Positions 1 through 64,000 of a stretch of DNA of 64,000 nucleotides are shown here, in pieces (position 1 is the first letter of the stretch; each line of letters starts with the position of its first letter). Origin of the DNA: Labilibaculum antarcticum. GTDB lineage: Bacteria > Bacteroidota > Bacteroidia > Bacteroidales > Marinifilaceae. The notes beneath the pieces are model-generated. The model did no database searches. It was not told the DNA's origin and worked only from the letters and a program-made list of their open reading frames with translations. Made by a program: the position numbers and the translations under genes. The DNA lies in NCBI RefSeq assembly GCF_002356295.1, contig NZ_AP018042.1, forward strand, positions 248,001 through 312,000. The letters run 5' to 3'.

Positions 1-11
1 CAAAGAAGGCA

Positions 12-716
12 TCAATCTAAATAGAACTTCTCTTTTTTGAAAATCCGTTTGCCCCAATATACGAATGGGGTATCGGCTGCAGCAACAATAAATTTCAAGA
101 AATACGTGCTTATAAATATTTCCCACATAACAGCAGTTTCAAATACTCCCCAAAAAGCAATAAGTACAAAAACAGTACTATCAATAAACTGAGAAACAAA
201 TGTGCTTAAATTATTGCGTATCCAAATTTGGCTGTCTTTTGGAAAATGTTTGCGCCAAAAATGATAAGCCCAGATATCATGCCGTTGGGAAAGTAAATAT
301 GCAGCAAGACTGGCAATAGCTATGCGGGGCATTAAACTAAATATTGTACTGGTTGCTTTGTGTGCAAGGCCTGCAAACTCATCTCCTTCCAGGGGTATAA
401 AAAATAAGGACAGATTCATTAATAGGGTCATGGAAATGAGGCTGAAAAATCCTATCCAAACAGCCTTTTTTGCCTCTTCTTTCCCGTAATTTTCCGATAA
501 AATATCAGTCACTAAAAACGACGAGGCATAAACGATATTACCTAAAGTTGCAACAAGTCCAAAAAGCTCAACGGTTTGAATAACTTGAATATTGGCAACA
601 ATAACAGAAATTGGAATCCATATAATAAGTCCCCATTTACCAAATATGCGATATGCTAAAATAATTAACAGGAAGTTTGCCAGCAACATGACCAGCCATA
701 AAATTTCGTTTTGCAT
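12..716 (-). CDS. yhhQ: queuosine precursor transporter (YhhQ/QPTR family)
   Basis: An integral membrane protein of about 234 residues with roughly six hydrophobic helices. It would take up a queuosine precursor (preQ0 or preQ1, or queuine) for tRNA modification in the cytoplasm. The family signature is visible around residues 40-85: ANIQV, then GNIVYASSFLVTDILSENYG followed by a KKAVWIGF helix. The reading frame stays open upstream to a TTG at 761, but the ATG at 716 gives MQNEILWLVM and the usual family start, so I chose 716; the extra 15 residues are Lys-rich and not family-like. It is a single minus-strand gene, and a candidate preQ1-type hairpin lies just upstream at 771-809, which would fit feedback control. 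The family call is firm. The exact substrate is inferred. Confidence 0.88.
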   Translation of the reverse strand: MQNEILWLVMLLANFLLIILAYRIFGKWGLIIWIPISVIVANIQVIQTVELFGLVATLGNIVYASSFLVTDILSENYGKEEAKKAVWIGFFSLISMTLLMNLSLFFIPLEGDEFAGLAHKATSTIFSLMPRIAIASLAAYLLSQRHDIWAYHFWRKHFPKDSQIWIRNNLSTFVSQFIDSTVFVLIAFWGVFETAVMWEIFISTYFLKFIVAAADTPFVYWGKRIFKKEKFYLD

Positions 717-770
717 TTTTTTATTTTTTTTGCTGAAGCAGGAAAGGATACTCACAAACAATTGTTGTTA

Positions 771-809
771 GGCCTTATTTTTACTTCGTTGCAGGGAGAT
801 GCCACCTGC
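771..809 (-). promoter_or_regulatory. candidate preQ1-type riboswitch upstream of the queuosine transporter
   Basis: On the minus strand a 5-bp stem GCAGG/CCTGC encloses the loop TGGCATCTC. It is followed by an A-rich tail, AACGAAGTAAAAATAAGGCC. The loop GGC can pair with the tail GCC to form an H-type pseudoknot, the general plan of class-I preQ1 aptamers (short hairpin, C-containing loop, A-rich tail ending in AAGG-like sequence). It lies about 55 nt upstream of the chosen ATG of a queuosine-precursor transporter. The tail is longer than in described class-I members, so this is an inference from layout and gene context only. Confidence 0.4.
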
Positions 810-1002
810 TTTGTTTGTACTAAATTCAGGATGCAAATGTAAGGAAAAATTCATCGCGAATAAATTCCATGAATAATATCGCACAAACGCCCCCTGCTGG
901 TGCGCGATTATCGCGTTTAGTTAGGCTAAATGCTAAAACTACAGTGTGTTAAGGAGATAATTATATCGTTGAGACGCAGAATTTTGAGCCTCAACGGGAA
1001 AT

Positions 1003-4000
1003 TTAAAACGCACTCAAAGAAAAGGAAATCAGTAAATTTGCAAACATGCTCCCCGTTTGATCCTCATACCCAACCCGAATTCCCAAATCGACAGGTGCAG
1101 AAAAGCGAAGCACATGCAAATCGGTACTTAGCTCAGCACCAAAAGATGTAAATGCATCCTTATATTCATATAAATTCTGATTCATATCTGAAAATTTACC
1201 TTTTTGATATCCGTAATCGAAAAAAGCGTTCATCTTTACTCGTTTAAAATAGGCCAATGGTCCCATATTCCAATCGGGATAAAACAATGGCAAGGCGTAA
1301 TCAATTCCTGTGGAGAAAATATCCTCACCATAAATATCATACATACCACGAGGACTTTTAATCGTATTTGAGAATCGGGAATTATAGACTGAACGGTTTT
1401 GGTACCCGCCATAGAGTTTAATGCCATGATGCTTTGCGAAACCTGGGAAGTACAGGTAACTTTCGGCCGACCATGTTTCTCCCAGCTTCGAATCGCCAAA
1501 TGGTGTGTGTCTATAGTTCAATTCCAGCACCTGAGCCCATTGGTACTGCACATCGCGAGGAGCTGTTTTTACAATGTTATAGGCAAAAATCTGATACTCC
1601 ATAATTTCCTGAGTAAAATCCTTATCACCAAAATCGTACTCGCCCAATGGTAAAGGATTTGCTTGTGTAGTAGCTAAAGTTGTATATTTCATGTTTGCCA
1701 GCTTAGCCAAACTGTAGGTTACTTTTGGTATTATGCGTGTGGAATATTTCCCTCCCGAAAGATCGAATGGTAAACGGATACTATTTTCCCATCCCCATTG
1801 TTTTAAAGCGCGGTTCACCAATACTGTATCTATCTGAGAAGGAGTAATTCGATCGGCAAGCGTCCAAAACTGTGATTCTTTATTGCCAACTGTCAGTTTC
1901 GAATCGAAAATGGGAAACAGTCCCTGATAGGACATATTCACGTAAAACTGCCCGTTTTGATAGCCCTGTTCTTTTTTGTAACCAACTGTGGTCAGCAATG
2001 TACTCAGCTTATTTTGTGAAGCCACAGACACGCCTATATCGGATTCTTGTTCCAGCCCATCGATAAAAACCGGAGCCCAGGAATGAAAATTGAACAGATG
2101 TCCCAATTTTGAGTAATTCTTCACTTCGAATCGATCCAAATTAGTAGTATCCGGAGATAACTTTTCACCCAATTGCTCCGATAAATTTTCGGCTAATGGG
2201 AATGTCTTGAAATTGCCAGCCCACTCTGTCCAATTATCAGCTTGACTGGTAGTTTTAACCGGCAGATAGCCATCGGATGTGTAATCGGAATAATAGAGCT
2301 GATTTTTATTTACATGTGGATCGCGTGCGCCAAACCTTGACGAAGTAACCTGATAAATTTTTTCGCTTGATTTATTGAAAGCAAAAACATTATCGATTCC
2401 CGTAAAACTGGCTGTAAAAAAGACATGATCATCGGTTACCTCCAGCTGAGACATTTCATGTGCTCCAAAAGAAAACAAGCTGGTTCTGCTTCCTGAATTT
2501 AAATCGAGAGATACCAATTGCTTTCCTTCTTTATTTAAAAGAATATATAATATCGAATTGTTCTTGTTCCACTTTGGTGATAATATAAATTCATCTTTCC
2601 CTGCCGTGATTCTTTTCTCAAGCAGTTTACTTTCGGCATTGAGTATCTCCAAATGATTATCGCCCAATTCATCAATTTCAACAGCTGTAATTTGCTTTCC
2701 ATCATCTGAAAAAGCAGGTGCAAACAAAGAATTTTCATATTTGATTTTACTTCTTTTTTTCAAATTGGTATCATACATCACCAACACACTTTTATCGGCC
2801 TTTTCCCAACGTAAATTCTCTTTTCGTTCTGACCAAATCAGTTTGCCGTTTTTGTAATCGAAACCCGAATTAAAATCGTATCCGGGAACGAAAAGTTTTT
2901 TCTTACTGCCGTCTTCGCTGATTATTTCAAAGTAAGCAGCATCTGCCAAGCCTTCTTTCAATACAATCACTTCTCCTGAAGTGCCAACATGCGGAAAGCG
3001 TTGGTTTGTGTATACCTGCTCACGATTTGCCAATGCTTCAAATTTCGTAAGATTTAATTGTGCATCCTGAACTTTCCATTCCCACTGCAACTCCTTCATG
3101 GTATCGTAATACAACATCAGTTTGCCATCAGCCCGGGTATTTTGCTCTTTTACCTGTTCCCAATCAATATCCTCTACACTTATTCCTTGGGCCAGAATCT
3201 CTTTTTGCTTATCGGATAAAGAAACAAATACAGAATCTCGCTTCGCATTCATTCCATTTTTAATTCCATCGGCAAAACTTGTAATGCCTAAAGGTCTTCT
3301 CCCAACCCGGTTGAGTGTTTTCTCCCACAATTCATCTCCGTAATGGGTTTTTGCTTTGCCTACCAAATAATAGCCTAATTTGTACCGATCAGTCACATAA
3401 TCCTGATAAGATCCATTGATTGCTTTATCGTAAGAATAGTTGCCCTTTTCAATCAATTGAGCCCGCAGCTCCTGCTCAAAAAATGGCAATCGTCCACGGC
3501 CCAACTCACTTAAGGCTGTTTCGGCACAAACAGCATCGCCTTCCAGAAACCAAGCTGGCAAATACAAACCGACTACTACCATGGTCGATTGCTGGCCAAA
3601 TATATAGTTTAAAAAACGAGTAAATCCTTGTTCTAATTTATCCAACTGAATAACATGCCGGTATTCATGAGTCGTTACATGATCAATCCATAACTGAGCG
3701 TCGTTATCGGGCGAAGAAGTATTATAAATCTCCATTCGTTTAGGAGCCCATGCCACCATCCCATTACTTGTAGCACTTTGGGTATGCACAACTACTGAAA
3801 ATTTCTTAGGTTGATGATTGAGATCTTTTCCGCCCTTTTGAAGTAAATCCTGAAAAATAGCAGCCATATATTTGGCTTTTTCTTCATAAGCTTCAGGAAA
3901 TATAATTTGAAAATCATTCGTGTTAATTTGTTTCCAGCTAATGGAAGCAGGATCTTGTCCGGTAGTAAAATATTGTCCCTTAGCAAGTCCCCAAGTTGTT

Positions 4001-4041
4001 ATCAAACAAAAGAAAACCAAACCTATTTTAACAAATTTCAT
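1003..4041 (-). CDS. secreted gluzincin-like peptidase with beta-propeller and outer-membrane barrel
   Basis: A protein of about 1012 residues with a signal peptide ending near residue 23 (WGLAKGQ). The N-terminal part carries HEYRH at about 125-129 and WFLEGDA with Glu at about 167, the zinc-ligand layout of gluzincin metallopeptidases. The middle (about 330-640) has repeated short strand motifs like TolB/WD40 propellers. The last 350 residues look like a surface-antigen-type barrel (SYLYFPGF, IKSPRGMYDIYGEDIF, SFSLSAF) and end on an aromatic residue. I therefore place it in the outer membrane with a periplasmic or surface peptidase-like domain. Two adjacent ATGs (4044 and 4041) could serve as start; the frame is open to 4161, but that extension is Cys/Tyr-rich and precedes the signal peptide. 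The substrate is unknown. Confidence 0.72.
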   Translation of the reverse strand: MKFVKIGLVFFCLITTWGLAKGQYFTTGQDPASISWKQINTNDFQIIFPEAYEEKAKYMAAIFQDLLQKGGKDLNHQPKKFSVVVHTQSATSNGMVAWAPKRMEIYNTSSPDNDAQLWIDHVTTHEYRHVIQLDKLEQGFTRFLNYIFGQQSTMVVVGLYLPAWFLEGDAVCAETALSELGRGRLPFFEQELRAQLIEKGNYSYDKAINGSYQDYVTDRYKLGYYLVGKAKTHYGDELWEKTLNRVGRRPLGITSFADGIKNGMNAKRDSVFVSLSDKQKEILAQGISVEDIDWEQVKEQNTRADGKLMLYYDTMKELQWEWKVQDAQLNLTKFEALANREQVYTNQRFPHVGTSGEVIVLKEGLADAAYFEIISEDGSKKKLFVPGYDFNSGFDYKNGKLIWSERKENLRWEKADKSVLVMYDTNLKKRSKIKYENSLFAPAFSDDGKQITAVEIDELGDNHLEILNAESKLLEKRITAGKDEFILSPKWNKNNSILYILLNKEGKQLVSLDLNSGSRTSLFSFGAHEMSQLEVTDDHVFFTASFTGIDNVFAFNKSSEKIYQVTSSRFGARDPHVNKNQLYYSDYTSDGYLPVKTTSQADNWTEWAGNFKTFPLAENLSEQLGEKLSPDTTNLDRFEVKNYSKLGHLFNFHSWAPVFIDGLEQESDIGVSVASQNKLSTLLTTVGYKKEQGYQNGQFYVNMSYQGLFPIFDSKLTVGNKESQFWTLADRITPSQIDTVLVNRALKQWGWENSIRLPFDLSGGKYSTRIIPKVTYSLAKLANMKYTTLATTQANPLPLGEYDFGDKDFTQEIMEYQIFAYNIVKTAPRDVQYQWAQVLELNYRHTPFGDSKLGETWSAESYLYFPGFAKHHGIKLYGGYQNRSVYNSRFSNTIKSPRGMYDIYGEDIFSTGIDYALPLFYPDWNMGPLAYFKRVKMNAFFDYGYQKGKFSDMNQNLYEYKDAFTSFGAELSTDLHVLRFSAPVDLGIRVGYEDQTGSMFANLLISFSLSAF

Positions 4042-4197
4042 CATATAATAATATTGATCGTGTATTTTAAATTTTAACAAAAACAAGTTAGAAGACTGAG
4101 CTGTACAACAAAACACTCTTATTAAAGTCTGATAACTAGACTTGCAGTAGAGTAATATCAAAAACTTAAACGATACATTACTGCTCCGAATAAATAA

Positions 4198-4205
4198 TAA
4201 TTTTG
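4198..4205 (+). promoter_or_regulatory. possible Bacteroidota -7 element for ppk2
   Basis: The octamer TAATTTTG fits the Bacteroidota -7 consensus TAnnTTTG and lies 46 bases before the chosen ATG of the polyphosphate kinase gene. No clear -33 TTTG box is seen at the right distance, so support is weak. Confidence 0.3.
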
Positions 4206-4250
4206 CAAACGACTAAAAATACTTATTTTTAATTGAATTTAAACTTCCAT

Positions 4251-5108
4251 ATGAATATCGATAAATATAAAATCACGAAAAAGGTAAGCTTAGCCAATAC
4301 CGACACTTTCAAAGAAATTGAAGATGCTAAGGACAAATTAAAGCACATTCGCAGAGAAATTAGCGAATTGCAGGATGTCATGTATGCACATGGAAAATAC
4401 AGCATGCTTATTTGCTTGCAAGGTATGGATACATCCGGAAAAGATAGTTTAGTGCGTGAGGTTTTTAAAGATGTGAATGCCAGAGGAGTTGTGGTACACA
4501 GTTTTAAGGCACCTACTTCGAATGAACTAAAGCATGATTTTTTGTGGCGGCATTACATTGCACTTCCGCAAAGAGGTAAAATTTGTGTTTTTAACCGCAC
4601 ACATTACGAAAATGTATTGGTTACCCGAGTACATCCCCAATATATTTTGGGAGAAAACATTCCTTCGGTAACTGGTCTTGATGATTTAGATGATGCCTTT
4701 TATCACAAACGCATGGAACGAATTGTTTATTTTGAAGAGCACATTGCCGAAAGTGGGACTATTATTTTAAAATTCTTTTTACACCTTTCAAAAGACGAAC
4801 AGAAAAAGAGATTGTTTCGAAGACTTAGAATGAAAGTAAAAAACTGGAAGTTTTCCAAAGATGATTTGAAAGAAAGAAAATCGTGGAGTGCTTATCAGGA
4901 GTGCTACGAAGATGCAATTAACCGCACCTCGAAGGACTTTGCTCCCTGGTATGTTGTTCCTGCCGACGACAAAGCTACAGCAAGACTTATTGTAGCTGAA
5001 ACAATACTTCAAAGCTTGCAATCTTATAAAGACATGGTGGAACCTAGTCTCGACAAAGAGACTTTATCGCATTTAGATGAGTTTAAAAAGCAACTTGAAA
5101 ATGATTAA
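4251..5108 (+). CDS. ppk2: polyphosphate kinase 2 family protein
   Basis: A protein of 285 residues from the ATG at 4251; an upstream in-frame TTG at 4233 is less likely. PPK2 enzymes move phosphate between polyphosphate and nucleoside mono- or diphosphates in the cytoplasm. The Walker A motif GMDTSGKDS is at residues 58-66, the Walker B region CVFNRTHYE at 112-120 is followed by VTRVHP, and a basic lid segment (RRLRMKVKNWKF) lies near 195. The length matches the one-domain PPK2 class. It diverges from the peptidase gene at 1003-4041 and has its own terminator at 5167-5200, so it is probably monocistronic. Which nucleotide it prefers cannot be read from the sequence. Confidence 0.9.
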   Translation: MNIDKYKITKKVSLANTDTFKEIEDAKDKLKHIRREISELQDVMYAHGKYSMLICLQGMDTSGKDSLVREVFKDVNARGVVVHSFKAPTSNELKHDFLWRHYIALPQRGKICVFNRTHYENVLVTRVHPQYILGENIPSVTGLDDLDDAFYHKRMERIVYFEEHIAESGTIILKFFLHLSKDEQKKRLFRRLRMKVKNWKFSKDDLKERKSWSAYQECYEDAINRTSKDFAPWYVVPADDKATARLIVAETILQSLQSYKDMVEPSLDKETLSHLDEFKKQLEND

Positions 5109-5166
5109 TAATACGAATTAATGAGTAATGCCAAAATCATATTGGCGAACAAAGTCTCAAAATACA

Positions 5167-5200
5167 AAAATCAAGATAAATCTTCTTTTATCTTGATTTT
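5167..5200 (+). terminator. intrinsic terminator after ppk2
   Basis: A perfect 14-bp stem, AAAATCAAGATAAA with TTTATCTTGATTTT, closes a 6-nt loop. It lies 60 bases after the ppk2 stop and ends in T, with A on the other side, so it may act in both directions. Confidence 0.75.
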
Positions 5201-5351
5201 ATGTACTTCCCTACTAACCATCACAATCAATATTTTCACAACGAACAGTTCACATTATAAGCCTGATTTGATTTGCAATATTCGATTTCTATGCAGACCT
5301 TTGCCTCCTTAAATAATGAAGGAACCATTAGGTTCTTAAGAACACAAGACT

Positions 5352-6131
5352 ATGAGTGAAATAATCATTAAAACACCGGAACAAATTGAGGGAATTCGAA
5401 AAAGTTCTCAATTAGCAGGAAATACTCTAAAATATATTAGCGATTTCGTTAAAGAAGGAGTTAGCACAGAATATTTAGATCAGTTGATTGAAGAATACAT
5501 TCGAAATAATAATGCAATACCTGCACCTCTTAATTATCATGGTTTTCCAAAATCATGTTGTATTTCTTTAAATAATGTAATCTGCCACGGTATTCCGGAT
5601 GAAAAAACCATTCTTAAAAATGGTGACATTTTGAATATTGATGTGACTACAATTTTAGATGGTTACTTTGGAGATACCAGTACCATGTTTACTATTGGAG
5701 AAGTTTCAAAAGAAGCAGCTAATTTGGTTGAAGATACTGAACACGCCATGTATTTGGGAATTGACCAAGTTAAACCTGGCAATTACTTTGGCAACATCGG
5801 TTTTATGATAGGACGTTTTGCCAAAGGAAAAAAATACAGTGTTGTCTACGAATTTTGTGGTCATGGTGTTGGCATCGAATTTCACGAAGCGCCTCAAGTT
5901 GAGCATATCGCTCCCAAAAATTCCGGACCAAAGATGAAAGCAGGTATGGTTTTCACCATTGAACCAATGATTAATTTGGGTAAACCAAGAGCCATTGTTG
6001 ATGAAAAAGATGGCTGGACAGCTCGTACTATTGACAAGAAGTTATCCGCACAATTCGAACATACAATTTTAGTAACTGAAGATGGATTTGAAATTCTTTC
6101 GGATGTAGGTGATTATGATATTTTCAAGTAA
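5352..6131 (+). CDS. map: type I methionine aminopeptidase
   Basis: Removes the initiator Met from nascent proteins in the cytoplasm using a dinuclear metal centre. All five ligands are visible: Asp97 (NIDVT), Asp108 (YFGDTS), His171 (CGHGVGIEFHE), Glu204 (FTIEPM) and Glu236 (QFEHTILV), with His79 (VICHGIP) and His178 in the active site. At 259 residues it has the usual length for the short bacterial type without an N-terminal extension. It sits between two terminators and is transcribed alone. Many Bacteroidota have map next to secY and ribosomal genes, so this free-standing copy may be a second one. Confidence 0.95.
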   Translation: MSEIIIKTPEQIEGIRKSSQLAGNTLKYISDFVKEGVSTEYLDQLIEEYIRNNNAIPAPLNYHGFPKSCCISLNNVICHGIPDEKTILKNGDILNIDVTTILDGYFGDTSTMFTIGEVSKEAANLVEDTEHAMYLGIDQVKPGNYFGNIGFMIGRFAKGKKYSVVYEFCGHGVGIEFHEAPQVEHIAPKNSGPKMKAGMVFTIEPMINLGKPRAIVDEKDGWTARTIDKKLSAQFEHTILVTEDGFEILSDVGDYDIFK

Positions 6132-6169
6132 ATATCAGTAATAACTTACTTCTATATAAATATCAAGAG

Positions 6170-6208
6170 GAACCGTTTCAAAATCAATTTTGGAACGGTT
6201 CTTTTTTT
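6170..6208 (+). terminator. intrinsic terminator after map
   Basis: The stem GAACCGTT/AACGGTTC is extended by further pairs around an AT-rich loop and followed by a run of seven T. It lies about 40 bases after the map stop. Confidence 0.8.
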
Positions 6209-6264
6209 GCTTTTACAAAAGCCTATTTTGTTGTAAATTCGATTCGTTAATTTAAATCAGAAAA

Positions 6265-6978
6265 ATGAAAAATATAGCTGTTATATTGGCCGGAGGAAGT
6301 GGAAAACGTATGGGTGGATCTATACCTAAACAATTTCTACTGCTTGGCGGAAAACCAATCATTCAGCATTCTATTGAAACATTCGAAAAGCATTCCTTAA
6401 TCGATGAAATTTGTATTATTATTCATTCTGATTTTATTCAGGAGATTGACAGTATTGTTCAGAACAATCAATTTAAAAAAGTGATGCACATTTTACCGGG
6501 TGGTAAAGAAAGAAGTGATTCAAGTCTTGCGGCTATTAATGCATATCAAGAAAATCGAGATATCAACTTAATCTTTCACGATGCCGTTCGTCCATTCGTA
6601 ACCGACAAGATCATTACTAATGTAATTTCTCAGCTTAAAAAAGGAAAATCGGTTGCCGTTGCTATAACAACAGTCGATACGATTTTTCAGGTCGACGAAA
6701 ATGATCGAATTGTTTCTGTTCCGCAAAGAAGCTTTTTAAGAAGAGCTCAAACCCCGCAAGCATTTTCATACAAGGTGATTAAAAAAGCCTACGACATTGC
6801 CATGCAAGATGCTAATTTTGTTGCTACCGATGATTGTGGAGTGGTATTGAAATACCTGCCAAATGAAGCCATCTATATTGTTGAAGGCGATGAATCAAAT
6901 ATCAAAATTACTTTTGAAGGAGATTTGGTATTTGGGGAGCAGATTTTAATAAATACGAAGTTAAAATTTCCTAAGTAA
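6265..6978 (+). CDS. ispD: IspD/TarI-family cytidylyltransferase
   Basis: A cytoplasmic enzyme of 237 residues that transfers CMP from CTP to a sugar-alcohol phosphate. The nucleotide-binding signature ILAGGSGKRMG (7-17) is followed by PKQF (21-24). HDAVRPF, RRAQTPQAF and the C-terminal ESNIKITFEGDL are also present. IspD (2-C-methyl-D-erythritol 4-phosphate, isoprenoid pathway) and TarI/Acs1-type enzymes (ribitol 5-phosphate, CDP-ribitol) share these motifs. The neighbours are a GT2, a TagD-like cytidylyltransferase, an SDR and a CDP-glycerol-type transferase. That favours a polymer role, but the gene could equally be the cell's ispD. A decayed relative lies 1.4 kb downstream at 8412-8575. 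The fold is certain; the substrate is not. Confidence 0.85.
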   Translation: MKNIAVILAGGSGKRMGGSIPKQFLLLGGKPIIQHSIETFEKHSLIDEICIIIHSDFIQEIDSIVQNNQFKKVMHILPGGKERSDSSLAAINAYQENRDINLIFHDAVRPFVTDKIITNVISQLKKGKSVAVAITTVDTIFQVDENDRIVSVPQRSFLRRAQTPQAFSYKVIKKAYDIAMQDANFVATDDCGVVLKYLPNEAIYIVEGDESNIKITFEGDLVFGEQILINTKLKFPK

Positions 6979-7037
6979 AATTATATATTTGCACAAACTG
7001 ATAGAACAACTAAATCACATAGCAACAAATAAAACAA

Positions 7038-7850
7038 ATGGAAAATAATATATCAACCTCACTTCTTATAACTACATATAATAGTCCTAAGTTTCTAGAT
7101 TTAGTTTTTAGAAGTATAATGAAACAAACTGTTATGCCTGACGAAGTTGTTATAGGCGATGACGGCTCAAAAAAAGAGACAAAAGATATTATTGATTCTT
7201 ACCGTGATAAATTACCATGTAAAATCAAACATGTATGGCAAGAAGACAATGGATTTCAGAGATGTAGAATATTAAACAAAGCCATAGCTCAGGTCACCTC
7301 TGACTATATTTTGCAAGTAGATGGCGATATCATAATGCATCCAAAATTTGTAGAGGATCATATTTCCGCAGCAAAACCAAGACAATTTGTTTGCGGTAAC
7401 AGAAGTTTCGTTCGTAAAAATAAAACTAGTCGCTTAATTGATAAGCCTGATAAACTATCATTTAATATTCTGGACATAAAAAAACGCAAAAGATTTTTCA
7501 GAATCCCATGCTTATCTCCCTTTTACAGAAACAAACGAAGTAATACCTCAAGAAAGGGAAATGTGGGATGTAATATGGCCTACTGGAAAGAAGATATTGT
7601 GAAAATTAATGGTTATAACGAAGGTTTTGTTGGTTGGGGATACGAAGATATTGAAATGGTCGAGCGCCTAATGAACTCAGGAGTAAGAAAAACAACTTTA
7701 TTGTTTATGGCTGTAGAATATCATTTGTATCATCCTAAAAGTTCAAGAGCTAGCTCTATAAAGAATAAGAAAATGTATTACGATTGTAAAAATCTAAGCT
7801 TGTCCTTCTGTGAAAATGGAATTAATAAATATATTGACACGATCCAGTAA
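7038..7850 (+). CDS. family 2 glycosyltransferase
   Basis: A cytoplasmic or membrane-associated sugar transferase of 270 residues with a GT-A fold. Visible motifs are SLLITTYNSP near the N terminus, GDDGS (about 41-45), VDGD as the metal-binding acidic motif near 95, and a C-terminal galactosyltransferase-like segment, GWGYEDIEMVERL. No membrane helices are seen. It lies 60 bases after the cytidylyltransferase gene and is followed by a strong terminator, so the two probably share a transcript. It likely adds a sugar to LPS core or a surface glycan; the donor and acceptor are unknown. Confidence 0.88.
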   Translation: MENNISTSLLITTYNSPKFLDLVFRSIMKQTVMPDEVVIGDDGSKKETKDIIDSYRDKLPCKIKHVWQEDNGFQRCRILNKAIAQVTSDYILQVDGDIIMHPKFVEDHISAAKPRQFVCGNRSFVRKNKTSRLIDKPDKLSFNILDIKKRKRFFRIPCLSPFYRNKRSNTSRKGNVGCNMAYWKEDIVKINGYNEGFVGWGYEDIEMVERLMNSGVRKTTLLFMAVEYHLYHPKSSRASSIKNKKMYYDCKNLSLSFCENGINKYIDTIQ

Positions 7851-7868
7851 AATGTATAAATAATATAG

Positions 7869-7902
7869 GGTTAGACTTTAACGAAGTCTAACCTTTTTTT
7901 TT
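7869..7902 (+). terminator. intrinsic terminator after the GT2 gene
   Basis: An 11-bp stem, GGTTAGACTTT/AAGTCTAACC with a short AACG-type loop, is followed by a run of nine T. Confidence 0.85.
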
Positions 7903-8065
7903 AATATGACAAACTGATTATACTGTTCACCTTTCCTGATTGAACTTCACCAATTTACAATTGATTGTTTGGTGGATAGATATATGAATATTCTTATAGT
8001 ATCATATACAAAAAAAGAATGATTATTTATTTTAAGAATTAAACCGCAAGCAGAGCACTTAATTA

Positions 8066-8334
8066 TCAACCCTTAATGCACTCACAATAAATCTCATAAG
8101 TATTCTTCCCCATTACTTCATCAGTAAACCGATCATTCAGTAACTTTTCAGCATTAACCATTATATCATATCTTAATTGGCCGTCAACCCTTAACCTTAA
8201 AGTATTCTCCGATAACGACTTTCCCAAGTCTCCGATAAAAGCCCAGACGACTCATGTTTTATAGCTTCTGGGATAGCTCCAGCCATTGTTGCAATCACTG
8301 GTACTTTATTTGCTAAAGCTCATAAATTGTAAGC
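8066..8334 (-). pseudogene. remnant of a GT4-type glycosyltransferase (C-terminal part)
   Basis: On the minus strand a broken frame reads ANKVPVIATMAGAIPEAI and HESSG, the donor-binding region of GT4 enzymes. After a frameshift it continues as GDLGKSLSENTLRLRVDG and ends as NAEKLLNDRFTDEVMGKN then CECIKG-stop. A stop codon also interrupts the segment just before ALANKV. No start or N-terminal domain remains. It lies between the active GT2 and TagD-like genes, so the polymer locus once had a further transferase. Confidence 0.62.
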
Positions 8335-8411
8335 GCACATTAGTGTGAATTGGACATAAAAACCTGCGATTGCCAAGAACAACAATAGGTTCGTTTTTCA
8401 CTTTTACACCT

Positions 8412-8575
8412 TACAGTATAGCTCTACAAGATCCTAATATTATTTAGACAGATCATTATCGTGTTGTTATAAAATGCCTCCCTAACGAATAGATCCTTCT
8501 TGTTGAAGGAAACGAATCGAATATAAAACTACCTTTGAGCAGAATTTAGTGCAGGAAGAGTAAATATTAAAAAGC
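8412..8575 (+). pseudogene. remnant of a second IspD/TarI-family cytidylyltransferase
   Basis: The decayed plus-strand frame reads YSIALQDPNII-stop-TDHYRVVIKCLPNE-stop-ILLVEGNESNIK and, after a shift, TTFEQNLVQEE. This parallels the C terminus of the intact cytidylyltransferase at 6265-6978 (YDIAMQDANF, GVVLKYLPNE, VEGDESNIK, ITFEGDLVFGEQ). Two internal stops and one frameshift show that it is dead. Nothing resembling the catalytic N terminus is left. Confidence 0.7.
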
Positions 8576-8769
8576 AGAAATTAATTCGATTAATATCATA
8601 TCAATTTTTTCTGCCTAACAAATAAGCAATCTTGTTATTACCTGTCATTTTCTTATTAATCATGATTAAAGAAATATTCCATAAAAAAAAACTATTTTTA
8701 GAGCAAACAATAACACAAATCAAGCCCCACAATTCTATTTAATTGGCTTGATTACTTAAACTAAATCAC
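8576..8769. other. AT-rich gap before the TagD-like gene
   Basis: This is the rest of the 0.9-kb gap that holds the two pseudogenes. I see only AT-rich sequence, no clear hairpin with a T-run and no further readable remnant. The promoter of the tagD-like gene should lie here. Confidence 0.4.
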
Positions 8770-9240
8770 ATGAGTAAAGAAAGAATTATAGTATATACCT
8801 CGGGGACATTTGACATGTTTCACAGCAATCATCTAAAGATGGTTAACTACGCCAAAGCCTTAGGTGATCTTCTTATTGTTGGTGTTAGTACTGACGAGCT
8901 AGTTAGTTCCTACAAAGCACCTCCAATTGTCCCCTTTGAAGAAAGATTAGCTATTATTGAAGGAATGAAAGCTCCTGATATGGTTATTCCACAAAGATCA
9001 CTTGACCATACTGAAATAGTAAAGAAACTTCATATTGACATTTTTGTGGTTGGTGACGATTGGACAGGCAAGTACGATTATCTTGAAGACCAAGGAGTAA
9101 AAGTTTTTTATTTCCCATATGGTGCAGGAACAAGCAGTACTGTTCTGAAGGAAAAAATCTATGAAAGCTATTCTGAGATTAAAAAGAGAATAGATAATCA
9201 TGAGAATCCTGACATTATCAAAATCCCAAATAAAAAGTAA
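8770..9240 (+). CDS. tagD: glycerol-3-phosphate cytidylyltransferase-like protein (TagD family)
   Basis: A 156-residue cytoplasmic nucleotidyltransferase of the HIGH superfamily. It has GTFDMFHSNHL with His18 and His21, EERL (57-60), VGDDW (94-98) and the C-terminal GTSSTVL (120-126), which stands for the ISST motif. TagD makes CDP-glycerol from CTP and glycerol 3-phosphate; related enzymes use other alcohol or sugar phosphates. The usual second His is shifted by an Asn (HSNH for HxGH), which is common in divergent members. Its stop codon directly abuts the ATG of the SDR gene, showing translational coupling. A CDP-glycerol phosphotransferase-like gene lies convergently at 10000, supporting a glycerol- or ribitol-phosphate substituted surface glycan. 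Confidence 0.85.
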   Translation: MSKERIIVYTSGTFDMFHSNHLKMVNYAKALGDLLIVGVSTDELVSSYKAPPIVPFEERLAIIEGMKAPDMVIPQRSLDHTEIVKKLHIDIFVVGDDWTGKYDYLEDQGVKVFYFPYGAGTSSTVLKEKIYESYSEIKKRIDNHENPDIIKIPNKK

Positions 9241-9966
9241 ATGAAATATGCATTCGTAACCGGATCTACCAAAGGAATTGGAAAAGCTATTGGACTTAAA
9301 TTACTACAAGAAGGGTATTTTGTAGTTTTTAATTACAGTAATTCTGAAGAATCAGCAGAGCATTTAAAAGCAGAAATCAGTGTTTTATATTCTGATCATT
9401 TTTCAATTTTAAAAGCAGATTTATCAGATTTAAATCAGGTAGAAATAGTTGCGACTCAATTGAGGCAACTTCTCCCCAAAATTGATTTGCTGGTTTTTAA
9501 TGCTGGTTTAACTGATCGAAGTCCTTTGGGTGAGGTAAAACAAAAAGATTGGCTTAGCGTTTTTAATGCCAATGTAAATGTTCCCTTTTTCTTACTACAA
9601 GAATTAGTACCAAACATTACCAAAGGAGGAAATATTATTTTTATTGGTTCGATGCTAGGCAATATTCCTCATTCTGCTTCTATATCTTATGGAGTTACTA
9701 AAAGTGCAATTCATTCATTGGTCAAAAATATGGTGAAATTCCTTTCACAGGATAAAATTAGGATAAATGCAATTGCTCCAGGCTTTGTAGATACTGATTG
9801 GCAAAAGGATAAACCAGAATGGCTTCGTGAAAAGATCAAATCAAAAATTGCACTTAAGAGGTTTGCCAAAGAGGAAGAAGTAGCAAATATTTGTCATCAA
9901 ATAACACAAAACGAATACCTTACAGGCCAAGTCATTCAGCTCGACGGAGGCTATAATTACGAATAA
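9241..9966 (+). CDS. short-chain dehydrogenase/reductase (FabG-like)
   Basis: An NAD(P)-dependent classical SDR of 241 residues. TGSTKGIG at 7-14 binds the cofactor, NAG is at 87-89, and the catalytic Ser137, Tyr150 and Lys154 (SYGVTK) are present; the C terminus ends in the usual GQVIQLDGGY. FabG-type acyl reductases have this pattern, but so does the reductase half of Acs1-type CDP-ribitol enzymes, which is fused there to an IspD-like domain. Being coupled to a TagD-like gene and near an IspD/TarI-like gene, it may reduce a sugar phosphate for polymer synthesis. That role is inferred; the SDR family call is certain. Confidence 0.85.
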   Translation: MKYAFVTGSTKGIGKAIGLKLLQEGYFVVFNYSNSEESAEHLKAEISVLYSDHFSILKADLSDLNQVEIVATQLRQLLPKIDLLVFNAGLTDRSPLGEVKQKDWLSVFNANVNVPFFLLQELVPNITKGGNIIFIGSMLGNIPHSASISYGVTKSAIHSLVKNMVKFLSQDKIRINAIAPGFVDTDWQKDKPEWLREKIKSKIALKRFAKEEEVANICHQITQNEYLTGQVIQLDGGYNYE

Positions 9967-10001
9967 GAAAGAGGGCAATGCCCTCTTTCTTATTCGTAAT
10001 T
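9955..10001. terminator. bidirectional terminator spanning both stop codons
   Basis: A near-perfect 47-base palindrome (22-bp arms, 3-nt loop AAT, core AAGAGGGC/GCCCTCTT) covers the last codons of the SDR gene and the stop of the convergent phosphotransferase gene. It serves both converging transcripts. Confidence 0.8.
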
Positions 10002-11103
10002 ATTTCGTTTTATCAGAATGGTTTTTTTCTAAAACATCAACCATTCGAACCGAAACTTTTCCATCAACAAGTCCAATAATTTCATGTGTACATTCAGCTC
10101 TTCGTTGTTTGAAATTCTCTGGGCTTGCCAGCTCTTTTTCTACGCCCTTCTTTAGGTCTTTGTAATGCCATATATTCTCACCCAAATCACGGAATTGATC
10201 CATTGCAGGCTCCATTCTCTTCCTCAATTTTCGTTGACCAAATAACCTGTAAGTCAGCCTCAATTTTAAGAATCGATTTAGAATAACGGGCTTATCAAGT
10301 GCTGCAAATTCAAATACTACTGATGATTCATCGGATATTAATAAATCAGCCAAAGCATAGAAAGGAACAATATTAAAATCGTCGAAACCTGCAACATATA
10401 CATTTTTATACTTTGCCCAAATATCAAGTTTTCTTCTCTGACGTTTATATTTTTTTCGAATATAAGAAAAGAAATGTGGTTTAATAATTAAGTTGTAGTC
10501 TTTGAATTGTTCAGGGAAATTATTTGGCATTCTTTCCAATGAACTTGGATAAAAAGTAGGAGCATATAGCAATGTCTTTTTACATCGATCAAATCCGTAC
10601 GTTTCGTACATTTTGTCGACCTCTTCATTACTCATGGCCAATACATCATCCAACTTCGAGAAACCAACATTTTCCAAAATTGTTTTCGCATCTGGATATA
10701 ACTCTTTTAACTTTCGTAACCTGAAATCGCCTTCAATAAAACGGATATCAAATTTATTCTTTTCCTCGGCAAAAGCACTTCGTTTAGTTCCAATACCATG
10801 TACGATTAATACCGATTTCTTATAAGGTATATTTACATCTGGATGTTCGTCTCCTCCACAAATTAAATACTCAATGCTAGCATTATCAAGCCCATTAATT
10901 CCAAGTTGGAATGAAAGATTTTTATCTTCGCATATCTTGATAATTCTTTCATTTTGGTCAAACATATCCCTACTCGTAGTTCCCTTCAAAACAATCAGAT
11001 ATGGCAACCCTCTCCTTTTCATTTCCTTCGCCACGGGTAAGAATTGTGGCAAAAAATAAATTTGCTCAGTATAAAAAACTGCAAAATACTTCGTCACATT
11101 CAT
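10000..11103 (-). CDS. CDP-glycerol glycerophosphotransferase-like protein
   Basis: A 367-residue protein matching the C-terminal catalytic domain of TagB/TagF-type enzymes, which move glycerol phosphate or ribitol phosphate from a CDP donor to a glycan. HGIGTKR at 102-108 supplies the conserved His and Gly. LLYAPTFYP, KPHFF and the C-terminal SDESSVVFEFAALDKPVI are family motifs. No membrane helix is seen; basic patches (KKYKRQRRK) may bind the membrane. It lies convergent to the tagD-like and SDR genes and downstream of the GT9 and LPS kinase genes. A phosphopolyol decoration of LPS or capsule is inferred. Confidence 0.84.
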   Translation of the reverse strand: MNVTKYFAVFYTEQIYFLPQFLPVAKEMKRRGLPYLIVLKGTTSRDMFDQNERIIKICEDKNLSFQLGINGLDNASIEYLICGGDEHPDVNIPYKKSVLIVHGIGTKRSAFAEEKNKFDIRFIEGDFRLRKLKELYPDAKTILENVGFSKLDDVLAMSNEEVDKMYETYGFDRCKKTLLYAPTFYPSSLERMPNNFPEQFKDYNLIIKPHFFSYIRKKYKRQRRKLDIWAKYKNVYVAGFDDFNIVPFYALADLLISDESSVVFEFAALDKPVILNRFLKLRLTYRLFGQRKLRKRMEPAMDQFRDLGENIWHYKDLKKGVEKELASPENFKQRRAECTHEIIGLVDGKVSVRMVDVLEKNHSDKTK

Positions 11104-11167
11104 AAATATCTATTTAACTATTAGTAAACGACCTCTTAAAGCCACCCAACCAATCATTAACAAAAAA

Positions 11168-12220
11168 CTACACACTTGTCAAAACGTTAGTTATACAATT
11201 GGATTTATTACAAAAAAAAGCTTCAATCTGCTCAATAATTTCAAGTGGTGTTATCTGAGAAATAAATAAGCTTTCATCAAGCAAACTATTTTCATTTTTC
11301 AAATAAACTCCGAAATCAACTTTAGGCTTCACGGTACAAAAAGGACTTGTAGATTTACCAAGAAGAACAATAAAAGGGGTTTCTGCCGATGCTGCTATAT
11401 GCATTGGACTAGAGTCAATGGTAACCAGTAAATCCAAATTAGAGATAACATTTACAAACTGTGGAACAGTTAATTTACCCGTCAGATTTCTCACAAAATT
11501 GTGATCTGAAGCAGAAATTTGATTGATATATTCTGATCCGCGACTGACCTCCGACTTTCCACCTAATATTACCAAATTATATTTGTTCAATTTTAGTAAC
11601 TCGTGAATTAATGAAATGCTATTTGATTTCGGATATGATCTACCTTTCTGCTCATCAAACCCTAAGCTTAATCCAACTATAGGACGTTTCTCATCGAAAT
11701 CACCAATAAAATTACCTTCCGGAATAGAAATGTTTAATTCAGGTAAGATTTTATATTTATCATTCAAATACGAATTTACGAGTTCAGCATAATGATTGAC
11801 ATAATGTCTTCTCCTTTCCATCTTCAGCCCATAAGTAAGTAAAACACCTCTTGATTCATTCTTATAACCGATCACATGACTAATCCTGGCCAATCTAAAA
11901 ATCAGGGCATTTAAAAAACTATTATGAAACAATACCCCTAAATCATATTTTTCAGATCTTATTTTTCCAATCAATTTTATAACATTAAGAATTCGATTCC
12001 CTTTCTTTTTCGTATCATCAATAATAATTTCTTCAACTCTAGTAAAATCTTGAAATAATTCTGAGATTGGCTCCTTACAGACTATGGTAAGCATAGCAGT
12101 TGGGTATTCTGTAAGCAAAAGTTGTAAAGTAGGAGTGCTCATTATCGAATCTCCCAAAAAATTGGGTAGTCGCACAATGATCTTCTTTGCATTTTTTATA
12201 GGGACAATACTATTTTTCAT
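11168..12220 (-). CDS. family 9 glycosyltransferase (heptosyltransferase-like)
   Basis: A 350-residue GT-B enzyme of the ADP-heptose:LPS heptosyltransferase family, acting on LPS core at the inner face of the cytoplasmic membrane. RLPNFLGDSIMSTP (about 18-31) is the family N-terminal motif. The C-terminal donor site is visible as LVTIDSSPMHIAAS and FIVLLGKSTSPFC. The product is close in length to WaaF/WaaC. It follows the LPS kinase gene by seven bases, in one operon with it and the Nudix gene. The actual sugar may differ from heptose. Confidence 0.88.
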   Translation of the reverse strand: MKNSIVPIKNAKKIIVRLPNFLGDSIMSTPTLQLLLTEYPTAMLTIVCKEPISELFQDFTRVEEIIIDDTKKKGNRILNVIKLIGKIRSEKYDLGVLFHNSFLNALIFRLARISHVIGYKNESRGVLLTYGLKMERRRHYVNHYAELVNSYLNDKYKILPELNISIPEGNFIGDFDEKRPIVGLSLGFDEQKGRSYPKSNSISLIHELLKLNKYNLVILGGKSEVSRGSEYINQISASDHNFVRNLTGKLTVPQFVNVISNLDLLVTIDSSPMHIAASAETPFIVLLGKSTSPFCTVKPKVDFGVYLKNENSLLDESLFISQITPLEIIEQIEAFFCNKSNCITNVLTSV

Positions 12221-12227
12221 GATTGCT

Positions 12228-12977
12228 CTATTTTCTTAATTTGGATTTCAAAGCCTTTTTCCGATTGATTTTTGCCTTGTGCTCTTTATCAAATTGAATC
12301 AGTAACTTTACTGCTTCGTTCTCATCCTTGCCATTTATTCTTGCATATTCCCGAGCAACAACTTCCAATTCCTCTTCGTTTGCCCAAATCTGAGAAAAGT
12401 TTTGAAGTCCTTTTTGGTAGTCTATTTCTTCAAACCTCATTCTGTTAATATCCACAACACTAAACTCATATTTACAATCATCAAGTTTCTTAATAAGTAT
12501 ATTCCCTCTAGAATAATCAAGATGATGTATCCCATTTTTATGAAGCTTATTGTAGGTAAATACGGCAAATTGTTTTAAAATATTATTCTTGTCAGGATAA
12601 TCAAATCCGATTAAATCTCTTATCGTTAAATCATATTCATAATGACATGATACATAAAAGCTCCGGTTGAATAATCCCCCCTTCAATAGCTCAACACAAG
12701 CAACAGGTTCTGGTGTATTTGCTCCACAATCAATCATTTTCATTGCATACTCATAAGAGTGCTTAGATTTAGACCCTCGTAACCAGGCATATGCAATTTT
12801 ATTAATTAGATGTGGAATTTTAAAAGACTTAACATTTATTTTAATTCCTTCAACTTCGATTACTTTTATTTCGTTGCGTCCTTTGTATATGGATGTACCA
12901 ATTTCTTCAAATTTATCGGGTAATTCGATTAAAAAGCTTTTTAGCTTATTGTATTTAGGATTAACATGTACTCTCAT
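12228..12977 (-). CDS. lipopolysaccharide kinase (KdkA/WaaP/InaA-like)
   Basis: A 249-residue small protein kinase-like fold that phosphorylates Kdo or heptose in LPS core. The catalytic loop HHLDYSRGNIL has Asp154, and VVDINRM near 175 is the metal-binding DFG-like motif. The N-terminal Gly-rich loop is poorly kept, as is normal for this family. The C terminus is very basic (HKAKINRKKALKSKLRK), suiting membrane-surface binding. It lies between the GT9 and Nudix genes with gaps of 7 and 4 bases, so it is co-transcribed. Whether Kdo or heptose is the target cannot be told. Confidence 0.86.
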   Translation of the reverse strand: MRVHVNPKYNKLKSFLIELPDKFEEIGTSIYKGRNEIKVIEVEGIKINVKSFKIPHLINKIAYAWLRGSKSKHSYEYAMKMIDCGANTPEPVACVELLKGGLFNRSFYVSCHYEYDLTIRDLIGFDYPDKNNILKQFAVFTYNKLHKNGIHHLDYSRGNILIKKLDDCKYEFSVVDINRMRFEEIDYQKGLQNFSQIWANEEELEVVAREYARINGKDENEAVKLLIQFDKEHKAKINRKKALKSKLRK

Positions 12978-12981
12978 TCAA

Positions 12982-13506
12982 TTATTTATTTACAAATACC
13001 TTAATAATTTCCTTCATCGAAACCGATCCTATTTCAGGGAAAGGAATATTATCAAGAGGATAAAATTCAAATCCTGAGATATCATCTTTTGCGTTTAAAT
13101 TAGAAAAAGACTCAATTTTGCAAATATAGGCTAAATCCAAGGTGAATACGCTTAATCCTCCGTAAACATATTCATTTGGACAAGACATGAAGTAGGATAA
13201 TTCGGTAATTTCCACACCCAATTCTTCCATAATTTCCCGACAAAGAGCTTGTTCTGCTGTTTCCATTACATCCACAAATCCTCCGGGTAAATCGAGCATT
13301 CCTTTTTGGGGTTCAACAGCTCTTCGGGCAAGCATCAACTCCCCTTTATCGTTAACGATTAAAGCGGCGACTGCTGCAGAGGCATTTACATACAAATGAA
13401 AATTACAGTTCTCACACAAAAATGAATTGTCACTTTTATAGAGAAACTTAGCTCCTCCGCATTTGGGACAATATTTTATTACCTTTTGAGGAAACGTAGG
13501 ACTCAT
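12982..13506 (-). CDS. Nudix hydrolase with N-terminal zinc ribbon
   Basis: A 174-residue cytoplasmic hydrolase of nucleoside-diphosphate-linked compounds. Cys13, Cys16, Cys31 and Cys34 form a CxxC...CxxC zinc ribbon, as in NADH pyrophosphatase-like (NudC-type) proteins. The Nudix box runs from Gly76 to Val98 with Glu82, Arg90, Glu91, Glu94 and Glu95 all present. It is the first gene of the minus-strand LPS operon, four bases ahead of the kinase gene. Whether it serves LPS metabolism or only shares the promoter is unknown. Confidence 0.9.
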   Translation of the reverse strand: MSPTFPQKVIKYCPKCGGAKFLYKSDNSFLCENCNFHLYVNASAAVAALIVNDKGELMLARRAVEPQKGMLDLPGGFVDVMETAEQALCREIMEELGVEITELSYFMSCPNEYVYGGLSVFTLDLAYICKIESFSNLNAKDDISGFEFYPLDNIPFPEIGSVSMKEIIKVFVNK

Positions 13507-13866
13507 CTTCCATTTTTTTAATGAACCGCAAATCTACTTGAATGAAATTAGTTTCACAAAAATCAAAGCTTATTTTTAAATGAATATTGACATTATATTT
13601 ATTTGGATTGACAAAAAATAAGCCTGTAAATCCTATTTAGCTGTTTGATCTTTTGAAAAAGTTATTACTTTTAAAACGAAGTAAATAACTAATGGGACGA
13701 GCCAACCTCGTTTCTATCCTAACCCTTTTATTGAGGTTTATCTTTTTCATGTTTCAATAAGTCGCTATTACTGATTAAGAAAAGATATTCTGGCCGCCCA
13801 TTATTTTTATTTGCTAAATTGAAAACAAGAATAAAAATCTAACCCAACTACCATAAGACCAAAAAA
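13507..13866. other. gap upstream of the Nudix gene, no gene seen
   Basis: About 360 bases between the first gene of the LPS operon and the terminator of the XRE gene. It is AT-rich with no readable frame and no hairpin I trust. It must contain the promoter of the Nudix-kinase-GT9 operon, but no clear TAnnTTTG box stands out. Confidence 0.4.
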
Positions 13867-13893
13867 GGCAAATTCCGTATGGAATTTGTCTTT
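13867..13893. terminator. bidirectional terminator after the XRE regulator
   Basis: A 10-bp stem, GGCAAATTCC/GGAATTTGTC, encloses a GTAT loop and has A-tract and T-tract flanks on both sides. It adjoins the stop codon of the XRE gene at 13895. Confidence 0.72.
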
Positions 13894-13894
13894 T

Positions 13895-14236
13895 TTATTT
13901 ATTACCTCCCAGTAAAGTTATTACTTCCTTTAAGATCTCATTCTCTTTTCTCTGATCTCTTACTTGTTCTTCCAATGATTCAATTTTCTCATTAGCAGGT
14001 TCGTGAATATTGATCTGCTCAGCCACAATTCGAAAAAAATTGATCTTTAGGGCTTTGCTAATGGTTTCAAGTCGGGCAACTTGAATACTATCGCTTTCTA
14101 AAATATTGTATACCGATGAAGGTGCGATGTGTAATCGTTCAGCAAGTTCGACTGACGAAACTGCTTGTTTTTTCATTTCCTCCTTAATTAATTCATTCAC
14201 CTTAAGATCGGATTGTATTTGCATCAATTTCTTCAT
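13895..14236 (-). CDS. XRE-family helix-turn-helix regulator with C-terminal coiled coil
   Basis: A 113-residue DNA-binding protein. Residues about 25-70 form a Cro/C1-type HTH (SSVELAERLHIAPSSVYNILES, ARLETISKALKIN). The C-terminal part (about 82-108: EKIESLEEQVRDQRKENEILKEVITLL) is a heptad-patterned coiled coil, so it should dimerise or form higher oligomers. It stands alone, is followed at once by a terminator, and has a 21-bp tandem-repeat array in its upstream region. Autoregulation through that array is my inference. It is not a toxin-antitoxin pair, as no partner gene adjoins. Confidence 0.85.
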   Translation of the reverse strand: MKKLMQIQSDLKVNELIKEEMKKQAVSSVELAERLHIAPSSVYNILESDSIQVARLETISKALKINFFRIVAEQINIHEPANEKIESLEEQVRDQRKENEILKEVITLLGGNK

Positions 14237-14340
14237 AATGAAATGTTTTTTTTACGATTAACAGGATCTAATTTATTCAAATCTATCTAAATATCAAACA
14301 AATAAGCGATAACTATTCATATTTACTCTATTTTTTACCC

Positions 14341-14530
14341 TATCTTATCTACTATTCCAAACATCATTTCTACTATCCAATGGTACATTTATATTATTCC
14401 ATAGTACATTCCTATTTTTCCAAATAGCATCTCTTTTGCTTCTCAGTACATTTCTATTTTTACACATCACATTTCTATTGCTTCATGTAGCTTATCTATT
14501 TTCTTGTATGCTTTCTCTATTATAGAATAG
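14341..14530. repeat. 21-bp imperfect tandem repeat array upstream of the XRE gene
   Basis: At least six units of exactly 21 bp (starts 14365, 14386, 14407, 14428, 14449, 14470) begin CATTTCTATT or a close variant and end in GTA or TAG. More degenerate units lie on both sides (14341, 14491, 14511). The array is not coding, since each frame meets stops. It lies between the end of the gamma-glutamyltransferase gene and the start of the XRE gene, that is, in the XRE promoter region. A 21-bp step is two DNA turns, so all units face the same side of the helix, as in operator or iteron arrays. Confidence 0.8.
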
Positions 14531-14601
14531 AGACATCCTGTGTTTATTGAATAAAATCAAATAATTAGATTGGTGTAAAATCTGAATTTTAGAATCACTT
14601 T

Positions 14602-16299
14602 TCAATATCCGGTGGCCTTACTATCGGCATGTCTTTTAGTATCAGCCACACCAATGTATTCCTCCGAATCTGAAACAAAAATATTGGACATCACGCCTAT
14701 TTTTGCTTGAGACTTTATTACATGTCCTGCTGCTTTGAGTTTATCTAAAACATTTTTCGATGGAAAATCTGTCTCAACATATACCTCATCGGGTAACCAT
14801 TGCGAATGGATTCTTGGAGCATTTACAACTTGTTGAGGTGCCATTTCAAAATCAATGCGATTAATAATGTTTTGAAATACTGATGTGATTATTGTCGATC
14901 CTCCCGGGGAGCCCAATACCATGAACAACTTCCCATTTTTCTCCACAATTGTAGGCGTCATACTACTTAGCATCCGTTTTCCGCCTTTTATAGCATTCGC
15001 TTCACCGCCAACCAATCCGAACTGATTTGGGAAGCCAGGTTTGCTGCTAAAATCATCCATTTCATTATTTAGGAAAAAGCCACCGCCATCAACGACCACT
15101 TTGCTTCCGTAATTGCCATTTAATGTTGTGGTAACAGCAATTGCATTCCCTTTTGAATCAGCAATAGAAAAATGAGTTGTTTCGAAACTTTCTATTAGTT
15201 CAACAGTTCCCGCTTTAATATCCTGAGAGTTTGTTTTCTTATCCATCTCAATGTCAGAAAAACGATTCTCTAAATACGCCTCATCGATTAATCGATCAAC
15301 AGGAACCTCGTAATAATCCGGATCACCAAGCCAGGTAGCCCGATCGGCATACACTCTTCTCTCCAGCTCGACCATTAAATGGATGTGCTCAAAAGATCCA
15401 AAATCAAATTCATTCATTTTGTACTGCTCTGCACCATATAACAATTCCAGTAATGCAATTCCTCCACTTGATGGCGGAGGCATTGAAATGATTTTGTGTG
15501 CACGGTACTCACCCATTACAGGTGTTCTCCATACCGATTGATATCCCTGAAGATCTTCTGCCGTAATCATACCGCCATTCTTTTGCATTTCGGAAACAAT
15601 TAAATCAGCAGTTTCACCTTCATAAAAACCATTTCGTCCATTTTCTTTTATCCGTAATAACGCTCTTCCCAAAGCTATATTAATCAATGTATCTCCTTCT
15701 TCAAAAAGATTCTCTCTCACATAAGGATTTGTCTCTTTCCCTTTATTCTGATTTCTGATTTGATCTCGATAATCATTTAATTTATTCGCTTCCGACAAAC
15801 TTAAAGCAACACCATTCATGGCCAATTTAATTGCTGGGGCAACTAATGCCTTCCATTCCATTTTTCCATATTTCTGATGTAGTTTTACCATTCCATCAAC
15901 CGTACCGGGAACTCCAACTGCCAAATGCCCTTTCTGACTCAAATCAGAATTTACATTCCCCTTCTTATCGCAATACATCTGCTCATAGGCTGCTCTTGGA
16001 GCTGTTTCTCTAAAATCGAGAGAATTGTATTCTCCCTTAGAAGTACGGATTACTGCAAAACCTCCTCCGGCAATATTTCCAGCTCTTGGATAGGCCACTG
16101 CCAATGCAAATTGAACTGCAATAGCTGCATCGAAGGCATTCCCCCCTTTTTGCAGTATTTCATTTCCAACTTCGGAAGCCAAATAATGAGCGGTTACCAC
16201 AATCCCATTTTTATAGGATTTGGGCTTTTGAGGACTACTGCATGAAAAGACAAACAGAGAAATAAATAAAAGAATTGATAGACATTTAGTAGTGCGCAT
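14602..16299 (-). CDS. ggt: gamma-glutamyltransferase, lipoprotein form
   Basis: Cleaves or transfers the gamma-glutamyl group of glutathione and similar peptides outside the cytoplasm. From the ATG at 16299 the protein has 565 residues and opens with MRTTKCLSILLFISLFVFSC, a lipoprotein signal with its Cys at 20. The frame extends 16 residues upstream, but that stretch precedes the signal peptide. The autoprocessing site is visible as ETTHFSIAD, with the second Thr becoming the N-terminal nucleophile of the small subunit. VTTTLN, FLNNEMDDF and GSPGGSTI are further active-site motifs. It is a single gene on the minus strand, with no transporter partner beside it. Confidence 0.94.
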   Translation of the reverse strand: MRTTKCLSILLFISLFVFSCSSPQKPKSYKNGIVVTAHYLASEVGNEILQKGGNAFDAAIAVQFALAVAYPRAGNIAGGGFAVIRTSKGEYNSLDFRETAPRAAYEQMYCDKKGNVNSDLSQKGHLAVGVPGTVDGMVKLHQKYGKMEWKALVAPAIKLAMNGVALSLSEANKLNDYRDQIRNQNKGKETNPYVRENLFEEGDTLINIALGRALLRIKENGRNGFYEGETADLIVSEMQKNGGMITAEDLQGYQSVWRTPVMGEYRAHKIISMPPPSSGGIALLELLYGAEQYKMNEFDFGSFEHIHLMVELERRVYADRATWLGDPDYYEVPVDRLIDEAYLENRFSDIEMDKKTNSQDIKAGTVELIESFETTHFSIADSKGNAIAVTTTLNGNYGSKVVVDGGGFFLNNEMDDFSSKPGFPNQFGLVGGEANAIKGGKRMLSSMTPTIVEKNGKLFMVLGSPGGSTIITSVFQNIINRIDFEMAPQQVVNAPRIHSQWLPDEVYVETDFPSKNVLDKLKAAGHVIKSQAKIGVMSNIFVSDSEEYIGVADTKRHADSKATGY

Positions 16300-16507
16300 G
16301 GTCAGTAGATTAGTAAAATCTCCTAAAGATAAATAGGATTTGTTCATTACAACAATAGATTGTTAGATATCAGACATGAGATATTCGATTGGTTTACAGA
16401 ATGCTTGTTTTCTGATCTTCACATTGAGATATCCATTCAGTAAATCACAATAGAAATCAAGGATTTACAAAATTTCAAGAAACTATTGATACAATACATT
16501 TCAAGAA

Positions 16508-16535
16508 AAAGAGCTGTTGCATTGCAACAGCTCTT
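16508..16535 (-). terminator. intrinsic terminator after the TonB receptor gene
   Basis: A 13-bp stem, AAAGAGCTGTTGC with its complement, has a very small loop. Read on the minus strand it is followed by a T-run, about 40 bases after the receptor stop. Confidence 0.8.
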
Positions 16536-16575
16536 TGACTTATGTCAGCTTCATTTTTTTAAAGCCAAATTCTTT

Positions 16576-19500
16576 TTAGTTGAAAATGTATCGTACTCCA
16601 ATTTGTAACTGCCATTTTGAGTTAACAGATATATCATCAATGTACGAATCCTTTAAATCGGGATCGAACTGCAACCATGGAGTCCCATTATTATCAACTC
16701 CATTTACAGTAATTGGATTGGTTGTGTTTGCATATTGACGAACTCCCCAGTTAGAACTGATCATGTTTCCAAGATTTAATACATCGATAGAAAATTGAAG
16801 TGTATTTTTATTATTTCCCACCATAAAGTTATAATCCTGCATGAATCGGAAATCCATTTGACCAAACCAAGGCGTCATAGTTCCATTGCGCTCAGCATAC
16901 TCACCACGTCTGTCTTTTAGGTAATCATCCTGACTAATAAATTTATCCAAAGCAATCCACTGCTGCGAAGCATTTGCTGCAACAACACCAACCCCGCTGC
17001 CATCAACAGTACCAAAATTAATATCATTTGAATTTCTTGGAACATAGATTAAGTCATTGTTTGCAATGGCATCGCCATTAATATCACCAGTATAGGTATA
17101 AGAGTAACGATTTCCTTTACCAGCTTCGTAAAACATAGCAAATGAAGAAGCAAATTTACCGTAGCTTACTTTATACATAGCCGAAGCAATAATTCTGTGC
17201 TGCAAACCATATCTTGACCATGAGTAAGCAGGATCGTTAGGATTACCCACCACAGGGTTTCTTTGGAATGCATCTGCTGCAATCTCAGCAGGAATAGAAG
17301 TTAAATCTTTTGCACTTAAATAAGTATAGGCAACATCTGCAGATAAACCAGAATCCCATCTTTTGGATAATTTAGCCGTTGTTGTAAACTGATAGCCTTT
17401 CCTGGTATTATCCAGAACAATCGCACCCGCTTCCAAAAACGATTCTGATCCTGCGGAAGCAGAATAAATATTCACCTCATTAAAACCTGCAAACTGAGCA
17501 CGGGTATCTCCTGTTCCTGATAAATTTCCTGATGGAGGCAGCATGTTGTAATTATGGTGAACAACCGCATTAACATCTTTCGAGTAGATTCCTTCAACAG
17601 TTGCTAACCAGCCATCTCCAAATTTCACATCCATTGCCAGGTTGTTTTTCCATACCTGCGGATATTTAAAATCATCGGCAGTTGAATTCAATTGAAATTC
17701 ATAACCCGCATCAATTCGAGCATTGGTAGATTGGTTTCCTAACCATACAAAAGGAATACGACCGGTAAAAATTCCTGATCCACCTCGCAATTGCATGGTA
17801 TTATCCCCTTTTACATCGTAATTAAATCCAAATCGTGGAGACCACATAATATTGGAATTTGGCCATGTAGCTGGATCCAATCGTACAGAATTTCCTTTTT
17901 CAGTAACCCAACCCTCGAAATTCTTAGCCCGATCAGTAGCCTCATCTTGTGGTATATCATTGTAATACTTTGGAAGATCGACACGCAATCCTAAAGTCAA
18001 TTTCAAATCATCATTCACTTGAAATTCATCCTGAGCATAAAATGCAATTTGAGCAACATCAACATCCGACCATGCAAAAGCATTTTTATTGGCATCTGTC
18101 ACATCCTGATTCAAATCATTTGTTGGATTACCAACAAAATAAGCAAAATCATCATTTAAGAAGTTTTGAGTACTGAATGCAGTAACCCAAGGATAATAGA
18201 ATAGATTGAATGAATTCTCAAATTTAAAACGCTCGTAATTAAATCCAACTGTAATCGCATGACGATCTGAATAGTAAGTTAAATTATCAGAAACTTGGTA
18301 TACATCCTGATTTAAAACATTATTGGTTGAAAACATTTCGGAACCAGCAGTAATTGCAACCTGACCTTGATCGTTCAAAATATCAATAACCGGGAATTGT
18401 GCAGATTTAGGAGTACGCTTATCACGGAAAGATGTATACCCAAGTAGTAATTTGTTAGAAATTTTACTTGAGAATCTTGAGTTTAATTCCCCAACAACAG
18501 AATTGATCTTATTAAAAATCCGATAAGAAGAATTTTCGAATGGCAAACGATAACTTGTTGCGCCACGACCACCAACAGCTTCGGGATGAGGAAGAATATC
18601 TTTCCATGCATCCAACATGTTGTAACGAAGCACTACCTTATGATTTCGAGAAATATTCGCATCCAGTTTAATCAAAAACTTATCATTTGATGTTTCGTGA
18701 TTGTATCCTTGGTACGCTCCGGGATCGTATCCCCATTGATCTCTTAAATGGGATTGAACTGCTTTAACATCAGCTTCTGGAACCCGTGCTGTGTTTGAAT
18801 TATTGCTATTAGTACCGTCATCAGCCACGAAACCGTGAGCCAATTGGTCTCTTCTTTCCTGCTCGTAATTAACGAAAAAGAACAATTTATTTTTAATCAA
18901 CGGACCTCCAACACTAACACCATATTGTTTTGTGCTGAAATCGGTGTTTTTAACTTTAAGACCATTCACTTTATCTCCGATCATATTCTCATTACGAAAA
19001 TAGTAGTAAGTTGTCCCCTTAAAATCGTTAGTACCCGATTTTGTTACTGCATTAACACCAGCCCCTGTAAAACCACCTTCACGAACATCAAAAGGAGCCA
19101 ATGAAACCTGAATTTGATCAATTGCATCTAAAGATACAGGTTGAGCATCGGCCTGACCGCCAGGAGTCGAAACATCCAATCCGAAAGAATTGTTAAAAAT
19201 AGAACCATCCAACGAGAAGTTGTTATATAGATTATTTCGTCCTCCGAAACTATTTCCGTCCGACTCTGGTGTTAATCGAGTTAAATCTCCCTGAGATCTT
19301 GAAATTGTAGGTAAGGCAACAATTTTCTCACGGTTTATATTTGTTTGGGCACCAGTTCTGTCCTGACTTATCACATCGTTCTTATCGTAAACAATTGTGA
19401 TTTCATCAATCTGAACGTTGTCTTCGTGAAGAACCAAATTTATTTCCGCAGTTTTATTCAACTGTAAATAAATATTCTCTTGCTTTGTTTCCTTGTAACC

Positions 19501-19758
19501 AATAAAAGTTACAGTTACAGTATAAGGCCCACCAATTTTCATGTTTCGCATATCGAAACGACCATCGTCTTGGGTAATGGTTCCATACTGTGCTCCTGTT
19601 GGAGTATGGGTAGCGACTACGGTTGCGGCAAAAACAGGAACATTGCCTGGATCAACAATTTTCCCACGCATTGATGAGGTTGTCACCCCTTGAGAAAAAG
19701 CATTTGGCAAGAAACCTGCCATTGCAATAATCAGAAATAGTAATTTAACATTCTTCAT
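16576..19758 (-). CDS. Oar-like TonB-dependent outer-membrane receptor
   Basis: A 1060-residue outer-membrane transporter. A signal peptide ends at NAFSQ near residue 23. A carboxypeptidase-regulatory-like domain follows (about 28-110: SSMRGKIVDPGNVPVFAATVVA, GTITQDDGRFDMRNMKIGGPY), then a plug domain (about 120-250, with GGRNNLYNNFSLDGSIFNN and GAGVNAVTKSGTND) and a long barrel ending in GVRYIFN. This is the Oar type known from Myxococcus and Bacteroidota, without a SusD partner; none is adjacent. The substrate is unknown. Protein export across the outer membrane has been linked to some Oar proteins. It is transcribed alone, with a terminator behind it. Confidence 0.92.
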   Translation of the reverse strand: MKNVKLLFLIIAMAGFLPNAFSQGVTTSSMRGKIVDPGNVPVFAATVVATHTPTGAQYGTITQDDGRFDMRNMKIGGPYTVTVTFIGYKETKQENIYLQLNKTAEINLVLHEDNVQIDEITIVYDKNDVISQDRTGAQTNINREKIVALPTISRSQGDLTRLTPESDGNSFGGRNNLYNNFSLDGSIFNNSFGLDVSTPGGQADAQPVSLDAIDQIQVSLAPFDVREGGFTGAGVNAVTKSGTNDFKGTTYYYFRNENMIGDKVNGLKVKNTDFSTKQYGVSVGGPLIKNKLFFFVNYEQERRDQLAHGFVADDGTNSNNSNTARVPEADVKAVQSHLRDQWGYDPGAYQGYNHETSNDKFLIKLDANISRNHKVVLRYNMLDAWKDILPHPEAVGGRGATSYRLPFENSSYRIFNKINSVVGELNSRFSSKISNKLLLGYTSFRDKRTPKSAQFPVIDILNDQGQVAITAGSEMFSTNNVLNQDVYQVSDNLTYYSDRHAITVGFNYERFKFENSFNLFYYPWVTAFSTQNFLNDDFAYFVGNPTNDLNQDVTDANKNAFAWSDVDVAQIAFYAQDEFQVNDDLKLTLGLRVDLPKYYNDIPQDEATDRAKNFEGWVTEKGNSVRLDPATWPNSNIMWSPRFGFNYDVKGDNTMQLRGGSGIFTGRIPFVWLGNQSTNARIDAGYEFQLNSTADDFKYPQVWKNNLAMDVKFGDGWLATVEGIYSKDVNAVVHHNYNMLPPSGNLSGTGDTRAQFAGFNEVNIYSASAGSESFLEAGAIVLDNTRKGYQFTTTAKLSKRWDSGLSADVAYTYLSAKDLTSIPAEIAADAFQRNPVVGNPNDPAYSWSRYGLQHRIIASAMYKVSYGKFASSFAMFYEAGKGNRYSYTYTGDINGDAIANNDLIYVPRNSNDINFGTVDGSGVGVVAANASQQWIALDKFISQDDYLKDRRGEYAERNGTMTPWFGQMDFRFMQDYNFMVGNNKNTLQFSIDVLNLGNMISSNWGVRQYANTTNPITVNGVDNNGTPWLQFDPDLKDSYIDDISVNSKWQLQIGVRYIFN

Positions 19759-20120
19759 ATTAAAATAGATTAAATTATAATTAGGTTACCCTAAAATACA
19801 AAATACTATTTCAAACCTTCAAATCTTTTATTCATAATTATTAACAATCAACTCATTGCACAACCACACCCGAGTTATTTTGTTAACTAAACACAACAAC
19901 CGCAAATGTTAATAGATGTTAAAAATCCTTGATTGAACATGATTACTATAATCATAATCAAACATGTAATTTAATAACTTTTCTATTGCTGTTTTTTTTA
20001 AATTCATGCCAAATATCTCTTAAAACAGTCTTCTGATTTCTGTAAATTTCCATTTTTGATTCAAAAATGCCCTAATTCAATATTTCTTTCAATAAATTCA
20101 AATGAACATAAAACAAAAAA
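19759..20120. other. gap upstream of the TonB receptor, no gene seen
   Basis: About 360 bases of AT-rich DNA between the receptor start and the terminator of the CBM9-like gene. No readable frame, repeat or conserved hairpin was found. The receptor promoter should lie close to 19760-19800. Confidence 0.4.
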
Positions 20121-20141
20121 AGTGTTGTAAAAACAACACCT
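20121..20141 (-). terminator. intrinsic terminator after the CBM9-like gene
   Basis: A 7-bp stem, GTGTTGT/ACAACAC with a four-base loop, is followed on the minus strand by a run of seven T. It lies just past the stop codon. Confidence 0.72.
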
Positions 20142-20146
20142 AAATT

Positions 20147-21178
20147 TTATTCGCTCCAAATTCTACTTTCATGGTCGATGTACCAAATTTTTCCAGACTC
20201 TCCTTTTGCATAAATTAGAAATTGCTTTTTTGTAATCTCTACTTGAATGGGGTAATCTGATTCCAATTTTTTTTGGTAGGAAGTATTTTTGTTAAAATAT
20301 TGTTTCTGCTGATTATACAATCTAACAAGCTCCATTTTCAATGAATAATCTTCATCAATTTTAAAAGCATCACTTCCCTCTCCTGCCTTTGTTGTTGAAA
20401 ACTGCACATAACCCCAAGTCTCTGGCTGATGCATTGCAACAACTCCTTGCGGAGACCACACCCAATTGTGTTCCGGATAAGATTTTCCTGTTTCAGGATC
20501 AATACACTTTGCATAAGCTCCCTTCTCTGCTTTCACATCCCAATTTACACGGGAAAAATTAACACGCCATTGCTCACCATTTTTTGGCTTTCGCTGTTCC
20601 GGAGCACATTGCTTTAATACTTCCCAGGGAAAAGCAATTTCCAATGTCCATTTATCATCCTTATCCGAAGAATCATTTATGGTTCCATATATAGCTACTG
20701 CCGATTTTAAGCCTTTTATATCCCAAGCATTTATTGCTGGTGCACCATCACGATATGGTTTTGCGATCAGTAAATCCCAAATGGTATTTAAAGCATTCAT
20801 TTCGAACTCATAATATCTGTGATTATCCCCTTGAGGATCAATAAATACTTCGAAATCATTATCGTAAAATATAACGGTATCCCGCTGTTTTAAATTCGCC
20901 CACACATTAGGCTCATTGAGTTCAGCCGCTACATAAAAATAATCCTCATCCCATGCCATTTTCACATGTGTTTTGTATGTTGGCAAAGGTTTTGTATCTC
21001 CTTCAATATCTACAAAAGATTCAGACCAATTCACATCTCCCCACTCTAGATCATCAATAAGCCCATCAATATTTATAGGATTTGAAGTTTTATAACAGAG
21101 ATATGAACTGGGATGATTTTGAGCCTTCCCCAATGAAAAAACAGTTAGTAATAAAGCTATTAGTAAAGTCGTTCTCAT
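20147..21178 (-). CDS. secreted carbohydrate-binding family 9-like protein
   Basis: A 343-residue protein with a signal peptide ending at FSLGKAQ (about residue 20). The body has the CBM9-like fold seen in many Bacteroidota secreted proteins: INIDGLIDDLEWGDVNWSESFVD near 35-57, then KMAWDEDYFYVAAELNEPNVWA, DNDFEVFIDPQGDNHRYYEFEMNALNT, and a C-terminal NFSRVNWDVKAEKG segment. These domains bind xylan or other glycans, or face periplasmic enzymes. It is transcribed alone, with its own terminator. No catalytic motif is present, so a binding role is the most that can be said. Confidence 0.85.
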   Translation of the reverse strand: MRTTLLIALLLTVFSLGKAQNHPSSYLCYKTSNPINIDGLIDDLEWGDVNWSESFVDIEGDTKPLPTYKTHVKMAWDEDYFYVAAELNEPNVWANLKQRDTVIFYDNDFEVFIDPQGDNHRYYEFEMNALNTIWDLLIAKPYRDGAPAINAWDIKGLKSAVAIYGTINDSSDKDDKWTLEIAFPWEVLKQCAPEQRKPKNGEQWRVNFSRVNWDVKAEKGAYAKCIDPETGKSYPEHNWVWSPQGVVAMHQPETWGYVQFSTTKAGEGSDAFKIDEDYSLKMELVRLYNQQKQYFNKNTSYQKKLESDYPIQVEITKKQFLIYAKGESGKIWYIDHESRIWSE

Positions 21179-21396
21179 ATAAGCCAGTGTATTTAAAATT
21201 TATTTAAATCAAACGTAAATTTATTCTTTTACTCTTTTCAAATTTAAGGATAAATCTCAGCATTCAAATCCAAACATTGCAACATTTACGGGAGTTTAAA
21301 GCCTAACCCTCCAAACCATCAATACTAATCTGGTTTAGTATGATGAAAAAAAATCAATTATTCTTACTTTTGAAAAAAAGATAAAAAATTGAACTC

Positions 21397-21915
21397 ATGT
21401 TAGATCTACTATACAAAAGACGAAGTATTCGAAAATTTACCAATCAAGACATTGAAGCTGAAAAGCTTGACCGTATTCTGCAGGCAGCCTTATTAGCTCC
21501 CTCATCAAAAAGCGCATATCCATGTGAATTTGTAGTTATTGATGAAAAGCAGATTAATGAGAAGCTTTCAGTCTGCAAACCTCTTGGCGCTGGATTTCTA
21601 AAAAACGCAAGCTGTTCAATAATAGTGGCAGGCGATGTTACCAAAAGTGATGTTTGGATAGAAGATTGCGCCATTGCAGCCTCTTTTATACAGTTACAAG
21701 CTGAAAAAGAAGGATTAGGCACTTGTTGGATTCAAATAAGGGAAAGAGAATACAATGATGAACAATCTGCAGAATCCTATATTCAGGAAGTATTAAACAT
21801 TCCTTCGAATATTAAAATACTGGCGATTATCGCTATTGGTTATAAAGATGGCGAGAAAGCTGGTCGTGACGAGACTCATCTCAAAAAAGAAAAACTCCAT
21901 ACTAATTCATTCTAA
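21397..21915 (+). CDS. nitroreductase family protein
   Basis: A 172-residue FMN-dependent oxidoreductase. The N-terminal RRSIRKFTNQDIEAEKLDRIL (8-28) gives the Arg-rich FMN phosphate site, LLAPSSKSAYPCEFVVID the Pro-Ser segment, and AAS-FIQLQAEKEGLGTCWIQIR the second FMN contact. The length is that of the small NADH-dependent class. It is a single gene with its own terminator directly after it. The natural substrate is unknown for most of the family. Confidence 0.9.
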   Translation: MLDLLYKRRSIRKFTNQDIEAEKLDRILQAALLAPSSKSAYPCEFVVIDEKQINEKLSVCKPLGAGFLKNASCSIIVAGDVTKSDVWIEDCAIAASFIQLQAEKEGLGTCWIQIREREYNDEQSAESYIQEVLNIPSNIKILAIIAIGYKDGEKAGRDETHLKKEKLHTNSF

Positions 21916-21923
21916 TGCACTAC

Positions 21924-21955
21924 CAATGAGGATCAAATTGATCCTCATTTTTTTC
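21924..21955 (+). terminator. intrinsic terminator after the nitroreductase gene
   Basis: The stem AATGAGGATCAA/TTGATCCTCATT is nearly loopless and followed by seven T. It lies about ten bases after the stop. Confidence 0.82.
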
Positions 21956-22069
21956 ACCTTCCCAATTTTACTATTTTATTCCTGTTAAAAAAAAAGCTAT
22001 ATTGATACTTAAATATTCATACAACAAAACCTGGACTATTCTGTAATATTTAAAACATAAATTAGCAAC

Positions 22070-23713
22070 ATGAGGGTTAAAGAATATTTGATCCTGCTAA
22101 CAGCCGGATTTCTTCTTATTACATCTTCCTGTAATTACAAGCAGGAAGATATTCTCACGCAGAAAGAAAGGATTTGGTTACACAATCATCCAAGTATAAA
22201 AGTTGCAGTAAGCACAACTTTCCCTCCATTCCAATTTACCGATGCAAACAATAATTCAGTTGGTATTTCAATAGATATTCTTACTCTTTTAGAGAATAAC
22301 ATCGGCTACAAATTTAAAAAAGCATACTACGATAACTGGAAAAATATTCTGGATGCTGGAAAAACAAAACAGGTGGATGTAATTCTGGAAATTCAGGAAA
22401 CTGCAGACAGAAGAAACTACTTTCATTTCACCAAACCATTCATCTCCATTCCTCATGTCATTATCATGAGAAAAAACAATGTTGACAATATTACAATTGA
22501 TGAATTGGAAAATTTACGAATCGCCGTAGTAGATAACTATGCAGTGCATGAACATTTAAAATCTTTATATCCGGAATTAAAGCTTTATCCGCTTCCGAAT
22601 GATTTAGCTTGCTTGTTAGCCTTATCAAACCAGAAAGTTGATGCAGTTATAACGCAACAAGGATATGCTATTTATGAAATACACAAAGAAGTTTTATCCA
22701 ACCTCCAAATTGTAGGAAATATTGGATACGACAATGAATTGGGATTTGCCATACGGAAAGATTGGGCCATGTTGACCCGAATAATCGACAAAGGACTTTC
22801 CCGTATTAGTCCAAAAGAACAAGATAAAATTCTAGATAAATGGATTCCTATTCAAGCTATTCCGTTTTATCGTACATACATCTTTAAAAGTATCGTAATT
22901 ATACTCTTCATCCTTTTTATTCTAATAGGATTAACAATTTACCTATGGAATAAATCGTTACGAAGAAGTGTAGCCACTAAAACTTACCAATTAAATAAAA
23001 CAAAAGATAAAGCTGAAGAAAGTAATCGACTCAAATCCTCTTTCCTTGCCAATATGTCGCATGAGATTAGAACGCCAATGAATGCAATCCAGGGATTTTC
23101 AGAACTAATCACAAGCGATGAGCTGACACAAGAACAGAAATTAAAATACTCACAAATAATAAGTGTTAATTGCGATTCCTTAAGCAAACTAATTGATGAA
23201 ATTCTTGATTTATCTCAAATTGAATCCGGACTTATTTCAATCAAAAATCAAAAAATTGATCTGATTAATTGTATTGAAGAGGTAATAAATACCAATAAGC
23301 TTGCTATTCCAAAAGATAAAAACGTCCAGCTTCAATTTTCAAATTTATTAAAACAAGATTCATTCGAAATAAATACTGATCCTTTTCGATTCAGGCAAAT
23401 TCTTCACAACCTTATAAATAATGCAATAAAATTCAGCAGACAAGGAAACATTACCATTAGTGTGAACTACAAAAATGCTAACGAATTGCTATTTTGTGTT
23501 AAAGATGAAGGAATTGGTCTTGAAGAAGCATCGATCCCTTTAATTTTTGATCGGTTTATGAAAATTGAAAAAGACGCTTCAATTTTGTACCGCGGATCGG
23601 GGCTGGGACTTAATATCTGTAAAAAGCTATTGGAATTAATGAATGGGGAAATTTGGGTAAAATCAACAATGGGCCATGGCTCATCATTCTATTTTACCCT
23701 TCCAATCTATTAA
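22070..23713 (+). CDS. sensor histidine kinase with periplasmic solute-binding domain
   Basis: A 547-residue membrane kinase. The signal segment ends in a Cys (LITSSC, residue 21), so a lipid anchor is possible. Residues about 35-265 are a family 3 solute-binding domain (VAVSTTFPPFQF, GISIDILTLLENN). A helix at about 268-292 crosses the membrane. The HisKA box is LANMSHEIRTPMNAIQGFSELI and the ATPase shows NLINNAIKF, DEGIGL and GSGLGLNICKKL. There is no receiver domain and no adjacent response regulator, so its partner is elsewhere. It converges on the end of the his operon, with two bases between stop codons. The bound ligand, probably an amino acid or organic acid, is a guess from the domain family. 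Confidence 0.88.
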   Translation: MRVKEYLILLTAGFLLITSSCNYKQEDILTQKERIWLHNHPSIKVAVSTTFPPFQFTDANNNSVGISIDILTLLENNIGYKFKKAYYDNWKNILDAGKTKQVDVILEIQETADRRNYFHFTKPFISIPHVIIMRKNNVDNITIDELENLRIAVVDNYAVHEHLKSLYPELKLYPLPNDLACLLALSNQKVDAVITQQGYAIYEIHKEVLSNLQIVGNIGYDNELGFAIRKDWAMLTRIIDKGLSRISPKEQDKILDKWIPIQAIPFYRTYIFKSIVIILFILFILIGLTIYLWNKSLRRSVATKTYQLNKTKDKAEESNRLKSSFLANMSHEIRTPMNAIQGFSELITSDELTQEQKLKYSQIISVNCDSLSKLIDEILDLSQIESGLISIKNQKIDLINCIEEVINTNKLAIPKDKNVQLQFSNLLKQDSFEINTDPFRFRQILHNLINNAIKFSRQGNITISVNYKNANELLFCVKDEGIGLEEASIPLIFDRFMKIEKDASILYRGSGLGLNICKKLLELMNGEIWVKSTMGHGSSFYFTLPIY

Positions 23714-23715
23714 TT

Positions 23716-24336
23716 CTACTTACTATGGCGCTCTACTAAAAGACGAACAACTTCTTCCAACTTATAATCTTTTGCTGCAAGAAGCACCAAATAGTGAAAC
23801 ATCAAATCGGCAGCTTCGCCCATAAATAGCTCTTTATCCTCATCCTTGGCTTCAATCACCAATTCAACAGCCTCTTCTCCTACTTTTTGAGCGATTTTAT
23901 TGATTCCCTTTTGAAATAGGCTTGCGGTATAGGATTTTTCTGACAAATTCTTCTTTCTCTCATTAATCACCTGCTGTAACTGCAACAAAAAATCAATGGA
24001 TGAAGCCTTATTCTCGTCAGCCCAACAAGTATCTGTTCCCTTGTGGCAAACAGGTCCCACAGGATCTACTTGAATCAACAAAGTATCGTTATCACAATCT
24101 AAACTCAGGTCTTTCAAGTTCAGAAAATTACCACTCTCTTCTCCCTTTGTCCACAATCTTTGCTTCGTACGACTATAAAAAGTTACTTTTCCGCTTTCAA
24201 TGGTTTTTTCGTACGATTCTTTATTCATGTATCCCAACATCAACACCTTTTGTGTTTTTACGTCTTGGATAATTGCAGGAACAAGTCCTTCTCCTTTTTC
24301 GAAATCAATTTGGTTTGTCAGATCTTTAAAATTCAT
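23716..24336 (-). CDS. hisIE: bifunctional phosphoribosyl-AMP cyclohydrolase / phosphoribosyl-ATP pyrophosphatase
   Basis: Catalyses steps two and three of histidine synthesis in the cytoplasm. The HisI half (about 1-110) shows VLMLGYMNKESYEKT, TFYSRTKQRLWTKGEESGN, the metal-binding DCDNDTLL and CHKGTDTCW. The HisE half (about 115-206) shows GINKIAQKVGEEAVELVIEA and ADLMFHYLVLL. At 206 residues it is the normal length of the fused protein. It is the last gene of the his operon, 20 bases after hisF. Confidence 0.97.
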   Translation of the reverse strand: MNFKDLTNQIDFEKGEGLVPAIIQDVKTQKVLMLGYMNKESYEKTIESGKVTFYSRTKQRLWTKGEESGNFLNLKDLSLDCDNDTLLIQVDPVGPVCHKGTDTCWADENKASSIDFLLQLQQVINERKKNLSEKSYTASLFQKGINKIAQKVGEEAVELVIEAKDEDKELFMGEAADLMFHYLVLLAAKDYKLEEVVRLLVERHSK

Positions 24337-24356
24337 CTTTTATAATTGTGGTTCGT

Positions 24357-25112
24357 TTATATTCTAACTGGTATATCTTTACTTTTTAAATACTTTTTCA
24401 AATTGGGAATTTCTATTTCCTTAAAATGAAAAACACTGGCTGCCAAAGCGGCATCAGCCTTTCCTTCGGTAAATGTATCCGCAAAATGCTCCATATTTCC
24501 TGCTCCTCCCGAAGCTATGATCGGAATATTTATCATCTCGGATAGCTTCGCCAAAGTTTCATTCGCAAATCCATTCTTGGTTCCATCGTGATTCATGGAG
24601 GTAAATAAGATTTCACCTGCACCCAATCTCTCCGCTTCCAAAATCCAATCGAACAGGTCAATTCCTGTCGCTAGTCTTCCGCCATTCAAATAGACTTCCC
24701 ATTTGCCATCAGCAAAGCGGGCATCTACAGCAACAACAACACACTGACTTCCAAATCGGGAAGCCAAATCTGATATTAGCTTTGGATTACGAACAGCTGA
24801 AGAATTTATTGATACCTTATCAGCACCGGCATTCAAAAGAATCCCAACATCTTCAGGAGTAGAAATTCCGCCACCAACAGTAAAAGGTATATTTAGCTCT
24901 TTGGCTACTTTTTGAACCAAATCGACAAGTGTTTTCCTCTTTTCATGAGTGGCTGTAATGTCTAAAAAGACCAATTCGTCGGCTCCCTGTTCTGCGTAGT
25001 AGGCAGCCAACTCGACAGCATCACCCGCATCTCTTAAATCAACAAAGTTAACTCCCTTAACTGTTCTTCCGTCTTTTACATCCAAACAGGGTATTATTCG
25101 TTTCGACAGCAT
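24357..25112 (-). CDS. hisF: imidazole glycerol phosphate synthase, cyclase subunit
   Basis: The cyclase half of IGP synthase, a 251-residue beta/alpha barrel. It uses ammonia from HisH to make IGP and [24 protein letters not shown] at the N terminus carries the catalytic Asp (CLDVKDG), and [12 protein letters not shown] gives the second one. Both phosphate-binding sites, [10 protein letters not shown] and [11 protein letters not shown], are intact. It follows hisA with a 3-base gap. Confidence 0.98.
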
Positions 25113-25115
25113 ACT

Positions 25116-25847
25116 TTACAGGATAAATTCGTTAACTAATTCGTTCATATCAATTCGCTTCTCGTAAATCGCCTTACCAATAATCACGCCCCAACAACCA
25201 ATCTCATTCAAAATGCGAACATCTTCAATGTTACTAACTCCACCACTTGCCACCAATTCCAAATTTGGAAATTCTTTCATTACAGATTGATACAACTCAA
25301 CGGCAGGTCCTTGCAACATTCCATCTTTCGAAATGTCGGTACAGATTACTGTTTTCACACCTTTTTTCTGATAATTATCCAAAAATTTGAACAAGTGATA
25401 ATCGGAATCTTCTTTCCATCCCGAAATTGAAACCATTTCGTTTCGAACATCGGCTCCCAGAATCATTTTTTCAGATCCGTATTTCTCCATCCATTTTTCG
25501 AACAGTTCAGGATTTGAAACGGCAATACTTCCACCAGTGACCTGATTGGCTCCGCATTGAAAAGCCAATTCAATATCTTCATCAGATTTCACTCCTCCTC
25601 CAAAATCAATTTTCAGATTGGTTCCTGAAGCTACTCTTCGCAGTACTTCCGAATTGCAAATATGTCCTGACTTTGCACCTTCCAAATCGACCAAATGCAG
25701 ACGGGTAATTCCTAATTCTTCAAAACCTTTAGCTACCTGTAATGGATCTTCACTATATACTTTTTCGGTATCGTAATCTCCTTTTGTTAGTCGCACGCAT
25801 CGTCCTTTTATGGTATCGATGGCTGGTATTATTTTTATTCTGCTCAT
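25116..25847 (-). CDS. hisA: phosphoribosylformimino-AICAR phosphate isomerase
   Basis: A 243-residue beta/alpha barrel, sister of HisF, that isomerises ProFAR to PRFAR. The N-terminal IIPAIDTIKGRCVRLTKGD has the catalytic Asp, and CTDISKDGML the second. The phosphate loops are DFGGGVKSDED and ASGGVSNIED. It lies between hisH and hisF. Confidence 0.98.
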   Translation of the reverse strand: MSRIKIIPAIDTIKGRCVRLTKGDYDTEKVYSEDPLQVAKGFEELGITRLHLVDLEGAKSGHICNSEVLRRVASGTNLKIDFGGGVKSDEDIELAFQCGANQVTGGSIAVSNPELFEKWMEKYGSEKMILGADVRNEMVSISGWKEDSDYHLFKFLDNYQKKGVKTVICTDISKDGMLQGPAVELYQSVMKEFPNLELVASGGVSNIEDVRILNEIGCWGVIIGKAIYEKRIDMNELVNEFIL

Positions 25848-25855
25848 GATGTTTT

Positions 25856-26446
25856 CTATAAATTGACAAAATTCTCCAAGATCTTCACTCCTACCGATCC
25901 CGATTTTTCAGGATGAAACTGACAGGCATAGAAATTATCTTTCTGAAGAGATGCACTAAAATCTAAAATATAGTTGCACGAAGCAACAGTTTCTTCGGAA
26001 CAGGGAACATAGTAGGAATGTACAAAATAAGTGTACTCTTTTTCCTGAACACCATCAAACAAGCTTCCTTTCAACTCATCCAACTGATTCCATCCCATGT
26101 GAGGCACTTTGCGTTCATTGGTAAAGCGTTTTACTTGGAGTGGAAAAATGCCCAATCCTTTTGTATTGCTTTCTTCGGAGCTTTCACACATCAGCTGCAT
26201 TCCCAAACAAATACCCAACACAGGTTGTGTCAATTGAGGGATCAATTTATCCAAACCATTCTTGCGTAGTGAATTCATTGCCCAGGCAGCTTCACCAACT
26301 CCCGGAAATATTACTTTGTCTGCACTGCGAATCACTTCCTCATTATTCGAGACAACAGGAGTAATTCCCAGACGTTCTAAAGCATATTTTACAGATTGAA
26401 TATTTCCTGCATCATAATCGATAATTACAATTTTCTGATCCTTCAT
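25856..26446 (-). CDS. hisH: imidazole glycerol phosphate synthase, glutaminase subunit
   Basis: The amidotransferase half of IGP synthase, 196 residues. The catalytic Cys is in LGICLGMQLM (near 80), and the His-Glu pair in ACQFHPEKSGSVG near the C terminus. IIDYDAGNIQSVKYAL is the family N terminus. The pair with HisF is complete in this operon. Confidence 0.98.
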   Translation of the reverse strand: MKDQKIVIIDYDAGNIQSVKYALERLGITPVVSNNEEVIRSADKVIFPGVGEAAWAMNSLRKNGLDKLIPQLTQPVLGICLGMQLMCESSEESNTKGLGIFPLQVKRFTNERKVPHMGWNQLDELKGSLFDGVQEKEYTYFVHSYYVPCSEETVASCNYILDFSASLQKDNFYACQFHPEKSGSVGVKILENFVNL

Positions 26447-26448
26447 AT

Positions 26449-27603
26449 CTATAATGTTCCTTTTGTTGATGGCAACTGTAAGCAGTTAGCGTCTCGGCGA
26501 ATCGCCATACGAATGGCTCTTGCCAATGCCTTAAAAATGCCTTCTATTTTATGATGCTCGTTTTGTCCTTCTGCCTTAATATTCAAATTACAGGAAGCGC
26601 CATCGGAGAATGATTTAAAAAAGTGGTAAAACATTTCAGTTGGCATTTCACCAATCATCTCCCGATTGAATTCAGCTTCCCAAACCAACCAGTTTCTTCC
26701 ACCAAAATCAATAGCAACCTGCGCCAAACAATCATCCATTGGCAAACAGAAACCATAACGATCTAATCCCAATTTGTTTCCAAGTGCTTGTTTAAACGCT
26801 TCTCCCAAAGCAATTGCAGTGTCTTCTATGGTGTGATGTTGATCAACTTCCAGATCTCCTTTTACAATGACGCTCAAATTAACTCCGGAATGTTTTGCAA
26901 TCTGATCGAGCATGTGATCGAAAAATCCGATGCCCGTATCAAATGTTCCTTTTCCTTCACCATCCAAATCCAAAACAATTTTTATTTTCGTTTCGTTGGT
27001 ATTTCTTTCAACAATCGCAGTTCTCTCACTTAGACGTAAAAATTCATATATTTTCTCCCACGACTCAGTGCGCAATTCAATACATGCCTCTAATTCCTGT
27101 TTAGAATCAGACAACTCATCATCTCCAATATTTCCACTTGATGAAATAAAGATGGCCTTTGCATTCAAATTCTTTGCCAATTCAACATCAGTCCAACGAT
27201 CCCCAATTACAAATGAGTTCTCCAAGTCATATTCTTCCGAAAGATACTTGGTCAACAAGCCCGTAGCAGGTTTTCTTGTTGATGCATTTTCATGCGGAAA
27301 AGTTTTATCGATACACACATCCGAGAATTCGATTCCTTCCCTTGAAAATGCCTGTATCATTTTATTCTGAGCTGGCCAAAATGTATCTTCAGGGTATGAA
27401 TCGGTTCCCAAACCATCCTGATTGGTTACCATCACCAATTCAAAATCAAGCTGCTTTACAATTTTAGCAAGACCATTAAAAACGCCAGGATAATAGTCCA
27501 ATTTCTCCAAACTATCAACTTGAAAATCCACAGGAGGCTCAAGAATCAAAGTTCCATCTCTATCTATGAAGAGAACTTTCTTTTTTGCACTTATATCCTT
27601 CAT
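26449..27603 (-). CDS. hisB: bifunctional histidinol-phosphatase / imidazoleglycerol-phosphate dehydratase
   Basis: A 384-residue fusion. The N-terminal HAD phosphatase (about 1-170) starts [13 protein letters not shown], with the two catalytic Asp residues, and includes the zinc-site Cys/His region ([16 protein letters not shown]). The C-terminal dehydratase (about 195-384) has the metal-binding histidines in [28 protein letters not shown] and [13 protein letters not shown]. The same fusion is known in E. coli. Its start overlaps the end of hisC by four bases, which couples their translation. Confidence 0.98.
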
Positions 27604-28664
27604 GATTTCGATTCAAATTTCGTTAATGTATTTTTCAATATTTCATTTTCCTCACTTGTGCCGACACTAATCCGAACACAACCTTCCAATGTTATTATTT
27701 TTGAGCGATCTCGAATAATAATTTCATCCGCAAGCAAATAATTATACAAGCCTTTTGCATCATTCACACGCACCAAAATAAAATTAGCATCGCTAGGATA
27801 TACTTTCTCAACGAAACTTAAACCACTCAAAAAAGTCGATAGCAGATCTCGCTCCTTAACAATAGTACTTACCTGCTCATTGCAATCATCAACGGCTTCG
27901 AGCAATTCAAATGCTTTGGTCTGAGTGAGACAATTTACGTTATAAGGAGGTTTTATTCGATTCAGAACATCAATGATTTCTTTCGATGCCAAACCAATTC
28001 CTAAACGAATCCCTGCCATTCCCCAAGCTTTCGATAAAGTTTGTAAAATCACCAAATTGGGGTAGTCAGTCAATTTATCCACTAAGGTTTTACCTGGAGC
28101 GAAATCAATATATGCTTCGTCAACAATAACAATCCCTTGAAATTTATCCAGCAATTCAAGAATCTTACTTTCATCTAATAAATTTGCAGTCGGATTATTT
28201 GGCGAGCACAGAAACAGCATTTTTGTGTTATCGTCAGCGGAGGAAAGAACAGCGTCAACATCAGGCTGAAAATTTGCATCTAACTGCACTTCTTTGATCC
28301 CAACCGCATTTACGCCTGCAGCAACTTCGTACATTCCGTAAGTTGGTGTGCAAATAATTACATTATCGATATTCGGCTCACAAAATACTCTATAAAGCAG
28401 GTCAATAACTTCATCACTTCCATTTCCAAGAATCATATTTTCAGGATTCACATCTTTCAAATCTCCTAAACGTACTTTTAAAGCCCTTTGCAAAGGATCA
28501 GGATATCGATTCACTCCATTTTCATAAGGATTTTCGTTGGCATCCAAAAAGACAGATCCTTTTCCCGTAAATTCATCTCTAGCTGAAGAATACGGCACTA
28601 GTTTTTTCACGTTCTCCCGAACCAATTTGTTCAAGTCTATACTTGATTTTATTTTTGATCCCAT
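27600..28664 (-). CDS. hisC: histidinol-phosphate aminotransferase
   Basis: A 354-residue PLP-dependent class I/II aminotransferase. [17 protein letters not shown] is the N-terminal substrate site, [11 protein letters not shown] the conserved Asn region, [11 protein letters not shown] holds the cofactor Asp/Tyr, and [14 protein letters not shown] has the PLP Lys. It lies between hisD (1-base overlap) and hisB (4-base overlap). Confidence 0.98.
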
Positions 28665-29956
28665 TATGAGTTTGTTTTAATCTTGTTCAACCGAACGGTT
28701 ACGGCATTGCAATGAGCATCCAACTGTTCCGCTTTTGCCATTATTTCAATTACCGGACCCAGATTTAAAAGTCCTTCCTCACTTATTTTTTGAAAAGTAA
28801 TGTTCTTCATGAAAGATTCGAGACTGACCCCGGAATATGCTTTGGCATAACCGTTTGTTGGTAAGGTATGATTGGTTCCGGAAGCATAATCGCCTGCACT
28901 TTCAGGAGTGTAATTCCCTAAAAAGACAGAGCCTGCATTTCTGATTCCATTAAGTAATGAGCCTTCCTCTTTTACCGAAATAATTAAATGTTCCGGTCCG
29001 TACTCATTACTTATTTCAAGAGCTTCCTCCTGTGATTTCACCAAAATAATTTTGGAGTTTTCCAAAGCCTTGGCTGCAACATTTCTTCTGGAAAGAACGT
29101 TCAATTGCTTTTCAAGTTCTTTCTCAACACCTTCAATTAAACCCTCAGCCCAAGTGACCAGCACAACCTGACTATCAGCACCATGTTCAGCCTGAGACAA
29201 TAAATCGGCAGCAACGAATTCGGCATCTGCTGTTTCATCTGCCAAAACCATCACCTCCGATGGCCCGGCAGGCATATCAATAGCCACTCCTATTCTATTT
29301 GCCCGCTGCTTGGCTGCAGTCACATATTGATTTCCGGGTCCAAATATTTTATGAACTTTTGGTATTGATTCAGTTCCGTATGCCATTCCACCAATCGCCT
29401 GAATTCCACCAACCTGAAATACACGATCTACACCAACCAATTTGCAAGCATATAATATTGCCGGATTAATTTGACCATCCTTCCCTGGGGGAGTGCATAG
29501 AATAACTTCATCACAACCGGCCAATTTTGCAGGAATTCCCAACATCAATACAGTTGAAAATAAGGGTGCACTTCCACCTGGCACATACAAACCAACCTTT
29601 TCAATTGCCGTAGACTTCCGCCAACAGAGAACCCCTTCGCTGGTTTCAATTTGCTTAGATTCTTGAAATTGTGCGCTGTGAAAAGTGGCAATATTCTTTG
29701 CGGCAACCGCCAATGCTTTTTTTAATTCCGCATCAACCATATTTTCCGAAGCATCAATAGCTGCTCGACTAACTTCCGTTGTATCAATTTTGACACCATC
29801 GTATTGCAAAGTGTATTTAAACAATGCTGTATCACCATCACTTTTAATTTCTCCAAAAACCTGATTCACGACACCTTCCAATTCATCTACATTAAAAAGC
29901 GGGCGACTTAAAATATCATTCCAAGATTCTTTCGACGGGTATTTTATTACTTGCAT
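28664..29956 (-). CDS. hisD: histidinol dehydrogenase
   Basis: Performs the last two steps to histidine with NAD and zinc, 430 residues. Signatures are VPGGSAPLFSTVLM, GPGNQYVTAAK, DMPAGPSEVMVLAD, and the zinc and catalytic region LSQAEHGADSQ and EYGPEHLII. It follows hisG by 17 bases. Confidence 0.98.
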   Translation of the reverse strand: MQVIKYPSKESWNDILSRPLFNVDELEGVVNQVFGEIKSDGDTALFKYTLQYDGVKIDTTEVSRAAIDASENMVDAELKKALAVAAKNIATFHSAQFQESKQIETSEGVLCWRKSTAIEKVGLYVPGGSAPLFSTVLMLGIPAKLAGCDEVILCTPPGKDGQINPAILYACKLVGVDRVFQVGGIQAIGGMAYGTESIPKVHKIFGPGNQYVTAAKQRANRIGVAIDMPAGPSEVMVLADETADAEFVAADLLSQAEHGADSQVVLVTWAEGLIEGVEKELEKQLNVLSRRNVAAKALENSKIILVKSQEEALEISNEYGPEHLIISVKEEGSLLNGIRNAGSVFLGNYTPESAGDYASGTNHTLPTNGYAKAYSGVSLESFMKNITFQKISEEGLLNLGPVIEIMAKAEQLDAHCNAVTVRLNKIKTNS

Positions 29957-29973
29957 TTTCGTAGGAATTAAAC

Positions 29974-30834
29974 TTACAATACCATTTTCTGAATAGGAAT
30001 AATCAATATCCCTTCTGCTCCATTTATCTTTAATTGATCAATGACTCCCCAGAAATCGTTCTCATTTATTACAGAGTGAATCGAACTCCATCCTTCTTGA
30101 GCCAAAGGTAAAACTGTTGGACTTTTCATTCCTGGCAATACCTTTATAATGTCATCAATTTTATCATTAGGGGCATTCAGCAGAATGTACTTGTTATTTT
30201 TTGCCGCTAAAACAGACTTCATCCTAAATAGTAAGCGATCTAAGATTGCACTCTTCAGATTACTAATATCCTTATTCGCAACCAAACAGGCCTCTGAAAC
30301 CAAAACTTCTTCAACCTCAACCAGTCCATTTTTGAAGAGCGTACTTCCAGAACTCACCAAATCGCAAATTCCATCGGCTAAACCAATATTAGGAGCAATT
30401 TCAACAGAACCGGAAATTACGTGAATATCACAATCTAAATTATTAGCATCTAAAAATTGTTTTAAAGAATTAGGATAAGATGTGGCTAATTTTTTTCCAT
30501 TAAAATACTCTAATCCGGTATACTCTACATCTTTTGGTAAGGCCATTGCCAAGCGGCATTTCGAGAATCCGAGCTTCTGAAGAATCTCAAGTTCCTTTTG
30601 CTTCTCGATAACTACATTCTCACCTATAATAGCAATATCGGCTACTCCATCCTGAACATACTGAGGAATATCTGAATTTCTTAGGTATAAAACTTCAAGT
30701 GGAAAATTGGAAGCGTTTGCTTTCAATTGATCCTTTCCATTATCAATAGAAATTCCACATTCTTTCAAAAGTCTCAATGAATCTTCCTGTAGTCTTCCTG
30801 ATTTCTGTACTGCAATTGTTAATTTTTCTCCCAT
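29974..30834 (-). CDS. hisG: ATP phosphoribosyltransferase, long form
   Basis: First and committed step of histidine synthesis. At 286 residues it is the long form with a C-terminal ACT-like regulatory domain (LLNAPNDKIDDIIKVLPGMKSPTVLPLA), so feedback inhibition by histidine is expected and no HisZ is needed. The N terminus LTIAVQKSGRLQEDSLRLLKECG and the PRPP-binding ESGSVE-like segment (VISGSVEIAPNIGLADGICDLVSSGSTL) are clear. It is the first structural gene after the leader at 30951-31007. Confidence 0.98.
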   Translation of the reverse strand: MGEKLTIAVQKSGRLQEDSLRLLKECGISIDNGKDQLKANASNFPLEVLYLRNSDIPQYVQDGVADIAIIGENVVIEKQKELEILQKLGFSKCRLAMALPKDVEYTGLEYFNGKKLATSYPNSLKQFLDANNLDCDIHVISGSVEIAPNIGLADGICDLVSSGSTLFKNGLVEVEEVLVSEACLVANKDISNLKSAILDRLLFRMKSVLAAKNNKYILLNAPNDKIDDIIKVLPGMKSPTVLPLAQEGWSSIHSVINENDFWGVIDQLKINGAEGILIIPIQKMVL

Positions 30835-30874
30835 GGTTAAAAATTTTGGTGCCTCCTGATATCAGTTTAGGCCA

Positions 30875-30907
30875 TAAAAAAACGCCCTACTGTTACCAGC
30901 GGGCGTT
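30875..30907 (-). terminator. his operon attenuator hairpin
   Basis: On the minus strand AACGCCC pairs with GGGCGTT around a 13-base loop and is followed by seven T. It lies between the leader peptide and hisG, 41 bases before the hisG start, as expected for transcriptional attenuation. Confidence 0.85.
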
Positions 30908-30950
30908 TAAATGTTAGTTAAAATATCTTTATAAATACTGCATAACATCC

Positions 30951-31007
30951 TCAGCTCACCGATTGGTAAGTATAATGATGATGATGATGTGTTGCAGTAA
31001 ATGTCAT
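30951..31007 (-). CDS. hisL: his operon leader peptide
   Basis: A frame of 18 codons plus stop encodes MTFTATHHHHHYTYQSVS. Five consecutive CAT codons make ribosome stalling depend on charged His-tRNA. The stop lies 44 bases before the terminator hairpin at 30875-30907, leaving room for an alternative pairing. The layout matches classical his attenuation; the His run is itself strong evidence. Confidence 0.9.
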   Translation of the reverse strand: MTFTATHHHHHYTYQSVS

Positions 31008-31028
31008 TTATCTCTTTTTAGTATGCCA

Positions 31029-31060
31029 CAAAGATTAAGAAATTATTTTAAGCATCCAAA
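31029..31060 (-). promoter_or_regulatory. possible his operon promoter
   Basis: On the minus strand TTTG (31060-31057) and TAATCTTTG (31037-31029) are about 19 bases apart, close to the Bacteroidota -33 TTTG and -7 TAnnTTTG pattern, with one extra base inside the -7 box. The leader ATG follows 21 bases later. Confidence 0.35.
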
Positions 31061-31653
31061 TCTTTGATACAAACAATTACATTAATATAAGATTAAATTA
31101 ACCCCACCCCCATAAAGCAAGAGCCTATAAACACATCCACCCTCACTCCAATTCAGAACAATCATAGAAATGGGGTGTGTTCCGAAAAAAACATACTTTT
31201 TTCGCCCAACACCCCCTTTCGGAATCGTTATAAATGTAAAAAACATCATTTTTTAGAAATTACCCCCTCTTTTTTGATTGTTGTTTTGATTTTTTTGATA
31301 CTTTTACAGAGTCAACAGGTGAAAACAAGGGGGTGACATTGAAAAAACAGACAAAATTAAAATCCCACCCCCTTTTCATGATGGGTCGATTTAAAAAAAA
31401 ACATTATTACTAACTATTATAGAAAACCTAAATTTTTACCACATGCAAAATCATCATTCAGGTCTTCGAAACAAAACCACAGTTCATTTCGAAGAAAAAA
31501 AAGAGAAATCCCCTTCTTCAATTTTTCGACAACGGTCGAATTTACGCTTGGTCTAAACCCGAAACCCGAGATTCCTTAATCCGGGGAGTCTCGGTGTTTC
31601 AATCAGACAGAAGTAAAAAAAATGATTTTAGAAACGACAAAAACAATTGGTTT
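31061..31653. promoter_or_regulatory. divergent control region between his and glnB-amt
   Basis: About 590 bases without a gene but rich in structure. Six C or G tracts of the CCACCCCC/GGGGGTG type stand out in AT-rich DNA (about 31098, 31172, 31211, 31265, 31329, 31366). Three hairpins are visible. The first is 31172-31215 (GGGGTGT and GAAAAAA arms pairing with TTTTTTC and ACACCCC). The second is 31327-31374 (AAGGGGGTG/CACCCCCTT). The third is 31565-31597 (CCCGAGATTCC/GGGAGTCTCGG) just before glnB. No sigma-54 site (GG-N10-GC) is convincing. Confidence 0.5.
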
Positions 31654-32001
31654 ATGAAAAAGATCGAAGCAATTATCCGTAAAACGAAATTTGAAGACGT
31701 AAAGAAAGGCCTGCACAACATAGGGATAGATTATCTATCATTCTGGGATGTTAGAGGTGTAGGAAAATCAGTAGAAGAAAGAGTTTACCGAGGTGTAATC
31801 TACGACACCAGCAGTATTGAAAGGACATTAGTCTCTTTTATTGTGCGAGATAAATATGTTGATAGCTGCGTTGTCACCATTCGTGAAAATGCTTTCACCG
31901 GTGAAATTGGAGATGGAAGAATCTTCGTTTACAATGTAGAGGATGCTTTCCGCATTCGAACAGGAGATTCAGGTGATCGTTCACTATACGACGAAGAGTA
32001 A
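31654..32001 (+). CDS. glnB: P-II family nitrogen regulatory protein
   Basis: A 115-residue trimeric signal protein that reads 2-oxoglutarate and ATP/ADP and gates the ammonium channel. The ATG at 31654 gives MKKIEAIIRK, the standard start; the frame opens 60 bases earlier without family similarity. The T-loop (VRGVGKSVEERVYRGVIYD) keeps the two Tyr residues of YRGVIY, including the usual uridylylation site. The C-terminal signature TGEIGDGRIFVYNVEDAFRIRTG is intact. It lies 36 bases before amt, the usual GlnK-AmtB pairing, so GlnK is equally correct as a name. Confidence 0.95.
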   Translation: MKKIEAIIRKTKFEDVKKGLHNIGIDYLSFWDVRGVGKSVEERVYRGVIYDTSSIERTLVSFIVRDKYVDSCVVTIRENAFTGEIGDGRIFVYNVEDAFRIRTGDSGDRSLYDEE

Positions 32002-32037
32002 TCAACTACTAATTTTTCACAATTTAAATTACCTATT

Positions 32038-33279
32038 ATGGAAGAAATACTTACTTTAAATACTTTACAAGCAGCCGTTACTGAAACGGGACACTCAATT
32101 GATGTTGTTTGGGTTTTATTAGGAACCGCACTTGTTATGTTTATGCAGCCAGGATTTGCCATGGCTGAAGCTGGTTTTACCAGATCAAAAAACACAGCCA
32201 ACATCCTCATGAAAAATCTTGTTGATTTTGCTGTTGGATCCATTGCATTTTTCTTTATCGGATACGCTCTAATGTTCGGAACTGATATTGGAGGATTAAT
32301 TGGAAAGCTTCCATTTATGGAAGATGTAAGACCTGATATCGATTTATCATTTTTAATGTTCCAAACCGTTTTTGCAGCAACCGCAGCCACAATTGTATCC
32401 GGTGCTGTTGCTGAAAGAACAGAATTCAAAGCCTATGTGCTTTTTAGTATTTTTACGACTGCTATTGTATACCCAATTTCGGGACACTGGATTTGGGGTG
32501 GTGGATGGTTAAGCGAACTTGGCTTTCATGATTTTGCCGGATCTACCGTTGTTCATTCGGTTGGAGCATGGATGGGATTGGTTGGAGCCGCAATGATCGG
32601 TCCCAGAATTGGAAAATACAATGGGAAAGTAAATGCAATTCCTGGACATAACCTTACATTTGCCGCCCTTGGTGTATTTATTCTGTGGTTTGGTTGGTTT
32701 GGTTTTAATGCTGGCTCTCAGTTAGCAGCTAACGGAACGGCAAACACTATTGCAATATCTCATATTTTCTTAACAACCAATCTATCTGCTGCAGCAGGTA
32801 CCTTGACTGCATTAATAATCAGCTGGATGCGCTACAAACGCCCTTCCCTTTCGTTAAGTTTGAATGGCTCATTGGCAGGTTTAGTGGCGATAACTGCAGG
32901 TTGTGATATCGTATCACCAGAAGCAGCGATTATTATTGGAATACTAGCAGGAACAGCTCTTGTATTTGGAGTTGAATTTTTCGACAGAGTTTTACGAATA
33001 GATGATCCGGTAGGCGCTATAAGTGTGCACGGTATTAATGGAGCTCTTGGAACAATTTTAGTAGGATTTTTCGCCAAAGAAGGTGGTGTATTCTACGGAG
33101 GAGGTTTCACTTTACTAGGAGTTCAGGTATTAGGAGTTGTTGCTGTTGCAGCATGGGCCTTAGGAACAGCATTTATCATCTTTAAAGTTTTGCAAAAAAC
33201 AGTTGGACTAAGAGTATCTGCTCGTGTCGAAGAAGAAGGTTTGGACATTTACGAACATGGAGAAAAAGCATACCAATAA
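32038..33279 (+). CDS. amt: ammonium transporter
   Basis: A 413-residue membrane channel with about eleven helices of the Amt/Rh family. The pore histidines lie in SVGAWMGLVGA/VHSVGAW and ISVHGINGALGTILVG. The N-terminal QPGFAMAEAGFTRSKNTANILMKN is the family signature, and FGWFGFNAGSQLA is also kept. It is regulated by the P-II protein encoded immediately upstream. A terminator follows at 33306-33342. Confidence 0.97.
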   Translation: MEEILTLNTLQAAVTETGHSIDVVWVLLGTALVMFMQPGFAMAEAGFTRSKNTANILMKNLVDFAVGSIAFFFIGYALMFGTDIGGLIGKLPFMEDVRPDIDLSFLMFQTVFAATAATIVSGAVAERTEFKAYVLFSIFTTAIVYPISGHWIWGGGWLSELGFHDFAGSTVVHSVGAWMGLVGAAMIGPRIGKYNGKVNAIPGHNLTFAALGVFILWFGWFGFNAGSQLAANGTANTIAISHIFLTTNLSAAAGTLTALIISWMRYKRPSLSLSLNGSLAGLVAITAGCDIVSPEAAIIIGILAGTALVFGVEFFDRVLRIDDPVGAISVHGINGALGTILVGFFAKEGGVFYGGGFTLLGVQVLGVVAVAAWALGTAFIIFKVLQKTVGLRVSARVEEEGLDIYEHGEKAYQ

Positions 33280-33305
33280 CACTTACTAATAAACTCGTTT
33301 CTCAT

Positions 33306-33342
33306 AAATGGCAAGGCAGAATTACTGTTCCTTGCCATTTTA
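33306..33342 (+). terminator. intrinsic terminator after amt
   Basis: An 11-bp stem, AAATGGCAAGG/CCTTGCCATTT with a 13-base loop, is followed by a T-rich tail. Confidence 0.8.
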
Positions 33343-33453
33343 TTTTGCTTCTGTATGTTTTTATTCAATATACTTTGTAATTTCATATGAAATTCAGCGT
33401 TAACTTAGTCTGAGTAATTTCAATTACTTTAAACCAAATAAAATTTGAATCAA

Positions 33454-34035
33454 ATGAAGAAAGTAAATGTATTTTTATTGGCCTGTTTTTTTCTAGTGCT
33501 AAGCATTGGACAATCCGGATGTTATGGACCTTTTCGCCTAACAAAAAATTTGCATGAATGGAATGGTACCGTTGGTGACAAATTTATTAATGCTTTGGTC
33601 TTTTTTGCTTTTATCGTAATTCCAGTATACGAAGTTGCCGTTTTCGTTGATGGCGTTGTATTAAATACAATTGAATTTTGGACTGGAGATAATCCTATTG
33701 CAATGAGCGAAAATGACAAAGATGTTCAAATTGTAAAAAAAGACGGCAATAAATACCGTATTACAGCCACTCAAAATAAATTTCACATCGAACAACTCCA
33801 AGGTGCGAACAAAGGGGATACTGCGGAATTGATTTTTTCTCCTGAAAATAACTCATGGAGCCTAAAAGATGGCAATAAGGAACTTCAAAAACTGGTAGAT
33901 CTAAACGTAGAAGCGAATCTAATTCACATCTACAAACCTGATGGCCAGGTTGTAACTTTTGACCAAAACACAAATAATCTTGCATTCATTAAAGCTCAAC
34001 TTGAAACAGAATCATTAAACTGGGCGCAAAAATAA
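33454..34035 (+). CDS. DUF3332 family lipoprotein
   Basis: A 193-residue envelope protein from the ATG at 33454; an in-frame TTG lies three codons before it. The signal ends in SIGQSGC (Cys near 23), a lipoprotein site. A membrane helix follows (FINALVFFAFIVIPVYEVAVFVDGVVLNTIEFWTG is mostly hydrophobic), then a soluble beta-rich domain. The CYGPFRLTKNLHEWNG segment is the DUF3332 signature. The function is unknown. It has its own terminator and is not obviously linked to amt. Confidence 0.82.
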   Translation: MKKVNVFLLACFFLVLSIGQSGCYGPFRLTKNLHEWNGTVGDKFINALVFFAFIVIPVYEVAVFVDGVVLNTIEFWTGDNPIAMSENDKDVQIVKKDGNKYRITATQNKFHIEQLQGANKGDTAELIFSPENNSWSLKDGNKELQKLVDLNVEANLIHIYKPDGQVVTFDQNTNNLAFIKAQLETESLNWAQK

Positions 34036-34040
34036 GCAAC

Positions 34041-34080
34041 AAGCCCCAAACTGAAATTAAAAACAGCTTTGGGGCTTTAG
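34041..34080 (+). terminator. intrinsic terminator after the DUF3332 gene
   Basis: The stem AAGCCCCAAA/TTTGGGGCTT encloses a 17-base AT-rich loop. It lies six bases after the stop codon. Confidence 0.78.
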
Positions 34081-34162
34081 CATAAAATATTAGCTCCTAA
34101 AATTTTTTTCCTTTAACTGATAAATGTAACTTTATTTGCAATCGATTCAATTTTAGGACAAT

Positions 34163-37100
34163 ATGTATACAAAAGAAATTCAATGTATCAGAAGTATTTT
34201 TTCAAAGTACTTTTTTGTCCTGCTATTACTTTTATTAAATTTATCCGTTTTCAGCACACCGCTCAGGATATCTCGTGAAAACGACAAGATAACTCTACAA
34301 CTTAAATACTTCCATCAATTTCAATTTGCCGGCTATTATGCGGCCGTTCACAAAGGATTTTATGCCGATGCGGGACTAAGTGTCGAATTAATTGAAGGAG
34401 GCACAATTAACTCAATAAATAAGGTCCTCAGCGGAGAGGCTGATTACGGTATCGCAGCGAATGATTTATTAATAGAACGTGTAAACAACAAACCGCTTGT
34501 TTTACTCGCAGCCATATTCCAAAGTTCCCCATCTGTATTTATTTGTCTGAAAGAATCAAACATTCATACAGCGCACGATCTGATCCACAAAAAAATAATG
34601 CTGTTGGATGAATACAGAGATCCTGAACTAATGGCTATTTTCTACAAAGAAGGCATCCATATAAATGACATCAACCGAATTTCAACAACTTACAACATCA
34701 ATGATTTAATTGATGGGAAAACAGATGTTTTAAATGCCTACACTACTAACGAGGCGTATTATCTGGAAGAAAAAAACATCCCCTACACGATTATATCGCC
34801 AAAAACGTATGGAATTGATTTTTATGGCGACTGTTTATTCACAAGCGAAAAAGAGATAGCAAACAATCCGGAAAGAGTTAAAGCGTTTTTGGAGGCAAGC
34901 AAAAAAGGCTGGGAATATGCATTAGAGAATCAGGATGAAATCATCGATTTAATTCTTTCGGAATACTCGGTTAACAAAAGCCGAAAACATCTGGAGTTTG
35001 AAGCAGATCAAATTAAAAAATTAATTCTAAACGAATATGTAGAGATTGGTCACATCAACCCAGGCAGATGGGATAATATTGCCGAAATATGCTCTAAAAT
35101 GGGGATGATCCCAAGAAACTACGATTTAACCGGTTTTATATACCAGCCAGAAAAATACGAAACCCCCACTTGGCTAAAATGGACTCTTGGAATTGTTATT
35201 TCTCTTAGTATTATTGTAATTGCTATGTCATCTTATCTGTTTTTTTTCAATAAACAATTGAAAAAGGCTGTTAAGAAGCAAACTTCCAGTTTAAGTCAAA
35301 AAAATATTGAATTACAATCTGAAATATCAGAAAGAATCCGAACTGCAGCCGCTTTAAAGCAATCTGAAAAGAGATTTCGTGAGATGATTGAAAATCTTCC
35401 ATCAGGAGCCATGTTGGTAGAAAAAGATGAAAGCTTATTCACCAATAAAAAAGTCTTTGAAATAACCGGCTATACCAATTCGGAGTTGTCGAATATCAAC
35501 TCGTGGTTTACTACCCTTTACCCAGAGAGCAAGAAGGAAAACATTCAAATATACCTGGAAAACAAAATCAACAACTTTAAAAATACATCCATAGCCAGCA
35601 TAAAATGTAAAAATGGCGAGAGCAAGCAAGTTGAATTCCATGCCTATAAATTTGACAATAAGGAAATTTGGCTGATGAATGACATATCAGAAAGATTAAA
35701 AACTGAAAATGCTCTGATCTCAAGCGAAAATAAACTAAGAACTTACATAGAGGAATCTCCTAACGGATTGGTCATTTTCAATTCAAACGCAAAGGTGAAT
35801 TTTGCCAACAAGGCATTTATTGACCTGGTAGAAATTCCAGAAGAAAATTTGAATCAGGCATTCCTGCCCGATTTCTTTTCGCCCACACAACTAAAACAAA
35901 ACCAAGATCTTTTTAACCAACTATTAACTAAAGGTAAAACCCAAGGAGAAATAGTTCTTCGAACAACTGCAGGGAAAGATATCACCGTATACATAAGTGC
36001 TGTTGAGTTAATTAACCAAGAATTCCTTGCTTTTATTGTTGATATATCTGCAATAAAAGCAGTAGAGTACAAATTAACCTTAGCCTTACAACAAGCAGAA
36101 GAAAGTGACCGGCTAAAATCTGCATTCTTGGCTAATATGAGTCATGAAATACGAACTCCTATGAATGGTATTTTAGGCTTTAGCCAGTTACTGTTAAAAG
36201 AGAATCTCAGCCAGGAGAAAAAAGAAAAATACATCGACATACTAACACAAAATGGAAAACAACTTTTAGGAATTATCGATAACATTATCGATATCGCTTA
36301 TCTGGAAGTTAATCAACTAAAAGTAAATCTTTCCATTTTTTCCATCCAAAAACTGCTTAACGATCTGCAACTATTATTTGGAATCGATAAAAACCGATAC
36401 AAGAAAGATCATTTAGAAATGGTTTTTAACAATACAATCTCTGAAGAGCAAGATCAGATATGTTCCGACCACGGGAAAATAAAACAGATTCTTATCAACT
36501 TAATTAATAATGCCCTTAAATTCACCGAAACAGGGACAATTACCATTAGCTCACGAATTGAAAACACCATACTATCCATTACAGTAGAAGATAGCGGGAT
36601 TGGCATACCTCTGGAAAAACAAAGCATAATTTTTGAACGATTCGGGCAAGTAGAAAACATTTATACCCGTCAATTTGGTGGCGCAGGCTTGGGACTGCCT
36701 ATTTCAAAAGGATTAATAGAACTTTTGCATGGTGAATTGCATTTCGAATCCAAAGCAGGAATTGGTTCCAGATTTGAATTTCACATTCCCATAACCAGAA
36801 ATAAAGAGAAGATAAGAACAAGCAAATTAGAAACCATCAGCTACATTTGGAACCACAAGAAAATTCTTATAGTAGAAGATGATGACACCAGCATTGTCTT
36901 TTTAAAAGAACTATTTACCAAAACAAATGCAGAGATATCGGTTTGCTACAATGGACAGGAAGCTATTGACAAATGTCAATCAGGATATATTCCCGATTTA
37001 ATTCTAATGGATATACAGCTACCTAAAATAAGCGGAATTGAGGCGACAAGCATCATTAGAAAAAGCCTCACAACTACGCCAATAATAGCTCAAACCGCAT

Positions 37101-37222
37101 ATACATCAAACAAAGACAAGGAGCAGGCGCTAAAAGCAGGCTGTAATGATTATTTGTCAAAGCCACTGGAACCAAACCAATTATTCGATCTTATCAATCA
37201 GTATTTTACGACTTCGACTTGA
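34163..37222 (+). CDS. hybrid sensor histidine kinase with NMT1/THI5-like sensing domain
   Basis: A 1019-residue signalling protein. After a signal helix (about 12-33), residues 45-330 form an NMT1/THI5-type solute-binding domain (LQLKYFHQFQFAGYYAAVHKGFY, EGGTINSINKVLSGEADYGIA). A helix at about 343-367 crosses the membrane. Two PAS domains follow (about 405-520 and 530-640), then HisKA (LANMSHEIRTPMNGILGF), an ATPase (NLINNALKF, DSGIGIP, GAGLGLPISKGL) and a C-terminal receiver (about 900-1015, VEDDD, LMDIQLPK, LSKPL). The family of the sensor domain binds pyrimidine-like or thiamine-precursor ligands, but other ligands are likely here. It converges on the envelope cluster with 17 overlapping bases at the 3' ends. 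Confidence 0.9.
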   Translation: MYTKEIQCIRSIFSKYFFVLLLLLLNLSVFSTPLRISRENDKITLQLKYFHQFQFAGYYAAVHKGFYADAGLSVELIEGGTINSINKVLSGEADYGIAANDLLIERVNNKPLVLLAAIFQSSPSVFICLKESNIHTAHDLIHKKIMLLDEYRDPELMAIFYKEGIHINDINRISTTYNINDLIDGKTDVLNAYTTNEAYYLEEKNIPYTIISPKTYGIDFYGDCLFTSEKEIANNPERVKAFLEASKKGWEYALENQDEIIDLILSEYSVNKSRKHLEFEADQIKKLILNEYVEIGHINPGRWDNIAEICSKMGMIPRNYDLTGFIYQPEKYETPTWLKWTLGIVISLSIIVIAMSSYLFFFNKQLKKAVKKQTSSLSQKNIELQSEISERIRTAAALKQSEKRFREMIENLPSGAMLVEKDESLFTNKKVFEITGYTNSELSNINSWFTTLYPESKKENIQIYLENKINNFKNTSIASIKCKNGESKQVEFHAYKFDNKEIWLMNDISERLKTENALISSENKLRTYIEESPNGLVIFNSNAKVNFANKAFIDLVEIPEENLNQAFLPDFFSPTQLKQNQDLFNQLLTKGKTQGEIVLRTTAGKDITVYISAVELINQEFLAFIVDISAIKAVEYKLTLALQQAEESDRLKSAFLANMSHEIRTPMNGILGFSQLLLKENLSQEKKEKYIDILTQNGKQLLGIIDNIIDIAYLEVNQLKVNLSIFSIQKLLNDLQLLFGIDKNRYKKDHLEMVFNNTISEEQDQICSDHGKIKQILINLINNALKFTETGTITISSRIENTILSITVEDSGIGIPLEKQSIIFERFGQVENIYTRQFGGAGLGLPISKGLIELLHGELHFESKAGIGSRFEFHIPITRNKEKIRTSKLETISYIWNHKKILIVEDDDTSIVFLKELFTKTNAEISVCYNGQEAIDKCQSGYIPDLILMDIQLPKISGIEATSIIRKSLTTTPIIAQTAYTSNKDKEQALKAGCNDYLSKPLEPNQLFDLINQYFTTST

Positions 37223-38675
37223 TCTTTTTTATTTGTGTTTTAGTTTTATCTTTCTGATGAAGAAATCCCTTGCGTTCCATTTTTCCCCAGCTTCTATTTC
37301 CCATTAAATATTCAATATTCCCTTTTACAGCATAAAACAAACTAATTGGATGAAGAATAAATGGTTCTAATAAAGCAGCTACCCACAAGCGAAAAACATC
37401 CATTTTTCGCTCGTAACGATGAAAAGTCAATTCCTCATACAAAATTGCCCAAGTGGAGAAAAATACGGCAAAAGTATAGACAAACAAAGAGGTGATCAAA
37501 ATAAAATTCAGACTCAGATTGTCTGTAAAAAATAAAATAATCATGTAAATAATACCCAGTACTTCCACAAGAGGAGCCAGCCATTCGAATAAAAACCAAT
37601 AAGGATACCCCAACAAGCCCATCGCACCATATTGTGGAGAAAGGAATATTTTCGAATGATCGGTCAGAGTTTCAATCGTTCCACGTGTCCATCGGCTTCG
37701 CTGACGACCAAATACTCTTACATCCACAGGAGCTTCAGTCCAACACAATGGGTCCGGAACATATTCGATCTTATATTTTTCGCGATTCTCGGACATATAT
37801 CTTCGAATCCTAACCACCAACTCCATATCTTCACCAATAGAATGAGCATATCCGCCACTTTGAACCACCACATCCCGGTCGAACATCCCCATTGCTCCGG
37901 AAATAATAATCAATCCATCAAGCTGAGCCCAAGCCATTCTGCCCATTAAGAATGAACGCGTGTATTCCAAAACCTGCATTCTGGCCAAAATGTTCTTAGG
38001 GACCTTAACATCGGTTATTCTTCCATTTTTAACCATGCATGAATTAGCAATCCGCACAACACCACCTGCAGCAATAACTCTTCTGTCTGTCCTTTCTAAA
38101 AATGGTTTCACTAACTTCAATACAGCATCAGGCTCCAAAATTGAATCTGCATCAATCGCCATAAATAAAGCATTTTTCGAAACATTAATTCCGGCATTTA
38201 AAGCATCAGCTTTTCCACCATTTTCTTTATCAACAACCACTAAATTGGAATATGTGGAAAGCATCGATTTATAAATTCCCCTCACCTCCTTGGCGGGAAT
38301 TTCCATATTAACAGCAAAATCAACCTTCTCTAATTTAAAGGCTTTTTGCAGATCTTCAAAAGTTGAATCTGTACTCCCATCATTAATAACGATCACTTCA
38401 AAATTGTTATAATGAATCGTGTAAATAGACTCAACATTATCAACAATGTTTTTAGACTCATTAAAAGCAGGGACAAGCACCGAAACCGAAGGTGCTAAAG
38501 GAGAATCAAGGATAACATTGTAATCTACAAAACTATTCTTCTTCAAATAATAATTTAAAGAAATCCCCGAAATAATGCTCAATACTGTATAACTAAAGAT
38601 CAAAAGAAATGCATAGGAAATAAAAATCCTATCCAAAAAATAACTTATAAATCTTATAAACTCGTCGTAATTCAT
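37206..38675 (-). CDS. processive membrane glycosyltransferase family 2 (BcsA/PgaC-like)
   Basis: A 489-residue inner-membrane polysaccharide synthase. A helix at about 15-40 precedes the catalytic domain, which shows SVLVPAFNE, VINDGSTD, IDADS (about 172-176, metal-binding), GEDMEL and RQRSRWTRG (about 319-327), the Q/RxxRW motif of processive enzymes. Several helices follow (about 360-450). The C terminus is very basic. Its start overlaps the HEAT gene by four bases. No PilZ domain is seen, so direct c-di-GMP control as in BcsA is not shown. It likely builds and translocates a surface glycan, with the TPR/barrel protein at 41187 as the outer-membrane exit. Confidence 0.88.
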   Translation of the reverse strand: MNYDEFIRFISYFLDRIFISYAFLLIFSYTVLSIISGISLNYYLKKNSFVDYNVILDSPLAPSVSVLVPAFNESKNIVDNVESIYTIHYNNFEVIVINDGSTDSTFEDLQKAFKLEKVDFAVNMEIPAKEVRGIYKSMLSTYSNLVVVDKENGGKADALNAGINVSKNALFMAIDADSILEPDAVLKLVKPFLERTDRRVIAAGGVVRIANSCMVKNGRITDVKVPKNILARMQVLEYTRSFLMGRMAWAQLDGLIIISGAMGMFDRDVVVQSGGYAHSIGEDMELVVRIRRYMSENREKYKIEYVPDPLCWTEAPVDVRVFGRQRSRWTRGTIETLTDHSKIFLSPQYGAMGLLGYPYWFLFEWLAPLVEVLGIIYMIILFFTDNLSLNFILITSLFVYTFAVFFSTWAILYEELTFHRYERKMDVFRLWVAALLEPFILHPISLFYAVKGNIEYLMGNRSWGKMERKGFLHQKDKTKTQIKKIKSKS

Positions 38676-39865
38676 ATTCGTGGATCTAAAACATGCTTAA
38701 TTATCCTCTTCAATTCCTCATCTCCATTTTCAGCAAGAACTTTCAATTTTTCCTGACCTGATTCACCAATTAGAGCAAGAGACTTACAGCACTCCATCCT
38801 TATCTTAAACTCTTCATCATTGCTTTTTTTAACTAAGAAATCCATTTCACTTTCCAAGCGCAATTGACCAATTGATCGTATAATATTAATTTGATTAGGC
38901 AGCTCCTCCAAAACGAAAAGTTCTTTAAGCTTAACTACGGCTTCTTTACTCTCTAAATCAACCAGCGTTCTAATTACTTTTCCTTTCACTAAATCATTTT
39001 CATGATTCAACAACTCCATCAATTTTGGTACCGACTCTCGTTGTTTTAATATACGAATCATATCCAAACAGAACATCACAACAGAATCATTCCAATGATC
39101 AAGCCACAAAGTAAACTCAGGAATTTCAATTCTATTTTTACGAATCAAATCGAATACATTGATTTGCTCCCAAACAGTAAATGGCTTTTCCTGAGAATCT
39201 AAAAAGGCAAAGGGCACAAAAGGCAGCAACTTAATCAAACCCAACTGACTTTCAATTCTAAGGATTTCATTAGGTTTTTGAAGAAAATCCATAATGTATT
39301 TATTATCTTTTTTCACCCTCATGTGACTGAGCTCACGAATTCCCCTAATTTTATGATGCCATCTCTTGCGAAGTTTACGACTGGAATCTTCATTTAGCTT
39401 CATATCCAGATACAACGTTCTAATTTGATTACTAACCACTTTATTCTCAGCAGTATCAATAGCAATTAAAACGGAAGTAATTACCTTTCTATGAAATTTC
39501 GATTTAATCCTTTTCAAATCAGACAACTCTTTGTCAGACAAATCATCGATCAGAAACCGAACAACTAGCTTGGAGTACTTTTGAATTAATAATTTCTTTT
39601 TATTCTTACGATAGGTGATGTATAACTTTGAAAACAAGATAGATGGAAGCAATAAAACCAATGCAGTAAAGAAACCAATGATCATGTAAATGATCAATCG
39701 ATTCAATACATTATAGGGTAAACGCTCAAATATATACTCAATAAACGAGTGAATTCTCTCGAAGAACATCTTGAAAGAATCAAAGAAAACAAGCATAACA
39801 TCGAGCATACCAGCAGTATATTCGAAAACACTTATTAAATTGATATGTAGAAATTGCAATTGCAT
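38672..39865 (-). CDS. membrane protein with HEAT repeats
   Basis: A 397-residue protein. An N-terminal region (about 1-90) holds a strong membrane helix (LIIYMIIGFFTALVLLLPSILF). The C-terminal half has paired-helix repeats (RIESQLGLIKLLPF, VPKLMELLNHENDLVKGKVIRTLVDLESKEAVVKLKELF, EFKIRMECCKSLALIGESGQEKL) typical of HEAT repeats. No catalytic site is visible. Coupled to the GT2 by a 4-base overlap and one base from the CotH gene, it probably scaffolds the synthase on the cytoplasmic or periplasmic side. Confidence 0.8.
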   Translation of the reverse strand: MQLQFLHINLISVFEYTAGMLDVMLVFFDSFKMFFERIHSFIEYIFERLPYNVLNRLIIYMIIGFFTALVLLLPSILFSKLYITYRKNKKKLLIQKYSKLVVRFLIDDLSDKELSDLKRIKSKFHRKVITSVLIAIDTAENKVVSNQIRTLYLDMKLNEDSSRKLRKRWHHKIRGIRELSHMRVKKDNKYIMDFLQKPNEILRIESQLGLIKLLPFVPFAFLDSQEKPFTVWEQINVFDLIRKNRIEIPEFTLWLDHWNDSVVMFCLDMIRILKQRESVPKLMELLNHENDLVKGKVIRTLVDLESKEAVVKLKELFVLEELPNQINIIRSIGQLRLESEMDFLVKKSNDEEFKIRMECCKSLALIGESGQEKLKVLAENGDEELKRIIKHVLDPRI

Positions 39866-39866
39866 C

Positions 39867-41180
39867 TTACTGATTTCCCTCCTCTTTAATTCCCAACTCT
39901 TTTTTCACAGCCTTTATTCGTTGCTTAATAAACGATTCCAAACCAGGTATAAAGGCACCTGCGTCATTCTCATCTCCAATTGATGACTTAATATTCTTCT
40001 CGAATTCCGCATTGCTATACATCTTATGAGAATCATAATATACTGAGCGTCTAATTTTTCTTGCTAAGACTTCAATCTCATTACTCAAAGCTCTATTGGT
40101 AAATTTATCCTTTACTAAATAGGCAATATAATCGGTATAAAATTTTCGATATTCCGCCTTGCTAAAAAGTAGTTTTGTTAATGGATGATCAAATGAATCA
40201 TGTTCATAAAATACGCTTAAATTTTCCGCTTCATTTAAGTTAAAAACCGGACTAAAGGCACATAATGCATAATTTCCATCGTATGGAATCCACTCAAACT
40301 TTTTAGTTCTTGTATTTTTATACAGGTAATAATTGTGTGGATAAAGCAGATTGTATGTATCTACATTTAAAAATAAACTGCTAATCGCAAAAATCTTCAA
40401 ACAACTTTCCACATTAAAAACATCGTCAATTTTAAGTGAATCTGAGCTTGCCATTCCGCTCGTTCCATTAATCACCCGAATCAACTCCATTAAATGAGTA
40501 TAATCATTTGCCGATTCATTTTTATTCTTGTAATCCTGCTCATACAACAACTGATCTTCACCCAAATAGGTAAAGGTTGAATTGGGCTCTCCCTTAAAAA
40601 ACGCACCTTTCTTATTTTGAAAATTTCGCTCCAGAAAACCTCTGTCAACCTCCTCTGTTACTAAATAAAGACCCAAATGTTCTCCATTAAAATAAACGTT
40701 CGCATAGGTGCAACGCGGAACCGGCAAGCCTTCTTCTCTCATAAAATCGAGATATAGCTTTTCCCTCATAAAACTAGGATCCCTAAAAGCATTATTCAGA
40801 TTTATTGTCTTTAAACCATCCAACTTTTGCTTTTTAATAAATTCTCCAAATTTAATTTTCAGCGATTTTTTCTTTCCCGGATAAAAATCAAAAGATGATT
40901 CTCCCTTTATGCGCACCCCACAACTAAAATATTGATTTCCATCTACCATGACATTCCCTTGCAAATAACGCCTGATACTTAGAGAATCCCTTTCCTTTTT
41001 CATCACAAATAAACTATCCCAAGCCGCACACTGGAGAAACTGAATACGAATTTCATGAATGATATCTGCATCAAACATTCGCCCTCCGGCAAGACTATCC
41101 TTTTGACCCGAATTTTCATTAGAAAACGTCAAGCTTGGATATAAAATGAACAAAATTACAATTTGTAATAATCTATGCAT
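39867..41180 (-). CDS. CotH kinase family protein
   Basis: A 437-residue exported protein with a signal peptide ending near residue 20 (SLTFSN). It has the CotH pattern: GVRIKGESSFDFYPGKKKSLKIKFGEF, LNNAFRDPSFMREKLYLDFMREEGLPVPRCTYANVYFNGEHLGLYLVTEEVD and, further on, WIPYDGNYALCAF with an acidic metal-binding Asp. CotH of Bacillus spores is an atypical protein kinase; the bacterial extracytoplasmic homologues are not well understood. It sits inside the glycan cluster, so its target may be the barrel protein or the glycan. Kinase activity is inferred. Confidence 0.87.
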   Translation of the reverse strand: MHRLLQIVILFILYPSLTFSNENSGQKDSLAGGRMFDADIIHEIRIQFLQCAAWDSLFVMKKERDSLSIRRYLQGNVMVDGNQYFSCGVRIKGESSFDFYPGKKKSLKIKFGEFIKKQKLDGLKTINLNNAFRDPSFMREKLYLDFMREEGLPVPRCTYANVYFNGEHLGLYLVTEEVDRGFLERNFQNKKGAFFKGEPNSTFTYLGEDQLLYEQDYKNKNESANDYTHLMELIRVINGTSGMASSDSLKIDDVFNVESCLKIFAISSLFLNVDTYNLLYPHNYYLYKNTRTKKFEWIPYDGNYALCAFSPVFNLNEAENLSVFYEHDSFDHPLTKLLFSKAEYRKFYTDYIAYLVKDKFTNRALSNEIEVLARKIRRSVYYDSHKMYSNAEFEKNIKSSIGDENDAGAFIPGLESFIKQRIKAVKKELGIKEEGNQ

Positions 41181-41186
41181 AACACA

Positions 41187-42476
41187 CTAAAATTGATACG
41201 ATAACTTCGCAGACAAGGAAAGTATATTTCGCTTCTTGTCAATCCGATACTCTTCCCGCTCATAACCAAATTTTAATAGGTACAGCAAGCGATCTGTCCA
41301 CAATCGATCCTGATAAGACAGTCTGAATCTTTTACTTTTGTATTTATATACACCTATGGAAGAAAGGTTTACCCATGATTCATCAGGTGAGACTCCGGTG
41401 GCTAATTCAAGTCCAATATAATTCTTTGAATCTCTTAAATATCTTCTCGTTGTTAACCAATAAGACTGAGAAACAGTACCGCTTTTTGGGGTAAGGTAGG
41501 AACGAAATGAAAACCAGTAATTCCTGTAATATTTCCCTACTGATGCTGTATAAATGAAAATATTCTTATTTCTTCCATCAGAATTAAAATAAAGAAACCG
41601 CATACCTCCTGAAACTTCAAATGCTTTAGGCAATTTGTGATACAATTCAGCACCTGCCCTATGTGTGGGAAATAAATTATCGGGAGAATAGCCATAGTTC
41701 AAATAAGCATAGCTCTTTTTGGAAACACGAGGATATGCATCAACTTCGAATTGTTTTGCCACTTCATTTGACCAAAAGCTCTCTTCATCAGAAATTAAGT
41801 CGCCCAAATTGACCTTTCCAATAATACTTCCCCAAGCATTACGCCGGTCTAATTGGAAGGAACTCAGGTGCCACTTTCTCGTGTATGGCTCATTAAAATA
41901 TTCGTAATCATGCTGATAAATTGCTTTGTAAATCATACGGGACGACTTGTATTTTTTCATCAAAGCCAATCCGTCTTCACTACTTGGGTTTAGTACCAAT
42001 AATTCATCCAACACTTGTAAAGACTTATTCTCATCACCGATATCTTGCAACAAACTTACTTTCTGAACTAAAAAAGCCTCTTCATTGGGAAAGAACGACT
42101 GCCCGTACTCGCAATAAAAAATTGCCTTGTTGGGATCTCCCGCCCATTTCTCCAGGTCAATCATGGCAAAAATGGCATCACTATTATCAAAATCTACGTC
42201 CAATACTTTTTGCAATTGCTCTCTTCCCGCCTTAAAATCTTTATCCCAGGCGAAAGTTCTTCCGATCAATATTCCAGCATCGTAAAAGTCGGGATTTTGT
42301 TTCAAAATCTCATAACAAATGCTTCTGGCTTCTTCACGATCCCCAGCAAATGCTAATTCTCTGGCACGTTTAAAATCATCAGAGCTAGTTCTTCCAGGCT
42401 CTACAGTTTCCTGAGCAAAGCTTTGGTTAATTAAGCAAAATAATATAAGTACAATAAGAGATAGAGATTTTACCAT
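41187..42476 (-). CDS. TPR-containing YaiO-family outer-membrane beta-barrel protein
   Basis: A 429-residue protein with a signal peptide ending at NQSFAQ. Residues about 30-175 are TPR-like helical repeats (KRARELAFAGDREEARSICYEILKQNPDFYDAGILIGRTFAWD, and NKAIFYCEYGQSFFPNEEAF). The C-terminal 230 residues form a YaiO-type barrel (YLNYGYSPDNLFPTHRAGAELYHKLPKAFEVSGGMRF) ending in LSAKLSYQF. TPR plus barrel is the plan of glycan-export porins such as PgaA and of N4-receptor NfrA-like proteins. With the GT2 two genes on, export of a glycan is the likely role. Confidence 0.86.
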   Translation of the reverse strand: MVKSLSLIVLILFCLINQSFAQETVEPGRTSSDDFKRARELAFAGDREEARSICYEILKQNPDFYDAGILIGRTFAWDKDFKAGREQLQKVLDVDFDNSDAIFAMIDLEKWAGDPNKAIFYCEYGQSFFPNEEAFLVQKVSLLQDIGDENKSLQVLDELLVLNPSSEDGLALMKKYKSSRMIYKAIYQHDYEYFNEPYTRKWHLSSFQLDRRNAWGSIIGKVNLGDLISDEESFWSNEVAKQFEVDAYPRVSKKSYAYLNYGYSPDNLFPTHRAGAELYHKLPKAFEVSGGMRFLYFNSDGRNKNIFIYTASVGKYYRNYWFSFRSYLTPKSGTVSQSYWLTTRRYLRDSKNYIGLELATGVSPDESWVNLSSIGVYKYKSKRFRLSYQDRLWTDRLLYLLKFGYEREEYRIDKKRNILSLSAKLSYQF

Positions 42477-42567
42477 CCAAAATATATTATGTATTCGTTA
42501 AAAAATCAAAATCACAAAACAGAACCCAAATATCCTGCTTTAATTTCACAACACCAAAAAATTAAGT

Positions 42568-43740
42568 TCAATCCACAAAAACAGGATTACGACTTTTTAC
42601 TGCTGATATACTATCCATTACAGTCTCCATAAATGGACGGTAATATTTCCAAAAAAACATTTTCCTGTCCTTAACCTGATTTGCATTGTAAAACGCCCCG
42701 CTAAATTTATTCACCCCATTAAAGTAGGATGAATAGATCCCCATTTCATTATCTGAAAAATCGCAGGCAAAATAAATAAAGCGATAATCTTTATCGTGTT
42801 CAAGAATTGCAGGAAACCTTTTGGGCAGATTGAACCGATCCAATAAAGCCTGTCCCTCCTTATTCACATCTAAGTTAAACGATGCTAAAACATGATTGCG
42901 CGAATCTGTTGAATTGATATCAAACCAAAACGGATAATATATTGATTCAGGAACATTGTATTGCAATTGTGTACTCAATTCACTCTCCAACACCGGAAAA
43001 CGCCTGTTTAAATGTTTTTTAGCATCCAGAATAACAATTCTCTCTTTATTATCAACTAAAACAATTCCCGCATTTCTAAAATCATATTTTTTACTGTAAT
43101 TCTTTTCATACAATTCCGGCACCCATCGTGGAATTTCAGGATCGACAAGTGTGTCCAGAGTGTTGTAATATTTACCAACCCAACCACTCCATTTTACGCC
43201 CAATAATTGCTCTGTTTGCTTACGAATGACTTCGGAGGTAGGTGAAGCGAAAAAATTAAATTCCGCAATAATCGTTTTCCCTTTTCTCTTCATCTCCCGC
43301 AACAGATTAAACTCGGAGAGCTGCAGTCCGCCATAAAATAAGGATATGGTATCCTTTCCATAATCCGGATGATCTTTCCAATTGGAATTGTAAATTCCGT
43401 ATGTATCAGCAAAAAATGCAAGGTCCAGGGAATCTGCAAGCTCAGCCAAACCTTTCTTTTCGAGAATTCGCAAATCTTTTATGATGTACTTACCATCTTC
43501 TCCGGGGTGAAAGCCATAAAAATCCTCCGCGAAATTATACTCCTCTCCACTAGCTTTTACCCATCGCTTTTGGTTGGCAACCCAAAAAAAAGATAAGTGC
43601 TCCGAATAATTCTCGTTTGGCGTTGTTTTATCAACAACCAAAAGATTTATAGGAACCTTGTCTTTTAATTTCCAGCTAATCCATGAAATAACAGGAATCA
43701 GTAAAAATAAGAAAATAATTATTCGTAGTAATTTCCACAT
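42568..43740 (-). CDS. membrane-anchored protein of unknown function
   Basis: A 390-residue protein with one N-terminal helix (about 4-22, LLRIIIFLFLLIPVISWISW) that would anchor it with the bulk in the periplasm. The body alternates beta and alpha segments (LDLAFFADTYGIYN, TIIAEFNFFASPTSEVIRKQTEQLLGVKW, GIVLVDNKERIVILDAKKHL, FIYFACDFSDNEMG), suggesting a Rossmann- or GATase-like fold. I recognise no catalytic motif. It is the first gene of the glycan cluster, 91 bases before the YaiO gene, with a probable shared promoter. A periplasmic role in processing the glycan is only an inference. Confidence 0.7.
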   Translation of the reverse strand: MWKLLRIIIFLFLLIPVISWISWKLKDKVPINLLVVDKTTPNENYSEHLSFFWVANQKRWVKASGEEYNFAEDFYGFHPGEDGKYIIKDLRILEKKGLAELADSLDLAFFADTYGIYNSNWKDHPDYGKDTISLFYGGLQLSEFNLLREMKRKGKTIIAEFNFFASPTSEVIRKQTEQLLGVKWSGWVGKYYNTLDTLVDPEIPRWVPELYEKNYSKKYDFRNAGIVLVDNKERIVILDAKKHLNRRFPVLESELSTQLQYNVPESIYYPFWFDINSTDSRNHVLASFNLDVNKEGQALLDRFNLPKRFPAILEHDKDYRFIYFACDFSDNEMGIYSSYFNGVNKFSGAFYNANQVKDRKMFFWKYYRPFMETVMDSISAVKSRNPVFVD

Positions 43741-43945
43741 TCGCTATTTTTCTTTTAAATTACTTGCAATATTTAACTTTTTAACGGTTTTGTGTACTAT
43801 TAAGTTAGCTTTATTTGACAAGCTATTTTTATTTGTAGATGTAAGGCTATTTTTTAAGCTTGACTGTATTTTGATTACTAATTAAAAGTGGAACATATCT
43901 GGGATTAAATCGCATTATTCATATAGTAAAGAATTATATTTTTCC
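43741..43945. other. promoter gap of the envelope cluster
   Basis: About 200 bases of AT-rich DNA upstream of the anchored protein gene, with no gene seen. The cluster promoter should lie here. Confidence 0.4.
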
Positions 43946-44032
43946 ATGAAAAAATTAATTAAGGCAACATTTTTACTCCTAACAGGAATCTTTTTTCTTA
44001 GCTCTACTACTTATGCAATCTTGAATAATTAG
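43946..44032 (+). pseudogene. orphan signal-peptide fragment
   Basis: A 28-codon frame starts MKKLIKATFLLLTGIFFLSS and ends AILNN-stop. It is a textbook signal peptide with nothing after it. Either a secreted protein lost its body here or this is a very small exported peptide. The next 250 bases (to 44284) show only short broken frames that I cannot assign. Confidence 0.4.
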
Positions 44033-44284
44033 TAAGTTATGGAGAACGAAAAAAACACGGTCAAATGCCAATGTAATACCTTACATAATAGCTTACGTGT
44101 TATTCCGATATAATAAAATAGGAAGCTATGTTGAGCTTGACGTACCCGATCACTGATTTTATTAGGAGAGCATACAGCCTGTTTCGTGAATCGGGAAACA
44201 CCTCTGTAATTAGTCGTGAAAATGCAGCCCACTAATTTATCCAATCGGTATTATTACCAAAACACAGAGAATCAAGAGGAAACT

Positions 44285-44622
44285 ATGAAACAAAAATTAG
44301 CCGTCGTTTCAACAAGCGGAAACCGGGAGGTGGCGCTTAAAATGGTGTTTATGTACACTTACAATGCGAAAAAAACACTTGGTGGGACCAGGTTAATCTA
44401 ATTATTTGGGGACCTTCGTCAAAACTGTTAAGTCAAGATAAAGAACTTCAAACTTACATTGGTAAAATGCAGGAAGAAGGAATATCAATTTTTGCATACA
44501 AAGCTTGCGCTGATATGTATGGTGTTTCACCTAAACTCAAGAAATTGGGGATAGCTGTAAAGTTCATGAGAGAACCACTTACCGGATATCTTCAAAAAAA
44601 CGATAAAACAATCACCTTTTAA
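44285..44622 (+). pseudogene. DsrE family protein with a -1 frameshift at an A7 tract
   Basis: The frame starts MKQKLAVVSTSGNREVALKM and VFMYTYNAKK, a DsrE/DsrF-like sulfur-relay fold. At 44369-44375 (seven A then C) it shifts. The -1 frame goes on NTWWDQVNLIIWGPSSKLL and ends KACADMYGVSPKLKKLGIAV, REPLTGYL and ITF-stop, the complete family sequence. One missing A would cause this. The site also resembles a slippery A_AAA_AAC heptamer, so slippage could restore the protein. All later family motifs, including the Cys of KACAD, are kept, which suggests recent or functional shifting. It lies nine bases before the DUF2461 gene. Confidence 0.72.
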
Positions 44623-44631
44623 CAACACAAC

Positions 44632-45294
44632 ATGCTGAATAATAGTATATATGAGTTCCTTCTCGAACTAAGAGAGAATAACAACAGAGATTGGTTTCAT
44701 GCGAATAAAGAAAAATACGATAAGGCAAAGAAAGATTTTGAACTTTTCGTTGAACTTAGTATAGAACAAATAAAAGACATTGATCCAGACATATCAGGCT
44801 TACACGCGAAAGACTGCATTTTCAGGATTTTTCGTGATGTAAGATTTTCTAAAGATAAACGTCCTTATAAAACACATTTCGGAGCCTTCCTTGCAAAAAG
44901 TGGCCGAAAAAGCAGATATGGAGGTTACTACATTCATATAGAACCGGAAGCAAGCTTTTTAGGTGGTGGTTGCTACATGCCTGCACCCAATGTTCTTAAA
45001 GCCATTCGCGAAGAAATATTCCAAAATCCACTTGAATTCAAAGAAATCATCACCAATAAAGAATTTATCTCGCATTTCCCTGAAATGTATGGTGACAAAC
45101 TAAAGACTGCTCCCCGGGGTTATCCTAAAGATTTTAAATACATTGATCTGCTTAATTTTAAAAACTACGCTGTTGGTAAAACAATACCGGATAAAATCGT
45201 ACAATCCGAGCAATTTCCAATTGAGATTTCTAAATGCTTCTCAAGCTTGCATACACTTAATGCCTATTTAAATAATATTGTGGAGGATATATAA
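44632..45294 (+). CDS. DUF2461 family protein
   Basis: A 220-residue soluble protein of the TIGR02453/DUF2461 family. The signature is visible as FLLELRENNNRDWFHANKEKYDKAKKDFE, then CIFRIFRDVRFSKDKRPYKTHFGAFLAKSGRKS and GGYYIHIEPEASFLGGG. The function is unknown. It probably shares a transcript with the DsrE gene just upstream. The 258 bases behind it hold no gene and no strong terminator. Confidence 0.9.
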   Translation: MLNNSIYEFLLELRENNNRDWFHANKEKYDKAKKDFELFVELSIEQIKDIDPDISGLHAKDCIFRIFRDVRFSKDKRPYKTHFGAFLAKSGRKSRYGGYYIHIEPEASFLGGGCYMPAPNVLKAIREEIFQNPLEFKEIITNKEFISHFPEMYGDKLKTAPRGYPKDFKYIDLLNFKNYAVGKTIPDKIVQSEQFPIEISKCFSSLHTLNAYLNNIVEDI

Positions 45295-45552
45295 TACTCA
45301 ACTATCTTTTTATGTTGAAATAAGTTCCCTAATTCTACATCGAAATCAGAAATAAATCAAAGCTTTTCTTAACAGGATCAGATGCAAGCCATCCTCCTGA
45401 AAGAAAAGGGTTTTCAGTTTTGATTAGTAATAGACACTAAACATCAACCAACTTATTTTTGATTATAAAAGTCAGGAGCAGAGATTTAGATTCATTCTTT
45501 TATGTTCGTTTGCTATATTACAAGTGCTTACCAATAATCACCTGCAATTAAA

Positions 45553-47484
45553 ATGAAGCTAATGAAACAAATTACACTACTAGGACTACTCTCTTGCCTT
45601 TTATTTCTCACGCCTGCTTTTGCAAAAAAAGAAAGCATCAAATATCCTGCATTTACGATTCCCACTGAACTTAAAAAAAATGCCAATGCCGTAGTTCGTT
45701 TAGATCAGGCAGAATTTACTGTTTACTCACCAAAGAATTCAAGTCTAAAGCAAAAAATGGTGATAACAATCCTAAATAAAAAGGGCGAATCGTATGCTTC
45801 AATTCCATTTGGTTACAGTAAATTCATGACTCTCGAAAGTTTAAAAATCACCATATACAATTCGTCAGGTATTCAAATTAAAAAAGTAAAAGATTCCGAA
45901 ATTAAAGACTATAGCTATAGCTCGGCGGGCGAATTAATAGGTGATTCGCGCTATAAAATTTACGAATCACTTCAAAAACAATATCCATATACCATTGAAT
46001 ACGAATCAGAATCAAATTATAAGGGGCTTTTTGTTTATCCAAGCTGGAGAGCTTATCCAGGATATTTAGTAAGTATCGAAAATTCTTCAATGAAAGTAAT
46101 ACTTCCTGAAGAAGAAAATTTACGTTACAAATGCATCAATTACACCGATTCGATAAGTACCTGCACCGAAAATCATGTGAAAATATATCAATGGGGAATT
46201 GACAGTTTACCAGCCTTAAAAAGGGAACCCTACTCTACTGGTGTGCTTTCCCAAGCTCCTCAAATTCTTCTTGCTCCACTCAATTTCGAAATGGATAATT
46301 ATCCGGGCAGTTTAGAAAGTTGGAACAGTCTGGGGAAATGGTTTGCAAGTTTAAATAAGGGACGGGATCAAATTCCAACAGATGAACAGGCTCATATTAT
46401 TGAACTCACAAAAGATTGCCAGACCGATACTGAAAAAGTGAAAGCTTTGTATGAATACATGCAATCAAAAACGAGATATATAGGCATACAATTGGGAATC
46501 GGTGGTAATCAACCATTTCCGGCAGAAATGGTTTCTGAAAAAGCTTATGGTGATTGCAAGGCATTATCCAATTACATGAAATCCCTGCTTAAGGTTGTGA
46601 ACATTCCCTCCAACTACACTTTGGTGCGGGCCGGCGAAAGCAATAGTTTCCAACATATTGATTTTGTGCATGATTATTTCAACCATGTAATTTTACGTGT
46701 TCCTATACAGAACGACACAATTTGGCTCGAATGTACGAGTCAAAAAATGCCTTTTGGCTACCTGGGAACCTTTACGGATGACCGCGATGTATTGTGTGTT
46801 AATAATGAGGGTGGAGAATTATGTCATACTCCTATTTACTCGATGGAAGAAAACCAGCAAATTCAGACAGGTACTTTTACCATACAAACCAATGGGAATG
46901 CAAAAGCTCAAATTACAACCCAATTTTCAGGAATTCAATATGAAAATATAGAAACTCTATACAGCACAAGCAGCGCCGAAGAACAGAAAAAATTCCTTTA
47001 CGAAGAACACATCAATCTGCCCGATTTTACAATTAATGACTATAGTTTAGAAGAAAATAAGAGCAGAATACCATCCTCTGTTTTAAAACTGGATCTTGAT
47101 GTGAGAAACTATGCTTCACAAACCGGCGACCGACTATTTATTCCCCTCAATCAGATCAACAGAATCAGTTACGTTCCGAAAAAATTAAAAAAAAGACTTA
47201 CTGATATTCGCTACGCACGATCAATGGAAGATAGAGACAGCATCTGTTTTATACTTCCCAAAGACTACAAAATTGAAAGCATCCCCAAAAAAAAGATAAT
47301 CGAATCGGACTTTGGATACTACCAAAGAACAATTGAGGTGCTCGACAATAAAGTTTACTACACCCGAATTTACCGCAAACACAAAAACACCTTTAAAGCA
47401 TCCCGTTACGAGGAATTTCGAACTTTCCGAAAAGAGCTCGAAAAAGCAGACAAGCTTAGATTGGTGTTGAAGAAGATAACATAG
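45553..47484 (+). CDS. secreted DUF3857 / transglutaminase-like protein
   Basis: A 643-residue exported protein with a signal peptide ending at LTPAFAKK. The N-terminal half is DUF3857 (about 45-200). A transglutaminase-like domain near 290-400 has EKAYGDCKALSNYM with the catalytic Cys, FQHIDFVHDYFNHVILRV with a His, and a later Asp/Glu. The C-terminal part is a beta-rich domain usual in this Bacteroidota family. Such proteins are periplasmic and of unknown substrate, perhaps peptidoglycan or protein crosslinks. Two Met codons (45553, 45562) are possible starts. Confidence 0.88.
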   Translation: MKLMKQITLLGLLSCLLFLTPAFAKKESIKYPAFTIPTELKKNANAVVRLDQAEFTVYSPKNSSLKQKMVITILNKKGESYASIPFGYSKFMTLESLKITIYNSSGIQIKKVKDSEIKDYSYSSAGELIGDSRYKIYESLQKQYPYTIEYESESNYKGLFVYPSWRAYPGYLVSIENSSMKVILPEEENLRYKCINYTDSISTCTENHVKIYQWGIDSLPALKREPYSTGVLSQAPQILLAPLNFEMDNYPGSLESWNSLGKWFASLNKGRDQIPTDEQAHIIELTKDCQTDTEKVKALYEYMQSKTRYIGIQLGIGGNQPFPAEMVSEKAYGDCKALSNYMKSLLKVVNIPSNYTLVRAGESNSFQHIDFVHDYFNHVILRVPIQNDTIWLECTSQKMPFGYLGTFTDDRDVLCVNNEGGELCHTPIYSMEENQQIQTGTFTIQTNGNAKAQITTQFSGIQYENIETLYSTSSAEEQKKFLYEEHINLPDFTINDYSLEENKSRIPSSVLKLDLDVRNYASQTGDRLFIPLNQINRISYVPKKLKKRLTDIRYARSMEDRDSICFILPKDYKIESIPKKKIIESDFGYYQRTIEVLDNKVYYTRIYRKHKNTFKASRYEEFRTFRKELEKADKLRLVLKKIT

Positions 47485-47489
47485 TCTGA

Positions 47490-47583
47490 AAAGTCAAACG
47501 GTCAAACAGTCGAATGGTCAAACGATCGAATAGTCAAACAGACGAACATTCGAACAATCGAACGGTCAAACAGTCGAACTGTC
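47490..47583 (+). repeat. 8-bp tandem repeat array, forward orientation
   Basis: About eleven units of 8 bp (GGTCAAAC, AGTCGAAT, GATCGAAT, AGACGAAC and like variants; consensus AGTCRAAC). It lies upstream of the four-helix-bundle gene and has the opposite orientation to the array at 48048-48175. Confidence 0.9.
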
Positions 47584-47636
47584 CATGTAGAAAGTAAGAA
47601 TAATAAAACGTTAGTATTAATATTAGTTTAAAATAA

Positions 47637-47996
47637 ATGGCAAATATTGAAAGTTTTGAAGATTTAAAAATATGGCAAGATTCCCGAAGTCTAGTTGCTT
47701 TAATATATAACTTAATGCAGACAAATAAGGATTACGGATTTAAAGATCAGATACAAAGAGCATCTGTATCCATCATGAATAATATAGCCGAAGGGTTCGA
47801 ACGAAATTCAGACGCAGAATTTAAAAGGTTTCTGGATATTGCCAAAGCTTCCTGTGGAGAAGTACGCAGCATGTTGTATCTAGCCGAAGACTTAAAATAC
47901 ACCTCTAAAAAAGAAGCCGAAGAGTTCCGCACAAAATGCAGTTATTTATCAGGAGGAATTGCAAATCTTATGAAATACCTAAAATCCCAAAAATGA
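47637..47996 (+). CDS. four-helix-bundle protein (S23 / 23S rRNA IVS type), copy 1
   Basis: A 119-residue helical protein of the family first seen inside 23S rRNA intervening sequences and related in fold to Avd of diversity-generating retroelements. Markers are FEDLKIWQDSRSL, DQIQRASVSIMNNIAEGFERNSDAEFKRFLDIAKAS and EVRSMLYLAEDL. It forms a homopentamer in known structures and probably binds nucleic acid; its role is not established. Here it is not in rRNA. It lies between two 8-bp repeat arrays of opposite orientation. A close paralogue is at 56043-56399, in the same kind of setting. Confidence 0.92.
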   Translation: MANIESFEDLKIWQDSRSLVALIYNLMQTNKDYGFKDQIQRASVSIMNNIAEGFERNSDAEFKRFLDIAKASCGEVRSMLYLAEDLKYTSKKEAEEFRTKCSYLSGGIANLMKYLKSQK

Positions 47997-48047
47997 TCAT
48001 CTGACTCCCGAATTATTGGGAGCTTCTTAACACCGTCATTCGAGATT

Positions 48048-48175
48048 TTGACCTTTTAGACTGTTCGACCATTCGACTTTTTAAGACATTTCAAGACCAT
48101 TAGACCTTTTAACTTCTCAAGATTTTTTCGAGATTATTCAGTCATTAGACGTTGGACTGTTTGACTGTTAGACTA
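48048..48175 (-). repeat. 8-bp repeat array, reverse orientation
   Basis: Degenerate units of the complementary form (GACTGTTC, GACCATTC, GACTGTTT, GACTGTTA) extend to the stop of the response-regulator gene. Together with 47490-47583 they bracket the four-helix-bundle gene as an inverted pair. Confidence 0.82.
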
Positions 48176-49345
48176 TTAATACACCGGAAGGTGAAAAGAT
48201 ACCCGAACACCACCTTCGTTCAGATTGACCACCTCAACTTTGGCTTTATGCAGATCCATTACTAATTTAACGACCACTAAGCCTGCTGTAAAACGGTTAA
48301 AATCTTGTCTTCTGTCTTCCTTGTTTAGCTCAAAAAAGTGGAAGGTATAGTCTACTTCTGATGGCGAAAAATGCACTCCTAAATCCTGAACAAAAACTTT
48401 AACACTCTGGCCTTCGAGCGAAGCGCCAACAAAAACTTCCGAACGTGAAGGTGCATTAGTAATTGCATTTTCAATTACTTTCTCCATGCTGATACCAAGC
48501 AATTTCTCGTCACCACGAATGATGTAATTTTTAGGAATATCTATTTTTAATTTAACCTTTCGTTCCGAAATCAATGGTTTTAACTTTTCAATACTACTTT
48601 TTACGACCTCGTAAACCGAAATGCCTAATATTTTCATTTCATAACGATCAAATCGCAAGGCCGAAAGCAATAATGCCATATCCGAAACACCAGTCAGTTT
48701 TTCACATGCCTGAATAATGTAACGTACGTATTTAAGATTAGTCTTATTCTTGATGGAAAATTCTAACATTTCAGCAAACCCCACAATACCGTTTAGTGGC
48801 TCTCTTAATTCAGTTGACATGAGCGACAAGAAATCATTCTTGGCATCTTCAAGAGTAGAAAGTTGATGGTTTGCATGTTCCAGATTTTTATTTGATTCGA
48901 CCAACTCCATGGTTCGGGCAGCAACCCGCTCTTCCAATTCCAAGTTCATCATTTTCAACTCCTGATTCTTGTATTTTAAATCAAGATGCGTATTCACTCT
49001 GGCAATTAATTCCTGCGGATTAAATGGTTTTGTCACATAATCCTGAGCTCCTGTTTCAAAGCCTTTAATAATAGCTTCTTCATCAACTCTGGCAGTAAGA
49101 AAAATTACGGGAACATCCTTTGTTTTATCTTTCGATTTCAAATACTCACAAACCTCATAACCATCCATTTCAGGCATCATGATATCGAGCAAAACCAAAT
49201 CAAAACTTTCAGTAACGCATAATTTAAGGGCATCTTGCCCATTTAGGGCATAACTAATTTTGTAGGAGTCATCGGAAAGAATGGATTGTAAAACTTTAAT
49301 ATTATCCAGTATATCATCAACAATTAAAATCTGGTATTTATTCAT
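48176..49345 (-). CDS. response regulator fused to a degenerate histidine kinase module
   Basis: A 389-residue cytoplasmic protein. Residues 1-120 are a receiver with Asp10/Asp11, phospho-acceptor Asp54 (LLDIMMPEMDG) and Lys106. A coiled coil follows (about 125-170). The HisKA-like box reads LSLMSTELREPLNG, with Thr178 where the phospho-acceptor His should be. The ATPase-like domain keeps an N-box (EKVIENAITNA), but its G1 motif is reduced to QDLGVHFSP. So it likely does not autophosphorylate and may act as a receiver-gated scaffold or inhibitor. The codon for Thr (ACT) is unambiguous. No output DNA-binding domain is present. Confidence 0.86.
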   Translation of the reverse strand: MNKYQILIVDDILDNIKVLQSILSDDSYKISYALNGQDALKLCVTESFDLVLLDIMMPEMDGYEVCEYLKSKDKTKDVPVIFLTARVDEEAIIKGFETGAQDYVTKPFNPQELIARVNTHLDLKYKNQELKMMNLELEERVAARTMELVESNKNLEHANHQLSTLEDAKNDFLSLMSTELREPLNGIVGFAEMLEFSIKNKTNLKYVRYIIQACEKLTGVSDMALLLSALRFDRYEMKILGISVYEVVKSSIEKLKPLISERKVKLKIDIPKNYIIRGDEKLLGISMEKVIENAITNAPSRSEVFVGASLEGQSVKVFVQDLGVHFSPSEVDYTFHFFELNKEDRRQDFNRFTAGLVVVKLVMDLHKAKVEVVNLNEGGVRVSFHLPVY

Positions 49346-49508
49346 TTCCGGTAAATTTATTAGTCATCAGTAGTTATAAAAAAACAAGCAAGACTCTGTG
49401 TATTTAACATTTACATCATCTCTCAATTGCAATGCATAAATATAACACATAATTCTATACATAAAACTACAAACTATATTTTTTTTGTGCGGCTGGTTAT
49501 TCTATCAG

Positions 49509-49785
49509 GAAGTCGAACGGTCAAACAGTCGAAGAGTCGAAGAGTCAAACAGACGAACAGTCAAACAGTCAAACAGTCGAAGAGTCGAACAGTCGAACAG
49601 TCAAACAGTCAAACAGTCGAAGAGTCGAACAGTCGAACAGTCGAAAGCCGGACAGTTGAACGGTCAAACAGTCAAACAGTCGAAAGCCGGACAGTTGAAC
49701 GGTCAAACAGTCGAAGAGTCAAACAGTCGAACAATCGAACAGTCGAAGAGTCAAACAGTCGAACAGTCGAAAAGTCTATATATAA
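49509..49785 (+). repeat. large 8-bp tandem repeat array (about 34 units)
   Basis: About 34 units of AGTCRAAC/AGTCGAAG run without gap. A 39-bp higher-order unit with the irregular piece GAAAGCCGGACAGTTG occurs twice (from 49641 and 49680). Both plus-strand reading frames over it are open only because an 8-bp unit gives long low-complexity translation (TVEQSNS-like). No gene lies beside it; the repeat cassettes at 49810 follow directly. Confidence 0.92.
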
Positions 49786-49809
49786 AGAGATTGTTGAATT
49801 TCACCGGAG

Positions 49810-51175
49810 CATCTTGCGGCGCAGAAAAAGATTCTGTTTCATAAAAGCATTTTCACCTGCGCCAATTTAAAATCACACATTCTTATCCCGGGGTGGCATT
49901 CGCTTCGCTCTTTTACCCCGGGCTATAAGTGTTAGAGCCCTTCAGGCTCAGACAAATCAGAACAAGACTACGTATTGTGTCTTTGGACTGTTTGACTTTC
50001 GACCATTTGACTATTCGACTCTTCAAGACTTTTGAACTTAACACCCCTGGCTAAAGCCAAGTGGCAAAGCAACACCTAATTTTTATTACGCCATCTTGCG
50101 GCGCAGAAGAATATTCTGTTTCATAAAAACATTTTCACCTGCGCCAATGTATAATGTTTCATTCTTACCCCGGGCTATAAGCTTTGTAGTCCTTCAGGCT
50201 CGAGAAATAACAATCAGAACAAGACTACGTATTGTGTCTTTGGACTGTTTGACTTTCGACTCTTCAAGACTTTTCCAGACCCTTCAAGACTTTCCATACT
50301 TTTGGAATCTTAACACCCCTGGCTAAAGCCAAGTGGCAAAGCAACACCTAATTTTGATTATAGCATCTTGCGGCGCAGAAAAAGATTCTGTTTCATAAAA
50401 ATATTTTCACCTGCGCCAATTTAAAATCACACATTCTTATCTCGGGGTGGCATTCGCTTCGCTCTTTTACCCCGGGCTATAAGTGTTAGAGCCCTTCAGG
50501 CTCAGACAAATCAGAACAAGACTACGTATTGTGTCTTTGGACTGTTTGACTTTCGACCATTTGACTATTCGACTCTTCAAGACTTTTGGACTTAACACCC
50601 CTGGCTAAAGCCAAGTGGCAAAGCAACACCTAATTTTTATTATGCCATCTTGCGGCGCAGAAGAATATTCTGTTTCATAAAAATATTTTCACCTGCACCA
50701 ATTTATAATGTTTCATTCTTATCCCAGGGTGGCTTTCGCTGTGCTCATTTACCCTGGGCTATCATATTTGAGCCCTTCAGGCTCGATAAATAACAATCAG
50801 AACAAGACTACACATTGTTTCTTTGGACTGTTTGACTTTCGACCATTTGACCTTTGGACCTTTGGACTGTTTGACCATTAGACCTTTTGACTATTCGACT
50901 TTTCAAGACTTTTCAAGACCTTTCCAGACTCTTGTACTCTTAAAAAAATATCCACTGTCTAAAGCCAAATGGCAAAGCAACACCTAATTTTTATTATGCC
51001 ATCTTGTGGCGCAGAAGAAGAAGATGCTGTTTCATAAAAACATTTTCACCTGTGCCAATTTAAAATCAGAACAAGACTACGTATTGTGTCTTTGGACTGT
51101 TTGACTTTCGACCATTTGACCTTTGGACTGTTTGACTTTCGACTTTTCAAGACCTTTCCAGACTTTTGACTCTTT
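49810..51175. repeat. five tandem multi-hairpin cassettes of about 280 bp
   Basis: Copies start at 49810, 50092, 50364, 50646 and 51000 (spacings 282, 272, 282, 354). A full copy has, in order: GGCGCAG pairing with CTGCGCC over about 35 bases; CCCGGGGT pairing with ACCCCGGG; GAGCCCTTCAGGCTC; a conserved AACAAGACTACGTATTGTGT; a decayed reverse 8-bp array (TTGACTTTCGACC type); and CCCCTGGCTAAAGCCAAGTGGC-type hairpins. The fifth copy lacks the middle part. The CCCGGGG/ACCCCGGG and GCCCTTCAGGC pieces resemble REP-type elements of Bacteroidota; no REP-associated transposase is in the window. Confidence 0.85.
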
Positions 51176-51179
51176 TCCT

Positions 51180-52580
51180 CTAAAATATCCCTTTCTTGTA
51201 AATTCTCAAAAAACACCCCACATTGTCTTTGTACATTTCTCCCTGATCCATTGTTATGGCAAAACTCATTTCGAACGGGAGTGTGTTTTTTGGCAATTGC
51301 AGCTCCAACATAGCTGATAATTGCTCTCGCACTCCCTCCTGGTTACCATATGTTCCCCAGTTTTGAGAATAGCTAATTAACGTGCGGTACGGAACTTTAT
51401 GAAATAGATGGCCTTTAATACCCAAATGATGAGCGACTATCCGATTGTTGCTAACACCTAATGTAAAACCATCCTCGTTTACCTCTTTAGGAGTGAAAAA
51501 AGGAATGCCCAAAGTTCTGCCGTAATGAGTCCATCCAGATCGATAAATTCCATTATTGAAATAACTATCTCGACCAGTATAAAGACCTCCATCTGGTTTA
51601 ACACCAGCTAAACTTCCAGATTGATATTTGGTGTAATAATTCTCATACATCACCGATTGCACCAAAGCTTTTTCGGCTTTGAATCTGGCAAACAAACCAG
51701 TTACCCCATCGGGGCGAGTGATGTAAATGCCCGAATGATCCTCAAACATGGTTTGCCGGTACAATTCCCAATCTACTTTCTCTGTTTTGTAATGAACATG
51801 AATGTCCCATCCGCCCAAGTGATTGCCCAAGGCATTTTCGACTTCGCCAGCCAATTGACCTTCAGTGCCTCCTTTGGCCACCAGCATACGGGCATAATTT
51901 TCCAGATTTGTTGAAATTTCTCCTATTTCAGGATCAGAAGAACGTCCATCATACTGAACGTAATGCTGAAATCCAAGCACTAGATTCAATTTTCGATCTC
52001 CGCCCAATTTCACATACACATTTTTGTAATGAACCCGGGTATTGGCAACATAGCGGTCGTCGAGCATGATTCCCTCTGAGAACATTCCCTTTACAGATAC
52101 CCAATCGCCTATATAAGGAAGCTCCCAATAATCTTGTGTCCCGATTGAAATTCTTGGAATGGGACGGGCATTATTGGACAGGAACAAATTTCCATTGATA
52201 GCCGACAAATTATCGAATTGAATGTCTTCGTAACGCGAACCAACTGACAGCTGAAGCTTCTTCCAGCGAAATCGACCGTATGCCTGACTGATCATGCCAT
52301 CAACATCATCTGCGATTGAACCTGATAAGCTCAATCCAAATTCATGATCGAAATCAGAAGCATCCGAATTAGTAAATTGAGTAAATACCGACAGATCAGT
52401 CACCAAAGAATTTTCATTGGGAATACGACCATTCTGATTGCTCACTGACCAAAAAGGCAAGTTCGATTTGGATGAAATATTTGTTGTTGCGCCTAGTTCG
52501 TAATTGACTTTCTTTTGCCCGTAAGTCAAATTTACGAAACAAAGAATGACTGCAGCGATTACTAATTTCTTATGGATCAT
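51180..52580 (-). CDS. capsule assembly Wzi family protein
   Basis: A 466-residue outer-membrane barrel with a signal peptide ending at LTYGQ (about 22). The N-terminal NYELGATTNISSKSNLPFWSVSNQNGRIP and the strand-rich body (MISQAYGRFRWKKLQLSVGSRYEDI, MFSEGIMLDDRYVANTRVHYKNVYVKLGGDRKLNLVLGFQHYVQYDG) match the Wzi/CapAssemb_Wzi family. Wzi binds capsule at the surface in enterics; in Bacteroidota it is often near LPS or capsule genes. Here it stands alone between repeat blocks, with a degenerate 8-bp array touching its 3' end. Confidence 0.88.
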   Translation of the reverse strand: MIHKKLVIAAVILCFVNLTYGQKKVNYELGATTNISSKSNLPFWSVSNQNGRIPNENSLVTDLSVFTQFTNSDASDFDHEFGLSLSGSIADDVDGMISQAYGRFRWKKLQLSVGSRYEDIQFDNLSAINGNLFLSNNARPIPRISIGTQDYWELPYIGDWVSVKGMFSEGIMLDDRYVANTRVHYKNVYVKLGGDRKLNLVLGFQHYVQYDGRSSDPEIGEISTNLENYARMLVAKGGTEGQLAGEVENALGNHLGGWDIHVHYKTEKVDWELYRQTMFEDHSGIYITRPDGVTGLFARFKAEKALVQSVMYENYYTKYQSGSLAGVKPDGGLYTGRDSYFNNGIYRSGWTHYGRTLGIPFFTPKEVNEDGFTLGVSNNRIVAHHLGIKGHLFHKVPYRTLISYSQNWGTYGNQEGVREQLSAMLELQLPKNTLPFEMSFAITMDQGEMYKDNVGCFLRIYKKGIF

Positions 52581-52746
52581 GGTAAAATATTTACACGAAT
52601 TAAAACAGATTGTACAATTGTACTAATGAATCATCTGGTGATTTGCGAGCACAAATTTAGCATAAATTCATTATTGCACAATATATATTTTAGAACAACG
52701 CAAGCGAGTGTTGTTTATTATTGATTTACCTAAATATCTTCACTGA

Positions 52747-52806
52747 ACATTTCTTCACTAAATGGGTCCCGGTCTCCGGACTATATTCCGAATCCTCCTC
52801 ATTGAC
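52747..52806 (+). repeat. dispersed 60-bp repeat, copy 1
   Basis: A block containing AAATGGGTCCCGGTCTCCGG followed by CCGAATCCTCC and TTGA. The same block recurs at 61927-61986 with very few changes. Confidence 0.8.
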
Positions 52807-52850
52807 TATCATCCATTTCGATTTTTCATTAGTGCTTTCAGATCCCTCGC

Positions 52851-53393
52851 TGCCTCGGGATGACTGCATTAAATTTGTCATAGCAAGAAGCGCAGCGACG
52901 TGGCCGTCTGTTGCTAATTGAACCTCATTAAATCATTCATTTACTGGTTTTTCAGCAATCCCCGAGCTAAAGCTGCGGGGCAAAACATGAGGCTAGTCTG
53001 TAGTTTTGACTTTAAAATTTTAAAATTTTCATTAGTTCGCTTCCTCGGGATAACAGCATTGGATTTGTCATAGCGAGAAGCGCAGCTACATAGCTATCTG
53101 TTGCTAATTGAGCCTCATTAAATTATTCATTTACTGGTTTTTCAGCAATCCCCGAGCTAAAGCTGCAGGGCAAAGAATTAGGCTAGTCTGTAGTTTTGAC
53201 TTTAAAATTTTCAATTTTTCATTAGTTCGCTTCCTCGGGATAACAGCATTGGATTTGTCATAGCGAGAAGCGCAGCTACATAGCTATCTGTTGATAATTG
53301 AGCCTCATTAAATTATTCATTTACTGGTTTTTCAGCAATCCCCGAGCTGAAGCTGCGGGGCAAAGCATGAGGCTAATTACTACAATAGACTTG
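52851..53393 (+). repeat. 190-bp tandem repeat, three copies
   Basis: Copies start at 52851, 53041 and 53231, exactly 190 bases apart; the last is cut short at about 53393. Each has CCTCGGGATAACAGCATTGG (the first is more diverged), GTCATAGCGAGAAGCGCAGC, CTAATTGAGCCTCATTAAAT, TTTACTGGTTTTTCAGC and a CCCCGAGCTAAAGCTGCGGGG hairpin. The GCGAGAAGCGCAGC part belongs to the widespread GCGAGGAGG-type intergenic repeats. There is no long frame and no gene. Confidence 0.88.
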
Positions 53394-54262
53394 GACTCTT
53401 AATCAAAAAAATCCCCTGGCTAAAGCCAAGTGGCAATACAATACCTAATTTTGACTATGGAATAGTGCAGCGCAGAAGAAGATTCTGTTTCATAAAAACA
53501 TTTTCACCTGCGCCAATTTAAAATCACACATTCTTATCCCGGGGTGGCATTCGCTTAGCTCTTTCACCCCTGGCTATAAGCGCTAAAACCCTTCAGGCTC
53601 GAGAAATAACAATCAAAACGAGACTACACTCCCGAATTCCCGGGTGAATACCAACTTCCGGTTTTCGACTGTTTGACTGTTCGACTTTCGACTTTTAACT
53701 ATGGAACCTTGCGGCGCAGAAGAAGATTCTGTTTCATAAAAACATTTTCACCTGCGCCAATTTATGATGTTTCATGCCTATTCTGGGGTGGCATTCGCTG
53801 TGCTCATTTACCCAGGGCTATCATATTTGAGCCCTTCAGGCTCGAGAAATAACAATCAAAACGAGACTACACATTGTTTCTTTGGACTGTTTGACTTTTG
53901 ACTATTAGACTCTTCAAGACCTTTCTTCTTCTTCAAACACACCCCTCTGCCTGTCGGCATCTCCCCTTAAAATGGGAGAATTACTACAATGGGCTTAGAC
54001 TCTTAACACCACTGGCTAAAGCCAAGTGGCAAAGCAACTCTATACACTTTGACTTTAGGACATTTGACTCTTCAGGACCTTTCAAGACTCTTCGACTCTT
54101 TTTTTAAAAAAAATCCACTGGCTAAAGCCAAGTGGCAAAACAACACTTTACACTTTGACTTTCGACCTTTTGACTATTCGACTCTTCAAGACTCTTCAAG
54201 ACTCTTCAAGACATTTCCAGACCCTTCAAGACCTTTCCAGACTTTTTCCTCTTTTCTTTGCA
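53394..54262. repeat. further multi-hairpin cassettes, partly decayed
   Basis: Two longer copies of the 280-bp cassette (near 53457 and 53702) and two short ones (near 54009 and 54113) that keep only GGCTAAAGCCAAGTGGCAA and the reverse 8-bp array (ACTCTTCAAG units at 54180-54240). A plus-strand frame across them is low-complexity. No gene is seen between 52581 and 54449. Confidence 0.82.
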
Positions 54263-54449
54263 AAGGATTGTAATTCCGCTCGTAATTATACTGATTATAA
54301 GTATTCCACGAACAAGCATTAAACACCTTCTAAACCACTAATAATTAGGATGAAGAATTTAAGTTGGCAACATTTACATCTTGTCTTGTCAATTTTTTTG
54401 TTTAGTTTTACAGAGAAATTAGAACACTACTACTACAAAATTATTACCA

Positions 54450-54587
54450 ATGGAAAATTTACCAAAGGAAATTGCAGATGCAATTAAAAATGGCATGGAC
54501 GAAAGCCAACTCATTCAAATGGCTACCCGCCTATTGGAAAAAGGGGATCAGAAAAATGCCGCCAGAGTATTGGAATACTGTATCTAG
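54450..54587 (+). CDS. small protein of 45 residues, unknown function
   Basis: MENLPKEIADAIKNGMDESQ is followed by LIQMATRLLEKGDQKNAARVLEYCI. It is predicted to be all helix, with a TPR-like A/L spacing (ATRLLEKGDQKNAARVLEY). An A-rich leader (TTATTACCA) precedes the ATG, and a strong terminator begins 14 bases after the stop, which supports a real, separately transcribed gene. A longer frame overlapping it in another phase is a shadow. It is the only gene-like island within about 2.3 kb of repeat DNA. The partner is unknown. Confidence 0.65.
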   Translation: MENLPKEIADAIKNGMDESQLIQMATRLLEKGDQKNAARVLEYCI

Positions 54588-54600
54588 AAATCCAAGACAC

Positions 54601-54646
54601 AACAAATCCCCAAAAGAATATTTTCTTTTGGGGATTTGTTTTTTTA
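54601..54646 (+). terminator. intrinsic terminator after the small protein gene
   Basis: A 16-bp stem, AACAAATCCCCAAAAG with its perfect complement, has an 8-base AT loop and is followed by seven T. Confidence 0.88.
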
Positions 54647-54744
54647 TTTTGTCTTTACTAAAGCGCCTGCGCCAATTTTTCTGGACCCGAGAATCGGCAA
54701 CCAAAATAATCTGTAAAATTAATGAATCTCCTTCTTATTTTTGT

Positions 54745-54830
54745 TTAGCAGTATGCCAGAAGATTGCCGCATCGTACCTCCTCGCTACCGAGCTTGCGAG
54801 ATCACTGAAAGTAATGACAGCAGTGATGAA
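54745..54830 (-). repeat. REP-like element, reverse orientation
   Basis: On the minus strand GCGAGGAGGTACGATGCGGC followed by AATCTTCTGGC is a variant of the dispersed GCGAGGAGGAACGACGTGGC repeat found at 61131 and 62084. It ends at the stop of the guanylyltransferase gene. Confidence 0.72.
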
Positions 54831-54839
54831 CAAACAGTA

Positions 54840-55949
54840 TTAATCATTCAGAACAGCAGCTCTAAATTCCTTAATTCTCTGTTCTTCCTCCTTTTTGCAG
54901 ATCAACAAAACATCATTGTCTTCAACCACAATACAATCGTTCAAACCTTGAATCACTACTTTTTTATTCTTTGGCATGTTCACAATACAATTGCTTGATT
55001 CAAAAACATGAACTTTTTCGCCAACTACAGTATTTCCCTGTTCACAACGTTCGCGCTTTTCCCAAAGCGATCCCCAGGTACCCAAATCAGACCATCCAAA
55101 ATCAGCTGGCTGAACATAGATGTTATCCGCCTTTTCCATGATGCCATAATCAATGGAGATCTTCATGCATGTTGGAAACATTTCGTCGATAAAGGCTTGC
55201 TCTTTGTTTGTATTGTAAACAGCTGCCCCCTTTTGAAATAGCTCAGCCACTTCAGGCAAGTCCTTTTCGAAAGCTTTTACAATGCTCTTTAGCGACCACA
55301 AGAAAATACCAGAGTTCCAATAATAGTTTCCTGCAGCTAAATATTCTTTCGCTGTAACAAGATCAGGTTTTTCTTTAAAAGCGATTACGTTTAACGGATT
55401 GTCTGTTATCGCTTGTCTGTTATCGGTTTCAAAATTCTTACTTATTAATTTTTCATTATTAATTGAATCGGCTTGAATGTATCCATAACCTGTTTCGGGA
55501 CGGTGAGGCTGAATGCCCAAAGTTAGTAGAGTGTCATTGTTCACTGTAAATTCCAAACCATTTTTGATGACACGAATAAACTCCGCCTCATTGGTAATCA
55601 AATGATCCGACGGAGCTACCACCATATTGGCATCAGGATTCAATCCTTTTATTTTGTAAGCTGCATAAGCGATACAGGGTGCTGTGTTTCGCATGCATGG
55701 CTCCAATAATATGTTGCTCTCCAACAATTCAGGACATTGTTCTGTTACCAATGCTTTGTACTTGGCTGAAGTCACAATCAGAATGTTCTCAGCCGGAGCA
55801 ATTGTTTTGAAACGAGCTACGGTTTGCTGCAACAGCGTTTTTCCAATTCCCAAAACATCTAAAAACTGCTTTGGCTTTTCTTCTGTACTCATCGGCCAAA
55901 AACGGGAACCGACTCCCCCGGCCATGATAACTATGTAGTTGTTGTTCAT
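54840..55949 (-). CDS. manC: mannose-1-phosphate guanylyltransferase
   Basis: A 369-residue cytoplasmic enzyme making GDP-mannose from GTP and mannose 1-phosphate for surface glycans. IMAGGVGSRFWPMSTEEKPKQFLDVLG (about 8-34) is the nucleotide site, then VVAPSDHLI, FKEKPD, YYWNSGIFLW and SIDYGIMEKADNIYVQPADFGWSDLGTW. The C-terminal isomerase half of bifunctional ManC is absent, as is usual in Bacteroidota. It is the last gene of the minus-strand sugar-nucleotide block, separated from rfbB by the four-helix-bundle insertion. Confidence 0.94.
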   Translation of the reverse strand: MNNNYIVIMAGGVGSRFWPMSTEEKPKQFLDVLGIGKTLLQQTVARFKTIAPAENILIVTSAKYKALVTEQCPELLESNILLEPCMRNTAPCIAYAAYKIKGLNPDANMVVAPSDHLITNEAEFIRVIKNGLEFTVNNDTLLTLGIQPHRPETGYGYIQADSINNEKLISKNFETDNRQAITDNPLNVIAFKEKPDLVTAKEYLAAGNYYWNSGIFLWSLKSIVKAFEKDLPEVAELFQKGAAVYNTNKEQAFIDEMFPTCMKISIDYGIMEKADNIYVQPADFGWSDLGTWGSLWEKRERCEQGNTVVGEKVHVFESSNCIVNMPKNKKVVIQGLNDCIVVEDNDVLLICKKEEEQRIKEFRAAVLND

Positions 55950-55992
55950 TTATTTCTAGAATTAGGCGTTAGCAATAGCGCTATTTTACGAA

Positions 55993-56042
55993 TGGTTAAA
56001 CGGACTAAGGGTCGAAGAATCAAAGAGTCAAACAGTCGAATA
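55993..56042 (+). repeat. 8-bp repeat array, forward orientation, beside copy 2
   Basis: Units such as GGTCGAAG, AATCAAAG, AGTCAAAC and AGTCGAAT adjoin the stop of the second four-helix-bundle gene. They are opposite in orientation to the array at 56401-56447. Confidence 0.85.
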
Positions 56043-56399
56043 CTATTTTTTGCATAGATACTTCATCAAATTGCTTATTGCACCTGATAAATTACTGGAA
56101 CGTACTCTTAGTTCCTGGGCTTTTTCTATAGTAAGGTAATTAAGGTCTTCAGCCAAATAAAGCATGCTACGCACCTCACCTGATGAGGCTTTTGCAATAT
56201 CCAGAAATCTTTTGAATTCAGCATCTGAGTTCCGTTCAAAACCTTCTGCAATATTGTTCATGACAGATACTGAAGCTCTTTGAATTTGATCCCGAAAACC
56301 AAAATCTCTGTTTTCTTTCAATATTAAATAAACGTCACCAACAAGTACTCTGGCATCCTGCCAAATTTTTAAATCTTCAAACTTCTCGACATTTGCCAT
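56043..56399 (-). CDS. four-helix-bundle protein (S23 / 23S rRNA IVS type), copy 2
   Basis: A 118-residue paralogue of the protein at 47637-47996. The stretch DQIQRASVSVMNNIAEGFER through AEDL is almost identical, while the ends diverge (VEKFEDLKIWQDARVLVGDVYLILKENRDFGF). It lies between manC and rfbB, so it interrupts a sugar-nucleotide operon. Arrays of 8-bp repeats flank it in opposite orientation within a few bases of start and stop. The function is not established; mobile or repeat-linked spread is inferred from the two copies. Confidence 0.92.
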   Translation of the reverse strand: MANVEKFEDLKIWQDARVLVGDVYLILKENRDFGFRDQIQRASVSVMNNIAEGFERNSDAEFKRFLDIAKASSGEVRSMLYLAEDLNYLTIEKAQELRVRSSNLSGAISNLMKYLCKK

Positions 56400-56400
56400 G

Positions 56401-56447
56401 CTAACGACTTTTTGACTGTTCGACTCTTGGACTTTTATACTTTACGA
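56401..56447 (-). repeat. 8-bp repeat array, reverse orientation, beside copy 2
   Basis: Units TTTTGACT, GTTCGACT, CTTGGACT, TTTATACT and TTACGACT lie between the start of the four-helix-bundle gene and the stop of rfbB. They complete the inverted pair with 55993-56042. Confidence 0.84.
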
Positions 56448-57491
56448 CTTATACATCTCCGCGTAGTATTTCTCGTATTCTCCACTGGTGATGTTCTCCA
56501 TCCATTCCTTATTCTCCAGATACCACTTTACGGTTTCCTCAATTCCCTCTTCGAATTGCAAAGATGGCTCCCAACCTAATTCTTCTTTCAATTTGGTCGA
56601 ATCAATTGCGTAACGCAAATCATGACCGGCACGATCGGTAACATAGGTAATCAGTTTTTCAGATTCGCCTTCTTCACGACCCAATAATCTGTCGACGGTT
56701 TTAATCATCACTTTGATCAGATCAATGTTCGTCCATTCGTTGAATCCACCAATGTTATAGGTATCTCCTACTTTTCCTTCATGGAAAATCACATCAATGG
56801 CTCTGGCGTGATCTTCCACATACAACCAATCTCTAACATTTAGACCCTTTCCATAAACCGGAAGTGCTTTGTTGTTACAGATGTTGTTGATGAACAAAGG
56901 AATCAATTTTTCAGGAAACTGATAAGAACCATAGTTGTTCGAACAGTTGGAAATTACGGTTGGCAATCCAAAGGTATCCTGAAATGATCTCACGAAATGA
57001 TCCGAAGAAGCTTTGGATGCTGAATAAGGTGAGTGAGGATCGTAAGCTGTTGTTTCCAAAAAGAATCCTTCTTCCCCTAAAGAGCCGTACACTTCATCCG
57101 TAGATACATGGTAGAACAATTTCCCTTCGTAATTTCCTTCCCAGGCAAACTTTGCTGCCTGCAATAAACTCAATGTTCCCATTACATTGGTTTGTGCAAA
57201 GGAAAATGGATCTTTAATCGAACGATCAACATGAGACTCGGCAGCCAAATGAATCACACTTTCAATTTTATAGTCAAGAAAGATCTTCTGAACCTTTTCG
57301 AAATCACAGATATCGCATTTTACGAATTCGTAATTTTCTTTGTCTTCAATGTCTTTTAGGTTGGCCAAATTTCCTGCATAGGTCAAGACATCCATGTTAA
57401 TAATTTTATAATCAGGATATTTATTGACCAACAAACGAACAAGGTGCGAACCGATAAATCCGGCACCTCCGGTAACTAGGATTGATTTCAT
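56442..57491 (-). CDS. rfbB: dTDP-glucose 4,6-dehydratase
   Basis: Second step of dTDP-L-rhamnose synthesis, 349 residues from the ATG at 57491; seven upstream codons (MVLICKN) lack family similarity. GGAGFIG binds NAD, HLAAESHVDRSI, YHVSTDEVYGSLG and YSASKASSDHFV give the catalytic residues, and NCSNNYGSYQFPEKLIPL the substrate site. Its stop codon lies inside the reverse 8-bp array (56442 versus 56401-56447). Confidence 0.96.
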   Translation of the reverse strand: MKSILVTGGAGFIGSHLVRLLVNKYPDYKIINMDVLTYAGNLANLKDIEDKENYEFVKCDICDFEKVQKIFLDYKIESVIHLAAESHVDRSIKDPFSFAQTNVMGTLSLLQAAKFAWEGNYEGKLFYHVSTDEVYGSLGEEGFFLETTAYDPHSPYSASKASSDHFVRSFQDTFGLPTVISNCSNNYGSYQFPEKLIPLFINNICNNKALPVYGKGLNVRDWLYVEDHARAIDVIFHEGKVGDTYNIGGFNEWTNIDLIKVMIKTVDRLLGREEGESEKLITYVTDRAGHDLRYAIDSTKLKEELGWEPSLQFEEGIEETVKWYLENKEWMENITSGEYEKYYAEMYKS

Positions 57492-57494
57492 ATT

Positions 57495-57645
57495 TTTACA
57501 AATTAAAACCACAAATTACACCAATTTCACAAATTATAATATTCTAAAATTTGTATTCATTAGTGTCATTTGCTGTTATTTCATTAATTTCGGTTACAAA
57601 ATATTTAAACCACTGATTTCACAAATTAAAAAGAAAACATCGCAA
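57495..57645. repeat. ATTTGTG-type repeat between rfbB and rfbD
   Basis: CCACAAATTACACC and TTTCACAAATTA occur twice near 57508-57535, and TTCACAAATTAA again near 57618. Between these lies the reverse form TTTGTATTCATTAGTGTC. This is the same family as around the GxxExxY gene, but with no gene inside. The whole gap from 57492 to 57699 holds nothing else. Confidence 0.75.
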
Positions 57646-57699
57646 ACAATACTTACTCCTCTTGAAATCATACTTCTTTTAAACACTCGTAATTCGTGG

Positions 57700-58563
57700 C
57701 TATTCCATTAATTTCTCAATACATATTTTTAAAGAATCTCTCCAATAAGGAACTTCAATTCCAAAAACCGCTTTGATCTTTGCCTTGTTTAGTACTGAAT
57801 AATGTGGTCGTTGCGCCGGAGTTGGGTAGTCTTTCGTTTCAATTGGATTTACAATACAATCTACATTTCCCATTTCCATGATCGCTTTGGAAAAATCGAA
57901 CCAGGAAGCAACACCTTCATTCGAGAAATGATATACCTTCCCTTTTTGATCCATTTTATCTTCTTTGGAAAAAATCTCCAGACATACATTAGCTAAATCT
58001 CTTGCATAAGTAGGAGTTCCTACCTGATCAAAGATCACACCTAGTTCAGCTCTTTCAGCTCCCAAACGAAGCATGGTTTTCACAAAATTGTTCCCGAACG
58101 AAGAATACAACCATGACGTTCGAATTACAATAGATTCAGACGAAGAAGTAAGAACAAACTCCTCCCCTTTTCTTTTTGTCTTTCCGTACACCCCGATTGG
58201 TGATACTTCACAATCTTCTGAGTAAGGAAAATGAGCAGTTCCATCAAAAACGTAATCTGTAGAAATGTGAATCAGTTTCAAATTCTGAGCTTCAGCAATA
58301 GCCACCAAATTCCCGACAGCAGTTGCATTTACCAATTCAGCAGTTTTAGAATCTTCTTCTGCCTTATCCACAGCCGTATAAGCTGCACAGTTAATGATTC
58401 CTTTTATTTGATTTTCGCTTACGAACCGGGCAAGCATTTCTCTATTGCAAATGTCTAATTCCGGTAGATCGGAAAAAACAAATTCCAAATTTGAAAATGA
58501 TGCACTAAGCTCATTTATTTCTGAACCCAATTGACCATTTGCACCACATATCAATATTCGCAT
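57700..58563 (-). CDS. rfbD: dTDP-4-dehydrorhamnose reductase
   Basis: Final step to dTDP-L-rhamnose, 287 residues. CGANGQLGSEI is the cofactor site, NCAAYTAVDKAEED and STDYVFDGTAHFPYSEDCEVSPIGVYGKTKRKGEE give the Thr/Tyr/Lys active site, and RTSWLYSSFGNNFVKTMLRL follows. It overlaps the 3' end of rfbC by 13 bases. The normal length and all motifs indicate a working enzyme. Confidence 0.96.
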   Translation of the reverse strand: MRILICGANGQLGSEINELSASFSNLEFVFSDLPELDICNREMLARFVSENQIKGIINCAAYTAVDKAEEDSKTAELVNATAVGNLVAIAEAQNLKLIHISTDYVFDGTAHFPYSEDCEVSPIGVYGKTKRKGEEFVLTSSSESIVIRTSWLYSSFGNNFVKTMLRLGAERAELGVIFDQVGTPTYARDLANVCLEIFSKEDKMDQKGKVYHFSNEGVASWFDFSKAIMEMGNVDCIVNPIETKDYPTPAQRPHYSVLNKAKIKAVFGIEVPYWRDSLKICIEKLME

Positions 58564-59126
58564 AATTCCATTTTTAAAGTAAAAGGATTTTCAGTCTCAC
58601 ACAATGGCAATAATTGCAGATCTTTTCCCGACAATTGAACTTCTTCTGCTGCAATTTGCCAATCAACAGCAATCTCTTCATCATTCCAGGCAATGCCTGA
58701 ATCGTGATTAGGAGCATACCAGTTATCAACTTTATAGGCGAAAGTTGCTTTCTCACTCAATACTACAAAGCCATGTGCAAATCCTCTGGGAACAAACAAC
58801 TGTCGTTTGTTTTCCCCGTTCAATTTCACCGCTACATATTTTTTATACGTTGCTGAATCTTTTCGAAGATCTACCGCTACATCCAATACTTCTCCCTCTA
58901 TACAACGAACCAATTTGGCTTGATTGAAAGGAGGTTTTTGAAAATGCAAACCTCTCAACACTCCTCTTGATGATTTTGATTCATTGTCCTGAACAAAATC
59001 AACTTTCCCTATGTTTTCTTCAAACTCTTTCTGATTGAAAGATTCAAAAAAGTAGCCTCTATCATCCCCAAACACTTTAGGTTCGATGATGACTACTTCG
59101 GGTATTTCTGTTTTTATAAAATTCAT
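58551..59126 (-). CDS. rfbC: dTDP-4-dehydrorhamnose 3,5-epimerase
   Basis: Third step of dTDP-L-rhamnose synthesis, 191 residues from the ATG at 59126 (MNFIKTEIPEVVIIEP). The frame is open for 14 more codons, but these are repeat-derived. FGDDRGYFFESFNQKEF, RGVLRGLHFQKPPFNQAKLVRC with the catalytic His, and FVPRGFAHGFVVLSEKATFAYKVDNWYAPNHDSGI are intact. It sits between the GxxExxY insertion and rfbD. Confidence 0.96.
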   Translation of the reverse strand: MNFIKTEIPEVVIIEPKVFGDDRGYFFESFNQKEFEENIGKVDFVQDNESKSSRGVLRGLHFQKPPFNQAKLVRCIEGEVLDVAVDLRKDSATYKKYVAVKLNGENKRQLFVPRGFAHGFVVLSEKATFAYKVDNWYAPNHDSGIAWNDEEIAVDWQIAAEEVQLSGKDLQLLPLCETENPFTLKMELCEY

Positions 59127-59144
59127 AGTTTTTTTTTCAACCAC

Positions 59145-59235
59145 TTTTAAATTCAAAATAACAACCACAAATTTCTCAAATTACACAGATTAAATTCATT
59201 TGTGCTCATTCGTGTAATTTGTGATTCATTAACTT
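59145..59235. repeat. ATTTGTG-type repeat, downstream side of the GxxExxY gene
   Basis: ACCACAAATTTCTCAAATTACAC is followed 15 bases later by the reverse TTTGTGCTCATTCGTGTAAT and TTGTGATTC, so the block itself folds into a long imperfect hairpin. It lies between rfbC and the GxxExxY stop codon. Confidence 0.78.
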
Positions 59236-59239
59236 TTAA

Positions 59240-59617
59240 CTACAAAATGAATCTTTTGTACTGCAAACTTGTTGCTCCAAAATTGATTAATAGCCCTACT
59301 CTTTTACCCGTAGCCTTCAAATAATTTAAAACTTGAGCAGTATGAATATCATCCAAAGTTTTTACAGCCTTTAACTCAACAATAACTTCATCAAAACAAA
59401 GAAAATCAGCGTAATATTTCTTATCAAGCTGATTTCCTTTATATACAATTCCAAGTTCTACCTCTCTTTCAAAATCAATCTCTTTTTCTACTAATTCTAT
59501 TTCCAGAGCTTCTTGATAAACCGCTTCCAAAAAACCACATCCGAGTTCTGAATGAACTTCCATACAACTACCAATAATTTTGTAGCATTCTTTCTTCAGA
59601 ATATAGTCTTGCTTCAT
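59240..59617 (-). CDS. GxxExxY protein (PD-(D/E)XK nuclease-like)
   Basis: A 125-residue protein from the ATG at 59617; 13 codons upstream come from repeat sequence. The name motif is GFLEAVY in GCGFLEAVYQEALEIEL. The later ADFLCFDEVIVELKAVKTL carries the D...E-x-K pattern of the PD-(D/E)XK nuclease superfamily. The function is unproven. In Bacteroidota such genes often lie in glycan loci or within rRNA. Here it separates rfbA from rfbC in an otherwise standard rhamnose operon and is bordered by ATTTGTG-type repeats on both sides. Confidence 0.9.
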   Translation of the reverse strand: MKQDYILKKECYKIIGSCMEVHSELGCGFLEAVYQEALEIELVEKEIDFEREVELGIVYKGNQLDKKYYADFLCFDEVIVELKAVKTLDDIHTAQVLNYLKATGKRVGLLINFGATSLQYKRFIL

Positions 59618-59624
59618 TTTGTAA

Positions 59625-59790
59625 AAAAGTAAATTTCGAACCACAAATTTCTCCAATTTTCACAAATGAAAAAAGCTTTATTTAAATAAGCAAAATGATC
59701 AATCCTCCATCATAAGGGAGGCAAGACTCCATTTTGACACTTAAAAATTTGTGACAATCAGTGAAATTTGTGGTTAATATTATTTGAGGT
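59625..59790. repeat. ATTTGTG-type repeat, upstream side of the GxxExxY gene
   Basis: GAACCACAAATTTCTCCAAT with TTTCACAAATG at the left and AATTTGTGACAATCAGTGAA with ATTTGTGGTTAAT at the right form an inverted pair about 90 bases apart. Between them is a short GGGAGGC-containing spacer. The right end touches the rfbA stop. Confidence 0.8.
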
Positions 59791-59791
59791 T

Positions 59792-60670
59792 TTATTTGTC
59801 CGCAACAAGATTTAAAAGGTACTGTCCATACCCATTCTTTTTCAATGGCTCGGCCAATGTTTTAACTTGTTCGGCAGTTATGTAACCCATATTGTAGGCT
59901 ATTTCCTCCAGACAAGCCACTTTTAAGCCCTGGCGGGTTTCGATGGTTTCGATAAAACGACCTGCATCTAGTAAAGATTCATGTGTTCCTGTATCCAACC
60001 AGGCATACCCCCTACCCATTAATTCTACTTTTAGTCGACCTTGCTTTAAATATTCCTGATTGACAGTGGTAATTTCCAGCTCGCCACGATGAGAGGGTTT
60101 CACATTTTTTGCGACTTGCACCACATCATTGGAATAAAAATACAAACCAATAACAGCATAATTCGATGCAGGATTCTCTGGTTTCTCCTCTATGGAAGTT
60201 ACTGTTCCATCTTCATCAAAAGCAGCAACGCCATAACGCTCAGGATCTCTTACATAGTATCCAAAAACAGTAGCTTTGCCTTCTTCCTCTACATTTTTAC
60301 GCGCATTTCTCAACATGCCCGTAAGGTTGTGACCGTAGAAAATATTATCTCCCAATACCAAACAAACCGAATCATCGCCAATAAATTCGTCCCCAATGAT
60401 AAAAGCCTGAGCCAATCCATCAGGACTTGGTTGTTCTTTGTAAGATAATTTTAATCCCAAATCTTCACCAGATCCTAATAATTTTTCAAAATTAGGTAGA
60501 TCCTCAGGAGTGGAAATGATAAGTATCTCCTGAATCCCTGCCAGCATTAAAACTGATAATGGATAATAAATCATCGGTTTGTCGTAAACAGGCAAAAGCT
60601 GTTTCGAAACTCCTTTGGTTATTGGATACAAACGGGTTCCGCTGCCTCCTGCTAAAATGATTCCTTTCAT
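59792..60670 (-). CDS. rfbA: glucose-1-phosphate thymidylyltransferase
   Basis: First step of dTDP-L-rhamnose synthesis, 292 residues. [41 protein letters not shown] is the nucleotide and sugar site, then [50 protein letters not shown] and [18 protein letters not shown]. It is the first gene of the minus-strand block rfbA-(GxxExxY)-rfbC-rfbD-rfbB-(four-helix)-manC. Its promoter should lie in 60671-60760. Confidence 0.97.
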
Positions 60671-61130
60671 ATAATAATGTGTTTTTTAGTTGCTATATCG
60701 TCCCGAAAACTTCCGGGATTACCATGCTAAAATAATCATCCCCTGTGTGTCAAAATCACTTTGGCATGGACGTTTCATGAAATTTTATTTATGATCGTGT
60801 GATACACTAATTCAATATTCTATGCACTGTAAACAGCTTATTTTTATGACCTAAACATCCAATAATTGCTTAATTTTCTCTACTGATTCTCCATTCGAAT
60901 TCAAAACAGCCCCTTACTCCCTACTTTTGAGTCCGATTTGTTTTGTTCTTCTGTGTCAATCCTTGCTTTCAATAGGGCTGAAACCCTCCTTCCTATCCAT
61001 CATCTGCAAATTTCAGACATCTCCCGAAAAAGAAAATCAAATTTACGGACAAATTCAACAGCCTACAAATTTCCAACTATCTATATTAACCTTCCATTCT
61101 TCGTAGTTTTCCCTAGAATTTCTACTTAGG
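60671..61130. other. gap upstream of rfbA, no gene seen
   Basis: Contains an inverted CCCGAAAACTTCCGGG near 60705 and the rfbA promoter region. Short frames here are low-quality and overlap repeats. I see no conserved product. Confidence 0.4.
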
Positions 61131-61169
61131 GACTGTCTTTGCGAGGAGGAACGACGTGGCAATCTGTTT
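61131..61169 (+). repeat. GCGAGGAGG-type dispersed repeat, copy 1
   Basis: GACTGTCTTT is followed by GCGAGGAGGAACGACGTGGC and AATCTGTT. The same block lies at 62084-62120 and, inverted and diverged, at 54745-54830. It is a widespread bacterial intergenic repeat type. Confidence 0.85.
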
Positions 61170-61633
61170 CAATCTTGCAGAAATGTTGCTTGACTGTTCG
61201 ACCATTCCACCCTATTTGTTCAAGCATTTCTGCATCCCCGATGCTAAAGTACGGGGCAAAATAAATAGGCGGGAGGCTATTTCATTGAATTTCTTTACAC
61301 TTGATCCTTCTATTTCTTCCTTTTGGCGCTTCGCCCAAACCCGACTTCATTTTTGTCTTAATACAAAAACGAAGCAAAAAGATCAAGACCTCGACAATCG
61401 GTGACCCATTACGCCTCAAAGGCTAAAAAAAAGTAATGTTTAAAAAATGATTCATCCTATTTTCCTTTTTCGAATACTGGTCATTTTCCAGCTTACTGCT
61501 TCTATCAAAAATGAAGTCCATTTTTAAAACGGATTTTTTTCTTCACGACTTTTTCTGCTATGGGGACCCCTCCCGAAAGCTTTCGGGATGCCTTGTCCAT
61601 GTCGAACGGCCCTGTTTGAACATTTGAATTATT

Positions 61634-61740
61634 AATTTGTTAGGGATCCTTCGTCGCTTCGCTTCGCTCAGGATGACGTGCAATGATGATCATTCTTTCC
61701 TTAACCCTTAATTTGTGAAACTTTGTGGAATTTGTGGTTT
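61634..61740 (+). repeat. GGATCCTTCGTCGC repeat, copy 1 of 3
   Basis: TTTGTTAGGGATCCTTCGTC, TTCGCTCAGGATGACGTGC, AATGATGATCATTCTTTCC and then AATTTGTG units. Copies also lie at 62243-62352 and 62405-62512, the last two 162 bases apart. Confidence 0.87.
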
Positions 61741-61764
61741 CATTTTTTTCCTTTATCCTTGTTT

Positions 61765-61986
61765 CCCTTTAGCCTTTATGTCTCTTCTTTCTCCTCAAGC
61801 CAGAGGGGCTCTTACATTTTTCCGATGAAAAAGTAAGCAAAAAATCCTCGGTGGCGTCCTCAACCACCCATTAAAGCTCGAAGGCTAAACAAAAGAAACT
61901 CGCTTCGCTCAGACAGTCTTTTGTTTCACGCCTTCTTCACCAAATGGGTCCCGGTCTCCGGACTAAATTCCGAATCCTCCTTATTG
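61765..61986 (+). repeat. mixed repeat block with the second copy of the 60-bp repeat
   Basis: AAGCCAGAGGGGCTC, ATTAAAGCTCGAAGGCTAAA and, at 61927-61986, AAATGGGTCCCGGTCTCCGG with CCGAATCCTCC as at 52747-52806. There is no gene. Confidence 0.75.
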
Positions 61987-62083
61987 AGATTTGTGGAATT
62001 TGTAAAATTTGTGGTTTTCCTTTTTTTATGCGGTATTTGCGTCCAATTATTAATTTCTAATTGTTAATTCTTAATTTGTTAAT

Positions 62084-62120
62084 GGCTGTCTTTGCGAGGA
62101 GGAACGACGTGGCAATCTGT
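62084..62120 (+). repeat. GCGAGGAGG-type dispersed repeat, copy 2
   Basis: Same 20-base core GCGAGGAGGAACGACGTGGC and AATCTGTT tail as at 61131, with a TTTTGCAG extension. Confidence 0.85.
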
Positions 62121-62242
62121 TCCCATTTTGCAGAATATAAAACTTTAACCTTTACACTTAATTTGTGTTCATTTGTGAAATTTTGGTTTTCCTCTTTTTT
62201 CCTTTACCCTTTATCCTTGTTTCACTTTACCCTTGTTTTCCT

Positions 62243-62512
62243 TAATTTGTTAGGGATCCTTCGTCGATTCGCTTCCCTCAGAATGACGTGCAATGATGAT
62301 CATTCTTTCCTTTAGATTTAATTTGTGAAAATTTGTAGAATTTGTGGTTTTCCATTTTTTTCCCTTTACACTTTAACCTTGTTTCACTTTACCCTTGTTT
62401 TCCTTAATTTGTTAGGGATCCTTCGTCGCTTCGCTTCCCTCAGGATGACGTGCAATGATGATCATTCTTTCCTTTACCCTTAATTTGTGTTCATTTGTGG
62501 AATTTGTGGTTC
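62243..62512 (+). repeat. GGATCCTTCGTCGC repeat, copies 2 and 3
   Basis: Two copies starting at 62243 and 62405 share about 108 bases, including the ATGATGATCATTCTTTCC palindromic piece and a tail of AATTTGTGGAATTTGTGG-type units. A TTTACCCTTGTTTTCC spacer separates them. Confidence 0.87.
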
Positions 62513-62569
62513 CTTTTTTTTTCCTTTAGCCTTGTTTCCCTTTCCCTTAAACTGTACGTTTTCATAAAA

Positions 62570-62592
62570 AATCCCCCTTTCTCAAGGGGGAT
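62570..62592 (-). terminator. hairpin with poly-T on the minus strand
   Basis: The stem ATCCCCCTT/AAGGGGGAT encloses the loop TCTC, with a run of T on the minus-strand side. It lies about 150 bases past the stop of the DUF6261 gene and is its probable terminator. Confidence 0.62.
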
Positions 62593-62673
62593 GTTCTGTT
62601 ACAAATGAAATGGTATAACTTAAAATTTCGAGGAGTCATAAATACTAACAAAATGATATTACTTTTGCTAGTA

Positions 62674-62746
62674 AGCCGAGGCCCTCAATTCCCGTTTTAA
62701 ACTTTCGCCGGTTTACTGGAGAATTTAAGGAGCCTCGGCTTTTTAT
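62674..62746. other. long-loop hairpin at the 3' end of the DUF6261 gene
   Basis: AGCCGAGGC and GCCTCGGCT pair over a 49-base loop, followed on the plus strand by TTTTT. The right arm lies within three bases of the DUF6261 stop. On the plus strand it looks like a terminator, but no plus-strand gene ends here. Confidence 0.5.
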
Positions 62747-63480
62747 TCTGCCTCAGTTTTTTCGACTGCTGAATTCTCGTTTTTGGTTTTTCGAGTGCGT
62801 GCAGCAGCCAAATACCTTTGCGTACAATCGTTGCTAAAAGTAGCAATCTGAGTGTAAGCAACATCCGGGCTAATACGATTCAACACCTCAACGGCCTCGA
62901 ACAATTCTTCACAAGCCGTTTGCAATTCCTGATAAACAGTAGCCATATCGTAAACAGTCTGATTGTTATTCGTATTTGATTTCTCTTCCAACATCTGATC
63001 GTAAACAGCATTGTCGGCTACCATATCCTGATACCAATCATTGGCTGATAAACTGGTGATTAGGGCTTGATTCTCTTCCGAACTCAATTCCTTGACTAAA
63101 CTGGCCATTTTTGCCGATTGCACTTTCTTCCCTCCATTTTGCAAAGTCCAGCCATGACCTTTAATGATGAGGATTATTTTTTCGGCAGCCGCAAGCATAC
63201 TTTCATCCTTACGGTGAGTAAAAGCTTCCATCAAATTGCGGAAAGCAAGAAAAGATTCATCACGACGATGATCTTTCACATTCAACCATTCGGTATATTC
63301 ACTCGAACGACTTCGATTCGAAGCTGCAAGAGCTTCCTCTAACTTTAAACTTAATTTCCCGGCTGGATCTTTTACAGGCAAAGCCTCTAAATTCAACGAG
63401 CTAAGGAACGTTTTAATTTCGTTGCAATACCCCAACAATTCGTTGATACGCAGAAAACTAAAAATCATTTTAACAAACAT
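62743..63480 (-). CDS. DUF6261 family protein
   Basis: A 245-residue, mostly helical soluble protein without signal peptide. It resembles the DUF6261 family of Bacteroidota: AFRNLMEAFTHRKDESMLAAAEKIILIIKGHGWTLQNGGKKVQSAKMASLVKELSSEENQALITSL is the core segment. The C terminus is charged and low-complexity (ARTRKTKNENSAVEKTEAE). The function is unknown; family members are often in multiple copies and variable in number between strains. It is isolated, with repeat DNA on one side and a gene-free end of the window on the other. Confidence 0.72.
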   Translation of the reverse strand: MFVKMIFSFLRINELLGYCNEIKTFLSSLNLEALPVKDPAGKLSLKLEEALAASNRSRSSEYTEWLNVKDHRRDESFLAFRNLMEAFTHRKDESMLAAAEKIILIIKGHGWTLQNGGKKVQSAKMASLVKELSSEENQALITSLSANDWYQDMVADNAVYDQMLEEKSNTNNNQTVYDMATVYQELQTACEELFEAVEVLNRISPDVAYTQIATFSNDCTQRYLAAARTRKTKNENSAVEKTEAE

Positions 63481-63920
63481 ACTTCTAGATTTTTAATGAT
63501 TAATACTCCCACCATTTATTAACAGAATAATAAAAATAGAAATTTTAGAAGTAAACACATACTATTTATATGTATTTTTTCACCGAATAAAAACACAAGC
63601 TCTGAACAGCTCCTTATTGATGATAATCCAGGATCATATTTTTCCTACTAAAAAACACAAAGATCGAATATCTTTTGTTATGACAAGAGAATCGCAAGCT
63701 AAAGCTGTCCCCCCCAGGCAGTAGCAAAAAATAAAAAGTTCCGATTACATCGAAAAAAAGAAATGGAATTCTGAAACGTACATGCCTAAGCGATTTTGAC
63801 ACAAAAGGAGATGATTATACCAGCATGGTAAGTTCTCCCGATAAATTCGGGACAGGCTATATGGCAAAAACATACAATTATTATCATATGATAAGTTTCT
63901 TTTTTTGTTGGAGCATTTTA
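63481..63920. other. gene-free DNA upstream of the DUF6261 gene
   Basis: About 440 bases. CTCCCGATAAATTCGGGACA near 63835 is a small hairpin. A minus-strand frame of 62 codons is Phe/Ser-rich without family similarity and is not called. Nothing else is seen apart from the promoter region next to 63480. Confidence 0.4.
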
Positions 63921-64000
63921 CCCTTTCAAATAGTTTGGAGATACCATCTTGAGATTTTTACTCTTTCCAAATAGTTTGAAGATAGTATTTTGAAATTTTC
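63921..64000 (+). repeat. 40-bp tandem repeat running off the window end
   Basis: Two units of about 40 bp (from 63921 and 63961) share CTTTC-AAATAGTTTG-AGATA and TTGA-ATTTT. The second reaches the last base, so the array continues beyond the window. Confidence 0.75.

Follow-up and report, generated by a model that had tools for sequence, protein, structure and literature searches.

The DNA analysed here is a window of 64 kb (64,000 nucleotides) from the genome of Labilibaculum antarcticum, in which a small S23-type gene, designated copy 1, lies between two repeat arrays of opposite orientation. In window coordinates, the parts of this locus are as follows:

47483 to 47583, plus strand: 5′ arm, tandem AGTCRAAC octads, starting from the stop codon of the upstream transglutaminase-like gene (TRF, GTCRAA cluster)
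47584 to 47636, plus strand: leader without repeats, from the 5′ arm to the start codon (sequence)
47637 to 47996, plus strand: copy 1 S23 / bIVP four-helix-bundle gene, 119 aa (PF05635, TIGR02436, AlphaFold)
about 48046 to 48175, minus strand: 3′ arm, an inverted degenerate array of the GAC-NTTYGAC type (sequence, GTCRAA clusters)

The copy 1 protein scored 118.8 bits against PF05635 (23S_rRNA_IVP; cut-off 33.8), which was its sole Pfam match, and in a profile search it scored 115.1 bits against TIGR02436, "four helix bundle protein" (cut-off 24). The AlphaFold model (pLDDT 95.4) has four helices and forms a four-helix bundle. TRF assigned the array at 47483–47583 periods of 8 and 16, while the 3′ arm, which abuts the stop codon of a convergent response-regulator gene, is more degenerate and mixes 8-nt with 10-nt spacings. 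When the 5′ flank was aligned locally with the reverse complement of the 3′ flank the score was 33, compared to 11 in direct orientation. As a same-genome control we scored 276 random L. antarcticum genes, none of which reached 33 (maximum 31). The sequence-only reading of this locus had described an S23-type gene flanked by inverted 8-bp arrays, and both the coordinates and the geometry were correct as judged by TRF and the alignment score. It had further envisaged that the arms could pair into a long stem, and predicted folding of 47484–48180 did better than 20 of 20 shuffled controls as RNA (z −2.69) and 19 of 20 as DNA (z −1.71). Genes at the same site in five congeners have arrays as well, and arrays are rare at random genes and gaps of the genome; on both counts the sequence-only reading escaped refutation. 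The neighbours of copy 1 are protein genes, hence this is not an insertion in a 23S rRNA helix, and no Rfam family matched at gathering thresholds in the 64-kb window.

A second S23 gene and several arrays without a gene lie further along the window:

49511 to 49776, plus strand: gene-less array of the copy 1 word, about 33 units (TRF score 315)
50821 to 51171, minus strand: gene-less arrays of the copy 1 word family in the other orientation (TRF, GTCRAA clusters)
56002 to 56042, plus strand: 3′ arm of copy 2, opposite to the gene in orientation (sequence, GTCRAA clusters)
56043 to 56399, minus strand: S23 copy 2, 118 aa, between rfbB-like and manC-like genes (TIGR02436, 104.1 bits)
56404 to 56441, minus strand: 5′ arm of copy 2, GTCCAAGAGTCGAACAGTCAAAAAGTC in the sense of the gene (sequence)

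Copy 2 matches copy 1 in geometry and word family, and the two proteins are 72–73% identical. In the syntenic congener G003 we found no empty site for copy 2; the junction holds two other genes and is unusable for that reason. The window contains 11 GTCRAA clusters (3 forward, 8 reverse), and none occurred in 400 kb sampled from the same genome as 20 evenly spaced 20-kb stretches. A genome-wide search for the GTCRAAC triple word, allowing up to 2 mismatches, returned 69 matches and the reversed control pattern returned 0; clusters lie near 295–297, 302, 450, 1399, 1776, 2338, 4827 and 4830 kb. The L. antarcticum genome (G000) is a single contig of 5.72 Mb with six S23 matches; the repeats beside them are, by eye, of CAAGTCA type, GTCRAAC type (two loci), AATTAATA type and AAGGAAC type (an adjacent pair). 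In the adjacent pair (L005/L006, G000:C1:339759-340445), AAGGAAC-type arrays flank two S23 genes that closely resemble each other; one of the two has an internal stop. Several other repeats were seen in passing. Long intergenic composite repeats of 282 and 106 bp at 49810–50851 and 54009–54243 carry GACTNTTYGAC-type arrays (TRF), a gene-poor stretch at 52847–53375 holds 2.8 copies of a 190-bp unit at 92% (TRF), and about 1 kb beyond the end of the window (G000:C1:313012-313107) a fragment matches residues 1–32 of the manC-like protein at 88% identity.

Three sets of loci were used to ask how general inverted arms are around S23 genes. Set 1 comprised 32 loci from nine congeners. Set 2 comprised 69 loci from 61 genomes sampled phylum-wide: 29 loci were among the matches listed and 40 were picked for spread with their flanks unseen; 67 were usable after omission of one cut locus and one with a short flank. 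Set 3 was the best 80 of at least 584 confirmed relatives in named genomes of many phyla, with 76 usable after four cut loci were omitted. Arms were scored on 120-nt flanks, with flanks shifted by 700 nt as the displaced control and the 95th percentile of mismatched pairs as the threshold. In set 2, the mean score was 17.97 for inverted flanks, 11.93 for direct, 9.52 for displaced and 9.99 for mismatched pairs (n = 67), with inverted higher than direct at 55 loci, equal at 1 and lower at 11 (Wilcoxon p = 1.7e-7). The threshold was reached by 52/67 loci in inverted orientation, 13/67 in direct and 1/67 when displaced. Set 3 behaved similarly: 52/76 loci had inverted arms, 31/44 in Bacteroidota and 21/32 in other phyla, compared to 9/44 and 2/32 with direct arms and 0/65 displaced. 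Positives came from Nitrospirae, Planctomycetes, Elusimicrobia, Firmicutes, Acidobacteria, Deltaproteobacteria, Gammaproteobacteria, Ignavibacteria, Verrucomicrobia, Chloroflexi and a candidate-phyla bacterium, although for some the phylum may be wrong, because these records are metagenome bins whose phylum was taken from the title. The 11/32 misses outside Bacteroidota (L144, L156, L158, L169, L175, L188, L190, L195, L196, L197 and L201) include the only cyanobacterial, lentisphaeral, SAR324 and alphaproteobacterial loci of the set. In set 1, 13/32 loci reached a threshold raised by orthologues, which inflate its mismatched control, and 0/32 did so when displaced. Weighing against the cassette reading developed below, 15/67 loci of set 2 and 24/76 of set 3 lie below threshold, and a few loci have direct arms (L063, L064, L084 and L169, and by eye L150). 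S23 genes themselves were present in 45/61 genomes drawn across the phylum, L. antarcticum included. One record, L177, titled Limnohabitans, has an S23 protein that shares 82–86% identity with its counterparts in Flavobacterium and Flavobacteriales records, so its contig may be misbinned or recently transferred. The sequence-only reading had proposed that the gene may be part of a repeat-borne element, and since inverted arrays accompany the S23 family, that proposal stands.

The arms have a characteristic step. Self-matching of 90-nt S23 flanks peaks at lags of 7, 14 and 21, and the dominant lag in set 2 was 7 at 41/68 loci and 8 at 17/68, compared to 3 and 3 of 67 in displaced flanks. S23 arms are thus built of 7- or 8-nt units, with a word that varies from locus to locus. 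A strict detector applied to sets 2 and 3 found arrays in 72/143 5′ flanks and 66/147 3′ flanks, on either side at 104/147 loci and on both at 37/147; in controls it found no more than 3 of 135–146 at offsets of 300–700 nt and 14 in 3620 random tiles of the L. antarcticum genome. Read towards the gene, the arms are poor in C (C 0.146, G 0.236; displaced C 0.228, G 0.230). The units often have a fixed AG or GG; AG stands at a fixed phase in every unit of 57/140 detected arms, compared to 8/140 when read the other way. Inverted flanks were also seen around other genes of the phylum, namely 9/20 Y1 genes and 18/30 GxxExxY genes (12/30 direct). A dominant lag of 7 was seen at 1/20 Y1 and 0/30 GxxExxY loci, and one of 8 at 2/20 and 2/30. 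Inverted flanks alone are therefore not peculiar to S23, and it is the 7/8-nt step that sets these loci apart. The GxxExxY (PF13366) genes, one in the window at 59240–59656 on the minus strand and others at L228–L257, lie between short repeats with CACAAAG/CACAGAG words. Their flanks have arrays of their own with units of 9–12 nt (dominant lag 9 in 10, 12 in 8 and 10 in 6 of 30), and it is possible that they represent a parallel gene-plus-repeat system.

One explanation for the stem-like layout is that the arms are kept for pairing in the transcript, where a long RNA stem would insulate or excise the S23 message and spare the host operon. The available text of PMC4990558 describes RNase III excision of an rRNA intervening sequence, the fold of the copy 1 locus as RNA is consistent with such a role, and 105/135 S23 genes are codirectional with both neighbours, compared to 61/99 random small genes of L. 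antarcticum. If the arms paired as RNA, however, G-U-compatible mismatches should outnumber incompatible ones, and among transitions at 134 loci we counted 266 compatible and 305 incompatible. This test thus found no sign of selection on the stem at the RNA level, and pairing of the gene-strand transcript is not a likely constraint; the idea that arm pairing as RNA is a maintained feature is not supported. The gene-less arrays L053, L054 and L055, which have no inverted partner of their word in the stretch read, also argue against this explanation, and we consider it unlikely.

A second alternative sees in the arrays ordinary intergenic repeats prone to slippage, or sites of translational regulation, with S23 genes merely settling in gaps of that kind. 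In its favor, L. antarcticum has about 16 arrays per 400 kb that lack an S23 gene, and similar heptamer arrays were put forward as possible regulatory sites, without a link to S23, in the available text of PMC4679880. Against it, among gaps of 60–400 nt arrays were found in 51/83 S23 5′ gaps (61%) and 32/50 S23 3′ gaps (64%), compared to 5/132 random L. antarcticum gaps (4%), which makes them about 16 times commoner in S23 gaps. The arrays are also inverted across the gene, and their period tracks the protein tree, as described below, a dependence that largely contradicts this alternative; we give it little credence.

The S23 protein tree has 171 rows, with 73/168 inner branches unresolved. 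A period label of 7 or 8 was placed on 126 rows and 45 ambiguous rows were omitted. When each insertion site was counted once (n = 92, 26 octads), period changed 13 times on the tree, compared to 23.15 ± 1.5 times after shuffling, and 0/200 shuffles were as low. Because the period of the repeat tracks the S23 phylogeny at different insertion sites, the S23 gene and its repeat look, from sequence comparison, to be cognate. Similarity of the arm words also grows with S23 identity. At S23 identities of <35, 35–45, 45–55, 55–65 and 65–75%, arm-word similarity between different sites was 12.4, 12.1, 12.2, 15.3 and 18.5, with a wrong-way control of 11.2, 11.2, 10.9, 12.3 and 12.8 in the same bins. 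The 75–90% bin gave 27.6 with a control of 19.8, from 5 pairs only, some of which are perhaps one site unrecognised. The 16 non-S23 arrays of the 400-kb sample had a mean similarity of 16.3 to the S23 arms of their own genome and 12.7 to five random foreign arms, and 6/16 beat all 60 foreign draws; this match to resident arms is weak, however, because 5/6 match the AT-rich word of L004. As a test of concerted evolution, comparison of the two arms of one locus with the arms of orthologues gave mixed results. Within-locus similarity was 19.0 at a first site, compared to 18.5 (5′ arms) and 14.8 (3′ arms) between orthologues, and 15.8 at a second, compared to 12.7 and 16.3. At two sites of close relatives the within-locus value was lower, 15.5 compared to 20.2/26.0 and 34.0 compared to 49.8/82.6 between orthologues.

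S23 cassettes lie in gene junctions, mostly between codirectional genes. Empty and filled states could be compared at one of them, the junction between two genes we take to be sdhA and sdhB (names assigned by eye). In 2/9 congeners (G000 and G004) this junction is empty, with three bases from stop to start, and in 7/9 it is filled by arm, S23 gene and arm, three with the ATGAGAT word and four with the AGTAACT word. The empty junction could be a loss rather than the ancestral state. By eye, no target-site duplication was visible between filled and empty sdh junctions, a comparison of this one junction only. Cassettes occupy the sdhA-sdhB junction in several families (L207–L215, L150, L162, L170, L179 and L206). 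Across families, S23 proteins from this junction fall in three parts of the tree, with 3 changes compared to a shuffled mean of 7.2, while strongly supported branches alone force 1 change and are compatible with one origin. This distribution, on a tree that is weakly resolved, suggests that sdhA-sdhB is a hot spot, and judged from these sequences repeated independent filling of the junction is likely.

Arms occur without the gene, and genes decay. At L049 16086–16260 inverted heptad arms stand without an S23 gene between genes that look like trpB and trpA (again named by eye). Another junction of the apparent trp operon in the same genome (L049 12347–12381) has a single heptad arm without S23. 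In G002 the S23 gene is broken into two pieces. Across 14 pairs with finite dS, dN/dS was 0.02–0.42 (one further pair was saturated), and by this measure the S23 protein is under purifying selection. Among fetched loci, with L005/L006 excluded, there were no recent duplicates, the top identity between different sites within one genome being 73%. Words vary by locus, so the cassettes do not have the fixed terminal inverted repeats of a classical TIR transposon or MITE, and they encode no enzyme. We infer mobility from patchiness, the empty junction and likely repeated occupancy.

What the protein might contribute is suggested by its fold. A Foldseek search with the copy 1 model returned 2gsc and 2rld at E ≤ 0.001, followed by the Avd structure 4dwl at E 0.013 and Avd within DGR reverse-transcriptase complexes at E 0.013 and above. 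Structure 2gsc has five chains, and the S23 protein of X. campestris is described as a homopentamer in the available text of PMC4990558. When S23 proteins were compared with the phage family "Avd protein of DGR", 37/42 matched, copy 1 only at E 0.006. Together these matches raise a third alternative, in which mobility is retroelement-like and S23 acts as Avd with a reverse transcriptase supplied in trans. Partner enzymes were surveyed in 24 of the 45 S23 carriers, mostly many-copy genomes and several of them drafts, and in 11 S23-less genomes. RVT_1 was somewhat commoner in carriers (11/24) than in S23-less genomes (3/11), in line with this alternative; however, it was absent from 13/24 carriers, including genomes with 16, 15, 14 and 13 S23 matches, and we consider a retroelement-like route improbable. 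Y1 transposase was found in 19/24 carriers and 5/11 S23-less genomes and was absent from 5/24 carriers. As obligatory resident partners, a reverse transcriptase and a Y1 transposase are both rejected on these absences among the 24 carriers surveyed; a helping role for Y1 transposase is possible. The two RVT_1 matches of L. antarcticum lie at 4.33 and 4.34 Mb and the window at 0.25–0.31 Mb.

The copy 1 locus is probably, if by no means certainly, a member of a widespread mobile cassette class with the order 5′ arm, leader, S23 gene and inverted arm, in which the 5′ arm would consist of 7- or 8-nt units and the same units would follow the gene inverted. We hypothesize that an S23 ring, pentameric in X. 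campestris and Avd-like in fold, binds its own repeat stepwise and brings both ends of the cassette together. A host or trans-acting enzyme would then copy or insert the cassette, with chemistry that is not S23's own; we propose other enzymes for this step because RVT_1 and Y1 are each missing from a share of the carriers. On this view, arrays that lack the gene would be leftovers of cassettes or copies without autonomy, and 23S rRNA intervening sequences a special case, cassettes that landed in rRNA. The broader proposal is put forward tentatively, as a reading with slightly less than even prospects: S23 and its inverted 7/8-nt arrays may form a bacterial mobile cassette class of their own, in which the lineage fixes the step, with its AG/GG anchor, rather than the word, and one process makes or keeps the two arms alike. 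If true, such a class would explain rRNA intervening sequences and the heptamer arrays scattered through Bacteroidota, Cyanobacteria and Beggiatoaceae; it might also explain the similar GxxExxY genes with their own 9–12-nt arrays. With S23 genes as common as they are in the phylum, linking them to heptamer arrays, with the S23 protein as the proposed partner of the repeat, gives each a testable explanation.

Several known systems resemble parts of this arrangement. The available text of PMC4679880 (MacGregor) reports that a Beggiatoaceae genome contains 169 intergenic sets of TAACTGA heptamers, with further occurrences in Cyanobacteria and Bacteroidetes and with a mechanism of transmission that is not evident. 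Like S23 arms, these are intergenic arrays in which strains differ by 7-nt steps. The main text of that paper makes no mention of S23, four-helix proteins or intervening sequences, and in the available portions of the open-licence literature we found no link between S23/four-helix-bundle genes and intergenic heptamer arrays. At least two TCAGTNA/TNACTGA units were present at 4/179 S23 loci in the expected orientation, at 1 in the opposite orientation and in 0 displaced windows.

The parallel with 23S rRNA intervening sequences, which the sequence-only reading had drawn, is real. The protein family is the same, and according to the available text of PMC4990558, in which S23 function is stated as unknown, the Coxiella intervening sequence has inverted repeats forming a 28-bp stem around the S23 ORF and tandem heptamers 5′ of it, two or three depending on the strain. 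In the intervening sequences of Leptospira and Coxiella, as at the copy 1 locus, the S23-family ORF lies in a loop closed by terminal inverted repeats, and copy 1 indeed has such repeats. Unlike them, S23 cassettes lie between protein genes, both of their arms are arrays, and they occur with many words and several per genome. In diversity-generating retroelements the Avd protein resembles S23 in fold and profile match, but no reverse transcriptase stands beside the gene at the S23 locus. REPtrons pair a RAYT/TnpA_REP transposase with cognate REP palindromes, and REPs are also found without the gene across the genome. They share with S23 cassettes a small gene, inverted repeats on both sides of it, and repeats that also occur alone, whereas S23 has no HuH/Y1 domain and its repeats are 7–8-nt tandem units rather than palindromes. 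By analogy of layout, RAYT/REP systems are the closest architectural parallel to the S23 cassettes.
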